A stretch of 64,000 nt of DNA from a virus: IMG/VR virus record IMGVR_UViG_3300020159_000429, positions 1 to 64,000 of that record; one strand, written 5' to 3'. Each line of letters opens with the position of its first letter. Position 1 is the stretch's first letter. This document shows positions 1-64,000 of this stretch, one piece after another. A model generated the notes under the pieces. That model made no database searches, had not been told where the DNA came from, and was given only the letters and a program-made list of their open reading frames with translations. The translations under genes were made by a program, and so were the position numbers.

Positions 1-258
1 AACTGGGCCAGTCATTGGTTGTACACCAACTAATTCGTTAGCAATAACGGTTGGCATTACACGTCTGATCACTGGAAGGATCACACGATTTAGTGTTGCG
101 ACATTACCGGCAGAAGTTGCACCAGCAGTAGCACTCTCCGACAAATACTTGCGGGTATTTTCAAGAGTAGTAGCCATTACTGACTTGCGAGTTCCTTGAA
201 GGCCTTCTAAAAGTGCCTCTTTGGTTTCCTGCCAGCGTGACTCGAGTAGTTCTGACAT
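1..258 (-). CDS. 23: Major capsid protein gp23, N-terminal part (runs off window)
   Basis: Only the first 86 codons are in the window; the gene continues past position 1. The visible protein starts MSELLESRWQETKEALLEG and reaches VIANELVGVQPMTGPV, the well conserved N-terminal stretch of T4-type major capsid proteins. gp23 forms the hexamers of the head shell and is normally trimmed near its N-terminus by gp21. The start is an ATG at 256-258 preceded by a strong AGGAG at about 7 bases. It lies directly downstream of gp22, gp21 and the gp67-like gene, the standard T4 head order. Motif and context agree, so the identity is secure although most of the protein is unseen. Confidence 0.93.
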   Translation of the reverse strand, partial: MSELLESRWQETKEALLEGLQGTRKSVMATTLENTRKYLSESATAGATSAGNVATLNRVILPVIRRVMPTVIANELVGVQPMTGPV

Positions 259-269
259 ATTAGTTCTCC

Positions 270-1361
270 TTAAACTTTAAGTCCCGCGAGCTTGCGGATG
301 TGTAGAATATCAGCAGTTTTTTCCCCACCGCTGATCTGTTGTGCCTCTTTATTGCCTGTTACTTCCTTGCCTTCTGTCAATGCCTTCTTTTTAGGAGCGT
401 CGCCGGCCATAACGGCTGGAAGATACTTGTCAAATGCCATGTCCAACTTTTCAGTCTGTACAGACTCAAGTAGTTGACTCATAACTGTTTTCTTATCTCC
501 AGTTAATGGATTCAACAATTCACTCATGATCTTATTACGCTGAGCCACGCCTTTTACCACGCGGATTTCACGGTCTTTAGATTCTAAAATTTGTTCTTTC
601 TCTTGAACTGCCTTAACGGCTTCTTCAAGTTGTGCTTCTGTTTGCTTAACTAGTTTTAAAAGTTTAGCTGTCTCTGATTTCTCATTGAGATGGCTTGAAG
701 CATATTCGCTAGCGAAGCTTTCAAAAATTCTGCGACCAAAATCATTCTTACGGGCAGCTTCAATGTCTTCTTTTAACTGAGTCATTTCTGCTGTTAGTTT
801 TGACGTAACAACATTTTCAACTAGTTTAGAAGCTTTAGAAATAAATTCTGCCTTTACTGCTTCGAATTTTTCTTTGTTTTCACGTACAAGTTTTACCTTG
901 GTATCAACAAGATCTTTCTTATCAGTGTGGAACTCAGAAATTTCTTTTGCTAGTGCGTTTACGATGAAACTTTCTAGTTTAGAAACATTCTCAGCAACAG
1001 ATTTACGGTCTTCGTGTAGTTCTTTCAGTTCTGTAGCTAGTTGACGTAGAACAAATTCCTTCATTTTCTCGGAATCGCCTTTCATCTTCTTAGCATACTT
1101 GGTTTTGGCTTCAATTAATTGATTGCGATCTTCAGCAAGTTCAGCAAGCTCAACTTGTAGGCGGTCACCAACCATTGTATCTAAAGCTTCTACCAATGCA
1201 GATTTGTCATGTTCGTACTTTTGTGCAAACTCTTCACGAAGTTCTGCCGTCATTTGGTCACGGGTTTCTTGAATTTTGCTATTCCAGCTTGATTCAATTT
1301 CCGATTTGATTTCTTCGGAAATCACATTGTTTTCAAATAATTGCTTAACGATATCTAGCAT
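270..1361 (-). CDS. 22: Prohead scaffold core protein gp22
   Basis: A 363-residue, highly charged, almost entirely helical protein with long coiled-coil runs rich in Glu, Lys and Leu (roughly residues 20-290). gp22 is the main scaffold of the T4 prohead core; it guides shell assembly and is then degraded by gp21. The N-terminus LDIVKQLFENNVISEE and the position between gp21 and gp23 are typical. It is longer than T4 gp22 (about 269 residues). The C-terminal end, IRKLAGLKV, looks like the conserved tail of marine T4-like gp22. The ATG at 1361 has an AGGAG box. Identity rests on context plus composition, both strong. Confidence 0.9.
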   Translation of the reverse strand: MLDIVKQLFENNVISEEIKSEIESSWNSKIQETRDQMTAELREEFAQKYEHDKSALVEALDTMVGDRLQVELAELAEDRNQLIEAKTKYAKKMKGDSEKMKEFVLRQLATELKELHEDRKSVAENVSKLESFIVNALAKEISEFHTDKKDLVDTKVKLVRENKEKFEAVKAEFISKASKLVENVVTSKLTAEMTQLKEDIEAARKNDFGRRIFESFASEYASSHLNEKSETAKLLKLVKQTEAQLEEAVKAVQEKEQILESKDREIRVVKGVAQRNKIMSELLNPLTGDKKTVMSQLLESVQTEKLDMAFDKYLPAVMAGDAPKKKALTEGKEVTGNKEAQQISGGEKTADILHIRKLAGLKV

Positions 1362-1376
1362 GTGATTCTCCTACTG

Positions 1377-2006
1377 TTATTTAAGGCCTGAAATGATTTT
1401 TTTCAGACTCTCTGCTATGTATTGCTGTGCCTTTGGATCGCCTTGTACTTCCTGTGCTATTCTAAATGCCTGGTAGCCTCCCTTGGTATTCATGAGGCCT
1501 TCATATACTGGTGTTGGATAAGCACCTGGAGCAGAAGGTTGGGCGACAACGTCAACGGTAATAATTTCAAAACCTTTGACTTTGCCGTCACCATCAACAT
1601 CTCCGGACCCTCTCGAACTTACGCCTAATTTAACTCCGCTCTCCAACATGGTTTGAATTAATTGTCCCATAGGAGTAGGAAGTAGTTTTAACTTGCCGTA
1701 ACCATTAGGACCGTCCATCCACATCTTGGTTATCATGTGGCTGACGCGGTCTAGGTTGATGCGTAGGTCTTCTGGGTGATCAACTTCTCCAAGAACTGAG
1801 TAACCACCTGCAATTTGATCATTGACAGTTTTGACAGCCCTAGCGATTTCAGAGGAGGGGTAAACTCTTTGATTTTGGTTTTTAATATCGCCTTGGATAC
1901 AAATACCATTCAAATGTAGAGTTTTACCGCCCTTATCATCTTCGGTACTCTCAAGGACCAATTGTGCTTGGTCAAAACTCAGATTTTCTCTTAGATAGTT
2001 TTTCAC
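1377..2006 (-). CDS. 21: Prohead core protease gp21
   Basis: A 209-residue serine protease of the T4 prohead protease type (T4 gp21 is of similar length). It cleaves scaffold and capsid proteins during head maturation. Visible landmarks are NQNQRVYP near residues 43-50, EVDHP with the candidate catalytic His at about 77, GVSSRGSG with the candidate catalytic Ser at about 130-131, and a conserved VDVVAQPSAPGA segment. The start is GTG (2004-2006) with only a weak ribosome site, 14 bases after the stop of the upstream core-protein gene, so translational coupling is likely. No nearer ATG gives the conserved N-terminus. Confidence 0.94.
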   Translation of the reverse strand: MKNYLRENLSFDQAQLVLESTEDDKGGKTLHLNGICIQGDIKNQNQRVYPSSEIARAVKTVNDQIAGGYSVLGEVDHPEDLRINLDRVSHMITKMWMDGPNGYGKLKLLPTPMGQLIQTMLESGVKLGVSSRGSGDVDGDGKVKGFEIITVDVVAQPSAPGAYPTPVYEGLMNTKGGYQAFRIAQEVQGDPKAQQYIAESLKKIISGLK

Positions 2007-2020
2007 CTGGGTAATTCCGA

Positions 2021-2920
2021 TTATCTGCTACCGCGAATGATTGATGTAGCATCTACACCAGTTTCAGCGGTACCCTTCTTTTCAGCTCCATGGCCTTGGC
2101 TATTCTTACTATAGAAAGCTTTAGCATTGGTGCCTCCAACTACGTTGACATTGCCGGTATTCATGTCTTGTGGCTTTTGCTTGGTTAGACCGTTACCTTT
2201 GATAGTACCGCCTGCTCCTGCGTAAGCTACGCTGTCTTCTTTGCTGCTTAGAATGTTAGCAGTTGTACCGCCCATGTCGTTTTTATTAGCTACTGTTGAC
2301 TTTGTGTTGTCAGCTTTTTCGCCTTGACCTTTCTTTTCTGCGCCGTGGCCTGCTGGAACTTTCTCAACATACTCACGTACAGTTGCTAGATCACCTAGGT
2401 CATCTTTCATCATACCTGGCATGTCTGGCATTCCGCCCATGTTGTCAGCGTCCATATCGCTTGGTCCGCCCATGTTGTCTGCGTCTGGCTCTTCGTGGTC
2501 GCCTGATGAATACTTGGCAAACGCTGCTTCTAATTCGTCAACGATATCACGTAGATCGCCTTTAGTTGCTGGCTCATCTTCGTCGCCTTCTTCGTCGCCC
2601 ATGTCTTCTTCGCCTTCTTTGTCGCCCATGTCTTCTTCATCAGAAGCTTCGATATCGCCAATTAGGTCGCCAGTTTCGTCGTCGCCTTCGCCAATTTCGT
2701 CAAAGTTTTCGTCAAGATCTTCGTCGACGTCATTTTTGTCAGCTGCTTCGTCAACTTCTTCGTCGTTTTGTGTTTCTTCATCGATTTCAGCATCGATTAG
2801 ATTTTCGTAGATATCACGAGACTTACTTACTACATACTCGTGAAATAATTCTTCAGCTTTTTGCTGTTCATTGTTTAGCAAATGCTCTAGCACTGCTGCG
2901 ATTTGATTCTTATCTGCCAT
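2021..2920 (-). CDS. Acidic prohead core protein, gp67/gp68-like
   Basis: The protein starts with a short helical segment (IAAVLEHLLNNEQQKAEELF, residues about 6-25) followed by a long Asp/Glu-rich stretch (about residues 45-130). That plan resembles the T4 prohead core protein gp67, but this protein is much longer at 299 residues. The C-terminal half has low-complexity repeats: DADNMGG twice and GHGAEKKG twice. Position between gp21 and the portal gene supports a prohead-core role. The open frame extends upstream to a TTG, but the ATG at 2918-2920 has GGAGGAAG at the right distance, and that box lies inside the longer version, so the ATG is chosen. gp67 identity is inferred. Confidence 0.75.
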   Translation of the reverse strand: MADKNQIAAVLEHLLNNEQQKAEELFHEYVVSKSRDIYENLIDAEIDEETQNDEEVDEAADKNDVDEDLDENFDEIGEGDDETGDLIGDIEASDEEDMGDKEGEEDMGDEEGDEDEPATKGDLRDIVDELEAAFAKYSSGDHEEPDADNMGGPSDMDADNMGGMPDMPGMMKDDLGDLATVREYVEKVPAGHGAEKKGQGEKADNTKSTVANKNDMGGTTANILSSKEDSVAYAGAGGTIKGNGLTKQKPQDMNTGNVNVVGGTNAKAFYSKNSQGHGAEKKGTAETGVDATSIIRGSR

Positions 2921-3013
2921 GGTTTCTTCCTCCAAAATGGTTAGGCTGTCAAGTTATATTTAACTATTATTACAAAGACTGGGATTAAATGGTAGTTTTT
3001 TGATGAATTTTGA

Positions 3014-3646
3014 TTATTTAAATACAGCCTTGTGTAAATCTTCTTTTAATTCGTCATAGGTTATATGACATAAATTTTCAGAAATACCAGATAGAGCAGG
3101 AGGAACAAAATCTTTTTTGTCTGTTACTACTCTATGGTATTTAATATTTCGGAACTCTTTTATGACCTTTTCAGTCTGATTTACCCAGTTTCCAAAGTAA
3201 GTTGCTGTTTCGTAACTGCGTCTATAGTTAGGTGTATCAGCGTAGATGTTGTTTAGTTTTCCTTCAGTTCCTTGGAAATCAAAACCGCAAAAATAAATCT
3301 CATCGTAGCCATGACTGCTTGCTAACCACAATGCTGTAGGTCCTGAACTCCAACCTTTATGCGGATTAAAAAACTGAAATCCTTCTAATTTTAAAACATT
3401 TTTATTAGGATTAGTCCACACTTGTCGACCCAGTTGCCAACGAGAATTGGCAATTTCTCTGATCATTTTTTCGTCTACTGCTATTAAATAGTCGGGTTCA
3501 AACTCTCTGTAAAGAGCATTACACCCATAGATTTTGCCGTATTTTTTTAATTCAGGTAGGTTTAGACGCAGTCTACTGCGGCCGTTTCCTAATACGAATG
3601 CTATTTTTTTAGGCTGGTTGTTCGTCTGCGTTTGGTGGCTGTCCAT
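3014..3646 (-). CDS. GT42/DUF115-like protein (sialyltransferase-fold candidate)
   Basis: A 210-residue protein, not a standard T4 head gene. The N-terminal FVLGNGRSRL (about 17-26), GCNALYR (41-47) and the segment SSGPTALWLASSHGYDEIYF with GFDF (about 100-124) resemble the nucleotide-sugar binding core of Campylobacter Cst-type sialyltransferases (GT42) and DUF115/MptE-like proteins. The reaction is unknown; donor and acceptor cannot be read. It sits between the portal and core-protein genes in the same orientation and overlaps the preceding small gene by 38 bases. The frame is open to a TTG at 3661, but the ATG at 3646 is the better start. The family call is by remembered motif similarity and needs a profile search. 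Confidence 0.6.
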   Translation of the reverse strand: MDSHQTQTNNQPKKIAFVLGNGRSRLRLNLPELKKYGKIYGCNALYREFEPDYLIAVDEKMIREIANSRWQLGRQVWTNPNKNVLKLEGFQFFNPHKGWSSGPTALWLASSHGYDEIYFCGFDFQGTEGKLNNIYADTPNYRRSYETATYFGNWVNQTEKVIKEFRNIKYHRVVTDKKDFVPPALSGISENLCHITYDELKEDLHKAVFK

Positions 3647-3857
3647 ACATCTGTTGTACAAATTCTAATTCCGCAGCCTGCTCGAACTGATGTGCTTCGC
3701 TTTGCTTTCTGAGTTGGTTGATCTGTTTAAGAGTTAGCCGTATCTTTCGAGTATCGCCTTTCTCTAGCACAGATGAATCACGCTGATTCTCGTAGCGTTT
3801 GTCGTCTACGTACTCAGTTTGTTTATCGTTAAAATAAAAAAATTCTAGAAGCTTCAT
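3609..3857 (-). CDS. Small conserved phage protein downstream of portal
   Basis: An 82-residue charged protein starting MKLLEFFYFNDKQTEYVDD, with a helical middle (LTLKQINQLRKQSEAHQFEQ) and a Pro-rich end. It starts 11 bases after the gp20 stop and overlaps the next gene by 38 bases, so it is part of the head operon. Small proteins at this place occur in other T4-like phages of aquatic bacteria. No catalytic motif or membrane segment is visible; a head-assembly role is only suggested by position. Confidence 0.75.
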   Translation of the reverse strand: MKLLEFFYFNDKQTEYVDDKRYENQRDSSVLEKGDTRKIRLTLKQINQLRKQSEAHQFEQAAELEFVQQMYGQPPNADEQPA

Positions 3858-3868
3858 TCTATTATTTA

Positions 3869-5590
3869 TTAAATTGCTGGCGAAGTTGATGGAGCTGCTG
3901 CAGGGTCTGCTCCGCCTGCTTCAGGTGACGGGTTTTCTGCTTGGGCTGCTAGGTCGTCTGGTGCTTCAGCATCTTGTGCGTCCATGTCGCTGGATATGCC
4001 GGCTGGTGTTACACCCACAGATCGCATTTCACTAGCAGCATTCATAGCTGTCGACACTAGTGTACCGTTTTCTTCTTTCCATAGTTTTTCGTTTTCGGTA
4101 ATTTCTTCTTGACTTAAACCTAGGAATCGTTTTAGAGCAAAACGTTTGCTCATAAACTGAACTTCTTGTAATGCCGCAAATGTCTGTACACGAGCATTGT
4201 CAAGCTCACTTTGACGGTAAGCAGCAAAGTTTTGTGGCGGATTAAATTTTAATTCAAACAATGTATTATCAATGTTAATACCAGTTTCAATCAACCACTC
4301 TTTGAATTCTAAATCAAAATTAGCAATTAAGTTTGACTGTAGTCGTTTACAGTATTCATTAAAACATAGCTCTTGAATATATGCTGTACCTACTTTGCCA
4401 TCAGTGTGAGCAGCTTGGCTGTCATCTGGCATTGTTGGCAAGTAGCTGCTCGGAATGCGTAGGGCTCGGAATAATTTGTTGGTAAAATAACGTAGGTCAT
4501 CAATTTCGCCTAGGTTAGTACCGCCTGGCAATGTATCAACTTTTGATCCACGACCTTCTGCTGTCTGTGGAAAGAAATAGTCTTCTGAGATGCTTAGTGG
4601 ATTGTAACTAGCATCAATCATGTTTTGGCCGCCACCTGACTGACTAGGTATTCTCCGTTGATTGATTTCGTTTTTAACACGTTCAACAAAGCTCATTGCC
4701 ATGTGTGCTGGCATATTACCTACGTCAATGTAAAACACTCTGCGCTCAGGAGCACGTTGTACTCGATAGATAATAATAGCATCTTCGAGCAATTCTTTCT
4801 GCTTGTAGACTTTGAATACTGATTCTAGTAATGAATTACCAAATGGATAGTTATTGTCTAGACCTTCTGATAAACTTAGGTGTACAATGTGTTTAGCATC
4901 AATGGCTATTTCTTCTTGTGTGGTACTAAAACGTGTGCCAGTCTGCTGAGGAGCAGCACCAACCATACCTCGACCAAATCCGCCACCACTCACATACGAT
5001 CCAGACCCAGCTGGTGTTTTATTTGTATTGGCCAATATTGAAGTTGCTACTAGATCTCTAAAATTAAAGTTTATATCACGAACTACGTACTGTTCGGGCT
5101 TTTTGCCTTCTGATTCGTTGACAATAATTTTTACAATTTTACTAGGATCAACATAGTACCATTTTTGTGTTTCTGGATCTTTGATAAAAAACACGTCGCC
5201 ATATTTGAAAACGTTACGCACAATACGGAACATTCTTGTTTCAAACTGTTGTGAGCGTGTCCACTTTTGAAGACCGTCTTTGAGGATTTTAACTTCAGTC
5301 GATGTTGGTTGACCTTTGAAATTAATCTGAAATGCTGTGTTATTTTCTCTATTAGCCTGTGTACAAAACTCTGCTAGAATATCTAAAGCAGCATTGACTT
5401 CGCTGTCCATGTCCATGGTTTCGTACTGCATGTATCGTTCAACACGATTGGGTGTTCCTGCATAGACATCCGGTAAGAATGACGAATAGTTTGAACGTGC
5501 GGGCCCTGGGCGACTACCATTGCCTAATGGGCTCATAGTTCCTGCTTGTTTACCTACCGGTACAGGCGTAAAATATTTTTTCCAACTCAA
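3869..5590 (-). CDS. 20: Portal vertex protein gp20
   Basis: A 573-residue portal protein (T4 gp20 is 524). It forms the dodecameric ring at one head vertex, through which DNA is packaged and to which the neck attaches. Recognised stretches include RVERYMQYETMDMDSEVNAA and AEFCTQ near residues 50-80, YVDPSKI, and LRIPSSYL in the C-terminal half. The C-terminal tail is Ala/Pro/Asp-rich. The conserved N-terminus MSWKKYFTP is reached only from a TTG codon at 5588-5590, with GGAG upstream, so a TTG start is called. The next gene, toward the portal's 5' side, is a tape-measure-like gene, not gp19 as in T4. Confidence 0.96.
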   Translation of the reverse strand: MSWKKYFTPVPVGKQAGTMSPLGNGSRPGPARSNYSSFLPDVYAGTPNRVERYMQYETMDMDSEVNAALDILAEFCTQANRENNTAFQINFKGQPTSTEVKILKDGLQKWTRSQQFETRMFRIVRNVFKYGDVFFIKDPETQKWYYVDPSKIVKIIVNESEGKKPEQYVVRDINFNFRDLVATSILANTNKTPAGSGSYVSGGGFGRGMVGAAPQQTGTRFSTTQEEIAIDAKHIVHLSLSEGLDNNYPFGNSLLESVFKVYKQKELLEDAIIIYRVQRAPERRVFYIDVGNMPAHMAMSFVERVKNEINQRRIPSQSGGGQNMIDASYNPLSISEDYFFPQTAEGRGSKVDTLPGGTNLGEIDDLRYFTNKLFRALRIPSSYLPTMPDDSQAAHTDGKVGTAYIQELCFNEYCKRLQSNLIANFDLEFKEWLIETGINIDNTLFELKFNPPQNFAAYRQSELDNARVQTFAALQEVQFMSKRFALKRFLGLSQEEITENEKLWKEENGTLVSTAMNAASEMRSVGVTPAGISSDMDAQDAEAPDDLAAQAENPSPEAGGADPAAAPSTSPAI

Positions 5591-5610
5591 TTTATTCTCC
5601 AGTGCTTGAC

Positions 5611-8124
5611 TTAGGTCATCGCCATCAGTTTAGAACGTTCCAATCTAACATCTTCTTTAGCCACAGATATCATTAGGCTAATGTTATTATTTAAACGATT
5701 TACTACATCTCTCACTGATATCTGAGTGCCCGCTCCTATGACATTCTGTAATTGTTTTGGGGTAACAATAGCTTCTTTGCCGTGTAGTGTTGCTCGTGTA
5801 CCTTTGCCAAAATTAGCAAACAATGAACCAAATTTGCCCAATGTTCCAGTGTTCATTCCTAGATACGTGTTTGGATATTCTATTCGAAGTCTTTCTAATT
5901 CACTTTTGTATTCTGGTCGTTGTTTTAATTGTTCAAATATAGGAAAATTCCTAGCCTTTGTTCTTTCAAACAGGTCAGGATCTGATAATACTCGCTTTAA
6001 TGGCTTTTTGCCCTGCCCGATTCCAGGCAGATGCGTCATATCAATTAGATTTAGCAGTGCTTCACGTTCTAATAAAGATAACCCACCAAATTTTTCAGGG
6101 CCTGGATCTAAAGGTGTTAGGCCTATCGAAGCCCTTCTTTCTCTTTCTACTAAAATTGCTTCAATGACATCTGATCTTTTTACATCCTCTGCTGATGAAC
6201 TCGCAGCAAACTCGCTATCTAAAGATTGAAAATATCCCGAAGCGCCTCTTTTTAGACTTTCGATAAAATAATTTTTGCCGCCAGCATTAACTTTTAGAGG
6301 CTCTATTGTCTCATCTTTTGTATCTGCGTCTGACTCGGTAGCACTTTTCATCCCAGGCTGAATTGTCTTTCTAAGATTTTCCGTAATTTTTGTTCCAATT
6401 TTATCTGCTTTCTGTTTATATTTGTCTGGGTCGTCTATCAAACCAATTCGTTGAGCAAATCTTATTGCCAAGTCCGGAGCTAGCTCTTGTAATGATGCTC
6501 TAATAAAGTAGTTAATTTGAAGCTTTAAGTAGTCCATCATCAGATAAAATGTGTCACCCATCATTGTAATCCCTTCCCGAGAAGTTATATTAGAAAAGAA
6601 GTTTTTTATGTATGGTAGTGAATCTCTAGCAATTGTTTGTAATTGTTTACCAAAGTCATTGATCATTTCAGGAATCATTGCTATTTTAAATTCTTTGGCT
6701 AGATCTTTAAACACAGGCAGCAACGTTTTCATAAACGACTGTTGTACTCTCATCACAGCACGTTGGAACTTTCTTAACGTATCGGAAAAAGCATCAGCAT
6801 CTTTTTGTTCTTTTTTAATAGCTTCAATCTGTTTTATAAATTGTCCTCGAAGATCATCAGATAGTTTTCCTTGCCGCACTAGGTATTCCATCACTGGTGT
6901 TAGAGCTTTAGCTGTTTTTTTGGCCTGCTCATTGCCAGCGGCAGCAGCTTTTAGTAACGGATTTAATCGATCAACTGCTCCTTTAGCATTAGCTAATTGA
7001 TCTCCTAACATACCATTAACTGCCTTATCGAATACCTTAGGGTCAATGTCTTTGGTTTTAGCTAGTCGTTGAATTTCACCAATTGCTTTATCAAAGTCTG
7101 GTCCTAATGCTATAGACAAAGCTAGAGCAGTATCATTCATGGTTGTTACATTTAAGTGCCTAGCCTTAAACAATTCTGCTCCGTCTGCTCCAAAAATCAT
7201 AGCAAATCCGTTAAGAGCAGTTTCCATTCTTATTTGTTGTTGGTCGCCTAACTTACCAACACTCAGTTGATATGAAATATCTTGACTAGCAGCAGCAGCA
7301 GCTTTCAACCTATCAACTCGACTTTTACCTGTGAGTTTTGTATACACGTCTAACTGACTAGCATAGGCCAGGAATTGTTTGCTAGTAGTGTTATATTCGT
7401 GTTCTTGAAATGCTTTTCCTCTTCTAGAACTCCAATTAAAATCAAGTAGTAGTTCGTTTTGTTGTTGCGAAGTGTATCCCATTTTGTCAAGAATGTCAGA
7501 GACCGCAGAGTTCTCCATAAACATTGCTTCTGACATTCTTGAAAAATTTCTCATGCCTGAAGTAACAGTGCCGCCTCCAAAAGCCATTATCTTTTCGCTG
7601 TTTTCAGAAATTAAGTTTATGAGCTCATCAGTACCTAATCCCATGCGTAGAGCAGATTCTTTGAATTCAATCATGTCATTACCAAAAGTTGCTCCGTATT
7701 TGGTTGCCTGTTTAAGATCATCGTTCCACGATTCAAGTATTGATATAGAAGTAGTAATGATTGAAGCAAACCCACCAAGAGCATCGCCTACAATTGGAAG
7801 TTTCTTAATTACGTCTTGTTCTAAAAATTTACTGTACGCACTGAGTTTATCTTCACCCCGTGCTAGCATCGAAGTAAAATTTTTGCCGGCAGTAACAGTG
7901 TTAACTAACCCAGCAGCCAAGGATGAAAATGCTTTTGATGCTGACGTTAGAACTTTATTAGTAGCTTTTATAGTATCGTCTGTGTCGCCGATAATATTGT
8001 TATCGCCGCCGGACATATTGTTATATGCCAATACTATCTCGCGAAGAGTTGCTTCAGAAGCAGCATTGTTTATAACACCGGATCCTAGACTACTGCTATA
8101 GTATTCTACTGTATTTTTTGCCAT
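5611..8124 (-). CDS. Tape-measure-like tail protein, paralog A (no peptidase domain)
   Basis: An 837-residue protein clearly paralogous to the next gene (8124-10667): both begin MAK.TVE...NN.ASEAT.RE and both carry a hydrophobic KLPI.G...GG segment near residues 105-130 followed by an ATFGN motif. The C-terminus has GTLGKFGSLFANFGKGTRAT followed by LHGKEAIVTPKQ (about 758-800), a signature common near the ends of phage tape measure proteins. A tape measure sets tail length and is ejected ahead of DNA. The start ATG overlaps the upstream stop by one base (TAATG), implying coupled translation. Where paralog B has an M23 peptidase, this one has an unrelated charged helical segment. Confidence 0.72.
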   Translation of the reverse strand: MAKNTVEYYSSSLGSGVINNAASEATLREIVLAYNNMSGGDNNIIGDTDDTIKATNKVLTSASKAFSSLAAGLVNTVTAGKNFTSMLARGEDKLSAYSKFLEQDVIKKLPIVGDALGGFASIITTSISILESWNDDLKQATKYGATFGNDMIEFKESALRMGLGTDELINLISENSEKIMAFGGGTVTSGMRNFSRMSEAMFMENSAVSDILDKMGYTSQQQNELLLDFNWSSRRGKAFQEHEYNTTSKQFLAYASQLDVYTKLTGKSRVDRLKAAAAASQDISYQLSVGKLGDQQQIRMETALNGFAMIFGADGAELFKARHLNVTTMNDTALALSIALGPDFDKAIGEIQRLAKTKDIDPKVFDKAVNGMLGDQLANAKGAVDRLNPLLKAAAAGNEQAKKTAKALTPVMEYLVRQGKLSDDLRGQFIKQIEAIKKEQKDADAFSDTLRKFQRAVMRVQQSFMKTLLPVFKDLAKEFKIAMIPEMINDFGKQLQTIARDSLPYIKNFFSNITSREGITMMGDTFYLMMDYLKLQINYFIRASLQELAPDLAIRFAQRIGLIDDPDKYKQKADKIGTKITENLRKTIQPGMKSATESDADTKDETIEPLKVNAGGKNYFIESLKRGASGYFQSLDSEFAASSSAEDVKRSDVIEAILVERERRASIGLTPLDPGPEKFGGLSLLEREALLNLIDMTHLPGIGQGKKPLKRVLSDPDLFERTKARNFPIFEQLKQRPEYKSELERLRIEYPNTYLGMNTGTLGKFGSLFANFGKGTRATLHGKEAIVTPKQLQNVIGAGTQISVRDVVNRLNNNISLMISVAKEDVRLERSKLMAMT

Positions 8125-10667
8125 TATGCTATGTTAACCTGATTTTTTTCTATATACGACAATTGCGATCTAGACAAGCTAGTACGTTCTGCCATGATGT
8201 TTGCTAATCTTTGAAAATTTCTATCTAACGATTCTAACATTTCTGTAGTAGCAATGTTACCAGCACCAGCTATCACTGAATTCATCTGTCCAGGAGTCAT
8301 TACTGCTTCTATATCATCTAGTATTACATCAGTACCTGCTCCAAAGTCTTTAAACAGCGAACCGTATTGACCTAATGTTCCTGTCGAATGTGATTTCATA
8401 TACTTACTAGGATCTACCGGTGTTCCGTTATACGTTGTTTCCCAATGAAGATGAGGTCCAGTAGACTTCCCAGTGTTGCCAGTATAACCAATGTGTGTTC
8501 CTTCTTTGATTATAGTACCTTTAGGAAACGATTCTTGTAATTTAAAAAGTTTGTCGCCTACTGGATCCATGTGAGCTAATAAACTTTCTATACCAGTTTT
8601 CTTATCAGTTATTCTTACGTAATGTCCCCACCCTTTTTCATGTCCATAAAAGATGCTTCCACCATGGGGAGCAAGAATATGTTCACCAATTTCTGCTCTA
8701 TAGTCAAGAGCATCATGCGGTCCATTTAGTCGATTTTCTCCAAACGGACTAGTCATTTTTCTATCTTTCATATTTGCTAAAGGATCACCAAATTTTTGAA
8801 TATTAGCTGCTGCCATTTGTTTAATAGCCGCTTGGGATCTTGAAACTGAATCCGAAGATACTCCTCTAGGTCTGTTTTCGCCGTCGGATGATTTGCCTGG
8901 AAGGGTATAATCTGATGGAAGTCCCTTGTGTCTTGTTTGACTTTGTTTTTTCTCGTAAGCATCAAGTGATTCGCCTAATTCTTTATTCATGTCAGCTGAA
9001 AGCTTTTCTGCATTCTGTAGTCCTAGAATACTTTTCATGTAGTATTTGAATTTGATGCCCATGGTATCGAAAAAATATGCTACTTCATTCCATATAAAAT
9101 CTCTACCGTTTTCGTCTCCTAGATATTTGAAAAAAGTAATAACATCAGGCAGATATTTTTCTACTGAATCTTTTAAGAAAATACCAAATTGTCTAACTTT
9201 ACCTGGCAGGTCTTTACTTTCTAACTCAATTGCTAGATCGTTTAATAGTGGAAGAAATGCCTCCATCAACTGAAATTTTAAATTCTGCATGGCCATTTCA
9301 AAGTCATTTAGAAATTGTGTTAACGCTTCTCTTTCTTTGGTTTCCACTCTAGCCTTAGCAAACATTTCTCGCAGCTTAGGTTCAGTTATTTTTGTAATGT
9401 CACCATGTTTGTTCAGCTGTTCTAATATTGGTTGAATCGCACGTCTAAACTTATCAGCATCACCGTATCCAACGGCAGCAGCAGCCAGCATATTCTCTAT
9501 GCCGTTGGCAGTTTTAGCCGAAGCAAGCATAGATTTAATCAGTTTATCTTCAGTTTGGGCAGTATATTGTTCAATGCTAGCTGTACCATTTTTAGCAGAA
9601 GATATAGATTCCCTCATATTCTTAGTCAGCTGTGGCATTAACACCATTAAATTTTGAGCATCTTCGTTGCCTGGTGGCATGCCTAGGAACAAAGCCTTGA
9701 ATAGTTCAGCACCCGATTCACCGTACATGGTAACATAGCTGGCCAATGCAGTTTGAATCTTTTCTCGTTGGGCGCCTCCCAACTTGGCCAGTTCCATTTT
9801 AAAAACAATGTCTTGATTTGCCACAGCCATTTGACCTTCAAGTTGCTTAACTGTCTTTCCGGTCAAATATCCCATTTGAGTTAGATGTAGTTGAAATCTT
9901 TCAAATGATATTAACAGATCTGCGTCCGACCGTCTTTCATCACGCATACCCATACCAGCAATATCAATGTATCTTATAAATGCTTCGTTGACATCTTTGG
10001 CACTGTAACCTATCTGTCGTAGACTTCTAGTTGCAAGACCACCTTCGCGATTTAATAGTTTTGATAGTCTACTAAATCTTTCAGCACCTTCTGTTACAGT
10101 CTTGCCAAGATTCAACATCACAGGCGAATGGGCAGATATCATACGCATAAAGTCATCTAGATCCATTGCTGATGATGTAGCAGCTTTTGATGCTCTTAGA
10201 ATACTGTTACCAAAAGTAGCACCGGTTGCTGTTCCTAATTTTAGACTTTCGTTCCATTCTTCTAAAACTTCAATACCATCGTTTAGTAGTCCACCAACGC
10301 CACCTAGTAGTCCACCAAAAATTGGAAGTTTAGATATTACTTGATCGTTAAGAGTTCGTGTGTAGGCACTTAGTTTAGTGTTACCAGTAAGTAACATAGC
10401 ACCCATGCTACCTACCGCACCAATAGCGTTGCCAATTTGATTGCCTAGCCCGTCGGCTAATTTAGCCATAGTATTTGAACTTTTACGCATTTTAGCAGCA
10501 GGCGATGCTCCGCCACCTGCGCCGCCACCTGCGCCGCCACCACTACCTCCGCCACTGTTCTGTTTTATTGCCGCCAACAGTTCACGCATAGTAGCTTCGC
10601 TAGCTATGTTGTTAAGTACTGTGCCGTCCAATTGACCGCCAAGAAATTCTACTGTTGTTTTTGCCAT
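8124..10667 (-). CDS. Tape-measure-like tail protein, paralog B, with M23 peptidase domain
   Basis: An 847-residue paralog of the preceding entry, with a Gly-rich linker (about 37-55). At about residues 640-750 it contains a complete M23 (lysostaphin-type) metallopeptidase: HDALDY gives the first His and Asp zinc ligands, AHM the middle His, and GPHLHWE the HxH motif. Such domains cut peptidoglycan cross-links, here presumably to help the tail tube cross the cell wall. The C-terminus keeps the tape-measure signature GTLGQYGSLFKDFGAGTDV and EAVMTPGQM. It is the first gene behind the leftward late promoter at 10730-10737. The T4 counterpart (gp29) is not peptidase-bearing, so the gp29 equation is positional only. 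Confidence 0.8.
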   Translation of the reverse strand: MAKTTVEFLGGQLDGTVLNNIASEATMRELLAAIKQNSGGGSGGGAGGGAGGGASPAAKMRKSSNTMAKLADGLGNQIGNAIGAVGSMGAMLLTGNTKLSAYTRTLNDQVISKLPIFGGLLGGVGGLLNDGIEVLEEWNESLKLGTATGATFGNSILRASKAATSSAMDLDDFMRMISAHSPVMLNLGKTVTEGAERFSRLSKLLNREGGLATRSLRQIGYSAKDVNEAFIRYIDIAGMGMRDERRSDADLLISFERFQLHLTQMGYLTGKTVKQLEGQMAVANQDIVFKMELAKLGGAQREKIQTALASYVTMYGESGAELFKALFLGMPPGNEDAQNLMVLMPQLTKNMRESISSAKNGTASIEQYTAQTEDKLIKSMLASAKTANGIENMLAAAAVGYGDADKFRRAIQPILEQLNKHGDITKITEPKLREMFAKARVETKEREALTQFLNDFEMAMQNLKFQLMEAFLPLLNDLAIELESKDLPGKVRQFGIFLKDSVEKYLPDVITFFKYLGDENGRDFIWNEVAYFFDTMGIKFKYYMKSILGLQNAEKLSADMNKELGESLDAYEKKQSQTRHKGLPSDYTLPGKSSDGENRPRGVSSDSVSRSQAAIKQMAAANIQKFGDPLANMKDRKMTSPFGENRLNGPHDALDYRAEIGEHILAPHGGSIFYGHEKGWGHYVRITDKKTGIESLLAHMDPVGDKLFKLQESFPKGTIIKEGTHIGYTGNTGKSTGPHLHWETTYNGTPVDPSKYMKSHSTGTLGQYGSLFKDFGAGTDVILDDIEAVMTPGQMNSVIAGAGNIATTEMLESLDRNFQRLANIMAERTSLSRSQLSYIEKNQVNIA

Positions 10668-10709
10668 GTTGTTTGATTACCGGAATTGAAATACCATAAA
10701 ATCTGCGTA

Positions 10710-10717
10710 TATAAATA
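10710..10717 (+). promoter_or_regulatory. Late promoter core TATAAATA, rightward
   Basis: An exact TATAAATA on the plus strand, 30 bases before the gp26 ATG at 10748. Transcription would start near 10723. It lies inside the 80-base gap between divergent genes and is paired with an oppositely oriented copy only 12 bases away. Confidence 0.8.
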
Positions 10718-10729
10718 TCATGCTACATA

Positions 10730-10737
10730 TATTTATA
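10730..10737 (-). promoter_or_regulatory. Late promoter core TATAAATA, leftward
   Basis: The plus strand reads TATTTATA, so the minus strand has the exact T4 late promoter core TATAAATA. Transcription would begin near 10724 and read into the tape-measure and head genes starting at 10667. A gp55 late sigma factor is encoded in the same window. It overlaps head-to-head with the rightward copy at 10710-10717. Confidence 0.8.
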
Positions 10738-10747
10738 GGTGGAAAAC

Positions 10748-11650
10748 ATGGCAGATTTTGATTCAAACAAATTTCAAGGGCAGGCTCCTGCTCCTCAACA
10801 ACCAGCTACAGCGAACCCGCTAGCTAGCTTTTTTAGGCAACCAAAAATTTATGTTTCGCTGCCTTCCAAAGGCGAATTTTATGCAGAAGGATCATTAGTA
10901 AAAACTCCCAACAACGAGTATCCTGTATTTGCTATGACAGCTAGGGATGAACTGTTGTTTAAAACTCCTGATGCGTTAATGAACGGAATTGCTACTAAAG
11001 AAGTTATTACCAGTTGTATTCCTAACATTTTGGACCCGTGGAAAATTCCTAGCTTAGATGTCGATGCTGTATTGTCAGCAATACGTATTGCTACCTACGG
11101 TGAAGAGATGGAAGTAACTGTACGTTGTCCAAAATGTGAAAATGTCAACGACGCTGTTGTTGACCTACGCACTGTTTTAGATAGGCTTAACAAAATACAA
11201 TTCGATACCAAAGTCGAAATTGGTAATGAAATGGTTGTGCATCTACGCCCGATGACCTACGAAGAAATTACCAAGACAGCACTCAAAGCATTTGAACATC
11301 AACGTATCTTTACAGTGATCAACGATGACTCCATTGACGAACACGAAAAATTAAAAATGTTCCAAGAAAGTTTTATCAAACTAACTGACCTTACTATTGA
11401 CACAGCGGTAAGATGTATTACCAAGGTTGAAAGTGCTGCTGGTACTACAGAAAATCCAGAGTTTATCAAAGAGTTTTTACAAAAAACTGACAAGAGCGTG
11501 TTTGATCAAATTAATATTGCTGTCAGTAAGACTAGAGAAACTGGCAACCTCAGCAGTTTCCACAGCAAATGTCAAAAATGCGAACACGAATGGGAAGTGG
11601 AGTTAACCATGGACCAATCGGATTTTTTCGACAAAGGCTTTCGACGTTAA
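10748..11650 (+). CDS. 26: Baseplate hub protein gp26
   Basis: A 300-residue relative of T4 gp26 (208 residues), involved in baseplate hub assembly. The N-terminal region has VSLPSKGEFY and MTARDELLF, typical of the family. Two CxxC pairs, CPKC near residue 127 and CQKC near residue 273, could bind one zinc. The ORF is open from a GTG at 10739, but the ATG at 10748 has AGGTGG five bases upstream and is chosen. It is the first gene after the rightward late promoter, and the end of the gene overlaps gp51. Confidence 0.85.
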   Translation: MADFDSNKFQGQAPAPQQPATANPLASFFRQPKIYVSLPSKGEFYAEGSLVKTPNNEYPVFAMTARDELLFKTPDALMNGIATKEVITSCIPNILDPWKIPSLDVDAVLSAIRIATYGEEMEVTVRCPKCENVNDAVVDLRTVLDRLNKIQFDTKVEIGNEMVVHLRPMTYEEITKTALKAFEHQRIFTVINDDSIDEHEKLKMFQESFIKLTDLTIDTAVRCITKVESAAGTTENPEFIKEFLQKTDKSVFDQINIAVSKTRETGNLSSFHSKCQKCEHEWEVELTMDQSDFFDKGFRR

Positions 11651-11859
11651 GTATCCCTGAGATATTAGCCGAGTCGAAAGCCCTTGACGATCAAGCAAGG
11701 CAAATTAAATTAGAAGCCATGCGGTCAGTTTGGTACATGCGTGGAGGATTGTCTTTTGCTGAAGCTATGAATCTCAGTTGGGACGAAAGAGAACTTGTCC
11801 TTGAGATAGTCAAGGACAATATGGATGTTACTAAAAGTTCTGGATTACCGTTCTTTTAA
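11569..11859 (+). CDS. 51: Baseplate hub assembly catalyst gp51
   Basis: A 96-codon frame whose C-terminal two thirds (IPEILAESKAL ... WYMRGGLSFAEAMNLS ... ERELVLEIV ... SGLPFF) match the small gp51 family, needed for hub assembly but not part of the T4 virion. It follows gp26 and overlaps its end in another frame. The start is uncertain: in-frame ATG codons exist at 11569, 11578 and 11590, and the conserved part begins only near 11656. The stop shares the bases TTAA with the stop of the convergent gene at 11856. Confidence 0.8.
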   Translation: MSKMRTRMGSGVNHGPIGFFRQRLSTLSIPEILAESKALDDQARQIKLEAMRSVWYMRGGLSFAEAMNLSWDERELVLEIVKDNMDVTKSSGLPFF

Positions 11860-12902
11860 CGAGCACTCATAGCTTTGAGGATCTGTAGTACCTGAGTTTT
11901 TTGTGTAGGATCCATCTTTAAAATTTCACCAAACGCACTAGACATCACACCCATATACTCACGAGTTAATGGGGTTCCAGACATGTATCCTGTAATAGCT
12001 TTCTTTAATTGATTAGGATCTATCCCAGGCAACATGGCAGTTAGCTTGCCGTAATTGAGATTGCCTTTGGTCTGTGTCTTGGCATCATCACCGCCTTTAA
12101 TACCTCGTTTTAACCCAGCCATAAATCCCTGTCCTGAATCATCACCGGCTGCGTCGTCAGCAGCAGCGTTGCCGCCTGATTGGCTAATGTCTTGGGCTGA
12201 AGCACCTTGACCGCCGATGACCGCATCAAGTTGTTGTCCCATTTTGGCTTTAAGAATATCAGTAACTGCTGCTTTGATAATACTGTCTACTGTTGAATTC
12301 TTAAGTTCCACTTCGTCAATGATTGTTTCACTAACTGGGTTATATCGTAATCCTGCTAATTGAGCAATGCGTGATAATTCACCAATGCTCTCAGCCGATT
12401 TGTTCTTTTTTCCTTTAGGAGGAACTTCATCAGCGGGCGTCTCAGGAGCACCTGGAGCTGCTGTATCAGCGGGCGTCTCAGGAGCACCTGGCTCAGCGGG
12501 TGTCTCAGGAGCAGCATCACTGCTTGGATCTGCTGGAACTTCTATCGTACCAGTAGGTTCAATTCTATCTGTCCCAAGTTCTTTGGCAATATCACCAGTT
12601 GCTGCACTACCCGATGCCATAGCTGCTTGTTTTAACGCAGCTTCGGCTCCTGCTGTAGGAAAACCGTTGGATTTTAAAAAGGCAATTAACGCCTCCGAAT
12701 TAGGTTTTTGGTCCGTTTGACCTAGATAAAAGTCAAATTGTTTTCTAAGGCCATTAGCATACTTGGCCATGTCAAGAGCACCTTTAGCAGAACTACTTCC
12801 AAACTTAGAAGCAATACCTAGACCAGCCCTTTTTAACATACCTACAGGTGCTTCAGATATTTGTTGTTGTTGTTTTTGAGATAATATATCAGTAATTTTC
12901 AT
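11856..12902 (-). CDS. Virion-associated candidate with Pro/Ala/Glu repeat linker
   Basis: A 348-residue protein of unknown function. It has an N-terminal helical part (MKITDILSQKQQQQISEAPV), a linker with repeated GAPETPAD units (about residues 130-160), a middle segment (ELSRIAQLAGLRYNPVSETI), a Gly/Asp/Ala-rich stretch, and a helical C-terminus. The short N-terminus followed by low-complexity linkers resembles structural or ejected proteins of aquatic T4-like phages, but no domain is recognised. It has its own late promoter (12933-12940) and converges on gp51 with overlapping stop codons. A separate late promoter suggests a structural role (inference). Confidence 0.72.
   Translation of the reverse strand: MKITDILSQKQQQQISEAPVGMLKRAGLGIASKFGSSSAKGALDMAKYANGLRKQFDFYLGQTDQKPNSEALIAFLKSNGFPTAGAEAALKQAAMASGSAATGDIAKELGTDRIEPTGTIEVPADPSSDAAPETPAEPGAPETPADTAAPGAPETPADEVPPKGKKNKSAESIGELSRIAQLAGLRYNPVSETIIDEVELKNSTVDSIIKAAVTDILKAKMGQQLDAVIGGQGASAQDISQSGGNAAADDAAGDDSGQGFMAGLKRGIKGGDDAKTQTKGNLNYGKLTAMLPGIDPNQLKKAITGYMSGTPLTREYMGVMSSAFGEILKMDPTQKTQVLQILKAMSAR
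12430..12513. repeat. 26-base direct repeats encoding the Pro/Ala linker
   Basis: The same 26 bases occur exactly at 12430-12455 and 12466-12491, and a third copy at 12493-12513 is truncated with one change. They encode the GAPETPAD units of the 11856-12902 protein. The near-perfect identity suggests recent slippage or unequal recombination. Confidence 0.9.
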
Positions 12903-12932
12903 TTAGAGATAATCCTAAGAATTTAATGTAAT

Positions 12933-12940
12933 TATTTATA
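12933..12940 (-). promoter_or_regulatory. Late promoter core TATAAATA, leftward
   Basis: TATTTATA on the plus strand gives TATAAATA on the minus strand, about 31 bases before the ATG at 12902. Transcription from here would cover the Pro/Ala-repeat gene but leave out the hairpin-rich stretch behind it. Confidence 0.75.
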
Positions 12941-12948
12941 TGTTTGAT

Positions 12949-13386
12949 AGCGAGCAATGCTCGCTTGTGTCTATCGCTAACGCTCAGACACATTTTTACT
13001 AGAATTAACTGCGAAGCAGTTTAAATATTATCCAGATCGTTCAGTCACACTTTGCCCAGGACGGGCAAAGAAAAAACATTATCCGAGTCGAACAATATCA
13101 CTTAGCGTTACAGCATTACAGTGGCGGTCATCCTGTACCACGAGCTGCGTCTTTATATGACGGCAATTATTAAATCAACGCTAACTGATTCAATAATCCG
13201 GGGATTCTCTCCCCTCATTTTAGCCTATATTAACTCTATTCAAACAGCGAAACCGCAGGCATTTTGCGATCGTGGTCCTGTTAAGGATACTTGCTGAGCC
13301 GTCTGCTACCAAACAGACTTACCTTACCGCCACACATCAGAGCGGATTTTGGACACTATAACAGTCGCCAGTGCGGGCTTTTTTGG
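12949..13386 (-). ncRNA. Candidate structured noncoding RNA (hairpin cluster) in the only long gene-free stretch
   Basis: No credible gene lies between 12903 and 13389. The stretch holds perfect or near-perfect hairpins: 12949-12965 (7 bp), 12967-12991 (6 bp), 13007-13021 (6 bp), 13051-13069 (7 bp), 13121-13141, 13166-13197 (12 bp), 13200-13214 (5 bp), 13276-13287, 13301-13318 (7 bp) and 13327-13345. The stems at 13166-13197 and 13301-13318 each contain an interior pair that is G-U on the minus strand but A-C on the plus strand, favouring the minus sense; two terminal pairs point the other way. The loop of 13166-13197 and the loop of 12967-12991 can both pair with 13102-13110. No tRNA, tmRNA, RNase P or group I intron core was recognised. 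Limits and strand are provisional. Confidence 0.5.
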
Positions 13387-13389
13387 CAG

Positions 13390-13824
13390 TTATTTTGCCT
13401 TTGATTGTTCTAAAAGACGCTGTCTAAGTATATTTGAACCGCCTACTCTGACGTTTATAATGCCGTTATAGTAGTCGTCGGATTCTAAAACCCTACGTTC
13501 AAATTGCTCTCTTGCCTCTAGATATGATAGTTCTGCCTTAGATTTACAAAGATAAAGTATTTCTCTTGTGAAGTTTTCCGGACCTAATGCTTGGACGTCT
13601 GCGTTTAACCTATCAGATGAACCCCAGTATTCGCGCCAATCGCTTTCTACTGTGCTTCTTCTTTTAAGTTTTTTGCCTTTGAGTGGTGGTTTAGTACGTT
13701 TGAATTGAGCTAATTTCTTGCCTATGTACTTCTGTCCGGTGTGTAGATTCGTGATGATGTAAACAAAGCCAATGTAGCCTTCTGGTATTTCTTCTACGGG
13801 TTGATTTTGATATGTCCACAGCAC
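13390..13824 (-). CDS. GIY-YIG family endonuclease
   Basis: A 144-residue protein with a GIY-YIG nuclease core: GFVYIITN (about 19-26) supplies the first motif and KYIGKK (32-37) the second, followed by a basic patch, WREYWGSS with a candidate catalytic Arg near 69, LEAREQFE with the candidate metal-binding Glu, and a C-terminal NVRVGGSN. The family cuts DNA; members include homing enzymes and T4 endonuclease II. No extra DNA-binding domain is visible. The start is GTG, immediately after the TGA of the upstream gene. It lies just upstream of the candidate structured RNA and downstream of the gp46 operon. Host-DNA degradation or recombination is as plausible as homing. Confidence 0.8.
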   Translation of the reverse strand: MLWTYQNQPVEEIPEGYIGFVYIITNLHTGQKYIGKKLAQFKRTKPPLKGKKLKRRSTVESDWREYWGSSDRLNADVQALGPENFTREILYLCKSKAELSYLEAREQFERRVLESDDYYNGIINVRVGGSNILRQRLLEQSKAK

Positions 13825-14055
13825 TCACTTAGTTATTTTTGGGGGTCTGCCTAGCTGGCCTTTTCTGGCTGCTTTACGTTGTTGCCTTTTTTCTTGTATT
13901 TCTACTCGCCTAATTGATGCTTCGTTGCGTATTTCTGATAGCCAATATCGTGCCTTTATGCCTGCTTCATTAGAGCCTTTGTATTCAAAGCGGTCTTGCC
14001 ACTTGAAATATTCCTGAAACGCTTTGATCATACGATCATGTGCTTCTGTACTCAT
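13825..14055 (-). CDS. Small basic protein with AT-hook-like tail
   Basis: A 76-residue helical protein (AHDRMIKAFQEYFKWQDRFE ... ARYWLSEIRNEASIRRVEI) ending in a very basic QQRKAARKGQLGRPPKITK. The GRPP tail resembles an AT-hook that could bind AT-rich DNA. Its ATG overlaps the gp46 stop by four bases, and the GIY-YIG gene follows without a gap, so it is translated with the recombination genes. Similar small genes next to gp46 occur in aquatic T4-like phages. Function unknown. Confidence 0.78.
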   Translation of the reverse strand: MSTEAHDRMIKAFQEYFKWQDRFEYKGSNEAGIKARYWLSEIRNEASIRRVEIQEKRQQRKAARKGQLGRPPKITK

Positions 14056-15833
14056 TCTACTATTTCTACATCCGTTGAGTAACTGGTAAATCCGTTTTCT
14101 TTAATGACCTTGAGCACATGATTTACACGACTGGTTAGGTCGTCTCTGTGTGAGATTAGGAACACATTCTTGTTGCGTTCACGAGTCATCTTCTTAAGTA
14201 CAGCAATACTTGATTCAACACCGCTGGAGTCCATGCCCGAATCTACTAGTTCGTCAATGAACAACAAGTTGATAGGGTGGTATAGGTTCTCCCACACGTC
14301 ACGGAACGCCCACGACATAGATAGAATCAATCTATTACGCTCACCTCTAGACAGATTATCAAAGTCTAGGTCTTGGCCCAGCTGTGTAATCAACACACTT
14401 AGGTCATTTTGGAACTCAACAATATGTGGCAAGCCAATCTTATCAAGATAATACGTCAGTCTTTGGTTTAAGAATGATAAATTTTGATCAATAATACGTT
14501 TTCTTACAAAACTATCTTTGTTGGTTAATAGTTTGTACAAGAACTCTTGATGATCCTTAACTCTTGTAAGATCGTTGACAGAATCCCAGTTAATTTCCTG
14601 GACAGCAGTGTTCTTTAGTTCTTCAATCTGTTCGCTGTAGGGATTAGTTTCTACTTCTTTGACAGCAATTTCTTTTTCTAATCCAGACAACGTGTTCTTG
14701 TGATTAAGTGCTTCTTCTAGATTGTCATAGCTGACCTGCGGACATGCGTTTAATTCACCTAGCATGGTCAGTGCTTCTTTGAGAGAATCAAGTTCGTTTT
14801 GATGATCGGTAACAGCTACCAAGCTATCTTCTACTTGTTTTGATTTAGTAGATACCATTGTTTCATGTTTGTCGTCATGAATCTCTTGTCCGCAGCTATG
14901 ACACTTGTGTTCGGCAAGCAATAACAGTTCTTTCTCAAGTTTATCAAGAGTCTTTTGTTCTTTTTCTAAACTAGAAACCTGTTTAGCAACCATCGCTGTG
15001 AGATTGTCATGCTCTTTCTTATTCTTTGTCCACTCTACCAGGGCACGTTGATTGCTGATCTCGTGATCAATGTCGATGGTACTGAGTACATCGATGCTCT
15101 TTCTAAGATTTTCTAGAGCTTTTTCTTTTTGATCTTCCCACATCTTCTGTTTGCGTTCGATGCTTTCAATACTTTGTTGTATCTTTTCGTTGGATACCTT
15201 AACAGTTTCAATTCTAGTGTTTTCAGTAGCAATAGCATCTTTGGTAATCTTAATTTGATTTTTAAGATTTTCAGCTTTTTCAGACAATTGCGTAATACCT
15301 AGCAACTGTTCAATGATGTTACGCTGATCTGCTGCCTTCATAGACAGAAACGGTTCGGTGTAGGTGTTTAGTGCCACAAGATGTTTAAACATATCGTGGC
15401 TCATTGACATCATTTCTTCAATGGCTTTTTGTGTTTCTCTAGAATCACCTTGACTTTCATCTAGGTCTTCGAGTGCTTGTTCTTGGCCATTAATACTAAA
15501 CTTTAAAAGATTAGGCTTACGGCCTCGTTCAATATGATATTCAGTGCCGTCCTTTTCAAAAGTAACTGTACACAGCATGCCTTTGCCGTTGATCTTGTTA
15601 ACTAGATTGTCTTTCTTAATGTTGGTCAACGCCTGTCCGTAGATAGCATAGCTAAGACCGTTGATAATAGTGGTCTTACCTGTGCCATTACGAGCTCCAC
15701 TGTCATCCCCGCCTAGGTCCATGTTCTCGCCAAGTACCAATGTTAGTTGGCCTTTGTCAAAATCAATAGCTTGGGTTTGATTGCCTACACTCATAAAGTT
15801 TTTAACTGTTAGATTCTTAATTTTAATTGTCAT
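14052..15833 (-). CDS. 46: Recombination endonuclease subunit gp46 (SbcC/Rad50-like ATPase)
   Basis: A 593-residue SMC/Rad50-type ATPase (T4 gp46 is 560). The Walker A is GARNGTGKT at residues 46-54; a coiled coil surrounds a zinc-hook CHSCG near residue 311; the ABC signature LSRGERNRL lies near 490-498, and the Walker B LLFIDELVDSG near 522-532. With gp47 it forms the nuclease complex that resects DNA ends for recombination-dependent replication and degrades host DNA. The ATG overlaps the gp47 stop by four bases, giving coupled translation of the two subunits. Confidence 0.96.
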   Translation of the reverse strand: MTIKIKNLTVKNFMSVGNQTQAIDFDKGQLTLVLGENMDLGGDDSGARNGTGKTTIINGLSYAIYGQALTNIKKDNLVNKINGKGMLCTVTFEKDGTEYHIERGRKPNLLKFSINGQEQALEDLDESQGDSRETQKAIEEMMSMSHDMFKHLVALNTYTEPFLSMKAADQRNIIEQLLGITQLSEKAENLKNQIKITKDAIATENTRIETVKVSNEKIQQSIESIERKQKMWEDQKEKALENLRKSIDVLSTIDIDHEISNQRALVEWTKNKKEHDNLTAMVAKQVSSLEKEQKTLDKLEKELLLLAEHKCHSCGQEIHDDKHETMVSTKSKQVEDSLVAVTDHQNELDSLKEALTMLGELNACPQVSYDNLEEALNHKNTLSGLEKEIAVKEVETNPYSEQIEELKNTAVQEINWDSVNDLTRVKDHQEFLYKLLTNKDSFVRKRIIDQNLSFLNQRLTYYLDKIGLPHIVEFQNDLSVLITQLGQDLDFDNLSRGERNRLILSMSWAFRDVWENLYHPINLLFIDELVDSGMDSSGVESSIAVLKKMTRERNKNVFLISHRDDLTSRVNHVLKVIKENGFTSYSTDVEIVE

Positions 15834-16840
15834 AGTTCTCTATAAATGTTCAGCAAAAGTTTTTTGTCGTAGGAGTCGCTTTCAATAGCATCAATTTGAT
15901 TCATAACAATCGTATCAACTGATTCAAAGTTGATATCAATGGGCACTGCTGACCCTTCAACTTCTACTTTTTCCGGAATTAACATTAGCTCTCGCAGTTT
16001 ATATTCCGGAATAAATTGTTCTTTGATAAAATTAGCTTCTTCAAATGTAATAGGCAAGTCGATGGTAACTCGGCAGTGCATTTTTTGTCGCAGTAACTCT
16101 TTTGGAGAATCGATGATCTGACTTAGTTTGTAAGTTCTGTAAGTAGGTTGTCCAGGCCATGATTTGTACACTGGAGCAGAACCCCACTCTAGGATCATCA
16201 TGCCTCGATCATCATCACCCGCATCGGCATAGTTGTGTGGAAAAGCATTACCAATATAGGTAATGTTGCGTCCTGTTTGACGTTTGTGGAAGTGGCCACT
16301 AAACACATACTCTTGATTAACAAAGTGTGTACTTTGTAACTGTCCATGATCAGGCATTTGAACCATAGCGTTCATATAAAAGTTAGGCAATTCAAGATGC
16401 CCAAAGATATATCGACTTTTAATTTTAGAAACTTTAGTCCATTCGTCTCCTACAAGCCACGGTAAGATAGTTACATCACCTTCTGTAAGTGGTTCTTTAA
16501 TAGGCACAACATTAGGAAACAATCGCATAAACTCGATGGAGTTAATTTCACGCTTGTCTTTATAAAATAAATCGTGATTGCCTAATATAAAATAGACTTT
16601 TTCAAAACTAGCACTGAGTTTTTCTAAATTACTAACAGTATAGTTCATAGTACTAACATCAGTGGTGCTTCTATTGTGATGCCAGTCGCCTAGAAAGATT
16701 GCTGTTTCACAACCTTCTGCCCGTGCGGTATTACAGAACCAATTTACAAATTCTTCGCAATCTTGATTGTGTGTACGACTACCGCTTTTAAGTCCAAAAT
16801 GTATGTCGGTGAAACAAGCTACTTTTTTAAATAGATTCAT
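15830..16840 (-). CDS. 47: Recombination endonuclease subunit gp47 (Mre11/SbcD-like)
   Basis: A 336-residue calcineurin-like metallophosphoesterase (T4 gp47 is 339). Metal-binding motifs appear in order: DIH at 12-14, GDWHH at 51-55, GNHD at 87-90, GHLE near 149 and GHFHKR near 180. It is the nuclease partner of gp46. It lies 31 bases after the gp55 stop; that gap reads TATAGTATAATATATCT before the ATG and may hold a sigma70-like -10 box, giving earlier expression than the structural genes (inference). Confidence 0.96.
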   Translation of the reverse strand: MNLFKKVACFTDIHFGLKSGSRTHNQDCEEFVNWFCNTARAEGCETAIFLGDWHHNRSTTDVSTMNYTVSNLEKLSASFEKVYFILGNHDLFYKDKREINSIEFMRLFPNVVPIKEPLTEGDVTILPWLVGDEWTKVSKIKSRYIFGHLELPNFYMNAMVQMPDHGQLQSTHFVNQEYVFSGHFHKRQTGRNITYIGNAFPHNYADAGDDDRGMMILEWGSAPVYKSWPGQPTYRTYKLSQIIDSPKELLRQKMHCRVTIDLPITFEEANFIKEQFIPEYKLRELMLIPEKVEVEGSAVPIDINFESVDTIVMNQIDAIESDSYDKKLLLNIYREL

Positions 16841-16871
16841 AGATATATTATACTATAGTTAATGGAATAGA

Positions 16872-17726
16872 TCAATCCCAATCACCGCCTTCGGTGACCA
16901 CGGGACCAGATACTGCTCCACCCCCACCTCCGCTACCGCTGTTCTGTCTAGTCCAGCTTGGATTCATACCATTCATTTCGAGAATGTCGTCTCGAATGTT
17001 TTGATTGCGTTTTTCAATGTTGATAATTCTAACGAATGAATTAGTGACAGCAGCAGTATAGTAAGCAAAAGGATTATTAGATTTACTCTCATCAAATTGT
17101 AGTCCTATCTGAGTTAGTTGAAGAATGGCCTGACCACGCATTTCGTCATTGTAGGTATATCCACGAACGTTACCACGGGTAGCATATCGTTCACAGAGTT
17201 TGATAAACATACGAGCTAGGTCATTGGTCATTTGACCGTGCTCTTTACAAAACTCCCCAGTTGCTAAATCGCCTTTCCAATGACTTTTGCCCACACATAT
17301 TAAGTTGTCATTGTCGTCAAACTTCCAATGTTGGAAAGGAGGAAAGTTTACTTTCTCATGACTGTCGGCAGTACTCTTAACTGTCTTTTTTCTCCCTGGT
17401 GCTAGTGGAATATGATCAAAGGTCATAATTCGAAATACTAAGCTGTGTTTTGATATTTTTTTATAATCAATTTCTGAATCTTTAGCAGATGCTTTTTTAT
17501 TAGTTCTTTGAGCAATTTCGTGTGCTTTTTTGCTGTCTTTAGTAGCACGAAAGCGTTTGGCTTCTGCGATAGTTCTTATATTAAGTTTGGCAAGATTAGG
17601 CAGAATTAAATCATAATCTTGATATTCAGGTTGCGTATAAGAGCAAAATGTATTTTTACTTCTGTGTATTTCTGCTAGTAAGTCCTTGTTTGTTAAGTAC
17701 TTTACTTTTGGTGGTTGTTGTATCAT
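16872..17726 (-). CDS. 55: Late transcription sigma factor gp55
   Basis: A 284-residue protein, longer than T4 gp55 (185). The conserved core at about residues 175-250 (LARMFIKLCERYATRGNVRG, then EMRGQAILQL, NPFAYYTAAVTNSFVRI and EKRNQNIRDD) is the sigma region 2-like part that recognises the late promoter. The N-terminal 170 residues are basic and less conserved. A Gly run precedes the acidic end EGGDWD; in T4 the gp55 C-terminus binds the gp45 sliding clamp, so this tail may do the same (inference). NATAAATA boxes throughout the window are its expected targets. It is divergent from the baseplate operon. Confidence 0.9.
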   Translation of the reverse strand: MIQQPPKVKYLTNKDLLAEIHRSKNTFCSYTQPEYQDYDLILPNLAKLNIRTIAEAKRFRATKDSKKAHEIAQRTNKKASAKDSEIDYKKISKHSLVFRIMTFDHIPLAPGRKKTVKSTADSHEKVNFPPFQHWKFDDNDNLICVGKSHWKGDLATGEFCKEHGQMTNDLARMFIKLCERYATRGNVRGYTYNDEMRGQAILQLTQIGLQFDESKSNNPFAYYTAAVTNSFVRIINIEKRNQNIRDDILEMNGMNPSWTRQNSGSGGGGGAVSGPVVTEGGDWD

Positions 17727-17770
17727 CTAATGAGTCCTCTGTAAATATAATAATAGCACATTTTTAATCA

Positions 17771-17778
17771 AATAAATA
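17771..17778 (+). promoter_or_regulatory. Late promoter-like AATAAATA before the baseplate operon
   Basis: AATAAATA, one base off the T4 late core, 20 bases before the gp48-like ATG at 17798 in the 71-base gap between divergent genes. An AAAGGA ribosome site follows it. The same variant recurs before gp6 and before 41687. Confidence 0.65.
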
Positions 17779-17797
17779 GTCTAAAGGATACCAAATT

Positions 17798-18784
17798 ATG
17801 CCATTGCCTCTGAATACAGAAACCACGATAGGCGGAGTTTCCGTTGTAGTTAGATCTACACCGGAGAAAGCCTCCGGAAATAATTCTAGATCGAATGATC
17901 GAGCACCGTCGGGTGCTGACCTAGCAGTGAGTTCTTATAGTGGTCCCAGTGGTAGTAGTAATTTATCCAATAGCCGCAAGGGCAGAAATCTTCCTGACTT
18001 TAGCGGCCTAGACAAAGCTCTAGGAGTACTAGGAGCCGCTATTGCTCTTAGTGATGGCATTAAAGGTTTGTGGAGTGCTGGTCAAAGTATTTTTCAACGA
18101 GCTCCAACATTAACAAACGCTAAAAGTATTCAAGAGAATGCTAGAGCAGCGGCAGCGTCCGCACCGTCTGAACAACTACAGATATCAAAGACCAATAGTA
18201 AGGATTACAGAGTAAAAATTAACACAAACTTTACTGTGTTTGGCACAGATAACTCATACTTTAGCCTTTTACAAAATACCGACGGGGTAGTGTTTCCTTA
18301 CACGCCAACAATTAGTGTAACATACAAAGCAAACTACACAGCATCTGAAGGCATTGTTCACAGTAATTTTCCTTTTCAGTCTTATAAAAACAGTCAAGTA
18401 GAAGATATTACAATACAAGCAGATTTCACAGTACAAAATAACCAAGAGGGTCTATACTGGCTAGCTGTCATGAACTTTTTTAGATCAGCAACAAAAATGT
18501 TTTACGGAGCATCAACTCCGCAGGGCTTTCCACCAGTGGTGTGTTATTTGTCAGGTTACGGAACTATGATATTACCCGAGGTTCCTGTTATTATAAAATC
18601 GTTTCAAACAGATTTTAAAGACAGTGTTCAATACATTGAAGTAACCGCATTGGACGGTAGTACTCAGTTTGTGCCAACAGTAAGTACTGTTACGGTAACA
18701 GTTAGTCCGATGTACAACAGAGAGTTAACTCGCAAATTTGATCTAAACAAATTCGCCAAAGGCGGATTACTAGGATACCTATAA
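17798..18784 (+). CDS. 48: Baseplate tail-tube cap protein, gp48-like
   Basis: A 328-residue protein (T4 gp48 is 364). The C-terminal two thirds carry the pattern seen in gp48 relatives of aquatic T4-like phages: VFPYTPTISVTYKANY, SQVEDITIQADFT, MNFFRSATKMFYG, VPVIIKSFQTDF and PMYNRELTRKFDL. The N-terminal 130 residues are Ser/Gly-rich and include a hydrophobic ALGVLGAAIALSDG. gp48 caps the baseplate hub and starts the tail tube. First gene of the plus-strand baseplate operon; its stop overlaps the next ATG. gp54 is a less likely alternative. Confidence 0.78.
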   Translation: MPLPLNTETTIGGVSVVVRSTPEKASGNNSRSNDRAPSGADLAVSSYSGPSGSSNLSNSRKGRNLPDFSGLDKALGVLGAAIALSDGIKGLWSAGQSIFQRAPTLTNAKSIQENARAAAASAPSEQLQISKTNSKDYRVKINTNFTVFGTDNSYFSLLQNTDGVVFPYTPTISVTYKANYTASEGIVHSNFPFQSYKNSQVEDITIQADFTVQNNQEGLYWLAVMNFFRSATKMFYGASTPQGFPPVVCYLSGYGTMILPEVPVIIKSFQTDFKDSVQYIEVTALDGSTQFVPTVSTVTVTVSPMYNRELTRKFDLNKFAKGGLLGYL

Positions 18785-19083
18785 TGGCCACATATCAAAA
18801 TACTTCCCCATGGTATATAACAGAACAAAATTCTTTATATCTAGACATTTTAAAAATACGTCCAGTGCCAGCTGACACTCGTGATACTAATTACATTATA
18901 GAAACCAAATACAAAAATCGTCCAGATTTATTATCGTACGATCTCTACGGCACACCAAAATTATGGTGGGTGTTTGCTCAAAGAAATATGTCAATAATAA
19001 AAGATCCAATATATGATTTTGAACCAGGTGTTGAAATAAAAATTCCTCAACAAAATTTTTTAATATCATATCTAGGAATTTAA
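18784..19083 (+). CDS. 53: Baseplate wedge protein gp53
   Basis: A 99-residue protein matching the N-terminal part of gp53: YKNRPDLLSYDLYGTPKLWW, then FAQRNMSIIKDPIYDF and GVEIKIP. gp53 joins neighbouring baseplate wedges. T4 gp53 is 196 residues, so this is the short form usual in aquatic T4-like phages. The ATG overlaps the gp48-like stop by one base. Confidence 0.87.
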   Translation: MATYQNTSPWYITEQNSLYLDILKIRPVPADTRDTNYIIETKYKNRPDLLSYDLYGTPKLWWVFAQRNMSIIKDPIYDFEPGVEIKIPQQNFLISYLGI

Positions 19084-19084
19084 T

Positions 19085-21346
19085 ATGACTGTTTCTATTC
19101 GAGGCCTAGCAAACAAAAACGATCAAGCTGCTATAGACATTAGCAGTGTGCGAGCTGAAAATCAAAAAACTGCGTTTGGCGCCTGCGAAGATAATATTTT
19201 AAAATCTTACTCAAATGTTACCTACAGATGGACCCTAGCACCCCTCACTCCAAAACAAGTAACACAGCTTCAGACAGGCATTGGTATTGGCAGTTTAAAC
19301 CCTGGGCTAGCTAATATTGTAATATGTTCCGGAGGCGGTAGAGATGCTGATCGAGCAGCAACAATTTACGGATCACCAGAATATTTTATTGACAACGTTG
19401 AAATTAATACACTGGCCACTCCAACTAAAGAATCTGGCTTGTCTGGTAATCTTACCATGAACTTTGATGTAATTGAACCGTATAGTCTTGGATTGTTTAT
19501 TCAAAGTTTACAAGCAGCAGCACTTAGATCAACTTACACCAACTATCTAGAGTGTACATGGTTAATGCAGGTTGATTTTTTTGGTGTAGCTGTAAATGGG
19601 GGTCGTGAATACATTCCTGATGCGACCCGACTTTATACACAAAAATTACAACAAATATCTTTTGTTGCCACAGAAGCTGGCAGCAAATATCAAGTTAAAA
19701 CTTTAGATTTTAATCTTGAAGCGTTTAATAATGTCTATGGTACATTTCCAAGTGCTGCTAATTTTCAAGGAAGTAATGTCCAAGAAGCATTATCGAGTCT
19801 TGCTAAAGTATTAAATGATGCTCAGGCGCTGGCTGTAAAACAACAAATCATAACAATAGCAGACGAATATGAGATAGTTGTTAAAGAAGCTAACGGGATT
19901 CCTAGTATGGGCATGTTAGGTGACAGGATGAGAGTCTCAAAGTTTCCAGCAGCAACTTCAAGTGATAAATCATCCGGTTCGGCAAAAGATCCCGCTAAAA
20001 GTGCAGACGGAAGGGGAGCACCCGAATACGTTATTAGAAAGTTCACATATCCGCCGGATGACAAGAGACGCATTGTTGACATGATTAGAGAAGTAATGAT
20101 TTCTTCAGAATTTATTACAACCGCTATTAAACCAGAAAATATTGATCCAGCCGACGGAATGATTAATTGGTATAGAATTAGCGTAGTAACAGAATACAAA
20201 GGTACAAACGCTGCAAAGGCAAATGTACAAACTGACTCTGTTCAAAATAGGCCTGCATATAAATTTACCTTTGTAGTTACTCCTTACAGAGTACATCATG
20301 GTGTGGCAAAAACACCACTGGGTCCAACGCTTGGAATGGGTAATAAAGGACTTAAATCCACAATTAAAAAGCAATACAATTATCTATATACTGGGCTAAA
20401 TGACGATATAATTAAATGGGAGTTAAAGTTTGATAATACATTTTACACCTCAATACCTTTTGCTTCTACAGTTACTGAGAGAGATGTTGCAGGTGTTTTG
20501 GGAGAGCGGGCAGCAAAAGGCTCTGCAGTACCATCTAGCCAAGTCAGCAAATTAATAACCCATGCTGGGCGATTAATGAGAGACAAACCCGGATCGTATG
20601 TAAAACCTATGGGAGGTAGTACTGTTGATTCAGCTGACATTAGAACTGCTAGAGCATTTGAACAAGCAATAATGTTAGGCACAGAAATGATAACGTTGAA
20701 TATGACAATTTTAGGTGATCCCTACTACCTATCGAAATCCGGAGCATTTTTAGAACAGATTGGAGCCACCGCTCCCGGCTCTCAAATTAACAACGATAAA
20801 ACAATGGCATCGGAGTCAGGAGAAGTTAGGATATTTTTAAGATTTAGGACTCCAATTGACGCTCCAACTCCGGGTGGTGCTTTGTTTATTTTTCCTGCGT
20901 CTGGGTATTCTGACAGTCCGTTTGGCGGATTATATAAAGTTAGATCAGTAAAAAGCAAATTCCACGAAGGTGTGTTTACACAGGAATTGGATTTGTTTAG
21001 AGATAGAGGACAACAGCCCGAAGAAATACTTTCTTTGAGATCTGATCCAAGTGCGGTTTTTAATTCGGCCATTGTAGTTGACCCGCGTATTAACGGATAC
21101 AACGGAAACGCTGCCCAAACAACACCACTGGCGGTGGTGTTAACCCCGGATACCGACGGACCTCCTCAACAATCAACATTTGGGCCTAAAGTTGAAATTG
21201 GCCCCGTAAATCCCGCTGCTAATCTAGCACCTGTCGCATTACCAGACTCACCAAATGGGGGAAGTCCTGTTTTCAAAACATTGCCAGATGGAAGTAAAAT
21301 ACGATATACTGATGAACTAAAAAATCAATTAGACAATGCTCAATAA
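19085..21346 (+). CDS. Baseplate structural protein, hub candidate (gp27 position)
   Basis: A 753-residue protein not recognised by a clear motif. Beta-rich stretches dominate. The N-terminal 220 residues contain YRWTLAPLTPKQ and SGNLTMNFDVIEPYSLGLF, and residues about 320-400 contain YVIRKFTYPPDDKRRIVDMI and VTPYRVHHG. The C-terminal 60 residues are Pro-rich and disordered. It lies between gp53 and the gp5-like spike, where a partner of gp5 is expected, so a gp27-like hub role is inferred from order alone; it is about twice the length of T4 gp27. A strong ribosome site for the next gene follows the stop. Confidence 0.65.
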   Translation: MTVSIRGLANKNDQAAIDISSVRAENQKTAFGACEDNILKSYSNVTYRWTLAPLTPKQVTQLQTGIGIGSLNPGLANIVICSGGGRDADRAATIYGSPEYFIDNVEINTLATPTKESGLSGNLTMNFDVIEPYSLGLFIQSLQAAALRSTYTNYLECTWLMQVDFFGVAVNGGREYIPDATRLYTQKLQQISFVATEAGSKYQVKTLDFNLEAFNNVYGTFPSAANFQGSNVQEALSSLAKVLNDAQALAVKQQIITIADEYEIVVKEANGIPSMGMLGDRMRVSKFPAATSSDKSSGSAKDPAKSADGRGAPEYVIRKFTYPPDDKRRIVDMIREVMISSEFITTAIKPENIDPADGMINWYRISVVTEYKGTNAAKANVQTDSVQNRPAYKFTFVVTPYRVHHGVAKTPLGPTLGMGNKGLKSTIKKQYNYLYTGLNDDIIKWELKFDNTFYTSIPFASTVTERDVAGVLGERAAKGSAVPSSQVSKLITHAGRLMRDKPGSYVKPMGGSTVDSADIRTARAFEQAIMLGTEMITLNMTILGDPYYLSKSGAFLEQIGATAPGSQINNDKTMASESGEVRIFLRFRTPIDAPTPGGALFIFPASGYSDSPFGGLYKVRSVKSKFHEGVFTQELDLFRDRGQQPEEILSLRSDPSAVFNSAIVVDPRINGYNGNAAQTTPLAVVLTPDTDGPPQQSTFGPKVEIGPVNPAANLAPVALPDSPNGGSPVFKTLPDGSKIRYTDELKNQLDNAQ

Positions 21347-21357
21347 CAAGGATATAA

Positions 21358-22986
21358 ATGTCAACAACGCATAGACAGAGTCAAGAAAAACATCAAGCAG
21401 GATTATCGCTGGGCCCCAGACTGGCCAAAGTTGTAGGACACAACGACGGCAACGATTTTATGGGAGGCCTATTAGTATCGTTGATCACAGCAGACCCTGC
21501 TGCAACTGGTGAAACTTCAAATGTTATTCCTGTAAAATATTGCCCGCCATTCTTTGGAGCCACCGGTGGATTGTACAATGGCCTTAACACGGGCAACGAT
21601 CAAGCCTACAATGACACACAAAAATCATATGGTATGTGTTTTGTGCCACCAGATGTTGGTGTTACTGTATTAGTGATATTTGAACAAGAAACAGGTGAAG
21701 GATTTTGGATTGGGTGTGTACCAGATACCAACATGAATCATATGGTGCCAGCTATCGCAGCATCGGCTGCTACTGACATATCACCAACGCAAAAAAATGA
21801 TTACGGCGATATCCCACTACCTGTAGCAGAATACAATCAAGTATTAGCTGCTAAAAATAAAAAATCATCAAGCCCAGAAGAAATTAAAAAACCAGTCCAC
21901 CCTATAGCAGGTTTCATGTTAGAACAAGGACTGCTGGAAGATGACATCCGTGGAAGAACAACTTCTACAATGCGTAGAAATCAAACCCCGTCAGTATTTG
22001 GGATTCTAACTCCCGGGCCTCTTGATAAACGCCCCGGTGCTAAACGAGCCACCCAAGGAACGTCAAACGATAAAACTGATCCTTTACCAGTAAGTCGCGT
22101 TGGTGGTACCCAGTTAGTAATGGATGACGGTGATGATCGATTTATAAGAAAAACCCCAGCCAGCGAAGGTCCACCAGAATATGCCAACGCACTTAAAAAA
22201 GAAGCAGGCGATGTTCGAATCCCTATTAGTGAATACTTCCGTGTGAGAACACGCACAGGCCACCAGCTACTATTACATAATTCTGAAGATTTAATCTATA
22301 TTGGTAACAGCAGAGGTACTGCTTGGATAGAGTTAAGCAGTGATGGAAAGATAGATATTTTTGCTGCAGACTCTGTAAGTATTCACACCCAAGGTGATTT
22401 TAATTTCCGTGCTGATAGAGATATAAATCTTGAAGCTGGAAGAAACATTAACACAAGAGCGGAAGGTGAATATAGGCAAGATATTGAAAAAGATTTTACA
22501 TCGTATATCAACGGCAAAGTAACAAGCTATGTCGACGGTGATATACAAAATATTTTTAATGGCAATGTTGTAGAAACAATAGCACAGAATTTTGAAATAA
22601 AGGTAGGTGCTGACCACAAAATCAAAGTAGCTGCTAACAGTCATTTAACAGCAGGCGTTAGTGTATTCTCCACAGCAGGAGTTGACAGTCACTTTTTAAG
22701 CGGCAGCAAACATGTAGAATACGCTGAACGTATTGAAATAAAATGTGACCCGGCAACTCCGGCATTGCCACCATCACTAGCAGAAGCAGCAGCTAAACAA
22801 GAACGAATTTCTTTAATTGATATCGATCTTGTTGATGCTTCACAAAAGTATGTTGATACTCGATATCAATCAACCGAAACAATAAAGAGTATTATGAAAA
22901 GGGTTCCTATGCATGAGCCTTGGTATCAGCATGAAAACGTTGATCCTCAAAAATATAAGTTTGACATGACTGATCGAGATGCGTAA
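21358..22986 (+). CDS. 5: Baseplate spike protein gp5-like, without lysozyme domain
   Basis: A 542-residue protein with an N-terminal OB-fold region (GPRLAKVVGHNDGNDFMGGL, YGMCFVPPDVGVTVLVIF and GEGFWIGCVPD, to about residue 130), a linker, and a C-terminal repetitive beta-helix (about 310-450: DFNFRADRDINLEAGRNINT and following). This OB plus beta-helix plan is that of the T4 gp5/VgrG puncturing needle. The central lysozyme domain of T4 gp5 is absent. The gene sits directly before gp25. In this phage, the M23 domain of the tape-measure paralog may supply the wall-cutting step (inference). Confidence 0.85.
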   Translation: MSTTHRQSQEKHQAGLSLGPRLAKVVGHNDGNDFMGGLLVSLITADPAATGETSNVIPVKYCPPFFGATGGLYNGLNTGNDQAYNDTQKSYGMCFVPPDVGVTVLVIFEQETGEGFWIGCVPDTNMNHMVPAIAASAATDISPTQKNDYGDIPLPVAEYNQVLAAKNKKSSSPEEIKKPVHPIAGFMLEQGLLEDDIRGRTTSTMRRNQTPSVFGILTPGPLDKRPGAKRATQGTSNDKTDPLPVSRVGGTQLVMDDGDDRFIRKTPASEGPPEYANALKKEAGDVRIPISEYFRVRTRTGHQLLLHNSEDLIYIGNSRGTAWIELSSDGKIDIFAADSVSIHTQGDFNFRADRDINLEAGRNINTRAEGEYRQDIEKDFTSYINGKVTSYVDGDIQNIFNGNVVETIAQNFEIKVGADHKIKVAANSHLTAGVSVFSTAGVDSHFLSGSKHVEYAERIEIKCDPATPALPPSLAEAAAKQERISLIDIDLVDASQKYVDTRYQSTETIKSIMKRVPMHEPWYQHENVDPQKYKFDMTDRDA

Positions 22987-22997
22987 GGAGAATAATA

Positions 22998-23450
22998 ATG
23001 GCCAATAAAATTTATAATGTAACACGGATTGAATCTTCAACAGCGTCTGTTGGCGATAATAGAGTTGATGGGCTGTTTGCCTACAAGGGATTCAACAGCA
23101 GGGTTATTAAACAACGATTTAAGCTCTACGATATTGATTTAATTAAACAAGATTTATTAAATCACTTTAATATTAAAAAAGGCGAAAAATTAGAAAATCC
23201 AGATTTTGGAACTATAATTTGGTCAATGATTTACGAACCAATGGATGATGCTGCTATACGGACAGTGTCAGAAGATGTACAACGAATTGTCAACTCTGAT
23301 CCACGTACAGCAGTTGAAACTCTCAAAGTTGATGCTACTGAACAAGGGCTCAGAATAGAAGTAGGGCTGCGATATGTTGATTTTAATCAAGTAGAAATAA
23401 TGTACTTGAACTTTGATAAATCTAGCGTTCCTAACAGTACTCCTAGATAA
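22998..23450 (+). CDS. 25: Baseplate wedge protein gp25
   Basis: A 150-residue protein of the GPW/gp25 family (T4 gp25 is 132). Typical are the N-terminal LYDIDLIKQDLLNHFNIKKG, GEKLENPDFGTIIWSMIYEP and EDVQRIVNSDPR. gp25 forms the core of the wedge and starts sheath polymerisation. An AAGGAG box precedes the ATG. It is followed by a late promoter-like box and gp6. Confidence 0.95.
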   Translation: MANKIYNVTRIESSTASVGDNRVDGLFAYKGFNSRVIKQRFKLYDIDLIKQDLLNHFNIKKGEKLENPDFGTIIWSMIYEPMDDAAIRTVSEDVQRIVNSDPRTAVETLKVDATEQGLRIEVGLRYVDFNQVEIMYLNFDKSSVPNSTPR

Positions 23451-23470
23451 TATGCGTACATTTTTATTCA

Positions 23471-23478
23471 AATAAATA
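23471..23478 (+). promoter_or_regulatory. Late promoter-like AATAAATA before gp6
   Basis: AATAAATA in the 45-base gap between gp25 and gp6, 18 bases before the gp6 ATG at 23496, with ACAGGACA as ribosome site. It would give gp6 and the giant gene extra late transcription. Confidence 0.6.
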
Positions 23479-23495
23479 CTGTACAGGACACGTTA

Positions 23496-26400
23496 ATGAC
23501 AACTACTACTAGACAAAATAATTTAATTCTTGCCGAAGATTGGACAAGAATTTACCAGACCTTTAAAAATGCTGACTTTAAATCCTACGATTTTGAGAAT
23601 CTTCGTAGGGTTATGGTTGCTTACATTAAAGAAAACTATCCCGAAGATTTCAATGATTTTATTGAAAGTTCTGAATTTATTGCGTTAATTGACCTAATAG
23701 CATTCCTTGGTCAAAGCCTAGCATTCCGCATTGATTTAAACAGTCGCGAAAACTTTATTGAACTAGCTGACAGAAAAGAAAGTGTTCTGCGATTAGCTAG
23801 AATGCTGGCCTACAATGCCAAGCGAAATCAATCAGCATCAGGGTTATTAAAGTTTGAAAGCGTAAGCACTACAGAGGATTTGATCGATAGTAACGGTACT
23901 AATCTAGCAAGACAATCAATCGTATGGAACGATCCTTCAAACTCGAATTGGTATGAGCAATTTATACAAGTACTAAACGCCGCCATGATTGAAAACGTTG
24001 AGTTTGGCAAAGACCAAGCTAACAAAACTATAGATGGTATTAGAACTGAACAGTATAGATTAAATTCTTTTTCTACAGCAGTTCCTGTGTTTTCATTTGG
24101 TAAAATTGCTGGTGGAAGAAATACTACATTTGAAATATTAAGCACGGGGATTGGTTCATCAGAATTTATTTTTGAAGAAGCTCCGCTACCGGGTCGTCAG
24201 GTAGGGTTTGTTTACAGACAAGACGGAAAAGGAACTGCGAGTATCAACACTGGTTTCTTTATGATCTTTAAACAAGGATCACTAGAGAGTGCTGAATTTT
24301 CTATAACAGCACCGACACCTAATGAAATAGTGTCAATTGCTACTCAAAATATCAATGATTCAGATGTATGGTTATATTCGTTAGACGCATCGAGGACGTT
24401 GACTAATTATTGGACCCCAGTCGGATCTGTGGTTGGTAACAACATAGTTTACAATAGTTTAAACAGTAATCAACGAAATGTATATTCTATCATAACTCAA
24501 TCTGATGATGCAATTGATCTACAATTTTCAGATGGCGTTTACGGAAATTTACCGCAAGGCGATTTTAGGGTTTATTACCGAGTAAGCAACGGTTTCTCGT
24601 ATGTAATTCCGCCCAACGACATGAAGAACATCTCAGTTAGTATACCTTATATCAATGCTAGGGGTATTCAACACACCCTAACTATTTCGTTAGGACTAGA
24701 ATACACTGTTGAAAACAGTGCTCCGTCGGAGACTATTGATTCTATTAGATCAAAAGCTCCTGCGATATATTACACACAAAATAGAATGATCACCGGAGAG
24801 GATTATAACCTTGCTCCTTTATCATCATCTCAAGAAGTATTAAAAGTCAAAGCTATAAACAGAACCAGTAGTGGTATTAGCAGAAGCTTTGACATTATCG
24901 ATGCTTCTGGAAAATATTCTAAAATTAATGTTTTTGCTGATGACGGCCTTGTCTATAGAAAAGACGAAGAACGAAATTATTCGTTCAAATATTCTAACAA
25001 AAATGTAGTATTAAATTTTATTAGAAATACCATACAGCCAGCATTATCGTCATTTCAAACTTATAATTTTTATCTAACAAATTTTGATAAAATTTTTACA
25101 GCTGACGTCAATGTTAAATGGATTAAATCGACCACCGAAGAAAACGCATCAACCGGTTTCTTTGGTAATGTGTTTGACAGTTTTCCTATTAAAGTAGGCA
25201 CATATACAACAAGTAATCTGCGTTATATTGAAATTGGTGGATTGGTTAAATTTATTCCTCCGAGTGCTAGTCAAGCATTTTATAGAGGCGAATTAGTTAA
25301 CTATGATCCTGCTAACAAAGACCATAAAAAATTCGTATGGACCAAGATAGTAAAATTAGTAGGGGACGGTACTAACGCAGGTAAAGGTAATTTAAATTCC
25401 GGCAAAGGTCCTATTACATTTAGTGAAGTGATTCCAACAGGGTCGTTACCTTCACAAGTTGTATCTAAATTTGCGTCAACTATTCCAACCGATATTGAAA
25501 ATGAAATTTTAAATCTTACTTTTAGTAATGAAACATTTGGCCTACGTTACGATGTATTAGCAGGCGAGTGGACAGTTATTAGTTCAACAAACGTTGATCT
25601 AGAAAACAATTTTAATCTAGGTCAAGCAGGCGATTCGACAAATACCAACGTTGATAGCTCTTGGTTAGTTGCGTTTGTTTACGACGGTGACGAATATAGA
25701 GTACGAGTTCGCGGCACAGAATACATTTTTTCAAGCGTATCTCAAAATAGATTCTATTTTGATCGAGGAGAAAAAGTTTACGACAGTCGTGCTAGAACAT
25801 TAATAAAAGATCAAATAAAAGTGTTAGGTATCAATGAGTCACCGCAGAGTTCCATTGCCACAAATATAGAACTTGCTGACGCAATACTAGCACTAAGGAA
25901 TTCAAATCCGTTGTTTACAGCATCTGATGTTTTAAGTATTGTTGATAGACAACAAACATTAAAAGATAATATTTCTTTTGAAATTGCCGATTCGGTAAGA
26001 TATCAAGACGGGTATAAGAGTGCTGATTCTATCAAACTTTCTTTTTACGACAGTGACGATGACGGAGTCATTGACAATCCAGATTCTTTTGATGAGATAG
26101 TAGGCATCGACCTATTAACAAAATATATTTTCTTCCAACAGGTACAGGATGAAAATGGATTTGATGTGTTTAACTATGTTCCAAATATTAACAATCGTTT
26201 CGTAATCAAAGACAAAGAGATTAATGTTAATGTCAACGAATACGATCACAATCAGTTGATTTATTTTTATGACCAAGGCGAAAATATCATCAAGCGTGTT
26301 GACCTAATTACTAGATCATTTATACTAGAGCCAAGCTACGTTGCTTACATAGGCAGAGATAATTTAAAGTTTCAGTACATTCACAATGCTAGCGAAAGTC

Positions 26401-27005
26401 GAAGAATTGATCCTAGCGTTAGCAATATTATTGATGTATATCTATTGACAAGGTCCTACGATACTTCTTACAGACGATGGTTAACTGGCGGCCTAGCAAC
26501 TAAACCAGAAATACCAACATCAGAATCGTTAAACGCACAATTTGGAGCCAACCTTACATCTATTAAATCTATCAGCGATGAAATAGTATACCACCCTGTA
26601 AAATATTTTTCTTTGTTTGGTGATAAGGCCACACCAGACTTTCAGGCAGTATTTAAAGTAGTAAAAAATCCAAATCGAGTATTAAATGACAACGACCTAA
26701 AGGTGAGAATTATCAACAGCATTAATGAATTTTTCTCTGTAGAGAATTGGGACTTTGGTGATAGATTTTATACCGGTGAATTGATTACGTATATCATATC
26801 ACAAAATTCTCCAGATATTAGTAATATGGTATTGGTTCCAAAACAGGAAAATCAAGCCTACGGAAGTTTGGTTGAAATTAGAGCACAGCCAGACGAAATT
26901 TTAGTAAGTGCTGCTACTGTTGATAACATTGAGATTTTATATAATATCACAGCAACAGAACTAAATCTATTGAACAGCCAAGTTGTAACTAGGACGGGTC
27001 AGTAA
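23496..27005 (+). CDS. 6: Baseplate wedge protein gp6, enlarged
   Basis: An 1169-residue relative of T4 gp6 (660 residues). The N-terminal 400 residues carry the conserved pattern: RIYQTFKNADFKSYDFENLR, ALIDLIAFLGQSLAFRID, NSRENFIELADRKESVLRLA, AYNAKRN and, later, LQFSDGVYGNLPQGDF and YYTQNRMITGEDYNLAPLS. The C-terminal half keeps gp6/J-like features (KVRIINSINEFFSVENWDFG, TGELITYIISQ). Extra insertions lie between about residues 540 and 960. gp6 dimers form the inner ring that holds the wedges together. The stop overlaps the next ATG by one base. Confidence 0.93.
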   Translation: MTTTTRQNNLILAEDWTRIYQTFKNADFKSYDFENLRRVMVAYIKENYPEDFNDFIESSEFIALIDLIAFLGQSLAFRIDLNSRENFIELADRKESVLRLARMLAYNAKRNQSASGLLKFESVSTTEDLIDSNGTNLARQSIVWNDPSNSNWYEQFIQVLNAAMIENVEFGKDQANKTIDGIRTEQYRLNSFSTAVPVFSFGKIAGGRNTTFEILSTGIGSSEFIFEEAPLPGRQVGFVYRQDGKGTASINTGFFMIFKQGSLESAEFSITAPTPNEIVSIATQNINDSDVWLYSLDASRTLTNYWTPVGSVVGNNIVYNSLNSNQRNVYSIITQSDDAIDLQFSDGVYGNLPQGDFRVYYRVSNGFSYVIPPNDMKNISVSIPYINARGIQHTLTISLGLEYTVENSAPSETIDSIRSKAPAIYYTQNRMITGEDYNLAPLSSSQEVLKVKAINRTSSGISRSFDIIDASGKYSKINVFADDGLVYRKDEERNYSFKYSNKNVVLNFIRNTIQPALSSFQTYNFYLTNFDKIFTADVNVKWIKSTTEENASTGFFGNVFDSFPIKVGTYTTSNLRYIEIGGLVKFIPPSASQAFYRGELVNYDPANKDHKKFVWTKIVKLVGDGTNAGKGNLNSGKGPITFSEVIPTGSLPSQVVSKFASTIPTDIENEILNLTFSNETFGLRYDVLAGEWTVISSTNVDLENNFNLGQAGDSTNTNVDSSWLVAFVYDGDEYRVRVRGTEYIFSSVSQNRFYFDRGEKVYDSRARTLIKDQIKVLGINESPQSSIATNIELADAILALRNSNPLFTASDVLSIVDRQQTLKDNISFEIADSVRYQDGYKSADSIKLSFYDSDDDGVIDNPDSFDEIVGIDLLTKYIFFQQVQDENGFDVFNYVPNINNRFVIKDKEINVNVNEYDHNQLIYFYDQGENIIKRVDLITRSFILEPSYVAYIGRDNLKFQYIHNASESRRIDPSVSNIIDVYLLTRSYDTSYRRWLTGGLATKPEIPTSESLNAQFGANLTSIKSISDEIVYHPVKYFSLFGDKATPDFQAVFKVVKNPNRVLNDNDLKVRIINSINEFFSVENWDFGDRFYTGELITYIISQNSPDISNMVLVPKQENQAYGSLVEIRAQPDEILVSAATVDNIEILYNITATELNLLNSQVVTRTGQ

Positions 27006-30000
27006 TGTCAAATAAAATTTTTAAGAAAAGTGAGCTTCCGTTAAGAAGAACGGTTGAGTTACTTCCTGATACATTTAAAACTAGTACCAATGATAAATTT
27101 TTATCAGCTACTTTAGATGCTTTAGTACAACCAGGAACACTTGATAGATTATCAGGATTTGTTGGTAGAAAATATGGAAAGACGTACAACAGTCGAGACA
27201 TCTATGTTGATGCCGAAGCTTCGTTGAGATCTGCTTATCAACTAGAACCGTCTGTTGTAGTTGAAGCTAACGGCAAAGTTAAAAAATCCTACGACTATAT
27301 AGATCTTAAAAACCAATTAAAGTTTTTTAGCAATATCTCAGAAAGAGATGATATTGTAACAAACCAAAAACAATATACATGGAGCCCGCCTGTTGACTGG
27401 GACAAGTTTGTAAATTACAGAGAATACTACTGGTTACCAGTTGGACCTGAAACGTTATCTGTAGCAGGACAAACAGAAGAAGTAGAGTCAACATACAGAG
27501 TTAGATCCGACGGGCAAAATGAGTGGATTTTTTATCCAGACGGATTAAAGCGTAATCCACAATTGACATTGTATCGAGGCCAAACCTACAGCTTTGATGT
27601 TAATAGCCCTGGTGATCCTTTCTTTATTAGAACAGGAAATCTGTTAGGTGAACAATTAAATTATAACAAAGGGGTTACAAACAACGGAACAGAAGTAGGC
27701 ACAGTTACGTTTCAAATCCCGCTTGACGCTCCTGATTTGCTTTACTATCAAAGCGGAACAAACATTAATCGTGTGGGTAGTTTTGTTGTTGCTTCAGTTA
27801 CTGACAATTCTTTTATCAATGTCGAACAAGAAGTTTTAGGAAAAATAAATTACACTAGTTCTAATAACGTAGTGTTTACCAACGGTTTAAAAATTCAGTT
27901 CATTGGAAAAGTTGAACCAGCAATTTACAAGGGCACTACATGGTTGGTCGAAGGTGTTGGCGAATCTATTAAACTAGTTAACTTTGCTGAATTAGAAATT
28001 CCACCTATTGAAGTATCGGATATAGAAATAACATTTGATGACGGAGGGTTTGACACACAACCTTTTGATGATGCTAGTTCTTATCCAACACGAAAAGATT
28101 ATATCACAATAAACAAAGCAAGCAATGATAAAAATCCATGGAGCCGCTATAATAGGTGGTTCCATAGATCAGTAATCGAATACTCAGCAGCCAAGAACGG
28201 TGTTCCTCCTGCGGTAACAGAAATTGACAGAGCAAAACGACCAATTGTAGAATTTCAACCAAATCTTCAATTGTTCAATCACGGATCAGTTTCTAAAAAA
28301 TCAATAGACCTAATCGATAATTTTACATCAGATGTATTTTCAACAATTGAAGGATCAGCAGGTTACAATATTGACGGGCAGCAATTAAATGATGGCGACC
28401 GTGTGTTATTTGTTAACGATCCCGATCCGTTTGTTAAAAATAAAATTTTTGTAGTTAACTTTATCCGAGTACAAACAAGTGCTAATATTCTTAACAGAAT
28501 ACAAATAAGTCTTGTCGAAGCCGAAGATTCAAATCCTGTATTTGGTGAGTCGGTGATTGTGTCAAAAGGTAGCCCTTCGAATAAAGGAAGAATGTTTCAC
28601 TTTGACGGGGACAACTGGGTAAAAAGTCAGCTCAAAACAAAAATAAATCAATCACCGTTGTTTGATTTATACGACAGCGACGGTGTTTCATTCTCAGACA
28701 GCCAGCGTTATGAAACTTCTACCTTTTTTGGATCAGAACTGTTAAGCTATAAAGTAGGAACAGGGCCTGTAGATACAGAACTTGATTTTCCTTTGAGTTA
28801 TCTAAACATCAATAATTCAGGAGACATTGTTTTTGAAGTTGACTTTGAAACTGACAAGTTTGTTTACCAATCAGCTGGGCAAACAGTTGTAGGTACAACT
28901 GCATCGGGATTTTTTAAAAATACAGAATCTAACGAATTTTCAAATAGCTGGATAGATTATAATTCTACACTATATCAACCAATCGTCGAAACTACACTAG
29001 TGTCGACTAATACTAATACTATAGAATCGAAAGCATGTCTGTGGACTACAGACGCAACAGAGCACATTTTATTTTACATTAACGGTGAAAAATTTAATGG
29101 AACATTTACTGACTCTATTGGAGTTGAGTCTAGAACATTTGTGTTTGATCAAACCTTTAACAGCGGCGATGTTGTTACAATTAAAATCTATACAGATGCC
29201 AACCCTGATCTAGGATACTACGAGATTCCGTTACCACTAGAAAAAAATCCGTTAAATCAAAATCTAACTCAGTTTACATTGGGTCAAGCTAATGATCATG
29301 TAAGATCAATGATTGAAGTTGACACAGGCTTCCAGGGTATATTCCCTGGATCAAGTAACATTAGAGATATTTCTAACTACCGTCAAAACGGTCGTAGATT
29401 TATCAAACATTCGGGATTGAGTGTAGCAGCCTATCCGTTGATGTGTGACAAAGACATTAATCTAGTAAAGTCATTAAGATACGCTGCCAGTGAATATGAA
29501 AAATTTAAAAATAATTTCATTAAGCTAGCAGGCGATCTTAACTTTGATCAACGAAGTACAATTGAATTTGTTGATGTAATTTTAGAAAAAATGTCTAAGA
29601 CTAATGTAATTGAATTTCCATTCTCAACATCGGACATGATTGGTAGCGGAGCATTTAGAGCAATAAATTACACAGTCGAAGATGAAGGCATAACAACTTT
29701 TGCCCTTAGTCAAAAATTTGATCTTGAAACAATATCACAACAGGCTGTGTATGTTTATGTTAATGATTTGCAATTATTATACAAATTTGATTATGAATTT
29801 GATTCAACCTTTGGTTTTGTAAAATTATTAGTTGAATTACACGAAGGCGATCGAATTGAAATTAGAGAGTACTTATCAACCTCGTATAACTTTATTCCTG
29901 AAACTCCTACTAAGCTAGGGCTTTATAAAAAGTTTACTCCTAGGATTTATCTTGACAATACATTTATTGAGCCAGCTGAAGTTATCCAAGGGCACGACGG

Positions 30001-33000
30001 AAGTATTATTATTGCGTTTGGAGATTTTCGAGATCAAGTGATTTTAGAATTAGAAAAAAGAATTTATAATAATATTAAAATTAATTATGATTCTTCAATT
30101 TATGACATTGACAGCCTATCTGGCGGATATCAAGCAAATGCGTTGTTTGAAATTGACGTAGTTAATGCGGTTATTGAACCAGAGTTTTTAAAATGGGCTA
30201 ATAATTTAGGTATTGACATTTATAAAAATGATATATATCAAGCTGAAAATCCTTTTACTTACACCTACTTCAGAGCATCGGACAAACAAAAACGTGTAAA
30301 ATTGCCACAAGCATGGCGTGGAATATACAATTACCTATACGACACCGATAGACCGCATATTTGTCCATGGGAAATGTTAGGATTCTCTGAGCAGCCTGTT
30401 TGGTGGGAAGATGAATATGGTCCTGCTCCGTATACCAGAGGCAATTTATTATTATGGGAAGATCTAGAACAGGGATTAATTAGACAAGGACCTACTGCTG
30501 GCATTAATTTGAGATATGCTAGACCTGGCTTGTTGACCTACTTGCCAGTCAATGATATTGGGCAGTTATTATCTCCTCAAGAAGCAACAGCAATTATTGA
30601 TTATTCATTAAATCGAATCAACGAAGATTATCAATTTGGTGACCATGGTCCTGTAGAAAATGCGTGGAGACGCAGTTCGTTATATCCGTTTTCTCTAATG
30701 ATAGCTGCTGCTATTTTAACACCGTTTGATTTTATTTCATCAAATTTTGACAAGACCAAAATTACTAAAAATATATTAGGTCAATTGGTTGATAAAAATA
30801 CTGGTACATTTATAAACAAAGACTCGCTAATTTATAGTTTAGAAAATTCTCCTGCCGGCGTGTTCACTTATGTACAAAATTATCTAAAATTTAATTCTAT
30901 GAACTTGTCGGTACTAACTGACATTTTTAAAAATATTGATGTTAAATTAACGCATAGAATTGGCGGATTTGTTGAAAAAGATAGACAAAGATATATTTTA
31001 GAAAGTAAGAGTCCTACTTCAAAATCAGCTGCGGTGTTTATTCCGCCCGAAGATTACCAAATCATATTCAATACTAGTACGCCTGTTAAGTCGATTAGTT
31101 ATTCAGGTATGGTTGTAGAAAAAGTCGATGGCGGTTTCAAACTATTTGGTTACGATAGATTAAATTCTTTCTTTACTTGTTACGATTTTTATCAACAACT
31201 AAATGACCCAACTTTAACAGTTGGCGGTATTAGTGAAAAATATCTTGATTGGGACGCTGAAAGATTTTACGGAAAAGGCACGGTAGTGAGATATCAGTCG
31301 TTGTACTATAGATGTATAACAAATCATACATCCGGAGCAACATTTATCTCTGAAAACTTTGTACGACTTCCGACGCTGCCATTGACCGGTGCAATTGAAT
31401 CAATTAAAAGAACCAAGTTTAATAAAACTTCGTTAAAACGAGTAGCCTATAATTCTGTGTTTACTACAATCCAAGAAGTGGTTGATGTTATCTTAGGCTA
31501 CAGTGAATGGTTAACGGATCAAGGTCTAGTATTTGATGAGTTTAATAAAGATCTAGCATCACCCAACGATTGGGAATTGTCAGCAAAAGAATTCATGTTC
31601 TGGACATCACACAACTGGGCAGTTGGAGCACTGATAGCACTTAGCCCTGCTGCTGCAATGTTAAAAATTGCCAATGTTGGCAGTGTGGCTGAAAATATTT
31701 TAGATAATTTTTACGATTACAATATTTTTAGAAATGACGGTACTAAAATTCCAGCATCGGATATACAAGTTTACAGAAGTTACAACGAGTTTATTTTAAC
31801 TCCGTTAGATACAACCGCCGAGGGAATTTATTTTGCAAAAATAAATTTTGTACAAAAAGAACATGTTGCGGTTTTCAACGATAAAACAATGTTTGGCGAT
31901 GTTATCTTTGATAAAGGACCAGGATATAGACAAGAGCGTATGAAGCTAGTTGGCTTTAGAACCACTGACTGGGACGGCGATTATACCAGCCCAGGTTTTA
32001 TCTACGACGAAGCTAATATTGATCCGTGGGAATCATTTAAAGATTACAAGTTGGGTGATATTGTACAGTATAGACAATATTATTATGTAACTAAAAAATC
32101 TCACACAGGCACATCAGAATTTGATGCCAATAACTGGGAACGATTAGATTCTTATCCTACTGCTGGATTAGTAGCAAACTTTGATTACAAAATTAATCAA
32201 ATTGAAGATTATTTTGAATTAGGTTATCAAGGAATAGACGACACTGAAAAACAATTAGCAAGACATACTATTGGTTATCAAAAGCGAAACTACCTTGAGG
32301 AACTAGCTCAGGATGAAGTTACACAATTTAGAATTTATCAAGGGTTTATTAGAGAAAAAGGAACTCAAAATTCTATAACAAAAATATTTGACAAACTAAG
32401 CAAATTAGATCAAGATGCTATTGAGCTAAAAGAAGAGTGGGCATTTTTACTAGGTTCGTTTGGCGGGTCAGCACAATTTAAAGAACTTGAATTATTAATA
32501 GATCAAAAAGATATTAAACTAAATCCTCAACCGATTATTATCGATAGTAGAGGATTGTCAAAAGTTAACTATCAGAATTATATTCTAACAGCACCAAATA
32601 ATTTTACTATTGGTAATGCCGATTATAAGTTTCCAACTAAAACCTATCCAGTTGCTGAATCGTCGGCTGGCTATGTTTATTCTGGCGATGTTGATTTTAT
32701 TGTTAAGACACGAGACAATCTATATGCTCTTGATATTAACCAGCTAAAAGACGGTTCAACTGTTTGGGTAACATTCGATAATACTGGATGGACTGTATTG
32801 CGATACACTATTACTGATGTGATTATCGGAGCAGTTGCGGTAGTTGATACAACATCAGTGACTATGGAAACTAACAAGCCACACGGTATAAAAGTTGGTG
32901 AAATTATTGGAATTAACAATGTTAGATTCTTAGAAGGATTTTGGAAAGTTAAACTAGTTGCTCCAACAACTATAATAATTGAAATTGCTGGCTATGACGA

Positions 33001-36000
33001 AGAGCCTGTGATTGATGAAAGTTCCTTTGCTACTATTTCAATATTTGAACCATTGCGAGTTGGTTCTTATGACAGTCTAGTATCTGACAGATTTGCGGCA
33101 TATCGTGAAGGCACTAAAACATGGTTAGATGACAACGGTAGTGGAAACTGGGAAGTTTTAGAAAAACGTAGAGTTTATAGTCCTATCTCCGTAGCAAACT
33201 ACGGTGTTGCGTTTCCAACAGGAACCGGTAAAAGCGTACTGTTTATTGAAGGTAGGAATCAAACCGTATCAGCAAATCCTGGACAGGTTGTTCCGACAGG
33301 GGAAGTTATTAGAGAATCTGCTGTTGTTGTTTACGGACAAAGTCAAGAGGGATTAATACCTTTACAAATTCTTAATCCTAATTCTAATCTAAGATCAGTG
33401 TTCTTAGGAACATACGGCGAAGTGTTATCAGCCAGCAAAGATGGTCGATGGCTAATGGTAGGATCGCCTAAGGTTTCAAACATCCCAAGTAATTATAAAG
33501 AAACATTTAGTCCTACAGCAACATATAATCCTGGAGACACTGTCCTCTATGCTGGAAAGTTATGGCAAGCACAGAGAACTGTACTTGGGGATGGCTCAAC
33601 AATAGACATAGCTAGTGATGACTGGTCTCCGGCAACCGAACATCTGGCCAACCCTCTGGGCATTGGTCTATACGATGTTAATCAGGGATATAGACAGCAG
33701 GGTGCTTTAGAAATTTTTGAGTATGACGAAGTATTCAGTCAGTATCAATTGCGTCATACAATTATAAGTCCTCGTCCTGCTCACGGTGAGCATTTTGCGT
33801 CAACAATTACTTTGGGTAAACGTGAAGGCATTGAGGGAACTAGCGGAGATGTTACCTTAACAATATCTGCTATTGATGAAGTTGGTGGAATTTTAGCAGT
33901 TTCAGCTCAAGGCGAAAGTGGACTTGTTGATGCTAGATTTTCAAACGTTAGTGGAATTGATATCAGTCTTCCTGGATCAAACGCTACATTTGATGTTTTA
34001 AAATCTAACAACACCTACACTGTTTTAGTTAGAACCGGCGGAACAAGATACGCTGTCGGCGATAGAATTAAAATTACTGGAAGTAATTTACTAGGACTAA
34101 CACCGTTTAATGATTTAATTATAACCGTTACTGCCGTAACGTCAAGCGGCGAAATTGTTGGCTCTGCCACTTATAATAATATTTCTGGTATTAACTCAAT
34201 ACTGCCAGCTGTAGCGGCTACTTTCCGTGTAGCAAAATCTGACACTAGATATTCAGTGACAAAAATTATTGGTGGCCAAGGCTATGCCTCAAGAAGTATT
34301 GTTAGATATTCTGGTCGTTTATATGCCTGTATTAAAGATACAAGAGTAGACTTTGGTGTTTGGGATCCTAACAGAACTTATCAAATTGGCGATGTAGTAA
34401 AATATCCAGCAAATTCTACAGCATATTACACAGCATTAGGGTTGAACACTGGAGTATTACCTACTAATGAAACAACTTGGGAAGTAGCAGAACCAATATT
34501 TCCAACTAATCAAGAATATTGGGAACAAGTATCAGGAGCAATTTTTGCTGAAACTGCTGTTGAATGGTCTGACTTAAATTTACAAGGCACTAGAATTAAT
34601 TACACCGCCGGAACAATTATAGTTATTCCAGGCAGTCAATTGGGCGGTATCGATGGCCAACACAATATTACAATTCGTATAAATTCTGTTACTGCAGAAA
34701 CAGCCATTGATAATTACTCATTTAGAGGAACTGCATCATCTGGAATTATATGGTCTGGAGTTGGCACATCGGGAGAGCGACAGTTTAACGACCTTCAGGG
34801 TGAAGATATTAGCGAACCTGGCCAAGGCGCAATTTTTGATGTAATACGTGAAAATGGAAATTATTTGGCGGTAGTTAATGTTGCTGGAACACGTTACAAT
34901 GTTGGAGATCAAATACGCCTACTAGGAACTACCTTGGGCGGAGTTGAAGAATCATATTATATGCTTGTAGGAGCTCCCGGTTCAAGAGATGAATCGGGCA
35001 GATCTTATTTGTACAAGTTTGATGGAGCAGGTTGGAAACATCTTGACGATCCTAATTTTGTAGGAGTTTATACATCATCTAAAAATTATCCAGTTGGATC
35101 TCGTGTGTGGTATAATACTTCATACTGGCAAGCAATTGAAAATGTTCCAGCATTACCTAATAATCAACCGGGCGTTGGTAGTTGGGAAGAAGTTGCTGAA
35201 ATAAACGTTGGAATAATGCCAGCATCAGCAGCTTATGTTGATGACGGATCAACTATACAACAAGGGTTACTCGGTGATGTTGAATTCTTAAATATTGGTA
35301 GTAATTTTGGAACTTCATCAGCATTTAACAAAGATGCTTCATTATTGGTAGTATCTGCTCCTAAAAACGACACTGCTGATTTTGAAAATTTTAGAGGAGT
35401 TTGGAAAAACAATATCAACTACTCTGTTGGCCAAGTAGTTAAGAAAGGAATATTTTACTACAACTGTTTAATTAACAACGTTAATACAGCACCAGAAACA
35501 GCACAGTCAGTGTGGCAAGAAAACACAGATTCAACTCTTGGAAAAACAGGCGCAGTGTTTGTCTATGAACGCGACGAGTTTGATACATACAATTTAATTC
35601 AAACAATTGATGCCGATCAGGTAGAATTAGAAGCAGGTGATGAGTTTGGTCACAAATCAATACTTACAGAATCTGGAACTAGGCTTTTCGTCTCAGCACC
35701 AAACTTTGATTATCTAGGAAAAGATCAAGGTAGTGTTTTTATATTTGATAAAGTTGCTGGACAATTTGTATTAACACAAAAGCTCAACGGTATTGTTATG
35801 GAGCCAGGCGAACGATTTGGTGCCAACATATCAGTATCTCCAGACGAAAAAACATTAGCAATATCAGCTGAAGGTGCTAGAACTTATAAAACAACAATTT
35901 TTGACAGCGGACAAACTGCGTTTGATAGATTTGTAACTAACTTTAGAGATTCTCAAGGTATTACAGGCAAAGTTTATGTATACAACAATTTCACAGGAGC

Positions 36001-39000
36001 ATTTGTTCTTTCAGAAATATTAGATCAAGGACTTAACACCAACGAAGACTTTGGCCAAGGCCTAGCAGTGGCTAACAGTTCTATAATTGTTGGATCGCCG
36101 TCCTACATATCAGATGATCCTGCGTTCAACACCGTTCGTATTGGTCGCTTACAAAAGTTTGATAAAGTGCCTGGAGTTAAACCTTGGTATACTATTAGAA
36201 AACAAACTGATCAAGTTAATATCGATTTGTTAAAAACATTATCGTTGTACGATAAGTTTAACAATGTAAAGATTGCTGATATAGATATATTAGACCCGTA
36301 CAAGGGAAAAATATTATCGGAAGCAGATCAACATATTAATTTTAAAACTTCGTATGATCCAGCCGTTTATTCTGTAGGCACCGATTTATCAGCAGTTGAT
36401 ATAGATCAATCATGGCAGTCGGATAAGGTTGGATTAATTTGGTGGGATTTATCTGCTATAAAGTGGAATCTCAGCGAACAAGATTCTCTAGCATTTAGAA
36501 ATGGCAATTGGGGGTCATCGGCTGTTGGTAGCTCGGTTGATATTTACGAGTGGGTTGAGTCATCACTAAGACCAAGCGAATGGAATCAGATTACAGAAAC
36601 TTCTGAAGCATTTGTTGAAGGCATCAGCGGTACTGCGTTGTACGGAGATGATTCAAATTATTCTGTGAGAGTTATATTAGATACAACAACAGGTTTGCCG
36701 TTAAACACAATTTATTATTACTGGGTAAAGAATAAATCTACTATTCCTCCAGCCGTTAACAGAATATTCAGTGCTCAACAAATTGCTAGCTACATTTCGT
36801 CTCCAGCATCGTCGGGGTTGCCATACGCATTATTAACTTCTGAAAATACTCTAAGTTTGGTTAATACATCGTCAGTTGTTGATCAAGACGAGTTTATAAT
36901 TAATATTCAATTTTACGAAGAAGAAAAAGACATCAATCTAGTACACACTGAGTATCAACTATTATCAGAAGGCGCATTGGCACTTCCTAATACTGAGTTA
37001 GAAAATAAATGGATTGACAGTTTAATTGGTGAAGACATTGCCGGACAGGCGGTGCCTGATAGAAAATTATCTTCTAAATTAAGATACGGAATATCAGCAA
37101 GACCAAGACAAACTATGTTTGTTAATAGAAATAATGCGGTTAATCTAACAATTGAATACATCAACAATATTCTTAAGAACAAACCGTTCGCAGAAAACAT
37201 TGATTATATCAATTTAAACTTAATAGATAACGCACCTTCAAACATTAAAAATCTATACGATCAAGTGTTAGAAACCGAAGCTGAGTTAAGATTCATAGCA
37301 ACATCTAAAATTAAAACTGCTGTACTAAAAGCAAATATTGTTAATGGACACATTAACACAGTTGATGTCATTGACGGCGGATACGGATACAAACTTCCAC
37401 CTAGCATAAAAATTGTTGGATCGGGTACTGGTGCGTCGTTACGTACAGTATTAAATCAAAATGGGTCAATTACATCAGTTACAGTAGTAAATCAAGGTAA
37501 GAAATATCTTACAGCATCGCTGATTGTTAGACCTTTTTCTGTGTTAGTTAACACAGACTCTACTGTAAATAATTTCTGGAGCATTTACTCCTTAGATGAA
37601 AAGAACAAAGAATTTTATAGATCAGCAACACAGTCGTTTGATACTACTAAATTTTGGAATAAAGTTGATTGGTGGTTACCACCGTTTAACAACACATCTA
37701 AAATTAGAAAATCAATAGCTGGACTATACGAAGAGCCAGGTTTAGAGTTAGCTCTTGGTGAATTGGTTCGTTTAGATAACTATGGTGCCGGCGGATGGGC
37801 AGTACTTGAAAGAGTAACTGCTGATCAAGCTGATATCGCTGGCAAATATAGATTAGTGGGAAGAAAATTAGGAACTATACAGATTATTAACAAGTTCTAT
37901 AATACTGACATCGAGTCAACTGGCTACGATTTAACTCAGGCATTTGACAGTAACAAGTACGATACATCTGCCGCAATTGAATTTAGAAATATTCTTAGAG
38001 CTGTTAAAGAGGATATTTTTGTTGACGAACTAGCGGTTGAATGGAATAAATTATTTTTTGCCTGCGTTCGATGTGTTTTCTCAGAACAATTATATGTTGA
38101 TTGGGCATTTAAAACAAGTTTTGTAAATGCCACACACAATGTAGGATATTTAGAAAAGAAATTAAACTACAAAAATGATAATTTATCTAGTTATCAATCT
38201 TATATTGAAGAAGTTAAACCTTACAGAACTAAGATTAGAAACTATGTTAGCAAATATTTTAATATTGAAAACGCAAATCAAGTAACTACTGATTTTGATT
38301 TACCGCCGGTATGGGATGCTAATACAAATTCTGTTAAAATAATTAACAGTAATTCTTTAGAAATAGATCAATACCCTTGGAAATTATGGAAAGATAATAA
38401 TCATTATTCGGTTGTTGAAATTAAACTAGTCAGTGTTGGTACAGGATACTCGTCCGTTCCTCAGATTGTGTTTGTAGGTGGCGGTGGCAGCGGTGCTACT
38501 GCTCAAGCATATATTTCTAATGGTAAAATTTCTAAGATTTTATTAACTAATCCTGGATCTGGATATACGTCTGCTCCAACAGTAAGTGTTGTTGGAGGTG
38601 TTGGCAGCAACTTACAAAATGCTGCTAAGGCAATTGCTGTAATTGGTGATTCAAAAGTTAGAACGTTTGATATGAAAATTAAATTTGATAGGATTTCTAA
38701 AACTCCTAAATTTAAATCATATAGCTTTGACGAGAAATTTAAAGAAACAGAAAATTTTGTAGCTGGCAATAAGCAAACAGCTTATCGATTAAAATATGCT
38801 CCGTCATTAGATCAATCTACAATATCTGTGTCGGTAAACGGCGGCAGATTATTAGCAAGTCAATATTCAATTACACTCTCAGAGGAACGTATTAACGGAG
38901 TTACAGAATTAGTTGGTAATCTTATTTTAAATGTAGCGGCTAATTTAAACGGTGTAGTATCAATTACCTATCAAAAGAACGATGAAATTTTAGATAGTCT

Positions 39001-41674
39001 TAATAGGATAGACAAATACTATACTCCAAAGGATGGTTATTTAGGAGTAGAAAAAAATCGAATTAACCCCAATGACAATTTGAGTGAAATTGTATCAGAT
39101 TATTCTCAACTTGTAACAGGTATTGATTACGGCGGCACTATTGTTCAAGGTGCTACATTTGATGTTGGAGCAGGCTGGGATGCTCTTCCATGGTTCACAG
39201 AAGGCTGGGACAGTGCTGAATTAAGCGAATCAGACTTTTATGTACTAGTTGACGGAAGCACTACATCTGTTGCGTTACCAGAAATTCCAGCACAAGGTAC
39301 TAATATCAACGTCTATGTTAAACGATCTACTACTGGTAAAACTGTTAGGTTAGATTATCACACATTTGACGAGTATCAACTGAACAATTCAATTGAAGAT
39401 GTTCCGCCGGAAAATGCTGTTATGAACACATTTATTGGAGACGGATCAACCGCGTCAATCTTATTACCACAAACAGCTAACCTTGAGTCTGGAGATTTAT
39501 TAATATTCCGTCCAGATACTAGTGACGGCAGTTTAACAATTGGCGGAAGAAACAGTATTGACGCTTATATTTCTGGCGGTTCGTTATCTGGGATGTCGCC
39601 TTATTCAACCGCTACCGGAACTACAGCTGCAGAAATATTACTTGACGGCGATCGATTTATTAGCCCTGAACAAGTTCCAGCACCAGAAGAAAATGTTCCA
39701 GGTCAAGTATTAGAAACTTTAAGTTTCAAAGTATTCCATACATTAAGAAGCGGATCGGCATCGGTGTTGTCAAGAATTTATATTGCTGACGGAACATCGG
39801 TATTGTTTAATATTGGTCAATCTATTATCAACAATTCTAATATAATTGTGTTTGTTAACAAAGTTAAAAAACTATTAAACACTGATTTTATTATTGATCC
39901 GTCGACAAATGATATTCGATTTATTGGCACCGCACCAGCCAATAATAACATTATTGAAATCTTCAGTATGGGCGGCGGCGGTCAGGGTATACTAGATTAT
40001 ATTGAATTTGTTGGTGACGGAAATACTCGATATTTCTTAACAGGAGCAAGTTTTAGCGAAACAACAACAATATTTGCCAGCGTTGATAATCAAGAAGTAG
40101 ATGTTGGATTTATTAACAGTAGTCAGTTAACAGAAACTAAAAACAACACATTAGTTGAGTTTGGTGTTGCTCCTGCTATTGGAACAAAAATCATACTTAT
40201 ACCACTATCTAATGATAACAGACCGTTAATCAAAATAAATCATTTTGACATTGTGTTAGATGGTAACACAGAAGAATATGCTATTCCAATGTTCAGCGGA
40301 TTAGATATTGACCCTGCCGGGGATATGATAGTTGAACTTAACGGAGAATTGTTACGCACTGTCGAAACAACATATAAAGTGTATGATGGAAATAATAGAA
40401 TACCAATTGGTTTAGATACTCCGAGAGCTCCTGGCACTGTTATCTTTACAGATCTTCGTGTGTTTATTGATAATGTTTTAAAAACATTTGGTATAGATTT
40501 TATATTCACATCTGAAGACAATACTGTAACTTTAATTAGGCCAGTTAACATTGGAGCAGTTATCCGTATTGAAGATTCATCTGGTGGACAATATAGTATA
40601 CTAGGTACATCTATTGTACTAGGACAAACTGCTGCTTTCTCTACAGGTGATACATTGTCTGTAACATGGTTTGATCGTTATACTGAATTAGACATAATCA
40701 AAGATGAGTTTACTGGCGGAAAAGTTAGCTATTCTTTACAAAGACCGCTACTGGGACTATCGTATGTTTGGGTTTATCAGAATGGCGAACGCTTAATTCC
40801 TGATATAGATTTTTATGTAGAATTACCAAGAACTGTATATCTACGTAATCCTACTACAGATACAGATATAATTGAGACTGTTAGTTTTGGCGATGTATTA
40901 TATACCGCACCGTTATCTTTTGAAATTTTTAAAGATGTGTTGAATAGAAATCATTACAATAGATATCGAATTACTGAGTTAAATCTTTCTAAAGATTTGT
41001 ATTATTACGATAATGATCTTTCTTTAAATAATGCAAGTTCGTTACCAACTCCAAGTAAAGGACAGCCTGGAATTATAACTATCCAAGGTGAAAAAATACA
41101 GTATCTTTCTAAAGAAGGAAATATTCTTAAAAATATTAGACGCGGTATGTTTGGAACATCAATCAAATCCGTACATTCCCAAGGTACTACAGTTGTTGAT
41201 ACCGGATATTTAGAATTCATGCCGTATCAAGAATCCCAAGAAAAGGAAGATTTTGTGTCTGACGGTACATCTAATTTAATTGGACCGCTATCATTTGTGC
41301 CTGAAAAAACAGTAGTTTCTAACTGGCACAGAGATACAATTCCTGAGAGTTTTGGCCGTTGTGACTATATTGAAGTCTTTGCCGGTGGCCGCCGTCTAAG
41401 AAAAGATGCTATTCAAGTTTACAATTCAACAGTTGGAGCATACAGTCCTGCTGGTGACGTAACTGTAGAAGCAGAATTCTCTGTAGATGGAATTACAGAA
41501 AATATTAGATTGACTACCGCCGTAGCAGCTGGTACACGAATTACAGTTATTCGCAGACAGGGTAGATTGTGGTATGATCGCGGTGATACAACCGCTACAA
41601 CAGGTCAAGGATTAAGCTATAGCGACACCGCTAATGCTAAGTTCTTACAAAATAGCAGTACAAAATTAACATAA
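27005..41674 (+). CDS. Giant 4889-residue baseplate wedge protein in the gp7/gp8 position
   Basis: One uninterrupted frame of 14,670 bases. The N-terminal 150 residues (FVGRKYGKTYNSRDIYVDAE, DWDKFVNYREYYWLPVG) and a block at about 1060-1180 (YNYLYDTDRPHICPWEMLGF, GPAPYTRGNLLLWEDLEQGL) recur in large gp7-position proteins of aquatic T4-like phages; T4 gp7 is 1032 residues. Six modules resemble carbohydrate-binding CBM5/12 units (W..x..Y..G..V.Y...Y): about 1415, 1673, 2170, 2450, 2685 and 2796. FG-GAP-like propeller repeats (LMVGSP, MLVGAP, LVVSAP, LFVSAP, IIVGSP) span about 2130-3040. Gly-rich GxGYxxxP repeats lie near 3456 and 3806, and repeated GDG-type beta modules from about 3925 to 4450. 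No protease or lysozyme motif was seen. Equation with gp7 is by position. Confidence 0.85.
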   Translation: MSNKIFKKSELPLRRTVELLPDTFKTSTNDKFLSATLDALVQPGTLDRLSGFVGRKYGKTYNSRDIYVDAEASLRSAYQLEPSVVVEANGKVKKSYDYIDLKNQLKFFSNISERDDIVTNQKQYTWSPPVDWDKFVNYREYYWLPVGPETLSVAGQTEEVESTYRVRSDGQNEWIFYPDGLKRNPQLTLYRGQTYSFDVNSPGDPFFIRTGNLLGEQLNYNKGVTNNGTEVGTVTFQIPLDAPDLLYYQSGTNINRVGSFVVASVTDNSFINVEQEVLGKINYTSSNNVVFTNGLKIQFIGKVEPAIYKGTTWLVEGVGESIKLVNFAELEIPPIEVSDIEITFDDGGFDTQPFDDASSYPTRKDYITINKASNDKNPWSRYNRWFHRSVIEYSAAKNGVPPAVTEIDRAKRPIVEFQPNLQLFNHGSVSKKSIDLIDNFTSDVFSTIEGSAGYNIDGQQLNDGDRVLFVNDPDPFVKNKIFVVNFIRVQTSANILNRIQISLVEAEDSNPVFGESVIVSKGSPSNKGRMFHFDGDNWVKSQLKTKINQSPLFDLYDSDGVSFSDSQRYETSTFFGSELLSYKVGTGPVDTELDFPLSYLNINNSGDIVFEVDFETDKFVYQSAGQTVVGTTASGFFKNTESNEFSNSWIDYNSTLYQPIVETTLVSTNTNTIESKACLWTTDATEHILFYINGEKFNGTFTDSIGVESRTFVFDQTFNSGDVVTIKIYTDANPDLGYYEIPLPLEKNPLNQNLTQFTLGQANDHVRSMIEVDTGFQGIFPGSSNIRDISNYRQNGRRFIKHSGLSVAAYPLMCDKDINLVKSLRYAASEYEKFKNNFIKLAGDLNFDQRSTIEFVDVILEKMSKTNVIEFPFSTSDMIGSGAFRAINYTVEDEGITTFALSQKFDLETISQQAVYVYVNDLQLLYKFDYEFDSTFGFVKLLVELHEGDRIEIREYLSTSYNFIPETPTKLGLYKKFTPRIYLDNTFIEPAEVIQGHDGSIIIAFGDFRDQVILELEKRIYNNIKINYDSSIYDIDSLSGGYQANALFEIDVVNAVIEPEFLKWANNLGIDIYKNDIYQAENPFTYTYFRASDKQKRVKLPQAWRGIYNYLYDTDRPHICPWEMLGFSEQPVWWEDEYGPAPYTRGNLLLWEDLEQGLIRQGPTAGINLRYARPGLLTYLPVNDIGQLLSPQEATAIIDYSLNRINEDYQFGDHGPVENAWRRSSLYPFSLMIAAAILTPFDFISSNFDKTKITKNILGQLVDKNTGTFINKDSLIYSLENSPAGVFTYVQNYLKFNSMNLSVLTDIFKNIDVKLTHRIGGFVEKDRQRYILESKSPTSKSAAVFIPPEDYQIIFNTSTPVKSISYSGMVVEKVDGGFKLFGYDRLNSFFTCYDFYQQLNDPTLTVGGISEKYLDWDAERFYGKGTVVRYQSLYYRCITNHTSGATFISENFVRLPTLPLTGAIESIKRTKFNKTSLKRVAYNSVFTTIQEVVDVILGYSEWLTDQGLVFDEFNKDLASPNDWELSAKEFMFWTSHNWAVGALIALSPAAAMLKIANVGSVAENILDNFYDYNIFRNDGTKIPASDIQVYRSYNEFILTPLDTTAEGIYFAKINFVQKEHVAVFNDKTMFGDVIFDKGPGYRQERMKLVGFRTTDWDGDYTSPGFIYDEANIDPWESFKDYKLGDIVQYRQYYYVTKKSHTGTSEFDANNWERLDSYPTAGLVANFDYKINQIEDYFELGYQGIDDTEKQLARHTIGYQKRNYLEELAQDEVTQFRIYQGFIREKGTQNSITKIFDKLSKLDQDAIELKEEWAFLLGSFGGSAQFKELELLIDQKDIKLNPQPIIIDSRGLSKVNYQNYILTAPNNFTIGNADYKFPTKTYPVAESSAGYVYSGDVDFIVKTRDNLYALDINQLKDGSTVWVTFDNTGWTVLRYTITDVIIGAVAVVDTTSVTMETNKPHGIKVGEIIGINNVRFLEGFWKVKLVAPTTIIIEIAGYDEEPVIDESSFATISIFEPLRVGSYDSLVSDRFAAYREGTKTWLDDNGSGNWEVLEKRRVYSPISVANYGVAFPTGTGKSVLFIEGRNQTVSANPGQVVPTGEVIRESAVVVYGQSQEGLIPLQILNPNSNLRSVFLGTYGEVLSASKDGRWLMVGSPKVSNIPSNYKETFSPTATYNPGDTVLYAGKLWQAQRTVLGDGSTIDIASDDWSPATEHLANPLGIGLYDVNQGYRQQGALEIFEYDEVFSQYQLRHTIISPRPAHGEHFASTITLGKREGIEGTSGDVTLTISAIDEVGGILAVSAQGESGLVDARFSNVSGIDISLPGSNATFDVLKSNNTYTVLVRTGGTRYAVGDRIKITGSNLLGLTPFNDLIITVTAVTSSGEIVGSATYNNISGINSILPAVAATFRVAKSDTRYSVTKIIGGQGYASRSIVRYSGRLYACIKDTRVDFGVWDPNRTYQIGDVVKYPANSTAYYTALGLNTGVLPTNETTWEVAEPIFPTNQEYWEQVSGAIFAETAVEWSDLNLQGTRINYTAGTIIVIPGSQLGGIDGQHNITIRINSVTAETAIDNYSFRGTASSGIIWSGVGTSGERQFNDLQGEDISEPGQGAIFDVIRENGNYLAVVNVAGTRYNVGDQIRLLGTTLGGVEESYYMLVGAPGSRDESGRSYLYKFDGAGWKHLDDPNFVGVYTSSKNYPVGSRVWYNTSYWQAIENVPALPNNQPGVGSWEEVAEINVGIMPASAAYVDDGSTIQQGLLGDVEFLNIGSNFGTSSAFNKDASLLVVSAPKNDTADFENFRGVWKNNINYSVGQVVKKGIFYYNCLINNVNTAPETAQSVWQENTDSTLGKTGAVFVYERDEFDTYNLIQTIDADQVELEAGDEFGHKSILTESGTRLFVSAPNFDYLGKDQGSVFIFDKVAGQFVLTQKLNGIVMEPGERFGANISVSPDEKTLAISAEGARTYKTTIFDSGQTAFDRFVTNFRDSQGITGKVYVYNNFTGAFVLSEILDQGLNTNEDFGQGLAVANSSIIVGSPSYISDDPAFNTVRIGRLQKFDKVPGVKPWYTIRKQTDQVNIDLLKTLSLYDKFNNVKIADIDILDPYKGKILSEADQHINFKTSYDPAVYSVGTDLSAVDIDQSWQSDKVGLIWWDLSAIKWNLSEQDSLAFRNGNWGSSAVGSSVDIYEWVESSLRPSEWNQITETSEAFVEGISGTALYGDDSNYSVRVILDTTTGLPLNTIYYYWVKNKSTIPPAVNRIFSAQQIASYISSPASSGLPYALLTSENTLSLVNTSSVVDQDEFIINIQFYEEEKDINLVHTEYQLLSEGALALPNTELENKWIDSLIGEDIAGQAVPDRKLSSKLRYGISARPRQTMFVNRNNAVNLTIEYINNILKNKPFAENIDYINLNLIDNAPSNIKNLYDQVLETEAELRFIATSKIKTAVLKANIVNGHINTVDVIDGGYGYKLPPSIKIVGSGTGASLRTVLNQNGSITSVTVVNQGKKYLTASLIVRPFSVLVNTDSTVNNFWSIYSLDEKNKEFYRSATQSFDTTKFWNKVDWWLPPFNNTSKIRKSIAGLYEEPGLELALGELVRLDNYGAGGWAVLERVTADQADIAGKYRLVGRKLGTIQIINKFYNTDIESTGYDLTQAFDSNKYDTSAAIEFRNILRAVKEDIFVDELAVEWNKLFFACVRCVFSEQLYVDWAFKTSFVNATHNVGYLEKKLNYKNDNLSSYQSYIEEVKPYRTKIRNYVSKYFNIENANQVTTDFDLPPVWDANTNSVKIINSNSLEIDQYPWKLWKDNNHYSVVEIKLVSVGTGYSSVPQIVFVGGGGSGATAQAYISNGKISKILLTNPGSGYTSAPTVSVVGGVGSNLQNAAKAIAVIGDSKVRTFDMKIKFDRISKTPKFKSYSFDEKFKETENFVAGNKQTAYRLKYAPSLDQSTISVSVNGGRLLASQYSITLSEERINGVTELVGNLILNVAANLNGVVSITYQKNDEILDSLNRIDKYYTPKDGYLGVEKNRINPNDNLSEIVSDYSQLVTGIDYGGTIVQGATFDVGAGWDALPWFTEGWDSAELSESDFYVLVDGSTTSVALPEIPAQGTNINVYVKRSTTGKTVRLDYHTFDEYQLNNSIEDVPPENAVMNTFIGDGSTASILLPQTANLESGDLLIFRPDTSDGSLTIGGRNSIDAYISGGSLSGMSPYSTATGTTAAEILLDGDRFISPEQVPAPEENVPGQVLETLSFKVFHTLRSGSASVLSRIYIADGTSVLFNIGQSIINNSNIIVFVNKVKKLLNTDFIIDPSTNDIRFIGTAPANNNIIEIFSMGGGGQGILDYIEFVGDGNTRYFLTGASFSETTTIFASVDNQEVDVGFINSSQLTETKNNTLVEFGVAPAIGTKIILIPLSNDNRPLIKINHFDIVLDGNTEEYAIPMFSGLDIDPAGDMIVELNGELLRTVETTYKVYDGNNRIPIGLDTPRAPGTVIFTDLRVFIDNVLKTFGIDFIFTSEDNTVTLIRPVNIGAVIRIEDSSGGQYSILGTSIVLGQTAAFSTGDTLSVTWFDRYTELDIIKDEFTGGKVSYSLQRPLLGLSYVWVYQNGERLIPDIDFYVELPRTVYLRNPTTDTDIIETVSFGDVLYTAPLSFEIFKDVLNRNHYNRYRITELNLSKDLYYYDNDLSLNNASSLPTPSKGQPGIITIQGEKIQYLSKEGNILKNIRRGMFGTSIKSVHSQGTTVVDTGYLEFMPYQESQEKEDFVSDGTSNLIGPLSFVPEKTVVSNWHRDTIPESFGRCDYIEVFAGGRRLRKDAIQVYNSTVGAYSPAGDVTVEAEFSVDGITENIRLTTAVAAGTRITVIRRQGRLWYDRGDTTATTGQGLSYSDTANAKFLQNSSTKLT

Positions 41675-41680
41675 TAAATA
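41673..41680 (+). promoter_or_regulatory. Late promoter-like AATAAATA at the end of the giant gene
   Basis: AATAAATA overlaps the stop of the giant gene and lies only seven bases before the ATG at 41687. If used as in T4, transcription would start at about that ATG, producing a transcript with almost no leader. Alternatively translation starts at the in-frame ATG at 41714. Confidence 0.5.
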
Positions 41681-41686
41681 CATGAT

Positions 41687-42349
41687 ATGAATAAAGATGA
41701 GTCTAAAACTATGCTAGAACAACCTACACAGCAACAAATTACTGAAAAGAAACCCGACGAAAAAGGTGGGTTTCACGTTGAGGGTCATATAAAGATATTT
41801 GATCCAGAAACCAACGAAGTCTTAATTGACAAAAGAAATGCTATTCACTACGAAAATATGTCGGTAGCAATGGCACAAAGTTTATCAAATCAAGGACAGG
41901 GATGGATCTCAGCAATGGTATTTGGTAATGGCGGAACGGTTGTAGATCCTACAGGATTAATCACGTACCTTACACCAAACACCAACGGCACAAACTCTAG
42001 TCTTTATTCGCAAACATACAGTAAAGTAGTAGATCAAAATTCTGCTACTAATAACGACCCAATTAGAAATAAGATGGAAATTAGGCACATAACTGGAGCA
42101 ACTTATACAGATATTGTTGTTAGTTGCTTACTAGATTACGGAGAGCCAAGTTCACAGGAAGCATTTGATAATTCTGTTGATATGGCAGGCGAGTTCGTAT
42201 TTGATGAACTTGGCCTCAAAGCCGCTGGCACAGACAAATTATTAACACACGTTATTTTTCACCCTGTACAGAAGTCATTAAACAGACTTATTCAGATTGA
42301 TTACACAATTAGAATACAGAGCTTAACTGGTTTTACTGAGGTACAATAA
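41687..42349 (+). CDS. Conserved virion structural protein between baseplate and fibres
   Basis: A 220-residue beta-rich protein. Recognisable conserved stretches are GHIKIFDPETNEVLIDKRNA, MVFGNGGTVVDPTG, VSCLLDYGEPSSQEAFDN, FDELGLK and THVIFHPVQKSLNR. I recall close relatives at the same place in other aquatic T4-like phages, annotated only as structural. It follows the giant baseplate gene and its stop overlaps the start of the first fibre gene, so a fibre-attachment or connector role is possible (inference). The ATG at 41687 lacks a ribosome site; the ATG at 41714 is an alternative. Confidence 0.75.
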   Translation: MNKDESKTMLEQPTQQQITEKKPDEKGGFHVEGHIKIFDPETNEVLIDKRNAIHYENMSVAMAQSLSNQGQGWISAMVFGNGGTVVDPTGLITYLTPNTNGTNSSLYSQTYSKVVDQNSATNNDPIRNKMEIRHITGATYTDIVVSCLLDYGEPSSQEAFDNSVDMAGEFVFDELGLKAAGTDKLLTHVIFHPVQKSLNRLIQIDYTIRIQSLTGFTEVQ

Positions 42350-42642
42350 TGGCATATAACGTAAATTTTACCGACAGCACATTACATCCAGAACCGTTGT
42401 CGGTTCCTGATAATTTTCCTAATACATCAACTAGCCTTTCTTTGCCTGGTAGAAACCAAACTGGATATGGTAAATCGATTGCTGAAAACTTTATTCATCT
42501 TTTAGAAAATTTTGCCAGCGGAACACCTCCATCATCAGCAGAGTCGATAGTTGGGCAACTTTGGTTTAATTCTGATGAAAATAAACTTTATGTATTTGAC
42601 GGAATTGATTATAAAACCCAGCAACATCAGTACAGGAGTTAA
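42349..42642 (+). CDS. Collar-type tail fibre, N-terminal part before a frame break
   Basis: The first 89 codons are the N-terminal domain shared by the five fibre paralogs: GYGKSIAENFIHLLENFASG, then VGQLWFNSDENKLYVFDG. The frame then runs into a stop at 42642. The expected continuation lies in the next frame: reading YK at 42610-42615, skipping one A and continuing at 42617 joins to the downstream ORF and restores the paralog pattern. It is therefore the front end of the 42551-44542 gene, about 730 residues when joined. The break may be an assembly error, a real mutation or a +1 programmed shift. Confidence 0.85.
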   Translation: MAYNVNFTDSTLHPEPLSVPDNFPNTSTSLSLPGRNQTGYGKSIAENFIHLLENFASGTPPSSAESIVGQLWFNSDENKLYVFDGIDYKTQQHQYRS

Positions 42643-44542
42643 CGAGCCAGATGGTGTTAGTCTAGGCGATTTATGGGTTAACTCAAGTACTCAACAATTA
42701 TATTTGTGGTCTGGTACTAACTGGGTTTTAATTGGACCTCAGTTTAGTGAAGGTACTAAATCGGGCCCATTAGTTGAAACAATTTTAGATATTGATAACG
42801 TTGAGCGTACTGTAATTATATTATATACAAAAGATGTACCAGTTTCGATTGTTAGTAAAGATAATTTTATTCCTAAAGTAGTAATACAAGGATTTCCTTC
42901 AATTGGCGCTGGTATCAACATAACATCTAGAACTGATATTTCTGAGGCAGTTGTAGCTCCGAGATTAGTGGGAGTAGCAAGAGCAGCAGATGGTCTAGTT
43001 GTAGGTACAGATGAAATACCGTCGTCTAGTTTTATCAGAACAGACACAACTGGTACTATTCAGGCACAGTTTAACGTTCGAGACGATGCTGGTTTGTTTG
43101 TAGGAACCAACGGAAATATTAATCTAGGTGTTAAATCATCTAGCGGAATTCTTTATAATTCTACTCCAGGTGCTGCTATTGACTTACAGACAACACGAAC
43201 AGGTGCTGCTGGATTGCCAACGACTGTTGTTAGAATTGTTGAAGAGCGTGTTGGTATTAACAATACCAATCCTCAACAACCTCTAGATGTAGGCGGAAAT
43301 GTCAAAGTAGCTGGCGAGTTCATTAACACATCTGAACAACAATCTTCAAATCTAAGTAATGGTGCTATACAAACAGCTGGCGGATTAGCTGTTGCTAAAA
43401 ATGTAAACATTGGCGGAGACCTATCTGTACTAAATGGTAACATTTTTTCTAAATCAATTAAACCATTAACAACATCAGAAACTATTGGTGATACTGCTAA
43501 TAGATACAGTACCATTTATGCTAATACTATTGATGCTTCAACAATCAAAGGCAACTTGAGTGGTAACATTGCTGGTAACGCACAAACCGCTACTTCTTTA
43601 CAATCTGCTACTAATTTTAAATTAGAAGGCGACGTATCAAGTAACGTTGTTGTTTTCAACGGTACAGGCAACTTAACAAAAACGTTTGTAACAACATTAA
43701 CTTCGGATATTATTTCAACTAAATCAGCATTGGGTAATGTTAGGGATACTGACGAACTGCTAGTTTATCGAAGCACACTGGGTCTAAGAAAAATGACCCG
43801 AGAAACATTTATCGACGATGCCGGAGTACCAATTGGAGCAGTATTGCCTTATGCTGGACCTATTGCTCCGGTGGGATATGTACTGTGCGACGGATCCGAA
43901 TACGAAGCTTATCGATATAGAGATCTATATGATGTGATTGGATCTAATGTCAATTACAAAAACTTAGGAAGAACAGCAAACCTTGATCTTAAAGGATCAG
44001 ACAAAGGAGCAACGTTCCGCGTGCCAGATCTAAGAGGAAGATTTGTCTTAGGCAAGCAGGACATGAATGCAGGCACTACTATTCCATTTCCGGGCGGTAA
44101 TAATAGTCCTGATGCAAGTATTCCATTATCTGAAGTTGGCGGCAACAGAGTGTTAGACACATCATCAGCAAACAATTTAGGACGTGCTGGCGGTGCTGAT
44201 CAGTATACGCTACAAACAGCTAACGTTCCTGATCACGAACATGATATGTATGGTAGAAGTTCTGCTAATTCACGGGCAACACAATATTATGCTATTACAG
44301 AATCGCCAGTATCTAATTTAGACTATCAACCAGGCGGTGCTGTATCAAATATAAGAATAGATGGTGGCACTGTAGCAAACGGTGCTCAAGCAATGGCATC
44401 GTCTGGATTAGTTAAAGTCACAGATGAAAATAAAAGAAGACCAGGATTTGCTGATTCGCAAACCGGCAAGCCTTTCACAGTAATGAATCCGTTTATCACG
44501 TTGAACTACATTATTAGAAGTGGAAGACCAAACAATGACTAA
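42551..44542 (+). CDS. Collar-type short tail fibre (gp12-like), main part after the frame break
   Basis: The true sequence of this protein begins at about 42617 (PSNISTGVNEPDGVSLGDLW); the ATG at 42551 lies inside the other frame and codes for nonsense until then. The middle has fibre repeats (GNLSGNIAGNAQTATSL). The C-terminal part has a phage tail collar domain: GAVLPYAGPIAPVGYVLCDG, YRDLYDVIG, ATFRVPDLRGRFVLGKQD, then HEHDMYG, which resembles the metal-binding HxH of T4 gp12. Such proteins bind the host surface irreversibly. It ends 12 bases before the next fibre paralog. Confidence 0.85.
   Translation: MGNFGLILMKINFMYLTELIIKPSNISTGVNEPDGVSLGDLWVNSSTQQLYLWSGTNWVLIGPQFSEGTKSGPLVETILDIDNVERTVIILYTKDVPVSIVSKDNFIPKVVIQGFPSIGAGINITSRTDISEAVVAPRLVGVARAADGLVVGTDEIPSSSFIRTDTTGTIQAQFNVRDDAGLFVGTNGNINLGVKSSSGILYNSTPGAAIDLQTTRTGAAGLPTTVVRIVEERVGINNTNPQQPLDVGGNVKVAGEFINTSEQQSSNLSNGAIQTAGGLAVAKNVNIGGDLSVLNGNIFSKSIKPLTTSETIGDTANRYSTIYANTIDASTIKGNLSGNIAGNAQTATSLQSATNFKLEGDVSSNVVVFNGTGNLTKTFVTTLTSDIISTKSALGNVRDTDELLVYRSTLGLRKMTRETFIDDAGVPIGAVLPYAGPIAPVGYVLCDGSEYEAYRYRDLYDVIGSNVNYKNLGRTANLDLKGSDKGATFRVPDLRGRFVLGKQDMNAGTTIPFPGGNNSPDASIPLSEVGGNRVLDTSSANNLGRAGGADQYTLQTANVPDHEHDMYGRSSANSRATQYYAITESPVSNLDYQPGGAVSNIRIDGGTVANGAQAMASSGLVKVTDENKRRPGFADSQTGKPFTVMNPFITLNYIIRSGRPNND
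42610..42619 (+). other. Frame-break site in the collar fibre gene
   Basis: The bases are TATAAAACCC. Reading TAT AAA, dropping one A of the four-A run at 42613-42616, then CCC joins the two frames. Alignment with four paralogs places the junction here: the spacing from the WK/YK position to the LGD/TGD position is then 19 residues against 20 in the 44555 paralog. Confidence 0.8.
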
Positions 44543-44554
44543 TGGAGCGAGTTA

Positions 44555-46624
44555 ATGGCGTATACCGTAAATAAAACAGATGGGTCAATAGTAGCCACTG
44601 TATCTGATGGACAAATTGATCAGGGCTCAACAGACTTAACACTAATTGGTAAAAATTTTAGTGGGTTTGGTGATTACCTTAATGAAAATTTTATCCATCT
44701 GCTAGAAAACTTTGCCGGACAATCACAACCTGGTCAACCTATTGTTGGACAATTATGGTTTGACACTTCAGAAAATAGAATTAAAGTATATTCCGGCAGC
44801 GAATGGAAATCAGTAGGCACATCGTCATTATCAGTATCTAGGCCGTTAGACATTAGTACTGGTGACTTTTGGTACAATACTTCAACTGCTCAATTGTTTT
44901 TCTTTGATGGAACTAGAGATGTACTAGTAGCACCTCTATATAGTTCCGCTCAGGGATTCAGTGGTGTTAAGGTTGAATCTGTTGAAGACTCGGATAGACG
45001 AAATAAAGTTATTACAGGAATTTATTCCGGTGGAATTTTAATGGGCTACTATAGTGCTCAAGAATTTCAATTAAGAAACCCAATTACTGACTACAATACT
45101 GTTAATCAAAATTTAGAAGTTATTCCTAACACTTTAATAAAAATAGGTTTTAACATAGCAGACCCGGCATATAAATGGCAGGGTACAACAGTTAATTCAG
45201 ATAGGTTAGGTGATGTTGATGCTATTTCTTATGTTCGAAAAGATCTGCCTACTGTACTAACAGAGTCAGTGACCATTCAACGAAATGATGGTTTATTCTT
45301 CGGCACCGGACCGCAGGGTCAGTTGGGTGTTGAAAACTTTAGAGATGTTACTCTACGAAATACAACAGAAGACGGTAAGATAACGTTAAGGTCAACACGA
45401 GCAGGCAGTTTATTAAATTATATTGTTATAACACCTAACTCTTCTGGTACAGATCTAATACAAATTGCTCCAACAAATCCTTTAAGTTTAACAACTATTG
45501 GCGGTAGTTTAGAAATTACTGGAAACTTAACTGTGTTAGGTAACCTTGTTAGTGTTGATGTTTCAACTCTACAGGTTGAAGATAAAAATATCGAATTAGG
45601 AAAAAAATCCGACGGATCAAATATTACTGATGCTCAAGCATATAATGGTGGTGTTGTTTTAAAAGGAACAACTGACCACTACATGATATGGAACCAAGCA
45701 GAGTCAACAGTAGCCGATGAACAAGATTGGGACTTTAGTGAAAACATTGATATTCCAGCTACTAGATCTTATAAGATTGGCGGGGTTGAAGTTCTTAGAA
45801 GCAACGGAGTAACTATTGAGTTGACCTCGGCAGTTACCATAGCCCCAGGTCTTATTAGCTTTGGTTCTCAAACCAGTCTTACTGCTGACAACATTATTAT
45901 TGATGACAATAGAATTTCTAACAATGCTAGAAACACCAATTATGTAAACGGTGATCCTCCTAACCCAACAAACATAGTAATTGAACCATTGGGCGACGTG
46001 GAGTTTTTGGGAACCCCATCTCCTAGACTATTAGGAATAAGAACTACTGGTGAAGGTGCCATTAATCAAGTACAAGAAAGTTACACTTATCTTAATGCGG
46101 TTGATCCTTACGAATTACAAGAAGCTACATCTAAAAAATATGTTACTAACTTAGTTAGAACAAGAAGTATTCCGTTGACGTTAGATATTACAAAAAATAC
46201 AAACAGCGGCCAGGGTACACAAGCAGAACAGCCATTAACTAACGCAGAAATTATTGCGTTAGTTACAGAAATATGTCCACCAGATGAATACGAAGAAAAT
46301 ACACTCTGCCGTATAGCAACAACTCGATACTATCAAGAAGATATTCAGCAACAAACATTTACCATCAACTATTCTACATTGTATGAGGTAGACGGATCAG
46401 AAACACCCGGCGGCGTTGAAACACCACACGGTGTTGTATTAGACATAGAAAATCCAGTAGTCATTCCACAAAAAGCACCACCGTTGCTATTTGTAAGACG
46501 AGGATTAATTGTTTTAAGATTAGAAAATATTTCTTCAACATTAACATGGGTAGTGTTTACTGCGTTGTCTGAAGATCCGTCACCGTACCAAATTCCGTAT
46601 AGTTCATACGGCACACGATTATAA
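44555..46624 (+). CDS. Tail fibre paralog 2
   Basis: A 689-residue fibre protein with the shared N-terminal domain (LTLIGKNFSGFGDYLNENFI, HLLENFAG, GQLWFDTSENRIKVYSG). The middle is beta-rich with typical fibre sequences (GLFFGTGPQGQLGVENF, LEITGNLTVLGNLVSVDVS, VEDKNIELGKKSDGS). No collar domain is visible; the C-terminal 120 residues (ATTRYYQEDIQQQTFTINYS and following) look like a distinct globular head, not recognised. A GGAGCGAG ribosome site precedes the ATG. The position in a run of five paralogs suggests alternative or hetero-oligomeric host-binding fibres. Confidence 0.8.
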   Translation: MAYTVNKTDGSIVATVSDGQIDQGSTDLTLIGKNFSGFGDYLNENFIHLLENFAGQSQPGQPIVGQLWFDTSENRIKVYSGSEWKSVGTSSLSVSRPLDISTGDFWYNTSTAQLFFFDGTRDVLVAPLYSSAQGFSGVKVESVEDSDRRNKVITGIYSGGILMGYYSAQEFQLRNPITDYNTVNQNLEVIPNTLIKIGFNIADPAYKWQGTTVNSDRLGDVDAISYVRKDLPTVLTESVTIQRNDGLFFGTGPQGQLGVENFRDVTLRNTTEDGKITLRSTRAGSLLNYIVITPNSSGTDLIQIAPTNPLSLTTIGGSLEITGNLTVLGNLVSVDVSTLQVEDKNIELGKKSDGSNITDAQAYNGGVVLKGTTDHYMIWNQAESTVADEQDWDFSENIDIPATRSYKIGGVEVLRSNGVTIELTSAVTIAPGLISFGSQTSLTADNIIIDDNRISNNARNTNYVNGDPPNPTNIVIEPLGDVEFLGTPSPRLLGIRTTGEGAINQVQESYTYLNAVDPYELQEATSKKYVTNLVRTRSIPLTLDITKNTNSGQGTQAEQPLTNAEIIALVTEICPPDEYEENTLCRIATTRYYQEDIQQQTFTINYSTLYEVDGSETPGGVETPHGVVLDIENPVVIPQKAPPLLFVRRGLIVLRLENISSTLTWVVFTALSEDPSPYQIPYSSYGTRL

Positions 46625-46639
46625 TAATGGAAGAGCGAA

Positions 46640-48262
46640 ATGCCATATCAAATTAACAAATTTAGCGGAGACCGACTAGTAATACTAGAAGATGGTACAC
46701 TAGACTCTACTACGAACCTCAATCTAGTAGGCAAAAATTTTGCCGGCTACGGCGAAACACAAAATGAAAACTTTGTGTGGATGCTAGAAAATTTTGCCGG
46801 TGGGATCGCTCCTGGAAAACCGTTATCGGGCCAACTGTGGTATGATTCTATTACAAAAAGAATTAACGTTTACACAGGTTCTTCTTGGAATGTAGTAGGC
46901 GGAACAAAAATTTCTAGTACAGAACCTCTTGATCCAGCCCCAGGCGACGGGTGGTATGAATCTGACAGCGGTAAATTTTATGTATATGACGGAACTGATT
47001 TTCAATTTGTAGGTCCGGAAACTGTAGTAGGGTTTGGAAATACTCGACACATGTCAACTACGGTAATTGATTCTGTTGGAAACCCTGTACCAGTTATTCA
47101 AACAGTAATCAATGACGCAATAATATCTATTACTACTGACAGAGCATTTACACCGTTAACTCTTATTACTGGATTTACATCATTTGTTAAAGGCGTCAAT
47201 CTTTCAACATCATCAACAATTAACGGCAGCATCACCGGAAATGCTGGTTCAGCAAATCAACTATCAACAATAAGAAATATCAACGGTGTTGGATTTAACG
47301 GCAGCTCAAATATTACAATTACAGCAGCAACACCAGAAGATTTAATAGCCGGCAATTATATAACAGGTTCTACGTTTGATGGGTCAGCACCAGTTACGTG
47401 GAATGTTAATGCGTCATCAAATAATATTCAAAATACTGTAGTTGCTCGCGACAGTTCTGGAAATTTTGCTGCTAATACTGTAGTAGCTAATCTCACAGGC
47501 AATACTATTGGAACACACACTGGCCCAGTTGTTGGCGGAGTGACTGGCAACGTTCTTGGCAATGTTACTGGCAATGTACTTGGCAATGTTACAGGTGATG
47601 TTGTTGGCAATCTTACAGGTTCGGTAATAGGTAATGTTCAAGGAAATATCAAAGGTAGTTTAGTTGCCAGTGATAACTCTGTTGCCTACGACGGTGTAAC
47701 AAAAATATTTACAGGAACATTCACTGGTAACGCTACGTCGGCTACTAGACTTCAAAATGAAATATTAATTAATAATGTTCCGTTTACTGGCCAGTCTAGC
47801 ATAACTGTGTTTGACAATACAAAATTTCCTACAACTGGCGGGGAACTAACTGGTCCGTTAGTGTTAGCAAATGACCCCACAACAGGATTAGGTGCTGCTA
47901 CAAAACAATATGTTGACTCTCGTGATCAAATAATTAAGTCTGAAGTTATCGCATTATTTCCAACAAACTATGTTATTACCTACGGTAACACTCAGTACAG
48001 TCAAGCAGGATTTACTAATCAAGTAGGTTCGTTTAATTTTGGTGCAAACTTTTTTGACGTTTTTCCTCCTATGGGAAAAACAATAGGAGACCTTGAAGCA
48101 TTTATTCCTAGTATTGCTGTTATTCACTACGCAGGTCGAGTTGACGGAAACGATTCGATGGTTTGTACTTGGAGCAATTTAGGCGATAGGATTAGAGTTT
48201 ATGTACAGAATACAGAACAACGATCAACCCCAGCTGCCAACTGGTTAGCTATTTGGAGATAA
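46640..48262 (+). CDS. Tail fibre paralog 3 with GNVT repeats
   Basis: A 540-residue fibre protein. The N-terminal domain matches the other paralogs (NLNLVGKNFAGYGETQNENF, WMLENFAGG, GQLWYDSITKRINVYTG). Residues about 284-340 are a four-residue periodic repeat (GNVT, GNVL, GDVV and similar) likely to fold as a thin beta-helical shaft. The C-terminal 120 residues (FPTNYVITYGNTQYSQAGF to the end) would be the receptor-facing tip; its family is not recognised. It is followed after one base by a chaperone-like gene, as expected for a fibre needing assembly help. Confidence 0.8.
   Translation: MPYQINKFSGDRLVILEDGTLDSTTNLNLVGKNFAGYGETQNENFVWMLENFAGGIAPGKPLSGQLWYDSITKRINVYTGSSWNVVGGTKISSTEPLDPAPGDGWYESDSGKFYVYDGTDFQFVGPETVVGFGNTRHMSTTVIDSVGNPVPVIQTVINDAIISITTDRAFTPLTLITGFTSFVKGVNLSTSSTINGSITGNAGSANQLSTIRNINGVGFNGSSNITITAATPEDLIAGNYITGSTFDGSAPVTWNVNASSNNIQNTVVARDSSGNFAANTVVANLTGNTIGTHTGPVVGGVTGNVLGNVTGNVLGNVTGDVVGNLTGSVIGNVQGNIKGSLVASDNSVAYDGVTKIFTGTFTGNATSATRLQNEILINNVPFTGQSSITVFDNTKFPTTGGELTGPLVLANDPTTGLGAATKQYVDSRDQIIKSEVIALFPTNYVITYGNTQYSQAGFTNQVGSFNFGANFFDVFPPMGKTIGDLEAFIPSIAVIHYAGRVDGNDSMVCTWSNLGDRIRVYVQNTEQRSTPAANWLAIWR
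47490..47662 (+). repeat. 12-base tandem repeat coding a GNVx shaft
   Basis: Degenerate 12-base units (such as GGCAATGTTACT) repeat about a dozen times, each coding Gly-Asn-Val/Leu/Ile-x. They lie within the 46640-48262 fibre gene and are prone to copy-number change, which would alter shaft length. Confidence 0.8.
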
Positions 48263-48263
48263 C

Positions 48264-48623
48264 ATGTACTACGTTTGTATAGAAAATAATCAAATCACAA
48301 CAATATTAAATTATCAGCCTAATGTTCCTGATACTGTTTTAGTGACTGAAATTACCAATGAACAATATGATCAACTTGTTAACAACACACATTTTTTTAA
48401 TGTGGCAACAAACGCAGTTGAGTCGTTGACTAATGAACAAATACTTGCTAAGTCAACGTTTGATCAAAACAGTGTACATAGAGAATTTTTAAACACTACT
48501 GATTGGCAAGTACTAAGACACATAAGACAAAAGGCATTGGCGGTGCCCACAACATTAACAGACGCCGAATATTTAGAATTAGAACAGCAAAGACAAACTG
48601 CTGCTGACAGCATAACAGAATAA
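48264..48623 (+). CDS. Tail fibre assembly chaperone-like protein
   Basis: A 119-residue protein. The C-terminal third, EFLNTTDWQVLRHIRQKALA, followed by TTLTDAEYLELEQQRQTAAD, matches the TDW...R.....LT..EY..L...RQ pattern of phage tail-fibre assembly chaperones (PF16778 type). The N-terminal part (MYYVCIENNQITTILNYQPN) is a small beta domain also seen in that group. It directly follows fibre paralog 3, which it probably helps to fold. Confidence 0.72.
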   Translation: MYYVCIENNQITTILNYQPNVPDTVLVTEITNEQYDQLVNNTHFFNVATNAVESLTNEQILAKSTFDQNSVHREFLNTTDWQVLRHIRQKALAVPTTLTDAEYLELEQQRQTAADSITE

Positions 48624-48635
48624 TAGGAGCAAGTA

Positions 48636-50417
48636 ATGCCATACCAGATTGATAGATATAACGGGTCGTTCTTTATAGAGGTACCCGATCAAACGGTCGA
48701 TAGTTCTAGCTGCGACTTGAAATTAATTGGCAAAAACTATGCCGGGTATGGTGAAGTCACTAACGAAAATATACTATACTTATTAGAAAACTTTAGAGGA
48801 TTTAGTGCTCCGAGAAGACCGCTCACTGGTCAAATATGGTACGATGAGTTATCTAACAAGATTAAATTCTATGACGACACCCAACAATGGAAGACAGTCT
48901 CAGTAACAGACGTAGCATTGTTAGCACCTACAGGGTTATCTGTAAAAGACAAAGGTAATCTATGGTATAACGATACACTAAAACAATTGAATGTGTGGGA
49001 CGGTGCTGACTATGTTATTATTGGACCTGAGCTAGCTGTAGGGTTTGGGAAAACTAAACTCAGTTCAACTACCATTCGTGATAATGGAAACGTTGAACAT
49101 GCTCTCATAGAAGTTTATAATAACGAAAAAGTTGTAGCAACAATTAGCTCGACCGAATTTGATATTGGTGTTATTGACACTATTGCCGGCTTTACAAGAA
49201 TTAAACAAGGCTTTACATTAGTTGACACACCGTCTACTGGAGTAACAACTTCTGGTTACAAATATTGGGGTACTGCAAGCAACACAGAAAAATTTAGTGG
49301 ATTTACTACCGCTGATTTTGTAATGCGAGGGATGAACGGATCAACATTTGGCGATACTGGTGTAACACTAGGTGATGACAGTGATTTAAAAATATTTGTT
49401 GAAGACTTTAATAAAGTAGTAATATCAAGCCAATTAAATGGTCCTTTAAAAATTCGTGTTAAAAATGGAAATATCAACAATGATGTTGCTATTTTTACAG
49501 AAGCTGGTATGGAGCCTAACACTACTGAAATATATAATTTAGGCTCAAATAGTAAAAAGTGGAATGAGATACACTCTAAAGATGTATTCGGTAATGTACG
49601 AGGAACTCTACAAGGTGATTTGCTGGCAGAAGATGATCAAGTAATGTTTGACGCTAGTCTTAAAGAATTTTACGGAACACACGTAGGCACTCAACAAGGC
49701 GATATTAGAGCAGCAGATAATTCTCTTTGCTTTGATTCTTCTGCCAGAGCATTTATTGGTGCCCAAGGAACATTTACTAACATTACTACAGATTTATTGA
49801 CATTGATAGACAAAGTAATTGGAGACCTTAAAGGTGATATCTATGCCAGCGATGATACTATTGCTTACAACGCAGGCACAAAAACCTTTACCGGCACATT
49901 AACAGGCAATGCTGCTACTGCGTCTAAATTCCAGTCTCCAAAATTTATCAACGGTGTTCCGTTCGATGGATCAGAGAATATCAATGTAGTTGACGAAACA
50001 AGAGTTGCTAAGACTGGCGGTGTTATGTCAGGTTATTTGACTTTAGTTGATGACCCAATTAATGAAAAACATGCTGCTACTAAAAAATACGTTGACGATC
50101 AAATTGCCAATAAAACGTTATATTTTAGTTTAGATACCAAGGGGCTATCAATAATAGGCGCTGGTGTTGGATCAGTTGCTGGATTATTAAATCAACTAGC
50201 ACCACCATTAAATTTCCGTGTCGGTACAATGGCACATATTGCCAGCACAATACAGAATGTTTCAACATCTACTTCTATATCTAGAGGAGGTTGGATTAGC
50301 GTGTCATTTGTAAGCAATGTGTCAGTAACAACTACAGTTGACAATCCGTCACGCAATAACTCATTAATTTACAGAGTTAATTCTATTCAATCGAGTTGGG
50401 AATATGTCTCAGGTTAA
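48636..50417 (+). CDS. Tail fibre paralog 4
   Basis: A 593-residue fibre protein with the family N-terminal domain (DLKLIGKNYAGYGEVTNENI, YLLENFRG, GQIWYDELSNKIKFYDD). The middle carries a fibre segment (YNLGSNSKKWNEIHSKDVFG, TFTGTLTGNAATASKFQSPK, FINGVPFDGSENINVVDETR) shared with paralogs 3 and 5. The C-terminal 100 residues (YFSLDTKGLSIIGAGVGSVA and following) are unrelated to the other tips. TAGGAGC precedes the ATG. The end overlaps the 2-oxoglutarate oxygenase gene by 14 bases, so the two are translated together. Confidence 0.8.
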   Translation: MPYQIDRYNGSFFIEVPDQTVDSSSCDLKLIGKNYAGYGEVTNENILYLLENFRGFSAPRRPLTGQIWYDELSNKIKFYDDTQQWKTVSVTDVALLAPTGLSVKDKGNLWYNDTLKQLNVWDGADYVIIGPELAVGFGKTKLSSTTIRDNGNVEHALIEVYNNEKVVATISSTEFDIGVIDTIAGFTRIKQGFTLVDTPSTGVTTSGYKYWGTASNTEKFSGFTTADFVMRGMNGSTFGDTGVTLGDDSDLKIFVEDFNKVVISSQLNGPLKIRVKNGNINNDVAIFTEAGMEPNTTEIYNLGSNSKKWNEIHSKDVFGNVRGTLQGDLLAEDDQVMFDASLKEFYGTHVGTQQGDIRAADNSLCFDSSARAFIGAQGTFTNITTDLLTLIDKVIGDLKGDIYASDDTIAYNAGTKTFTGTLTGNAATASKFQSPKFINGVPFDGSENINVVDETRVAKTGGVMSGYLTLVDDPINEKHAATKKYVDDQIANKTLYFSLDTKGLSIIGAGVGSVAGLLNQLAPPLNFRVGTMAHIASTIQNVSTSTSISRGGWISVSFVSNVSVTTTVDNPSRNNSLIYRVNSIQSSWEYVSG

Positions 50418-50901
50418 ACTAGTTAAAAACTATCTTACTAATGTAGACGAGATTATTACTCTGGCTGAAAAGCATAGAGATAAATTTTCTAGTCGAACCG
50501 ATAATGACACTCACAACTTTAAAACCACCTACGGTAACAGCAAATTAAAAAGCCTATTTTATTTTAATATGGATGACGAATTAAAGGCTGCTATCACTAA
50601 GACAATTCCAGACGATCCTAGATTTATTACCAGCATGACTATCAACAGATATGACCCGGGTGATTATCTACTAAGACACAAGGATAGCATTGGCGGATAT
50701 TGGAAATTTAAATTAATATTCTTACAAAGTGAAAACCCGCATTTCAAATATTTTGACGATAGCGGCACTGAACACATTGTAGAAGAAGAGCCCGGAGCAT
50801 ACGTTGATATGCCCATTCACTTCGAACACGAAGTTACAGAAATTGGACTTAACGAACAGTCTAAATACAGTTTAGTTTTAGCATGGGGAAGGATAGGATA
50901 A
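50404..50901 (+). CDS. 2-oxoglutarate/Fe(II) oxygenase (prolyl-4-hydroxylase type)
   Basis: A 165-residue protein with the double-stranded beta-helix oxygenase pattern: INRYDPGDYLLRHKD gives the HxD metal ligands His92 and Asp94, HFEHEVTEI gives the distal His142, and KYSLVLAWGR holds a basic residue that could bind 2-oxoglutarate. The family hydroxylates protein side chains or nucleic acids. The gene overlaps the end of fibre paralog 4 and the next gene, so a role in modifying fibre or other virion proteins is possible (inference). Such oxygenases are frequent in aquatic T4-like phages, but their substrates are largely unknown. Confidence 0.8.
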   Translation: MSQVKLVKNYLTNVDEIITLAEKHRDKFSSRTDNDTHNFKTTYGNSKLKSLFYFNMDDELKAAITKTIPDDPRFITSMTINRYDPGDYLLRHKDSIGGYWKFKLIFLQSENPHFKYFDDSGTEHIVEEEPGAYVDMPIHFEHEVTEIGLNEQSKYSLVLAWGRIG

Positions 50902-51371
50902 TGTCTAAGAAATCAAGAGATTTATTGTTTATAAAAAGCACCGGTGTGTTAATTGGTGAAATAACACCAGAAACAGATACTCAAACCTTAAACCTGGACA
51001 ACTTTGTTGTTAAAACAGTTGACCTAGATGAGGATATTGGTGACTATTGGTACGGTGATTACACTACTGGCGAAGTAAGATCAAGGGCAGACAAGCCTGT
51101 AATTACAGAATCGTATGTAAAGTATAATACTAATGTGTCTATTTTAAATGAATATCCAATACACAAACAATTGAATATTTTAATAGACCTATTAGCCAAC
51201 AGTGATCTGCCTAAAACTGCTGAATTTACTGCTATGGTTGAGTTTTTAAATTCGTCTAAAGCTAATCACCGAGAACAGATCCAGGCATATTCAACAAATC
51301 CTAATGCTTACACCTTTGTTTCTGAAGCTGAAGAAAAAGAAATTATAGCAAAAAAGCAGAATTTTGAATAA
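50901..51371 (+). CDS. Unknown fibre-cluster protein, possible assembly factor
   Basis: A 156-residue protein that I do not recognise. The N-terminal SRDLLFIKSTGVLIGEITPE is a short beta domain, the middle holds DYWYGDYTTGEVRSRADKP and the C-terminal half is helical (HKQLNILIDLLANSDLPKTA). The ATG at 50901 overlaps the oxygenase stop by one base and has AGGATAGG upstream; an ATG at 50883 is also in frame but would lie deep in the oxygenase gene. Its size and place between two fibre genes fit an assembly chaperone. Confidence 0.68.
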   Translation: MSKKSRDLLFIKSTGVLIGEITPETDTQTLNLDNFVVKTVDLDEDIGDYWYGDYTTGEVRSRADKPVITESYVKYNTNVSILNEYPIHKQLNILIDLLANSDLPKTAEFTAMVEFLNSSKANHREQIQAYSTNPNAYTFVSEAEEKEIIAKKQNFE

Positions 51372-51379
51372 TAAAATAC

Positions 51380-51387
51380 GATAAATA
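51380..51387 (+). promoter_or_regulatory. Late promoter-like GATAAATA before fibre paralog 5
   Basis: GATAAATA in the short gap after the 51371 stop, 21 bases before the ATG at 51409. It keeps the ATAAATA part of the late core and would give fibre paralog 5 separate late transcription. Confidence 0.55.
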
Positions 51388-51408
51388 CAGAGAATTGGAC
51401 GAACAACT

Positions 51409-53205
51409 ATGACATACCGCGTAGACAGATATAACGGAACGTTTTTAACAAATGTTTCAGACGGAACCATTGACAGTACCACAGACCTTAAGTTTGTTGG
51501 TAGAAATTATACTGGCTACGGTGAAGTACAAAACGAAAACTTTTTACATCTATTAGAAAATTTTGCCAATACTGTGCCACCAACAAAACCAATTAGTGGC
51601 CAAGTGTGGTACGATTCTGTTAATAAAAAATTAAAATTCTATGACGGTACTAAATTTAAAGTAGCTAACGGTGCTGAGATTGCGTCTAGTCCTCCGCCGG
51701 GTCTAACTGCTGGTGATTTTTGGTTTGACACTAATACCAATCAGCTATCAGCATGGAACGGATCAAGTTTTGTTCTTATCGGGCCACAAAGTGCTCCGGG
51801 ATTCGGAACATCGCAAATTGTAACTCAGGTTGTAAAAGATTCTAATAATACTAGCCATGTAATTTTACGTGCGGTAGTTGGCGGAGTTACTACTGCTATT
51901 TTTAATAATGATGACGATTTTACTTTATCGACCTCAAATAACATTGCTGGATTTTCAGAATCAGGGCGTCAAGTTAAAAAAGGTATTACTTTAAATTCTG
52001 TAAGTTCGACTGGAGTAAGCACAGGTCAAGTATTTTGGGGAACTGCTAGTGACGCTCAAAAACTTGGCGGTGTTTCGCCAGCTAACTATATTCGTTCAGA
52101 TATTGAAGGCGGTTTTAATAACACAATTGGATTCCAGGCTGGGTTAACAGTTGGAACTAGTATTAGAAAAGATTTAAAAATTTATGTAAACTCCTCAGTT
52201 GGTCAACAACCAATCATTGAAAATCAAATTAACGGTCAGATATTAGTTAGAATCAGTAATGGCGCATCAAATATTGACAAAGATGACATGATGATTTTCT
52301 CCAGACAAATTTATGATGTAGCTGATCAAGATTCAGAATTCTGTATTTTACCAGGAGCAACGTCAAAATACAATCTCGGATATGCTGGTAAAAAATGGAA
52401 TAAAATATTTGCTGAACATCTGTTTGGCGATGTTGAAGGCGATGTTATTGGAAATTCAACAGGTGTTCACAAGGGTAGTGTTAGGGATAACTCAAACGTT
52501 ATTTCTTTTGATGCTGACACAAGAACATTCTTTGGAAAATTTGAAGGCGAATTTGCCGGTCCTATTGTAGGACAAGCATCGTCTGCTATTTCTGCTACAC
52601 GGTTACAAGTTGGTTTAAACATTTATAATCCTAGTGATTTAGCATTGCCCGGATCAGCATCGATCCCGATTAGAACAGCTAACGGAACAATCAGTGCTGT
52701 GTTGTTTAATGGTCAATCTGTAGATACACAGTCAATAGAAGGACGCTTGCCATCAGTTGAAAAAGATCCAGATACTGTTGTACTAAGAACAGTCGGTGGT
52801 GACATCAATGCTAGATTCTTTAACGGTACTTCAACAAGCTCTAGATATGCTGACTTAGCAGAAAAATATCTAGCTGATAGGGAATACGCTGTGGGTACAG
52901 TAGTAGCTATTGGTGGTGAAGCAGAAGTTACTGAAGTACAATTTGGTGTTAGAGCTATTGGTGTTGTTTCGGAAAACCCAGCATTCAGAATGAACGAAGA
53001 TTTAGAAAACGGAACATATATAGCATTAAAGGGAAGAGTTCCTGTTAAGGTAATTGGAGCTGTTAGGAAGGGTGATAGGCTAGTAGCAGCAAGCAATGGC
53101 TGTGCTATCAGAGCCAGTTTTCATCAACATCCGGATGTGTTTGCCATAGCCTTAGAAACATCAGACAACATAGAAATCAAATTAATAGAAGCACTAGTGC
53201 TATAA
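51409..53205 (+). CDS. Tail fibre paralog 5 with conserved C-terminal domain
   Basis: A 598-residue fibre protein with the family N-terminal domain (DLKFVGRNYTGYGEVQNENF, LHLLENFANT, GQVWYDSVNKKLKFYDG). The middle repeats the KYNLGYAGKKWNKIFAEHLF segment of paralog 4. The C-terminal 125 residues (RYADLAEKYLADREYAVGTV, then GGEAEVTEVQ, GVVSENPAF, NGTYIALKGRVPVKV and KGDRLVAASNGCAI) form a domain widely found at the ends of phage fibres, possibly an intramolecular chaperone or trimerisation unit. It is the last full member of the paralog run. Confidence 0.82.
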   Translation: MTYRVDRYNGTFLTNVSDGTIDSTTDLKFVGRNYTGYGEVQNENFLHLLENFANTVPPTKPISGQVWYDSVNKKLKFYDGTKFKVANGAEIASSPPPGLTAGDFWFDTNTNQLSAWNGSSFVLIGPQSAPGFGTSQIVTQVVKDSNNTSHVILRAVVGGVTTAIFNNDDDFTLSTSNNIAGFSESGRQVKKGITLNSVSSTGVSTGQVFWGTASDAQKLGGVSPANYIRSDIEGGFNNTIGFQAGLTVGTSIRKDLKIYVNSSVGQQPIIENQINGQILVRISNGASNIDKDDMMIFSRQIYDVADQDSEFCILPGATSKYNLGYAGKKWNKIFAEHLFGDVEGDVIGNSTGVHKGSVRDNSNVISFDADTRTFFGKFEGEFAGPIVGQASSAISATRLQVGLNIYNPSDLALPGSASIPIRTANGTISAVLFNGQSVDTQSIEGRLPSVEKDPDTVVLRTVGGDINARFFNGTSTSSRYADLAEKYLADREYAVGTVVAIGGEAEVTEVQFGVRAIGVVSENPAFRMNEDLENGTYIALKGRVPVKVIGAVRKGDRLVAASNGCAIRASFHQHPDVFAIALETSDNIEIKLIEALVL

Positions 53206-53215
53206 GGAAATAAGA

Positions 53216-54442
53216 ATGCCAACAATTACACCAGGAGTAACCCCAATATCATTTAGTGACTGGGATAATTTATATAATACGCTGTTAACTATTATAGGAC
53301 CAATCGCAGTTGATAATACTGGAAAACCTTTGTCTAGTTCTAAGGGTAACGGATACGGTTTAACTTCGGCTTTTTTAAATTCTGCCCCTTATCCTTTTAC
53401 AAAAACAATCACATCAATAAGTAGAGCTAACCCTGCAGTAGTATCAACAGGTTCGGTTAACCATGGGTTTCAAAACGGGGATATTGTTTATCTTTCAGGA
53501 TTGCCAGGTGCGTGGGCTAGTTCTAGTCTAGAAGGCCAATATTTTGAAGTAGCTAATCGAACTAACACTACGTTTGCCTTAAAAGATACGTTTCTAGCAA
53601 CGTTTGGAACACCATTTGCTGGAACAGGTACGGTCACACAACCAATTGTTCATAAAAGTCAATTTGACAGGATTAAACTAGACTTAGACGCAGTGTATAC
53701 ACATATATTTGCTACAAATTCAAGCACGACTGGGCCAACTAGAAACACAACAATTCAAGGATCTGTTTACAATCAATATTATACAGCAATTGATCAAGCA
53801 CTGGCAAATAAGTTAGTGATAAAAACTTACGACGAAGTACTAGCAGCATCTAGAACACAAACATCAACATGGGGTGATGGGGCCGCAGGACTTGATGCCG
53901 AGTTTACAATCACTTGGCCAGATGAATTAAAGTTTTTTCAATACTGGAATACCGGAAGCATGATTCGATTTGGTCTAACTATCACTGATCCGCAAACATC
54001 CGGCCAGCAAGCTGCCAAAGAGGCTAGCTGGGTACAAGTAGCAACTGATAATTTTCCAATGTATTACCCTGGGTTTACTAAAGCTATAATGGGTTATAAT
54101 TCAACTACGTTTGCTCCTGGTAGAACGACAGACACCAACAATTTTACAGATGAAGGTGCGTTTACATCATCAACAGTGGGGTTCTCACAGATCTACGATA
54201 AAAGACCTACAAGTGGTACATACAATACCAACTACATAAGAATGGAACATTTTAGAACAGTAGGTAACCCGGCTCAAATTCAATTTAGACTAAACTTACA
54301 AGATCAAGTAAACAACGCATTTACTGGTGGCGTGACCGCTAATGTTACGTTCACTGTCAGTTTAATATACACAAAAACACCAATTCCTCTAAGTTGGGAT
54401 CCATCCACACAAATTACTGTCAGTTTCACAAATAACCTCTAA
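53216..54442 (+). CDS. Virion structural protein at the end of the fibre cluster
   Basis: A 408-residue protein without the fibre-paralog N-terminus. It begins MPTITPGVTPISFSDWDNLY. Residues about 70-130 form a small beta domain (NHGFQNGDIVYLSGLPGAW, YFEVANRTNTTFALKD) common in phage tail proteins. The C-terminal half is Thr/Asn-rich and beta-like. Relatives with this N-terminus are known to me only as structural proteins of aquatic T4-like phages. AAGGAAATAAG lies upstream of the ATG. A hairpin follows the stop. Confidence 0.72.
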   Translation: MPTITPGVTPISFSDWDNLYNTLLTIIGPIAVDNTGKPLSSSKGNGYGLTSAFLNSAPYPFTKTITSISRANPAVVSTGSVNHGFQNGDIVYLSGLPGAWASSSLEGQYFEVANRTNTTFALKDTFLATFGTPFAGTGTVTQPIVHKSQFDRIKLDLDAVYTHIFATNSSTTGPTRNTTIQGSVYNQYYTAIDQALANKLVIKTYDEVLAASRTQTSTWGDGAAGLDAEFTITWPDELKFFQYWNTGSMIRFGLTITDPQTSGQQAAKEASWVQVATDNFPMYYPGFTKAIMGYNSTTFAPGRTTDTNNFTDEGAFTSSTVGFSQIYDKRPTSGTYNTNYIRMEHFRTVGNPAQIQFRLNLQDQVNNAFTGGVTANVTFTVSLIYTKTPIPLSWDPSTQITVSFTNNL

Positions 54443-54447
54443 TCTAG

Positions 54448-54478
54448 TTAGCTCGGCATATATAACATGTCGAGCTAA
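54448..54478 (+). terminator. Strong hairpin between structural genes and glycosyltransferase cassette
   Basis: TTAGCTCG and CGAGCTAA form an 8-bp stem, extended by a G-T pair and CAT/ATG, with an ATATAAC loop. There is no T-run after it, so it is either an atypical terminator or an RNA processing or stabilising hairpin. It lies six bases after the 53216-54442 stop and three bases before the next ATG, so it may also shield that ribosome site. Confidence 0.5.
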
Positions 54479-54481
54479 ACT

Positions 54482-54802
54482 ATGGAAAAATCTCTTGAAA
54501 CTATAATTAAAAAATCTGACAGGCTGTTAGCTGTCAAGATGAAACGTCAATCCCTCAAAGAAAAATTTGACGCAAACATTACATTTGGCCTAAATGGTGG
54601 TATTTTTAAAATAGACCAATCACTGATATCATTTGTTAATACAATTATATCACTAGGTAAAACTCAAAATGTTGTATTACTTGATGTAAATCAAACACCA
54701 ATCGTAATCGAGGATCTTAATTGTTTCCTACAACAAATTGTAGATCAGTATTTTATGTCTTTGGGTGCGTATCACGCAGGATATCAAGATCTTAAAAAAT
54801 GA
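54482..54802 (+). CDS. Small conserved phage protein opening the glycosyltransferase cassette
   Basis: A 106-residue protein: a basic helical N-terminus (MEKSLETIIKKSDRLLAVKM), then FGLNGGIFKIDQSLISFVN, a beta strand VVLLDVNQTPIVIED and a helical end. No catalytic motif is seen. The stop overlaps the next ATG by four bases, tying it to the glycosyltransferase genes. It has no clear ribosome site and starts just after the 54448-54478 hairpin. Confidence 0.72.
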   Translation: MEKSLETIIKKSDRLLAVKMKRQSLKEKFDANITFGLNGGIFKIDQSLISFVNTIISLGKTQNVVLLDVNQTPIVIEDLNCFLQQIVDQYFMSLGAYHAGYQDLKK

Positions 54803-55572
54803 ATAACGGTGTAGTAATTTTTGGTCACAATTCCAAAGATATTGATTATGTAAAATTAGCTGACATATCTGCTAGACTTGTTGTGGCTAATTTAAAAGTT
54901 CCTGTTACTTTAATCACTGATAGTGTGTCATTATCAAACACAACAACATCTCTTAAAAACATTGACAATTTAGTTGTACTTGATCGACCATCTACTAATA
55001 ATACTCGGGTGCTGTTAGGATCAACGACAGAGTTTATTAATACCAATCGATATGTTGCTTATCAATATACCCCCTACGATAAAACACTACTAATTGATTC
55101 TGATCTATTGATCCTATCTAATAAATTAAGTGCCTACTGGAATTCGACTCGAGAGTTTTTGATTACTGGAAGTATGACAGTGTTAGATGGCACGTTGTCA
55201 GACAGAGAAAAAAAATTATCACCAACAACAATTCCGATGAGATGGGCAACCGCTATTATGTTTTCTAAAACAGAGTATGTTGAGACTATATTTAAAACAG
55301 TCAAATATATCCAAGATAATTGGTTTTATTTTATAGACCTATATAACATGCCTCCTTGTAGTTTTAGAAACGATTATGCGTTTACTATTGCTAATCACAT
55401 TGTTAACGGGTTTGTTCCTACAGATAATTTTCTTCCAACACCCCTAATGGCATTAGAACATCAGTCTTTAGAAAAACTCGATGTTGATCACGCAGTAATA
55501 GACAGTACTATTATACAATCCGATATTCATGTAATGAACAAATACAGTATATTAGGAGTTGAGTTTGAATAA
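54799..55572 (+). CDS. GT-A glycosyltransferase-like protein 1
   Basis: A 257-residue protein with a GT-A pattern: an N-terminal beta strand (GVVIFGHNSKDIDYVKLADI), a second one (VPVTLITDSVSL), YDKTLLIDSDLLIL with a DSD metal/nucleotide-sugar motif at residues 100-102, and RWATAIMFSKTEY and PPCSFRNDYAFTIA further on, as in GT8-like enzymes. It should transfer a sugar from a nucleotide donor; donor and acceptor are unknown. It overlaps both neighbours, so the cassette is one translational unit. Confidence 0.72.
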   Translation: MNNGVVIFGHNSKDIDYVKLADISARLVVANLKVPVTLITDSVSLSNTTTSLKNIDNLVVLDRPSTNNTRVLLGSTTEFINTNRYVAYQYTPYDKTLLIDSDLLILSNKLSAYWNSTREFLITGSMTVLDGTLSDREKKLSPTTIPMRWATAIMFSKTEYVETIFKTVKYIQDNWFYFIDLYNMPPCSFRNDYAFTIANHIVNGFVPTDNFLPTPLMALEHQSLEKLDVDHAVIDSTIIQSDIHVMNKYSILGVEFE

Positions 55573-56419
55573 TGATTTTGGATATCTAATAGTAATATCA
55601 AAGAGTACAGCTCATCGGTACGACCTGATGGCAATATTACTAGCACAATCTATTAAGCATACTCAAAAGAGCGGATACGATAAAGTTGCTGTAGTTACCG
55701 ATGACAAAGAAAAATTGTCTTGGTTACAGGGCATGCCTTATTTTGATCAAGTAATTTTTTGGGACAACAAAAATTATTGGGATGGCCGATCATGGATGGA
55801 TGAATTATCTCCATGGAAATATACTGTATGTCTTGATGCCGACATGATATTTTTTAGAGATACTAGTCATTGGGTTGACTACTTTATTCAACACTCGTAT
55901 CTTTATATTGCTAATACTGTATTACAGTACAACGGCGAGGTACTCAACAATACATTTTGCCGAGGTACATTTATAGCAAATAAACTTCCGTCGTTATATT
56001 CTGCTTATACGTTTTTTGACAAGTCAGATAAATCAAAAGAATTTTTTGAACTAGGCAGACAAATACTATTAAATCCTATAGAATTTAAAAATTGCTTTTT
56101 ATCAAAACATATTCCCAACGTGATTGGTACTGATGAAGCTTTTGCTCTAGCAGCAAAGATATTAGATATAGACAACGATATTGCTTACCCGTTGACATTT
56201 CCAAGATTTACACATTTAAAATCTATTCTTCAAACAGGGGTAAATGGCGGATCGATTCCTTTAGAGCTTGGCTATTATTTTGATGACAGTAATTTTAAAA
56301 TTGGAGTCTTTAATCAAACAGAACTGCTTCATTATGCCGATAAAGATTTAGATATTGGGATGTTAATTGACCTCTATCAAAAAAAGTTTATGAAATTAAT
56401 AAAGGCACACGATGAATAG
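55565..56419 (+). CDS. GT-A glycosyltransferase-like protein 2
   Basis: A 284-residue protein similar in plan to the preceding one: YLIVISKSTAHRYDLMAILL, then DKVAVVTDDKEKL, and YTVCLDADMIFFRD with DAD at about residues 91-93, then FCRGTFIANK and IGTDEAFALAAKIL. No ATG begins it; TTG codons at 55559 and 55565 are in frame. AGGAG at 55554-55558 is six bases from the second TTG, which is chosen. It overlaps the previous gene by eight bases. Substrates are unknown. Confidence 0.72.
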   Translation: MNNDFGYLIVISKSTAHRYDLMAILLAQSIKHTQKSGYDKVAVVTDDKEKLSWLQGMPYFDQVIFWDNKNYWDGRSWMDELSPWKYTVCLDADMIFFRDTSHWVDYFIQHSYLYIANTVLQYNGEVLNNTFCRGTFIANKLPSLYSAYTFFDKSDKSKEFFELGRQILLNPIEFKNCFLSKHIPNVIGTDEAFALAAKILDIDNDIAYPLTFPRFTHLKSILQTGVNGGSIPLELGYYFDDSNFKIGVFNQTELLHYADKDLDIGMLIDLYQKKFMKLIKAHDE

Positions 56420-56984
56420 TCTCTGGATAGTCTTTGAAAAAGCTACGGGACAAATTATAAAAATGTCTCCAACTAAAATTGATAACAATTTGGATACTCG
56501 ATGTTCAATCAATGTTCCGGACGAAATGCTATTTGAACTGGTTACTAATAATTCTATTGACAGATTATACACTGATTTTAAAGCATCTTTAGATGGATAT
56601 AAATTAGTTCTAAACGATAATCGTGAAACAATAGTAGATAAACATTATAATAAAGTAGTAGCAATACCGTATATACATCGATCACACACTATCGAAACAG
56701 ATTTGAGATTAGAAATTACTAGTGTAGATAATAAGCCTGTACTAAAAGTATCTTTTGTTGGAAATCCCTTGTTACGATCAAACAGATATAGAAATAAAGA
56801 ATTAATTCATTTAACAGCTAAAAATGATATAAACAAACATTATCAATCTTTTGAAATTGATTTGACTAAAATTGATAATGAAGTATTATTTGATATCGAT
56901 CGATGCGATTACAGATTATTGTTTTCAAATCAAATTAGTTTTTATCATAGAAAAAAATTAAACACAGTTTACACAATCACATGA
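56412..56984 (+). CDS. Unknown beta-rich protein in the glycosyltransferase cassette
   Basis: A 190-residue protein that I do not recognise. It begins MNSLWIVFEKATGQIIKMSP, a segment that looks like the small beta domain at the start of tail proteins and fibre-assembly proteins. The rest alternates strands and short helices (DLRLEITSVDNKPVLKVSF, LLFSNQISFYHRKKL). It overlaps its neighbours by eight and four bases. It might be a virion protein modified by the cassette or an adaptor for it (inference). Confidence 0.7.
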   Translation: MNSLWIVFEKATGQIIKMSPTKIDNNLDTRCSINVPDEMLFELVTNNSIDRLYTDFKASLDGYKLVLNDNRETIVDKHYNKVVAIPYIHRSHTIETDLRLEITSVDNKPVLKVSFVGNPLLRSNRYRNKELIHLTAKNDINKHYQSFEIDLTKIDNEVLFDIDRCDYRLLFSNQISFYHRKKLNTVYTIT

Positions 56985-57898
56985 AAACATCTAACATTGA
57001 CTTAATTTTTATTTCGTATGACGAGCCCAACGCAGATTTAAATTATGCTGACTTGTTAAACAAAGCACCTTGGGCTAAACGTGTACACGGAGTCAAAGGC
57101 AGCGATCAGGCACACAAGGCTGCTGCTGAACTATCTAATACTGATTGGTTTATAACAGTTGATGGGGATAATATTGTTGATGAAAAGTTTTTTAATATTG
57201 AAATAACAGAGTCTCCGGGTATTGCGGTCTATGGATGGTCTGGTGAAAACGTTGTTAATAATCTACGATATGGCAACGGCGGATTAAAAATTTGGAACAA
57301 AGAATTTGTTCTTAATATGCGTACACACGAAGCAGCAGAAAGTAACAGAGCTCAAGTTGATTTTTGCTGGGAAGCAGGATACTTAAATCATCCAACGGTG
57401 TTTAGTAAAACAATTATTAATTCTACACCTTTCCAAGCATGGAGAGCAGGATTTCGCGAAGGCGTAAAGATGCTGCTCAAAGACGGAGTTAAAGTAGAGA
57501 ATGCTCCTGTATTAAATGAAATTTATTGGCACAACATACATCGATTAAAAATTTGGTCTTGTGTAGGAGCTCATGTTGACAACGGAATATATGCCATGCT
57601 TGGTGCTAGGACAGGTAGTTATATGTCCTATTGTACGGATTGGGATTATGTACAAGTTCGAGACTTTGAACAACTACAATTAATTTATAATGAAACAGCT
57701 AGCCCTATTGAAGGACATGCTGATAAAATTTTAGAACAACTAGATTTTTATGCGTTTGAGTTAAAAGCTGGAATAGGGTTAGAGTTAGCTACCTTTAATA
57801 CATCACAAAGCAAATACATTACAGACATGTATGCTGAAACAGTAGCATTAGGACAAACTTATTACAATAAGGATCCAGTATGGAAAAGTTCTTTTTAA
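56981..57898 (+). CDS. Phage glycosyltransferase-like protein 3
   Basis: A 305-residue protein with LIFISYDEPNADLNYADL at the start, KRVHGVKGSDQAHKAAAEL, then WFITVDGDNIVDEKF with a DGD motif at residues 61-63, RYGNGGLKIWNKEF, NSTPFQAWRAGFREGVKM and RLKIWSCVGAHVDNG. The DxD after a hydrophobic strand suggests a GT-A nucleotide-sugar site. I recall this type only from phages, mostly without a known substrate. It is paralogous to the next gene. Confidence 0.7.
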   Translation: MKTSNIDLIFISYDEPNADLNYADLLNKAPWAKRVHGVKGSDQAHKAAAELSNTDWFITVDGDNIVDEKFFNIEITESPGIAVYGWSGENVVNNLRYGNGGLKIWNKEFVLNMRTHEAAESNRAQVDFCWEAGYLNHPTVFSKTIINSTPFQAWRAGFREGVKMLLKDGVKVENAPVLNEIYWHNIHRLKIWSCVGAHVDNGIYAMLGARTGSYMSYCTDWDYVQVRDFEQLQLIYNETASPIEGHADKILEQLDFYAFELKAGIGLELATFNTSQSKYITDMYAETVALGQTYYNKDPVWKSSF

Positions 57899-58560
57899 GC
57901 TACGACGATCCTAATCTTAAAGAAAACTTTTTATTTGCTAAAACAAAAATAGCAGATTTAAATTTGTTTGAGACCACATTAAATATTGCTGATTCGCATC
58001 GTGCCTGCGGTAATCGGTCTTTGACAAATATGTTTATGGTCATTGACTCTGATGCGTTATTATTAGATAATTTTAAAATTTCTCAGGTATATAACAGCAT
58101 TATTGACAAGAATAAAATGTATATTTTTTCAGCACGTAATCCTATTAATGATTTAGAGTACGGCCACGGTGCTATTAAAATATTCCAAAAGAAGTATTTT
58201 ACTGATCAAGAAGTCATTGATTTTTCTACAAGTTTTTTTGGAAAGATAGAACATGTTCAATTAACATTAAATGTACATCGCTTTAATTCAAGTCCGTTTC
58301 ATACTTGGCGTACCGCATTTAGAGAATGTGTAAAATTATCTGCTGCTACTATCAAAAATAGAAATAAGTATGATGATGAATACAGATTATCTGTATGGTG
58401 TGAGAAAGCAAACGGTAATGATTTTTCTCAAGAATGTATAGACGGTGCTAAAGCAGGCAGAGACTATGGCACTAAATTTAAAAATGATTTCGACATCTTA
58501 AAGCAAATCAACAACTTTGAGTTTTTAAAGGAACAACATGTTTTGGCAACAAGATCCTAA
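57880..58560 (+). CDS. Phage glycosyltransferase-like protein 4, shorter paralog
   Basis: A 226-residue paralog of the preceding gene. It shares FLSYDDPNLKENF, MFMVIDSDALLLD with DSD at 56-58, EYGHGAIKIFQKKYF, NSSPFHTWRTAFRECVKL, RLSVWCEKA and GAKAGRDYG. It lacks the C-terminal 70 residues of the larger copy and about ten residues near the N-terminus. The ATG has AAGGATCC upstream and overlaps the previous gene by 19 bases. The second copy could have a different acceptor or act as a partner subunit (inference). Confidence 0.7.
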   Translation: MEKFFLSYDDPNLKENFLFAKTKIADLNLFETTLNIADSHRACGNRSLTNMFMVIDSDALLLDNFKISQVYNSIIDKNKMYIFSARNPINDLEYGHGAIKIFQKKYFTDQEVIDFSTSFFGKIEHVQLTLNVHRFNSSPFHTWRTAFRECVKLSAATIKNRNKYDDEYRLSVWCEKANGNDFSQECIDGAKAGRDYGTKFKNDFDILKQINNFEFLKEQHVLATRS

Positions 58561-59935
58561 TAAAAAATATATTAAAATAGCTAACCGATTAGATAAAACT
58601 GGAAAAGGGTTTTGTCTAGCTAAATGGTACATGGTTACTATTCATTTACATACCGGCGATAACCATAGTTGCTATCATCCGTCTATGCACAGAGTGAGTG
58701 TTGAGGAAATAAAAGAAAATCCAGCAGCACTACACAATAGCAAATATAAAAAACAACAGCGTAAAGCAATGCTAGAAGGCGAACGACCTTCTGAGTGTAG
58801 TTATTGTTGGGCATTGGAAGATGTAAATCAAATTAGTGATCGACATTTAAGAAGTTGGGAGTTTGAAAGTACTAGACCTAGTATCGACACTGTGACTACC
58901 CTTCCGTGGGATGCCGATGTTTATCCTCGGTACATGGAATTAAGTTTTGGATCAGAATGTCAAATGAAATGTATGTATTGTGCTCCAACAATCAGTAGTG
59001 CGTGGGAAGCAGAAATTAAAAGACACGGAGAGTACCCTTTAGAATTTCTGCCTAATCGCAGACAGTATGCTATTAATCCTAAAGGCCGCACTGTATACAA
59101 AGAAGATGATAATCCCTACATAGAAGCATTTTGGAAATGGTTTCCCGAATGCTATACACATTTAGATACATTACGAATAACTGGTGGCGAGCCACTGCTT
59201 AGTACTAACTTTGTAACGATGCTTGATTATATTGAAGCAAATCCAAGACCAGATCTTAAGTTTGCCATCAATAGCAATATGAGTGTTCCTCAGAGAAATC
59301 TAGATAAGTTTATAGAGAGAGCCAAATCACTTAAAGCAAATAAAAAAGTAAGAGAGATAATTCTATACACTAGTGTAGATACTTGGGGTGATCAAGCAGA
59401 ATATATTCGCAATGGTCTAGATTTAGAACGTTGGGAGTTTAATGTTCATAGATACCTTAACGAAGTACCTGACAGTAAACTAGGGTTAATGATTACTGTA
59501 AACTTTTTAAGTATCTTTAATTTTGAAAAATTATTAGATAAAATATTAGAATTGCGAAAAAGATACAACACTCGATTCAACAAAAGAATTCAATTTGATA
59601 CACCCTACTTGCTAGAGCCGCCGCATCTAAGTTTACAAATAGCTGACAATACACATATTGCTCGTTTATACAAAGCCATTGCTTATATGAAAACTCTAGT
59701 AAAAAATTCAGATTATACAAAATTTGATAATACAGAATATTCTAAATTTGAACGAGTTGCTAAATGGGCAGAAGATAATAGATATTCTGGAGAACTATTA
59801 ACAATAATAAGAAAAGATTTTGTAACTTTTATTGATGAACATGATAAGAGAAGAGGAACGAGTTTTTTAACTACGTTCCCCGAAATGGCAACTACTGTTG
59901 CTGAATGGAATACTAGTGATTCACAAAGTCGTTAG
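58538..59935 (+). CDS. Radical SAM protein (twitch-domain type)
   Basis: A 465-residue radical SAM enzyme. The cluster motif is Cys141-x3-Cys145-x2-Cys148 (SECQMKCMYC), followed by ITGGEPLL with the SAM-binding GGE at 216-218 and later strands of the partial barrel (EIILYTSVDTWGDQAEYIRN). The N-terminal 110 residues carry SCYHPSMHRVSVEEI and ECSYCWALED (Cys87, Cys90), a pattern typical of phage twitch-domain proteins that may bind an extra metal or the substrate. The reaction is unknown. It overlaps the last glycosyltransferase gene by 23 bases and is antiparallel-overlapped by thyX for 23 bases at the other end. Confidence 0.85.
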   Translation: MFWQQDPNKKYIKIANRLDKTGKGFCLAKWYMVTIHLHTGDNHSCYHPSMHRVSVEEIKENPAALHNSKYKKQQRKAMLEGERPSECSYCWALEDVNQISDRHLRSWEFESTRPSIDTVTTLPWDADVYPRYMELSFGSECQMKCMYCAPTISSAWEAEIKRHGEYPLEFLPNRRQYAINPKGRTVYKEDDNPYIEAFWKWFPECYTHLDTLRITGGEPLLSTNFVTMLDYIEANPRPDLKFAINSNMSVPQRNLDKFIERAKSLKANKKVREIILYTSVDTWGDQAEYIRNGLDLERWEFNVHRYLNEVPDSKLGLMITVNFLSIFNFEKLLDKILELRKRYNTRFNKRIQFDTPYLLEPPHLSLQIADNTHIARLYKAIAYMKTLVKNSDYTKFDNTEYSKFERVAKWAEDNRYSGELLTIIRKDFVTFIDEHDKRRGTSFLTTFPEMATTVAEWNTSDSQSR

Positions 59936-60596
59936 TAAGAGGAAATATTTCAGCAATTACTTTAGCACATGCAATAGCAACTTCTTGATGTTCGAGTTGT
60001 GTGCCATTTGCTGAACGCAATTCAATAAAATGAATCCATGAACGTAATGTACCATTCATATATAAACGACTTTCTGTGAGACCTTCGGGTAGTACAGCCC
60101 GGGCTTGTTCTTTAGCAATGCCGACATCGATGGCCCATTTATAGGTTTCTTTAACTAAATCAATAACATCCTGTTGTCGGCGATTCCATTCATGAATAAG
60201 AAATTCATCGTCTTCATCTTGTACATCAATCTCTATGCTGTTTTGTCTATTTTTAGGGTCTTGTAACCGTGCTTCTCTAAGTACAAATGACAAGTCTTTA
60301 GTAGGGTCAGCATATCGCTGACTGAATTCTTGGAAGCTGAAACTACGATGTCTAAGGATCTGTCGTGCAATATCTCTTGTGGTTGTAATTTCGCAACAGG
60401 CTGACACCATTTCGAGTGGACTCCAGTGTTGGTGTTTGACCAAGTATCGGATGAGTTTTTCTGATGTGTCTGTGTTGAGTTGGTTGGAAGGGTTGGACAC
60501 ACGGGCGCAATACGCAATGAGTTCCTGTGCATCGTCGATGCCCATATCTCTATATTCACCTGTTGGTTGGGAATATGATAAAAGTTTAACATTCAT
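59913..60596 (-). CDS. thyX: Flavin-dependent thymidylate synthase ThyX
   Basis: A 227-residue ThyX with the signature RHR-x7-S (Arg82-His83-Arg84 to Ser92) in RHRSFSFQEFSQRY, plus HWSPLEM, RAVLPEGLTESRLYMNGTLR and HFIELR. It makes dTMP from dUMP with FAD, NADPH and methylene-tetrahydrofolate, feeding phage DNA synthesis. Many aquatic T4-like phages carry thyX in place of the T4 td enzyme. The ATG at 60596 overlaps the upstream stop by four bases; the 3' end overlaps the convergent radical SAM gene. Confidence 0.95.
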   Translation of the reverse strand: MNVKLLSYSQPTGEYRDMGIDDAQELIAYCARVSNPSNQLNTDTSEKLIRYLVKHQHWSPLEMVSACCEITTTRDIARQILRHRSFSFQEFSQRYADPTKDLSFVLREARLQDPKNRQNSIEIDVQDEDDEFLIHEWNRRQQDVIDLVKETYKWAIDVGIAKEQARAVLPEGLTESRLYMNGTLRSWIHFIELRSANGTQLEHQEVAIACAKVIAEIFPLTNDFVNH

Positions 60597-60907
60597 TGGT
60601 TACCTAATATATTTTTAGTTAATTTTATAATATCTTGTTTAAGTTTGTCAATATCAACTTGAAAGTTAACAGTGGCAATCTCATCTTGAAAATCTCTGAT
60701 GCTTAACGCAAGTCGTTCGATGATGTCGTCCTCGTCAACTAAGTCTAGCTGATCCGGGAGATCAATTTCCCAAACTCTACCGTCATGAAAGGTTAGCTCA
60801 ACACCGTGAATATACTTAATGGGCATCGAGCTCATGTATATCTCGTTGAATACTTCAGGCCATTCTTTTATAACATCTTTTGGTGGCTTGAAGTATTTTT
60901 TAGGCAC
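60593..60907 (-). CDS. Conserved phage protein upstream of thyX
   Basis: A 104-residue protein. An N-terminal MPKKYFKPPKDVIKEWPEVF is followed by a small beta part (KYIHGVELTFHDGRVWEIDL) and two helices. No motif points to a function. It starts with GTG at 60905-60907, overlapping the previous stop by eight bases, and its stop overlaps the thyX ATG, so the three genes are co-translated. Similar proteins occur in aquatic T4-like phages. Confidence 0.75.
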   Translation of the reverse strand: MPKKYFKPPKDVIKEWPEVFNEIYMSSMPIKYIHGVELTFHDGRVWEIDLPDQLDLVDEDDIIERLALSIRDFQDEIATVNFQVDIDKLKQDIIKLTKNILGNQ

Positions 60908-61508
60908 TAGCTTCTTCTGATACCTTTGTTGTCTTTTTCTTAGGCGGATCTAGCAAATCGGCTTCTTTACGTAATCTAGCAGCTTCTTTATACATAGCAT
61001 CTGCTTGACTGCGATATGATTTAGCAAGATCAGTATCACTTAATACTTCGTTTGATGTTGCTGTTACCGGATCGGATAAATCAGTAACTTTAGCAATGTC
61101 CTTAACTTCAGATTTGCTGCCACTTGACAACGCAAGGTCTTCAACTTTAACACCACGCTGTTCGGCAATAAGTTTATTCAACTCATCTAACCCAATGACG
61201 TAATTTGGTGTAGGTGTTATTTCGACATCTTTAGTAGGCACTCGAACTAAATTTCTATTCTGGTGCAATACTGCTAGCATTGGTTTACCATCAGGGAAAT
61301 ACCGTGTACCGAGAATCTCGCCAAACTCGAATGAATCTTGTGCTTGCGGACTTTCAACTAGATCGATAATAGCGTTATGATAACTATCATTTAATCCTGC
61401 TGTACCAACTACTAGACAATGCTCTGGATCATTTGGAAGCGTTTTAAAAACTACAAGAAGTTTATTCTTATTAGTTTTCATACGCCCCACATGTTTAATA
61501 TTAGCCAT
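60900..61508 (-). CDS. Conserved phage protein, two-part
   Basis: A 202-residue protein. Residues 1-115 look like a compact beta domain (KLLVVFKTLPNDPEHCLVVG, FEFGEILGTRYFPDGKPMLA, VIGLDELNKLI). The C-terminal part is a charged coiled coil (KSYRSQADAMYKEAARLRKE) ending in a Lys/Glu tail. No enzyme motif is visible. It overlaps the next gene (61501) by eight bases. Function unknown. Confidence 0.76.
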   Translation of the reverse strand: MANIKHVGRMKTNKNKLLVVFKTLPNDPEHCLVVGTAGLNDSYHNAIIDLVESPQAQDSFEFGEILGTRYFPDGKPMLAVLHQNRNLVRVPTKDVEITPTPNYVIGLDELNKLIAEQRGVKVEDLALSSGSKSEVKDIAKVTDLSDPVTATSNEVLSDTDLAKSYRSQADAMYKEAARLRKEADLLDPPKKKTTKVSEEASA

Positions 61509-61731
61509 TTTCTTTTTGTCCCTCTTGTTTAGGTGTTACACTTTCAAGGAATGTTGCTAGTCTATTATAGATCTTACCAACGGATTCCATTTCTGCTGCC
61601 TTAAACGCACCACGTTGTGTAGCAACATCAACGATAGTGCGTAACGCACCGAGGTCGTTAATGGTTAACTCGGGTGATTTAGTTTCTGGTGCTGCTTGTT
61701 GAGTCTGTTCTGCTTTCATTTCTTCTGCCAT
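61501..61731 (-). CDS. Small conserved phage protein
   Basis: A 76-residue protein. A disordered acidic N-terminus is followed by a helical domain (LTINDLGALRTIVDVATQRG, then FKAAEMESVGKIYNRLATFL). I recall this domain as widespread in T4-like phages of aquatic bacteria, without a function. The ATG has an AGGAG box. No membrane segment. Confidence 0.78.
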   Translation of the reverse strand: MAEEMKAEQTQQAAPETKSPELTINDLGALRTIVDVATQRGAFKAAEMESVGKIYNRLATFLESVTPKQEGQKENG

Positions 61732-61980
61732 TTATATTCTCCTAAAATGCGGGCAAGCTAACATAAAAAACGTTAGTTCTTTATCATCTTCAAAACCTAA
61801 AAGAGCAGTATGACTATCCGAACTAGGAATTAGAAAATACCGTCCCTTCAATTTATATTTTATCCAGTCTTCGAGATCTGTATTGTAAAACTGGTGCGTT
61901 ACCTTGATCTTAGCAAAATGCGGCGGAATCCAAGACACCGAACGTTTCTTTAACACATCCAAAGGATTTAAATTCATCAT
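61732..61980 (-). CDS. Small conserved phage protein
   Basis: An 82-residue protein beginning MMNLNPLDVLKKRSVSWIPP, with a middle WIKYKLKGRYFLIPSS and a C-terminal GFEDDKELTFFMLACPHF. It directly abuts the 61731 start. Two ATG codons in a row open the frame and no ribosome site is seen. Function unknown; it lies in a block of small genes between thyX and RNase H. Confidence 0.72.
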   Translation of the reverse strand: MMNLNPLDVLKKRSVSWIPPHFAKIKVTHQFYNTDLEDWIKYKLKGRYFLIPSSDSHTALLGFEDDKELTFFMLACPHFRRI

Positions 61981-62010
61981 AGTATTTACGGTAACAGTGA
62001 TTTGTGAAGT

Positions 62011-62400
62011 TTATTCTTGGCTCATACGTTTGCTGAGTGCTTTACCATATCCAAATTTTCTTATATCACCTGAAAATAGATAAAGTTCAAACGCTGCTTT
62101 TTCGGTTATGACTGTAATATCTTTCTTAGTAATATAATACGGACTTTCGATAAAGTTGTCAAGCCATATTAGTATTTGTGGAGTTATTGTGATTTCTTTT
62201 GGAAATTTGATAGTGTATGTTTTTAGTTTGGCATAGTCGCTGATATAATCTATACCTTCTTCAGTTAATCGAAGTCCGCCTGAGTCTTTACTTCGATTAT
62301 TCCACCACCAAACACTTTTTTTAGATTTTATAATGTCGTCTGTTACAAGTTCTTCAGTGGCTTTTAGAAGTAGTCTTGTATAAACATCTTTGGTTTTCAT
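62011..62400 (-). CDS. Conserved phage protein
   Basis: A 129-residue protein with a helical N-terminus (VYTRLLLKATEELVTDDIIK), a Trp-rich SVWWWNNRSKDSGGLRLTEE and a C-terminal part LIWLDNFIESPYYITKKDIT and AAFELYLFSGDIRKFG. It is similar in outline to small proteins in aquatic T4-like phages. The ATG overlaps the upstream stop by four bases. Function unknown. Confidence 0.75.
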   Translation of the reverse strand: MKTKDVYTRLLLKATEELVTDDIIKSKKSVWWWNNRSKDSGGLRLTEEGIDYISDYAKLKTYTIKFPKEITITPQILIWLDNFIESPYYITKKDITVITEKAAFELYLFSGDIRKFGYGKALSKRMSQE

Positions 62401-62690
62401 TTTGGTGACTTAATAATTTCGCCTTGTGTCAGTTTGACAACTTCGAAGTCAGTAGTCTTAAATAATTTGTTTAACTTTTTAGCTAAATTGTATGCGTGGC
62501 CTGGATTACTAAATGATACTTTTTTGTATTTAGGCCCGGGATAACTTGAAATCAAACTGCCGCTCTTAAGATTGAATGGTTGCCCTTTATAAAAAACTGC
62601 CCAAATGGCATCAGACTCTAAAATCTGTTCCACTTTAAAGTTTTCTTTATTGGCGTATTCTAGCAATACTTTAGGTTTCGGTCTACTCAT
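62397..62690 (-). CDS. Conserved phage protein
   Basis: A 97-residue basic protein: KPKVLLEYANKENFKVEQIL, then AIWAVFYKGQPFNLKS and FSNPGHAYNLAKKLNKLF. The strand-strand-helix order could be a small nucleic-acid or protein-binding fold, but no family is recognised. It is preceded by a CATAAATA box at 62718-62725 and an AGAGAA ribosome site. Confidence 0.74.
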   Translation of the reverse strand: MSRPKPKVLLEYANKENFKVEQILESDAIWAVFYKGQPFNLKSGSLISSYPGPKYKKVSFSNPGHAYNLAKKLNKLFKTTDFEVVKLTQGEIIKSPK

Positions 62691-62717
62691 GAAATTCTCT
62701 ATTATAATACACGCATA

Positions 62718-62725
62718 TATTTATG
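62718..62725 (-). promoter_or_regulatory. Late promoter-like CATAAATA, leftward
   Basis: TATTTATG on the plus strand gives CATAAATA on the minus strand in the 38-base gap before the ATG at 62690. It differs from the T4 core at the first base only. It would add late transcription of the small genes and thyX. Confidence 0.5.
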
Positions 62726-62728
62726 CCA

Positions 62729-62977
62729 CTAGAACGTTCCCCCATCCATCTGTACTGAAATTTGTTGTTGTTCGCCAGTCAATTTATCCAATCTACTATG
62801 GATTTCTGATATTTGTTTACCTAACTTTGTGGTCATTAGGCTAAGATCTGTTGTTAGTTCACGAGCTTCTTGAATTGTTAATCTAATCTCTTTTTGATTG
62901 GTTTTTTCAGCGGCAACGACCCTTTGGAGCAGTCTTTCAACACTTGGCAATTGAATTGATGTTTTATCTTGAGACAT
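62729..62977 (-). CDS. Small coiled-coil conserved phage protein
   Basis: An 82-residue helical protein: LPSVERLLQRVVAAEKTNQK, IRLTIQEARELTTDLSLMTT and KLGKQISEIHSRLDKLTGEQ, ending VQMDGGTF. I recall this type near RNase H in aquatic T4-like phages. It probably forms a coiled-coil oligomer. The ATG overlaps the upstream gene by 14 bases. Function unknown. Confidence 0.77.
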   Translation of the reverse strand: MSQDKTSIQLPSVERLLQRVVAAEKTNQKEIRLTIQEARELTTDLSLMTTKLGKQISEIHSRLDKLTGEQQQISVQMDGGTF

Positions 62978-63440
62978 TTGATAACCTTTGACGCATTTCT
63001 AATTCGGTCTTAAACGGGCCTTGATATTCATATCGTTCTAATGTAATTTTTTTAGGACAAAAACTTTTTACCCAACCTTTGTCAAATTTAATTACATAAT
63101 ATCCTGCACAATACAAACTCTTTGAATCTTCGCTTTTAGTAAACAGCGGAAGTTTCTTTTGAATATCGTACATGGCGTTATGCGGCTCGGCGCTCGTAGG
63201 ATAACCGTGAACTTCTAATGGATTAGCATTATCGGCTTCCTTAACAATTTTTACAATGAAAAAATCTTTACCAAATTGATCAGTTAGGCTTTTTCGTGTG
63301 TCATAAATTCTAACACCTTTTTCATTGCTCATTATAAATTTATTATCTTCGTTTTTTCGAAGTGTAGCAAATTTGGTTCCGTCTTTTTCAACAATCCAAA
63401 ATTTATTGTCAATAATTGGTTTAGCATGTAAGTCTGTCAT
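62964..63440 (-). CDS. Conserved phage protein next to RNase H
   Basis: A 158-residue protein: KPIIDNKFWIVEKDGTKFAT, NEKGVRIYDTRKSLTDQFG, then EVHGYPTSAEPHNAMYDIQK and a beta C-terminal YYVIKFDKGWVKSFCPK. It is mostly strands and could be a small two-domain beta protein. I recall relatives beside the RNase H gene of aquatic T4-like phages. The ATG overlaps the RNase H stop by four bases. Function unknown. Confidence 0.77.
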   Translation of the reverse strand: MTDLHAKPIIDNKFWIVEKDGTKFATLRKNEDNKFIMSNEKGVRIYDTRKSLTDQFGKDFFIVKIVKEADNANPLEVHGYPTSAEPHNAMYDIQKKLPLFTKSEDSKSLYCAGYYVIKFDKGWVKSFCPKKITLERYEYQGPFKTELEMRQRLSNVSR

Positions 63441-64000
63441 GGTGTATATCTCGCATTTAATGGTTCGGCATAGCTTTGTGCTTGATCAGAAATTTTCTTT
63501 AGATCATATAAGTTACAAAATTTTATTAATCTAATGCCAACTTGATCAATACGTTTATTTGCTGTAATGGCAGTAGAAATTGTTTCGTTAATAATAGTTC
63601 GAATATCTTCAGGTTGTTGAGTAAGATCGATCAGCTGACGATTGCGTTCATAATCTTCTAAGACACGATGTTCTTGTCCTTCGTGGTCAGTCCATCTCTG
63701 AAGCATGAGATTGTTCCACGAATATCCTTTGCTTTTACGATCTTCGAACGCTTCACTAAGACCCACTTTTTTGCTTGTGCCTTTAGTACGTACACCCGGA
63801 TACGCTGAGAAGACATTATCACTGGTATCACCACGCATACATTTTTCAAACAAGAGCCATTCTGGGTCAGGTGCTGATTTTGGCTCTTGCGTTTTCTTGT
63901 CAATGATTGGTTTGCCTTTGTCATCAAAATACCCTTCGTGAGTTATAGTACACTCTTGAACACCGTTATACTGTTTCACGTTAGGCGCAATCAGTTGTAC
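63437..64000 (-). CDS. rnh: RNase H / 5'-3' exonuclease, C-terminal part (runs off window)
   Basis: The frame continues beyond position 64000; 187 residues are visible. WLLFEKCMRGDTSDNVFSAY with PGVRTKG is the metal-binding and helix-hairpin region of the FEN-type 5' nuclease that in T4 is called RNase H, and NLMLQRWTDHEGQEHRVLED with ERNRQLIDLTQQPEDI continues it. The enzyme removes lagging-strand RNA primers. The N-terminal catalytic half is outside the window, so completeness cannot be judged. Confidence 0.87.
   Translation of the reverse strand, partial: VQLIAPNVKQYNGVQECTITHEGYFDDKGKPIIDKKTQEPKSAPDPEWLLFEKCMRGDTSDNVFSAYPGVRTKGTSKKVGLSEAFEDRKSKGYSWNNLMLQRWTDHEGQEHRVLEDYERNRQLIDLTQQPEDIRTIINETISTAITANKRIDQVGIRLIKFCNLYDLKKISDQAQSYAEPLNARYTP

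Follow-up and report, generated by a model that had tools for sequence, protein, structure and literature searches.

Polynucleobacter-1 (RF01718), a catalogued RNA family, appears to be only the 5′ third of a much larger phage RNA. This RNA lies on the minus strand of the window, the 64,000-nucleotide stretch of DNA analysed here, which is part of an 82,576-bp IMG/VR virus record; the whole structured RNA occupies positions 12949–13389, about 441 nt, and its structure comprises 82 pairs across 70 homologs. We consider it very probable that this is a phage RNA with a Polynucleobacter-1 5′ third and that it is stand-alone in nature. Its odd feature is a set of co-varying direct repeats, which the earlier note on this DNA missed together with three further pseudoknots.

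When ORFs of 60 aa or more are laid out greedily, 12903–13389 (487 nt) is the sole part of the window longer than 300 nt that they leave uncovered; the earlier note had called 12949–13386 the only gene-free stretch of more than 300 bases. That note placed a noncoding, hairpin-rich RNA of minus sense at 12949–13386. Strong covariation bears out its noncoding, hairpin-rich character, and the location was right; the RNA is, however, somewhat longer, with covarying structure beginning at 13389, a 5′ start that adjoins the stop codon of the upstream gene. The proposed sense also holds. The minus strand folds at −147.9 kcal/mol (z = −3.85), with none of 100 shuffles as low, and the plus strand at −125 kcal/mol (z = −2.96). 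In 70 sequences, 94.2% of the cells are paired in the minus sense versus 86.2% in the plus sense, and the minus sense pairs better because 538 cells are G-U.

Homologs were collected with two motifs. One, 20 nt of the 5′ domain, was scanned against viral contigs, and at least 107 stretches with a stricter form of it were accepted as members from their flanks; the other was chosen independently from the 3′ half and gave at least 84 further viral-contig matches. Members found through the 5′ motif also hold the downstream domain, and matches to the 3′ motif, among those inspected, also hold the 5′ domain wherever the contig extends. Because the 3′-motif members carry the 5′ domain too, the two halves form one continuous RNA of about 440–500 nt. 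Among the matches listed, the homolog set comprises 146 non-redundant members with a mean identity of 63%, nearly all of them from T4-like aquatic phage contigs, and many bacterial viruses of fresh water encode this large folded RNA. Each collecting motif fixes its own letters, UAUCC..GGAC or GGUACMGG..ACCGCC..GUAAU, in the members that it brought in; the invariance of UAUCC..GGAC is thus partly by construction, because the motif served to collect homologs. Two other patterns, CAGCN{5,8}ACAGGATGACC and GGTACNTAGGNNNACCGCC, were discarded, as almost all of their matches were chance ones in coding genes.

Prokaryote genome contigs gave only two matches to the 5′ motif, L324 and L325; the former looks coding and was rejected as a member, and the latter is a real member in a Methylococcaceae MAG. 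A search with RF01718 of 201 genomes of the order of this MAG returned four matches in three genomes. Two blastn queries against an isolate-phage collection recovered no copy of the RNA; the one match, of 22 nt, fell in recombination genes. Three isolate phages bearing a SegE-type gene, Melnitz among them, were searched with RF01718 and gave no match.

The Rfam search matched the RF01718 model over its full length (model positions 1–141) to 13242–13379 on the minus strand, at 59.6 bits versus a gathering threshold of 37, and the consensus helices of RF01718 are kept with covariation (helices 4 to 7). The claim that no known RNA class is recognisable, for which a model search had been proposed as a check, is therefore wrong for the 5′ third and right for the remainder, which has no confident match. 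A table row on Polynucleobacter-1 gives Burkholderiales and fresh water or estuary (PMC2864571; Weinberg 2010). The 5′ third here fits this model above threshold and likewise comes from fresh-water sources; however, the catalogued model has 141 positions, whereas the RNA described here extends some 290 nt beyond it and includes pseudoknots and a 3′ part that covaries. Cow-rumen-2 (RF02947), which appears in a table of PMC11701678, matches weakly over its full model at 13197–13103 minus (22.9 bits versus a threshold of 66) and at the equivalent place in 4 of 12 further members (22.3–23.5 bits, below the threshold of 66). Both RNAs have a UUAGC hairpin loop and a ACAGGAUGACC core in the same order, but at 22–24 bits against 66 the RNA is a non-member by the rule of Rfam. 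A weak local match to manA (RF01745) in the repeat module of L120, where a hairpin is followed by GUGACUGAA-like sequence, reaches 18.3 bits versus 55.2 and is likely local or chance. A tRNA or tmRNA identity was ruled out, with no ARAGORN or Rfam match. In the main text of openly readable papers, neither the longer RNA nor its twin repeats were found described.

Pairs were derived from a MAFFT alignment of the 146 non-redundant members with a G-test screen, and pair counts were made on a separate 70-member alignment; the alignment that yielded the structure and the one used for counting are thus related, and the homologs were motif-selected. In the 70 members, 94.2% of the cells of the 82-pair structure are paired versus 78.1% in shuffles. 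The compensatory changes that the earlier note had suggested looking for were found: 62 of the 82 pairs are changed on both sides, and double-change cells number 896, against 247 in shuffles and 95–124 in slid controls. These counts support one continuous minus-sense fold with four crossing-helix pseudoknots.

At the 5′ end, CUGCC at 13389–13385 forms a pseudoknot with the loop GGUAG at 13310–13306 (13306–13389 minus; helix 1), with 89.8% of cells paired and double changes in all 4 pairs. The hairpin described earlier at 13301–13318 is thus real, but its loop is not free, since it pairs with 13389–13385. Enclosed by this contact is an H-type pseudoknot (13353–13378 minus), in which 13378–13376:13369–13367 is crossed by 13374–13370:13357–13353 (helices 2 and 3). 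Pairing reaches 92.4% of cells in helix 2 and 97.7% in helix 3, and 7 of their 8 pairs show double changes. Further on, a closing helix, 13296–13291:13250–13245 (13245–13296 minus; helices 5 to 7), encloses the helices 13287–13284:13279–13276 and 13271–13266:13256–13251. As a side observation, window positions 13287 and 13275 inside UAUCC..GGAC are coupled as T-C or C-T (109 to 36), a non-canonical exchange.

The 12-bp hairpin with a 7-nt loop at 13184–13178 (13166–13197 minus; helices 9 to 11) and the pairing of this loop with the strand 13102–13108 minus were both foreseen from the letters, and both stand. The stem 13197–13186:13177–13166 (helices 9 and 10) covaries, with double changes in 12 of 12 pairs; the loop-strand pairing reaches 95.7% of cells, is complete in 59 of 70 sequences and has double changes in 7 of 7 pairs, which makes 19 of 19 for stem and loop together and supports a pseudoknot between 13184–13178 and 13108–13102. 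The idea that a second loop, 12978–12984, competes for the same strand or switches on it did not survive. Its full pairing is possible in only 2 of 70 sequences, so it is a chance match without conservation, and the competing loop was ruled out.

Between the loop and its partner strand sits a compact pseudoknotted core (13110–13161 minus; helices 13 to 15), in which 13161–13157:13131–13127 crosses 13148–13144:13114–13110 and 13141–13137:13125–13121, with 98.0, 95.7 and 99.1% of cells paired in helices 13, 14 and 15. A long-range contact of GCC 13164–13162 with GGC 13056–13054 (13054–13164 minus; helix 12) is paired in 98.6% of cells and has one pair with double changes. The remaining hairpins are one between the repeat copies (13050–13070 minus; helix 16, 89.6% of cells paired) and the last of the RNA (12949–12965 minus; helices 17 and 18, 96.4 and 98.5%). 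Window position 13154 co-varies with the pair 13067–13053, carrying the same letter as 13053, and is a candidate base triple.

The surroundings are T4-like. The minus-strand neighbours encode a late sigma factor, gp47, gp46 and a SegE-type GIY-YIG protein, and a gene for a baseplate-hub protein nearby lies on the plus strand. The SegE-type endonuclease gene (13390–13824 minus; PF19835, 126.2 bits) ends beside the RNA; PHROGs (phrog_447) and many phage records call its family 'NAD synthetase', a name that appears to be wrong. SegE is present at 139 of the 146 RNA loci, in nearly every case immediately upstream of the RNA and in its orientation, and usually after gp47 and gp46. The downstream gene varies: at 31 of the 146 loci, gp96 follows less than 500 nt from the anchor and runs convergently on the opposite strand. 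In the window, TATAAATA at 12933–12940 minus, just past the RNA and before a 348-aa gene, fits the T4 consensus and is a putative late promoter.

Seven loci (L009, L050, L268, L311, L315, L325 and L259) have the RNA without an adjacent SegE, and when the records of five of them were searched for SegE, four gave none and that of L050 only a weak match. In L311, L268 and L050, a sigma-70-like promoter (TTGACA or TAGACA, 17 nt, TATAAT) stands just upstream of the RNA; the L050 RNA is set in an island of 18 tRNAs, and L311 and L268 have tRNA genes close to theirs. The SegE-less loci, their own sigma-70-like promoters and the tRNA island favour a stand-alone RNA and speak against a leader or 3′ UTR element. 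A leader of a fixed gene is further disfavoured by the frequently convergent next gene and by the loci in which SegE does not adjoin the RNA. We infer that the RNA acts independently, not as the leader of one gene. Each of L311, L268 and L050 also has a tRNA with a CTA (amber) anticodon, as called by ARAGORN, and in these phages TAG may be read as an amino acid.

The twin repeats are GGATAAT after CTC at 13078–13084 minus (copy 1) and the identical letters after TCT at 13027–13033 minus (copy 2), 51 nt further on. In other phages the spacing is 47–61 nt, and the shared unit is 7 nt, up to 10 nt, long. The copies are alike within nearly every phage, and the unit varies between phages (AGATAAT, GGATAAT, GGATGAA, GGATGAT, GCATAAT, AGATGAA, AGATGAG, GAATAAT, AGTTGAA and others, with ACTTAAAGAG in both copies of the Methylococcaceae contig); nearly all units read codon-TAA/TGA. 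Among 145 scorable phages, position 1 is G in both copies in 77, A in both in 68 and mixed in none, and position 2 gives GG 128, CC 11 and AA 5. An RNA tree built without the repeat columns requires at least 32 changes of position 1 in either copy. The copies agree in every one of the 17 supported independent comparisons at this position, and positions 2, 5 and 7 behave in the same way. L062 and L080, for example, have RNAs that are 96.4% identical, and their repeat unit differs in both copies. Recombination between phages may transfer the two copies together in a single block, which would lower the number of independent events among the 32 changes; each of a dozen repeat units still occurs as two matching copies. 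A divergent member, L315:1469–1860, has TTCAG[T/C]TCCACAA twice, as read by eye, and lacks both the CTC/TCT prefixes and the TRA pattern.

No other RNA column tracks repeat position 1 in the alignment screen, and none is a complementary partner column; the repeat strands have no pairing partner within the RNA. The repeat unit or its complement is not enriched among k-mers of the own flanks, and no residue of SegE, gp46, gp47, the gp55-like sigma factor, gp96 or gp303 tracks position 1. Along 12.8 kb of near-identical aligned flank, L080 and L031 show no third site with the same change as the repeat. With no co-changing RNA column, flank k-mer or neighbour residue, what is constrained seems to be sameness as such. 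We know of no RNA family defined by same-letter covariation.

SegE-anchored loci led to the same module under other 5′ architectures, labelled B (L411) and C (L414) beside A, that of the window. Type B is a large RNA dissimilar to the window type; it begins AAGGTTGGCGGGCCAGTTTG, lies downstream of SegE and has the same twin-repeat module at L411:2935–3640, L410:739–1250 and L369 about 3230–3640, with the units ACATGAA, ACATGAG and GCATAAT. Type C (L414:2932–3450 and L389:2914–3420; units GAATAAT and AGATGAT) has a core that resembles the CCG..GGTACAGG..ACCGCC domain and ends in the same module. Types B and C have no Rfam match, and a type-B pattern scan returned chance matches only. Since the same module stands under three 5′ architectures at one locus, the repeat module is the common element, and the 5′ parts above it look exchangeable. 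It is conceivable, and we put it forward tentatively, that the 3′ module is a separate RNA device, borne by at least three dissimilar phage architectures, in which sameness is selected rather than complementarity to a fixed target.

We propose the following for how sameness could matter. Two strands of the same sequence would stand around a hairpin, the rest of the RNA being the scaffold, and one nucleic acid would be handed from repeat strand to repeat strand or would bridge both. In a hand-over, a complementary copy of one repeat would anneal to the other repeat; in an alternative form, one exchangeable partner would be used at both sites. Both ideas fit, because a third co-changing partner is missing. 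That sameness is selected through one nucleic acid handed over or bridging both is a guarded preference; a bivalent seed gripping two copies of one target is a close alternative, though somewhat unlikely. The trans partner could sit beyond the few kb examined; a target might lie in another part of the phage genome or in that of the host, or a varying RNA-binding protein might be involved.

Other explanations account for part of the same evidence. GOLLD and ROOL have been reported near tRNA genes or islands (PMC12286853), and the present RNA resembles them in being large, phage-encoded, multi-pseudoknotted and at times set in tRNA islands (L050, with tRNA genes near the RNA in L311 and L268); it could be a self-assembling scaffold like their nanocages, with the repeats as assembly contacts. 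This seems rather unlikely, since base-paired assembly needs complementary, not identical strands and no complementary column was found, and the RNA has no sequence match to GOLLD or ROOL and no Rfam match to GOLLD, ROOL or OLE at the gathering or E-value threshold in the window or in further members. As the RNA mostly lies just downstream of a co-directional gene, directly after same-strand SegE in most of the 146 loci, it could also act within that transcript, as a 3′ UTR stability element or terminator, or as the leader of the next gene. We doubt this: the RNA is also found without SegE, the next gene is often convergent, and the RNA is far too elaborate for a terminator. Equally doubtful is that the repeats, two identical unpaired motifs at fixed structural positions, are sites for a single RNA-binding protein, its specificity differing from phage to phage, for recognition must then switch up to 32 times at position 1, and no residue of the six proteins screened follows it.

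The nuclease-domain protein that adjoins the RNA in most loci raises the thought of an RNA-guided or homing module of RNA and SegE, with the repeats as guide strands. However, cyanophages and T4-like phages commonly carry SegE relatives, the three SegE-bearing isolates searched were without RF01718, four SegE-less RNA records gave no SegE match and that of L050 only a weak one, and k-mers show no enrichment of own targets, so that such a module is highly improbable. In the ribosomal bypass of T4 gene 60, matched take-off and landing codons flank a 50-nt gap with a hairpin, and a stop follows the take-off codon. Matched triplets about 50 nt apart, the hairpin between them and the codon-TAA/TGA reading of nearly all units recall this arrangement, but the RNA here is without a coding frame: a stop lies within 5 codons upstream of copy 1 in 52 of 146 members, spacing modulo 3 is mixed (57, 54, 35), and identity spans 7 nt, not 3. 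Bypass is hardly credible and largely refuted, because no reading frame leads to the take-off position.

A 141-position catalogue entry would thus become a phage RNA of 440–500 nt with four covariation-supported pseudoknots, widespread among many aquatic phage contigs by the minimum counts of two independent motif scans. It appears to enlarge a known RNA family greatly, as a new form of it with a testable repeat feature. The twin repeats are a rare and strong evolutionary coupling by identical, not complementary letters; the cause of this coupling is directly testable and could reveal a new working mode of RNA.
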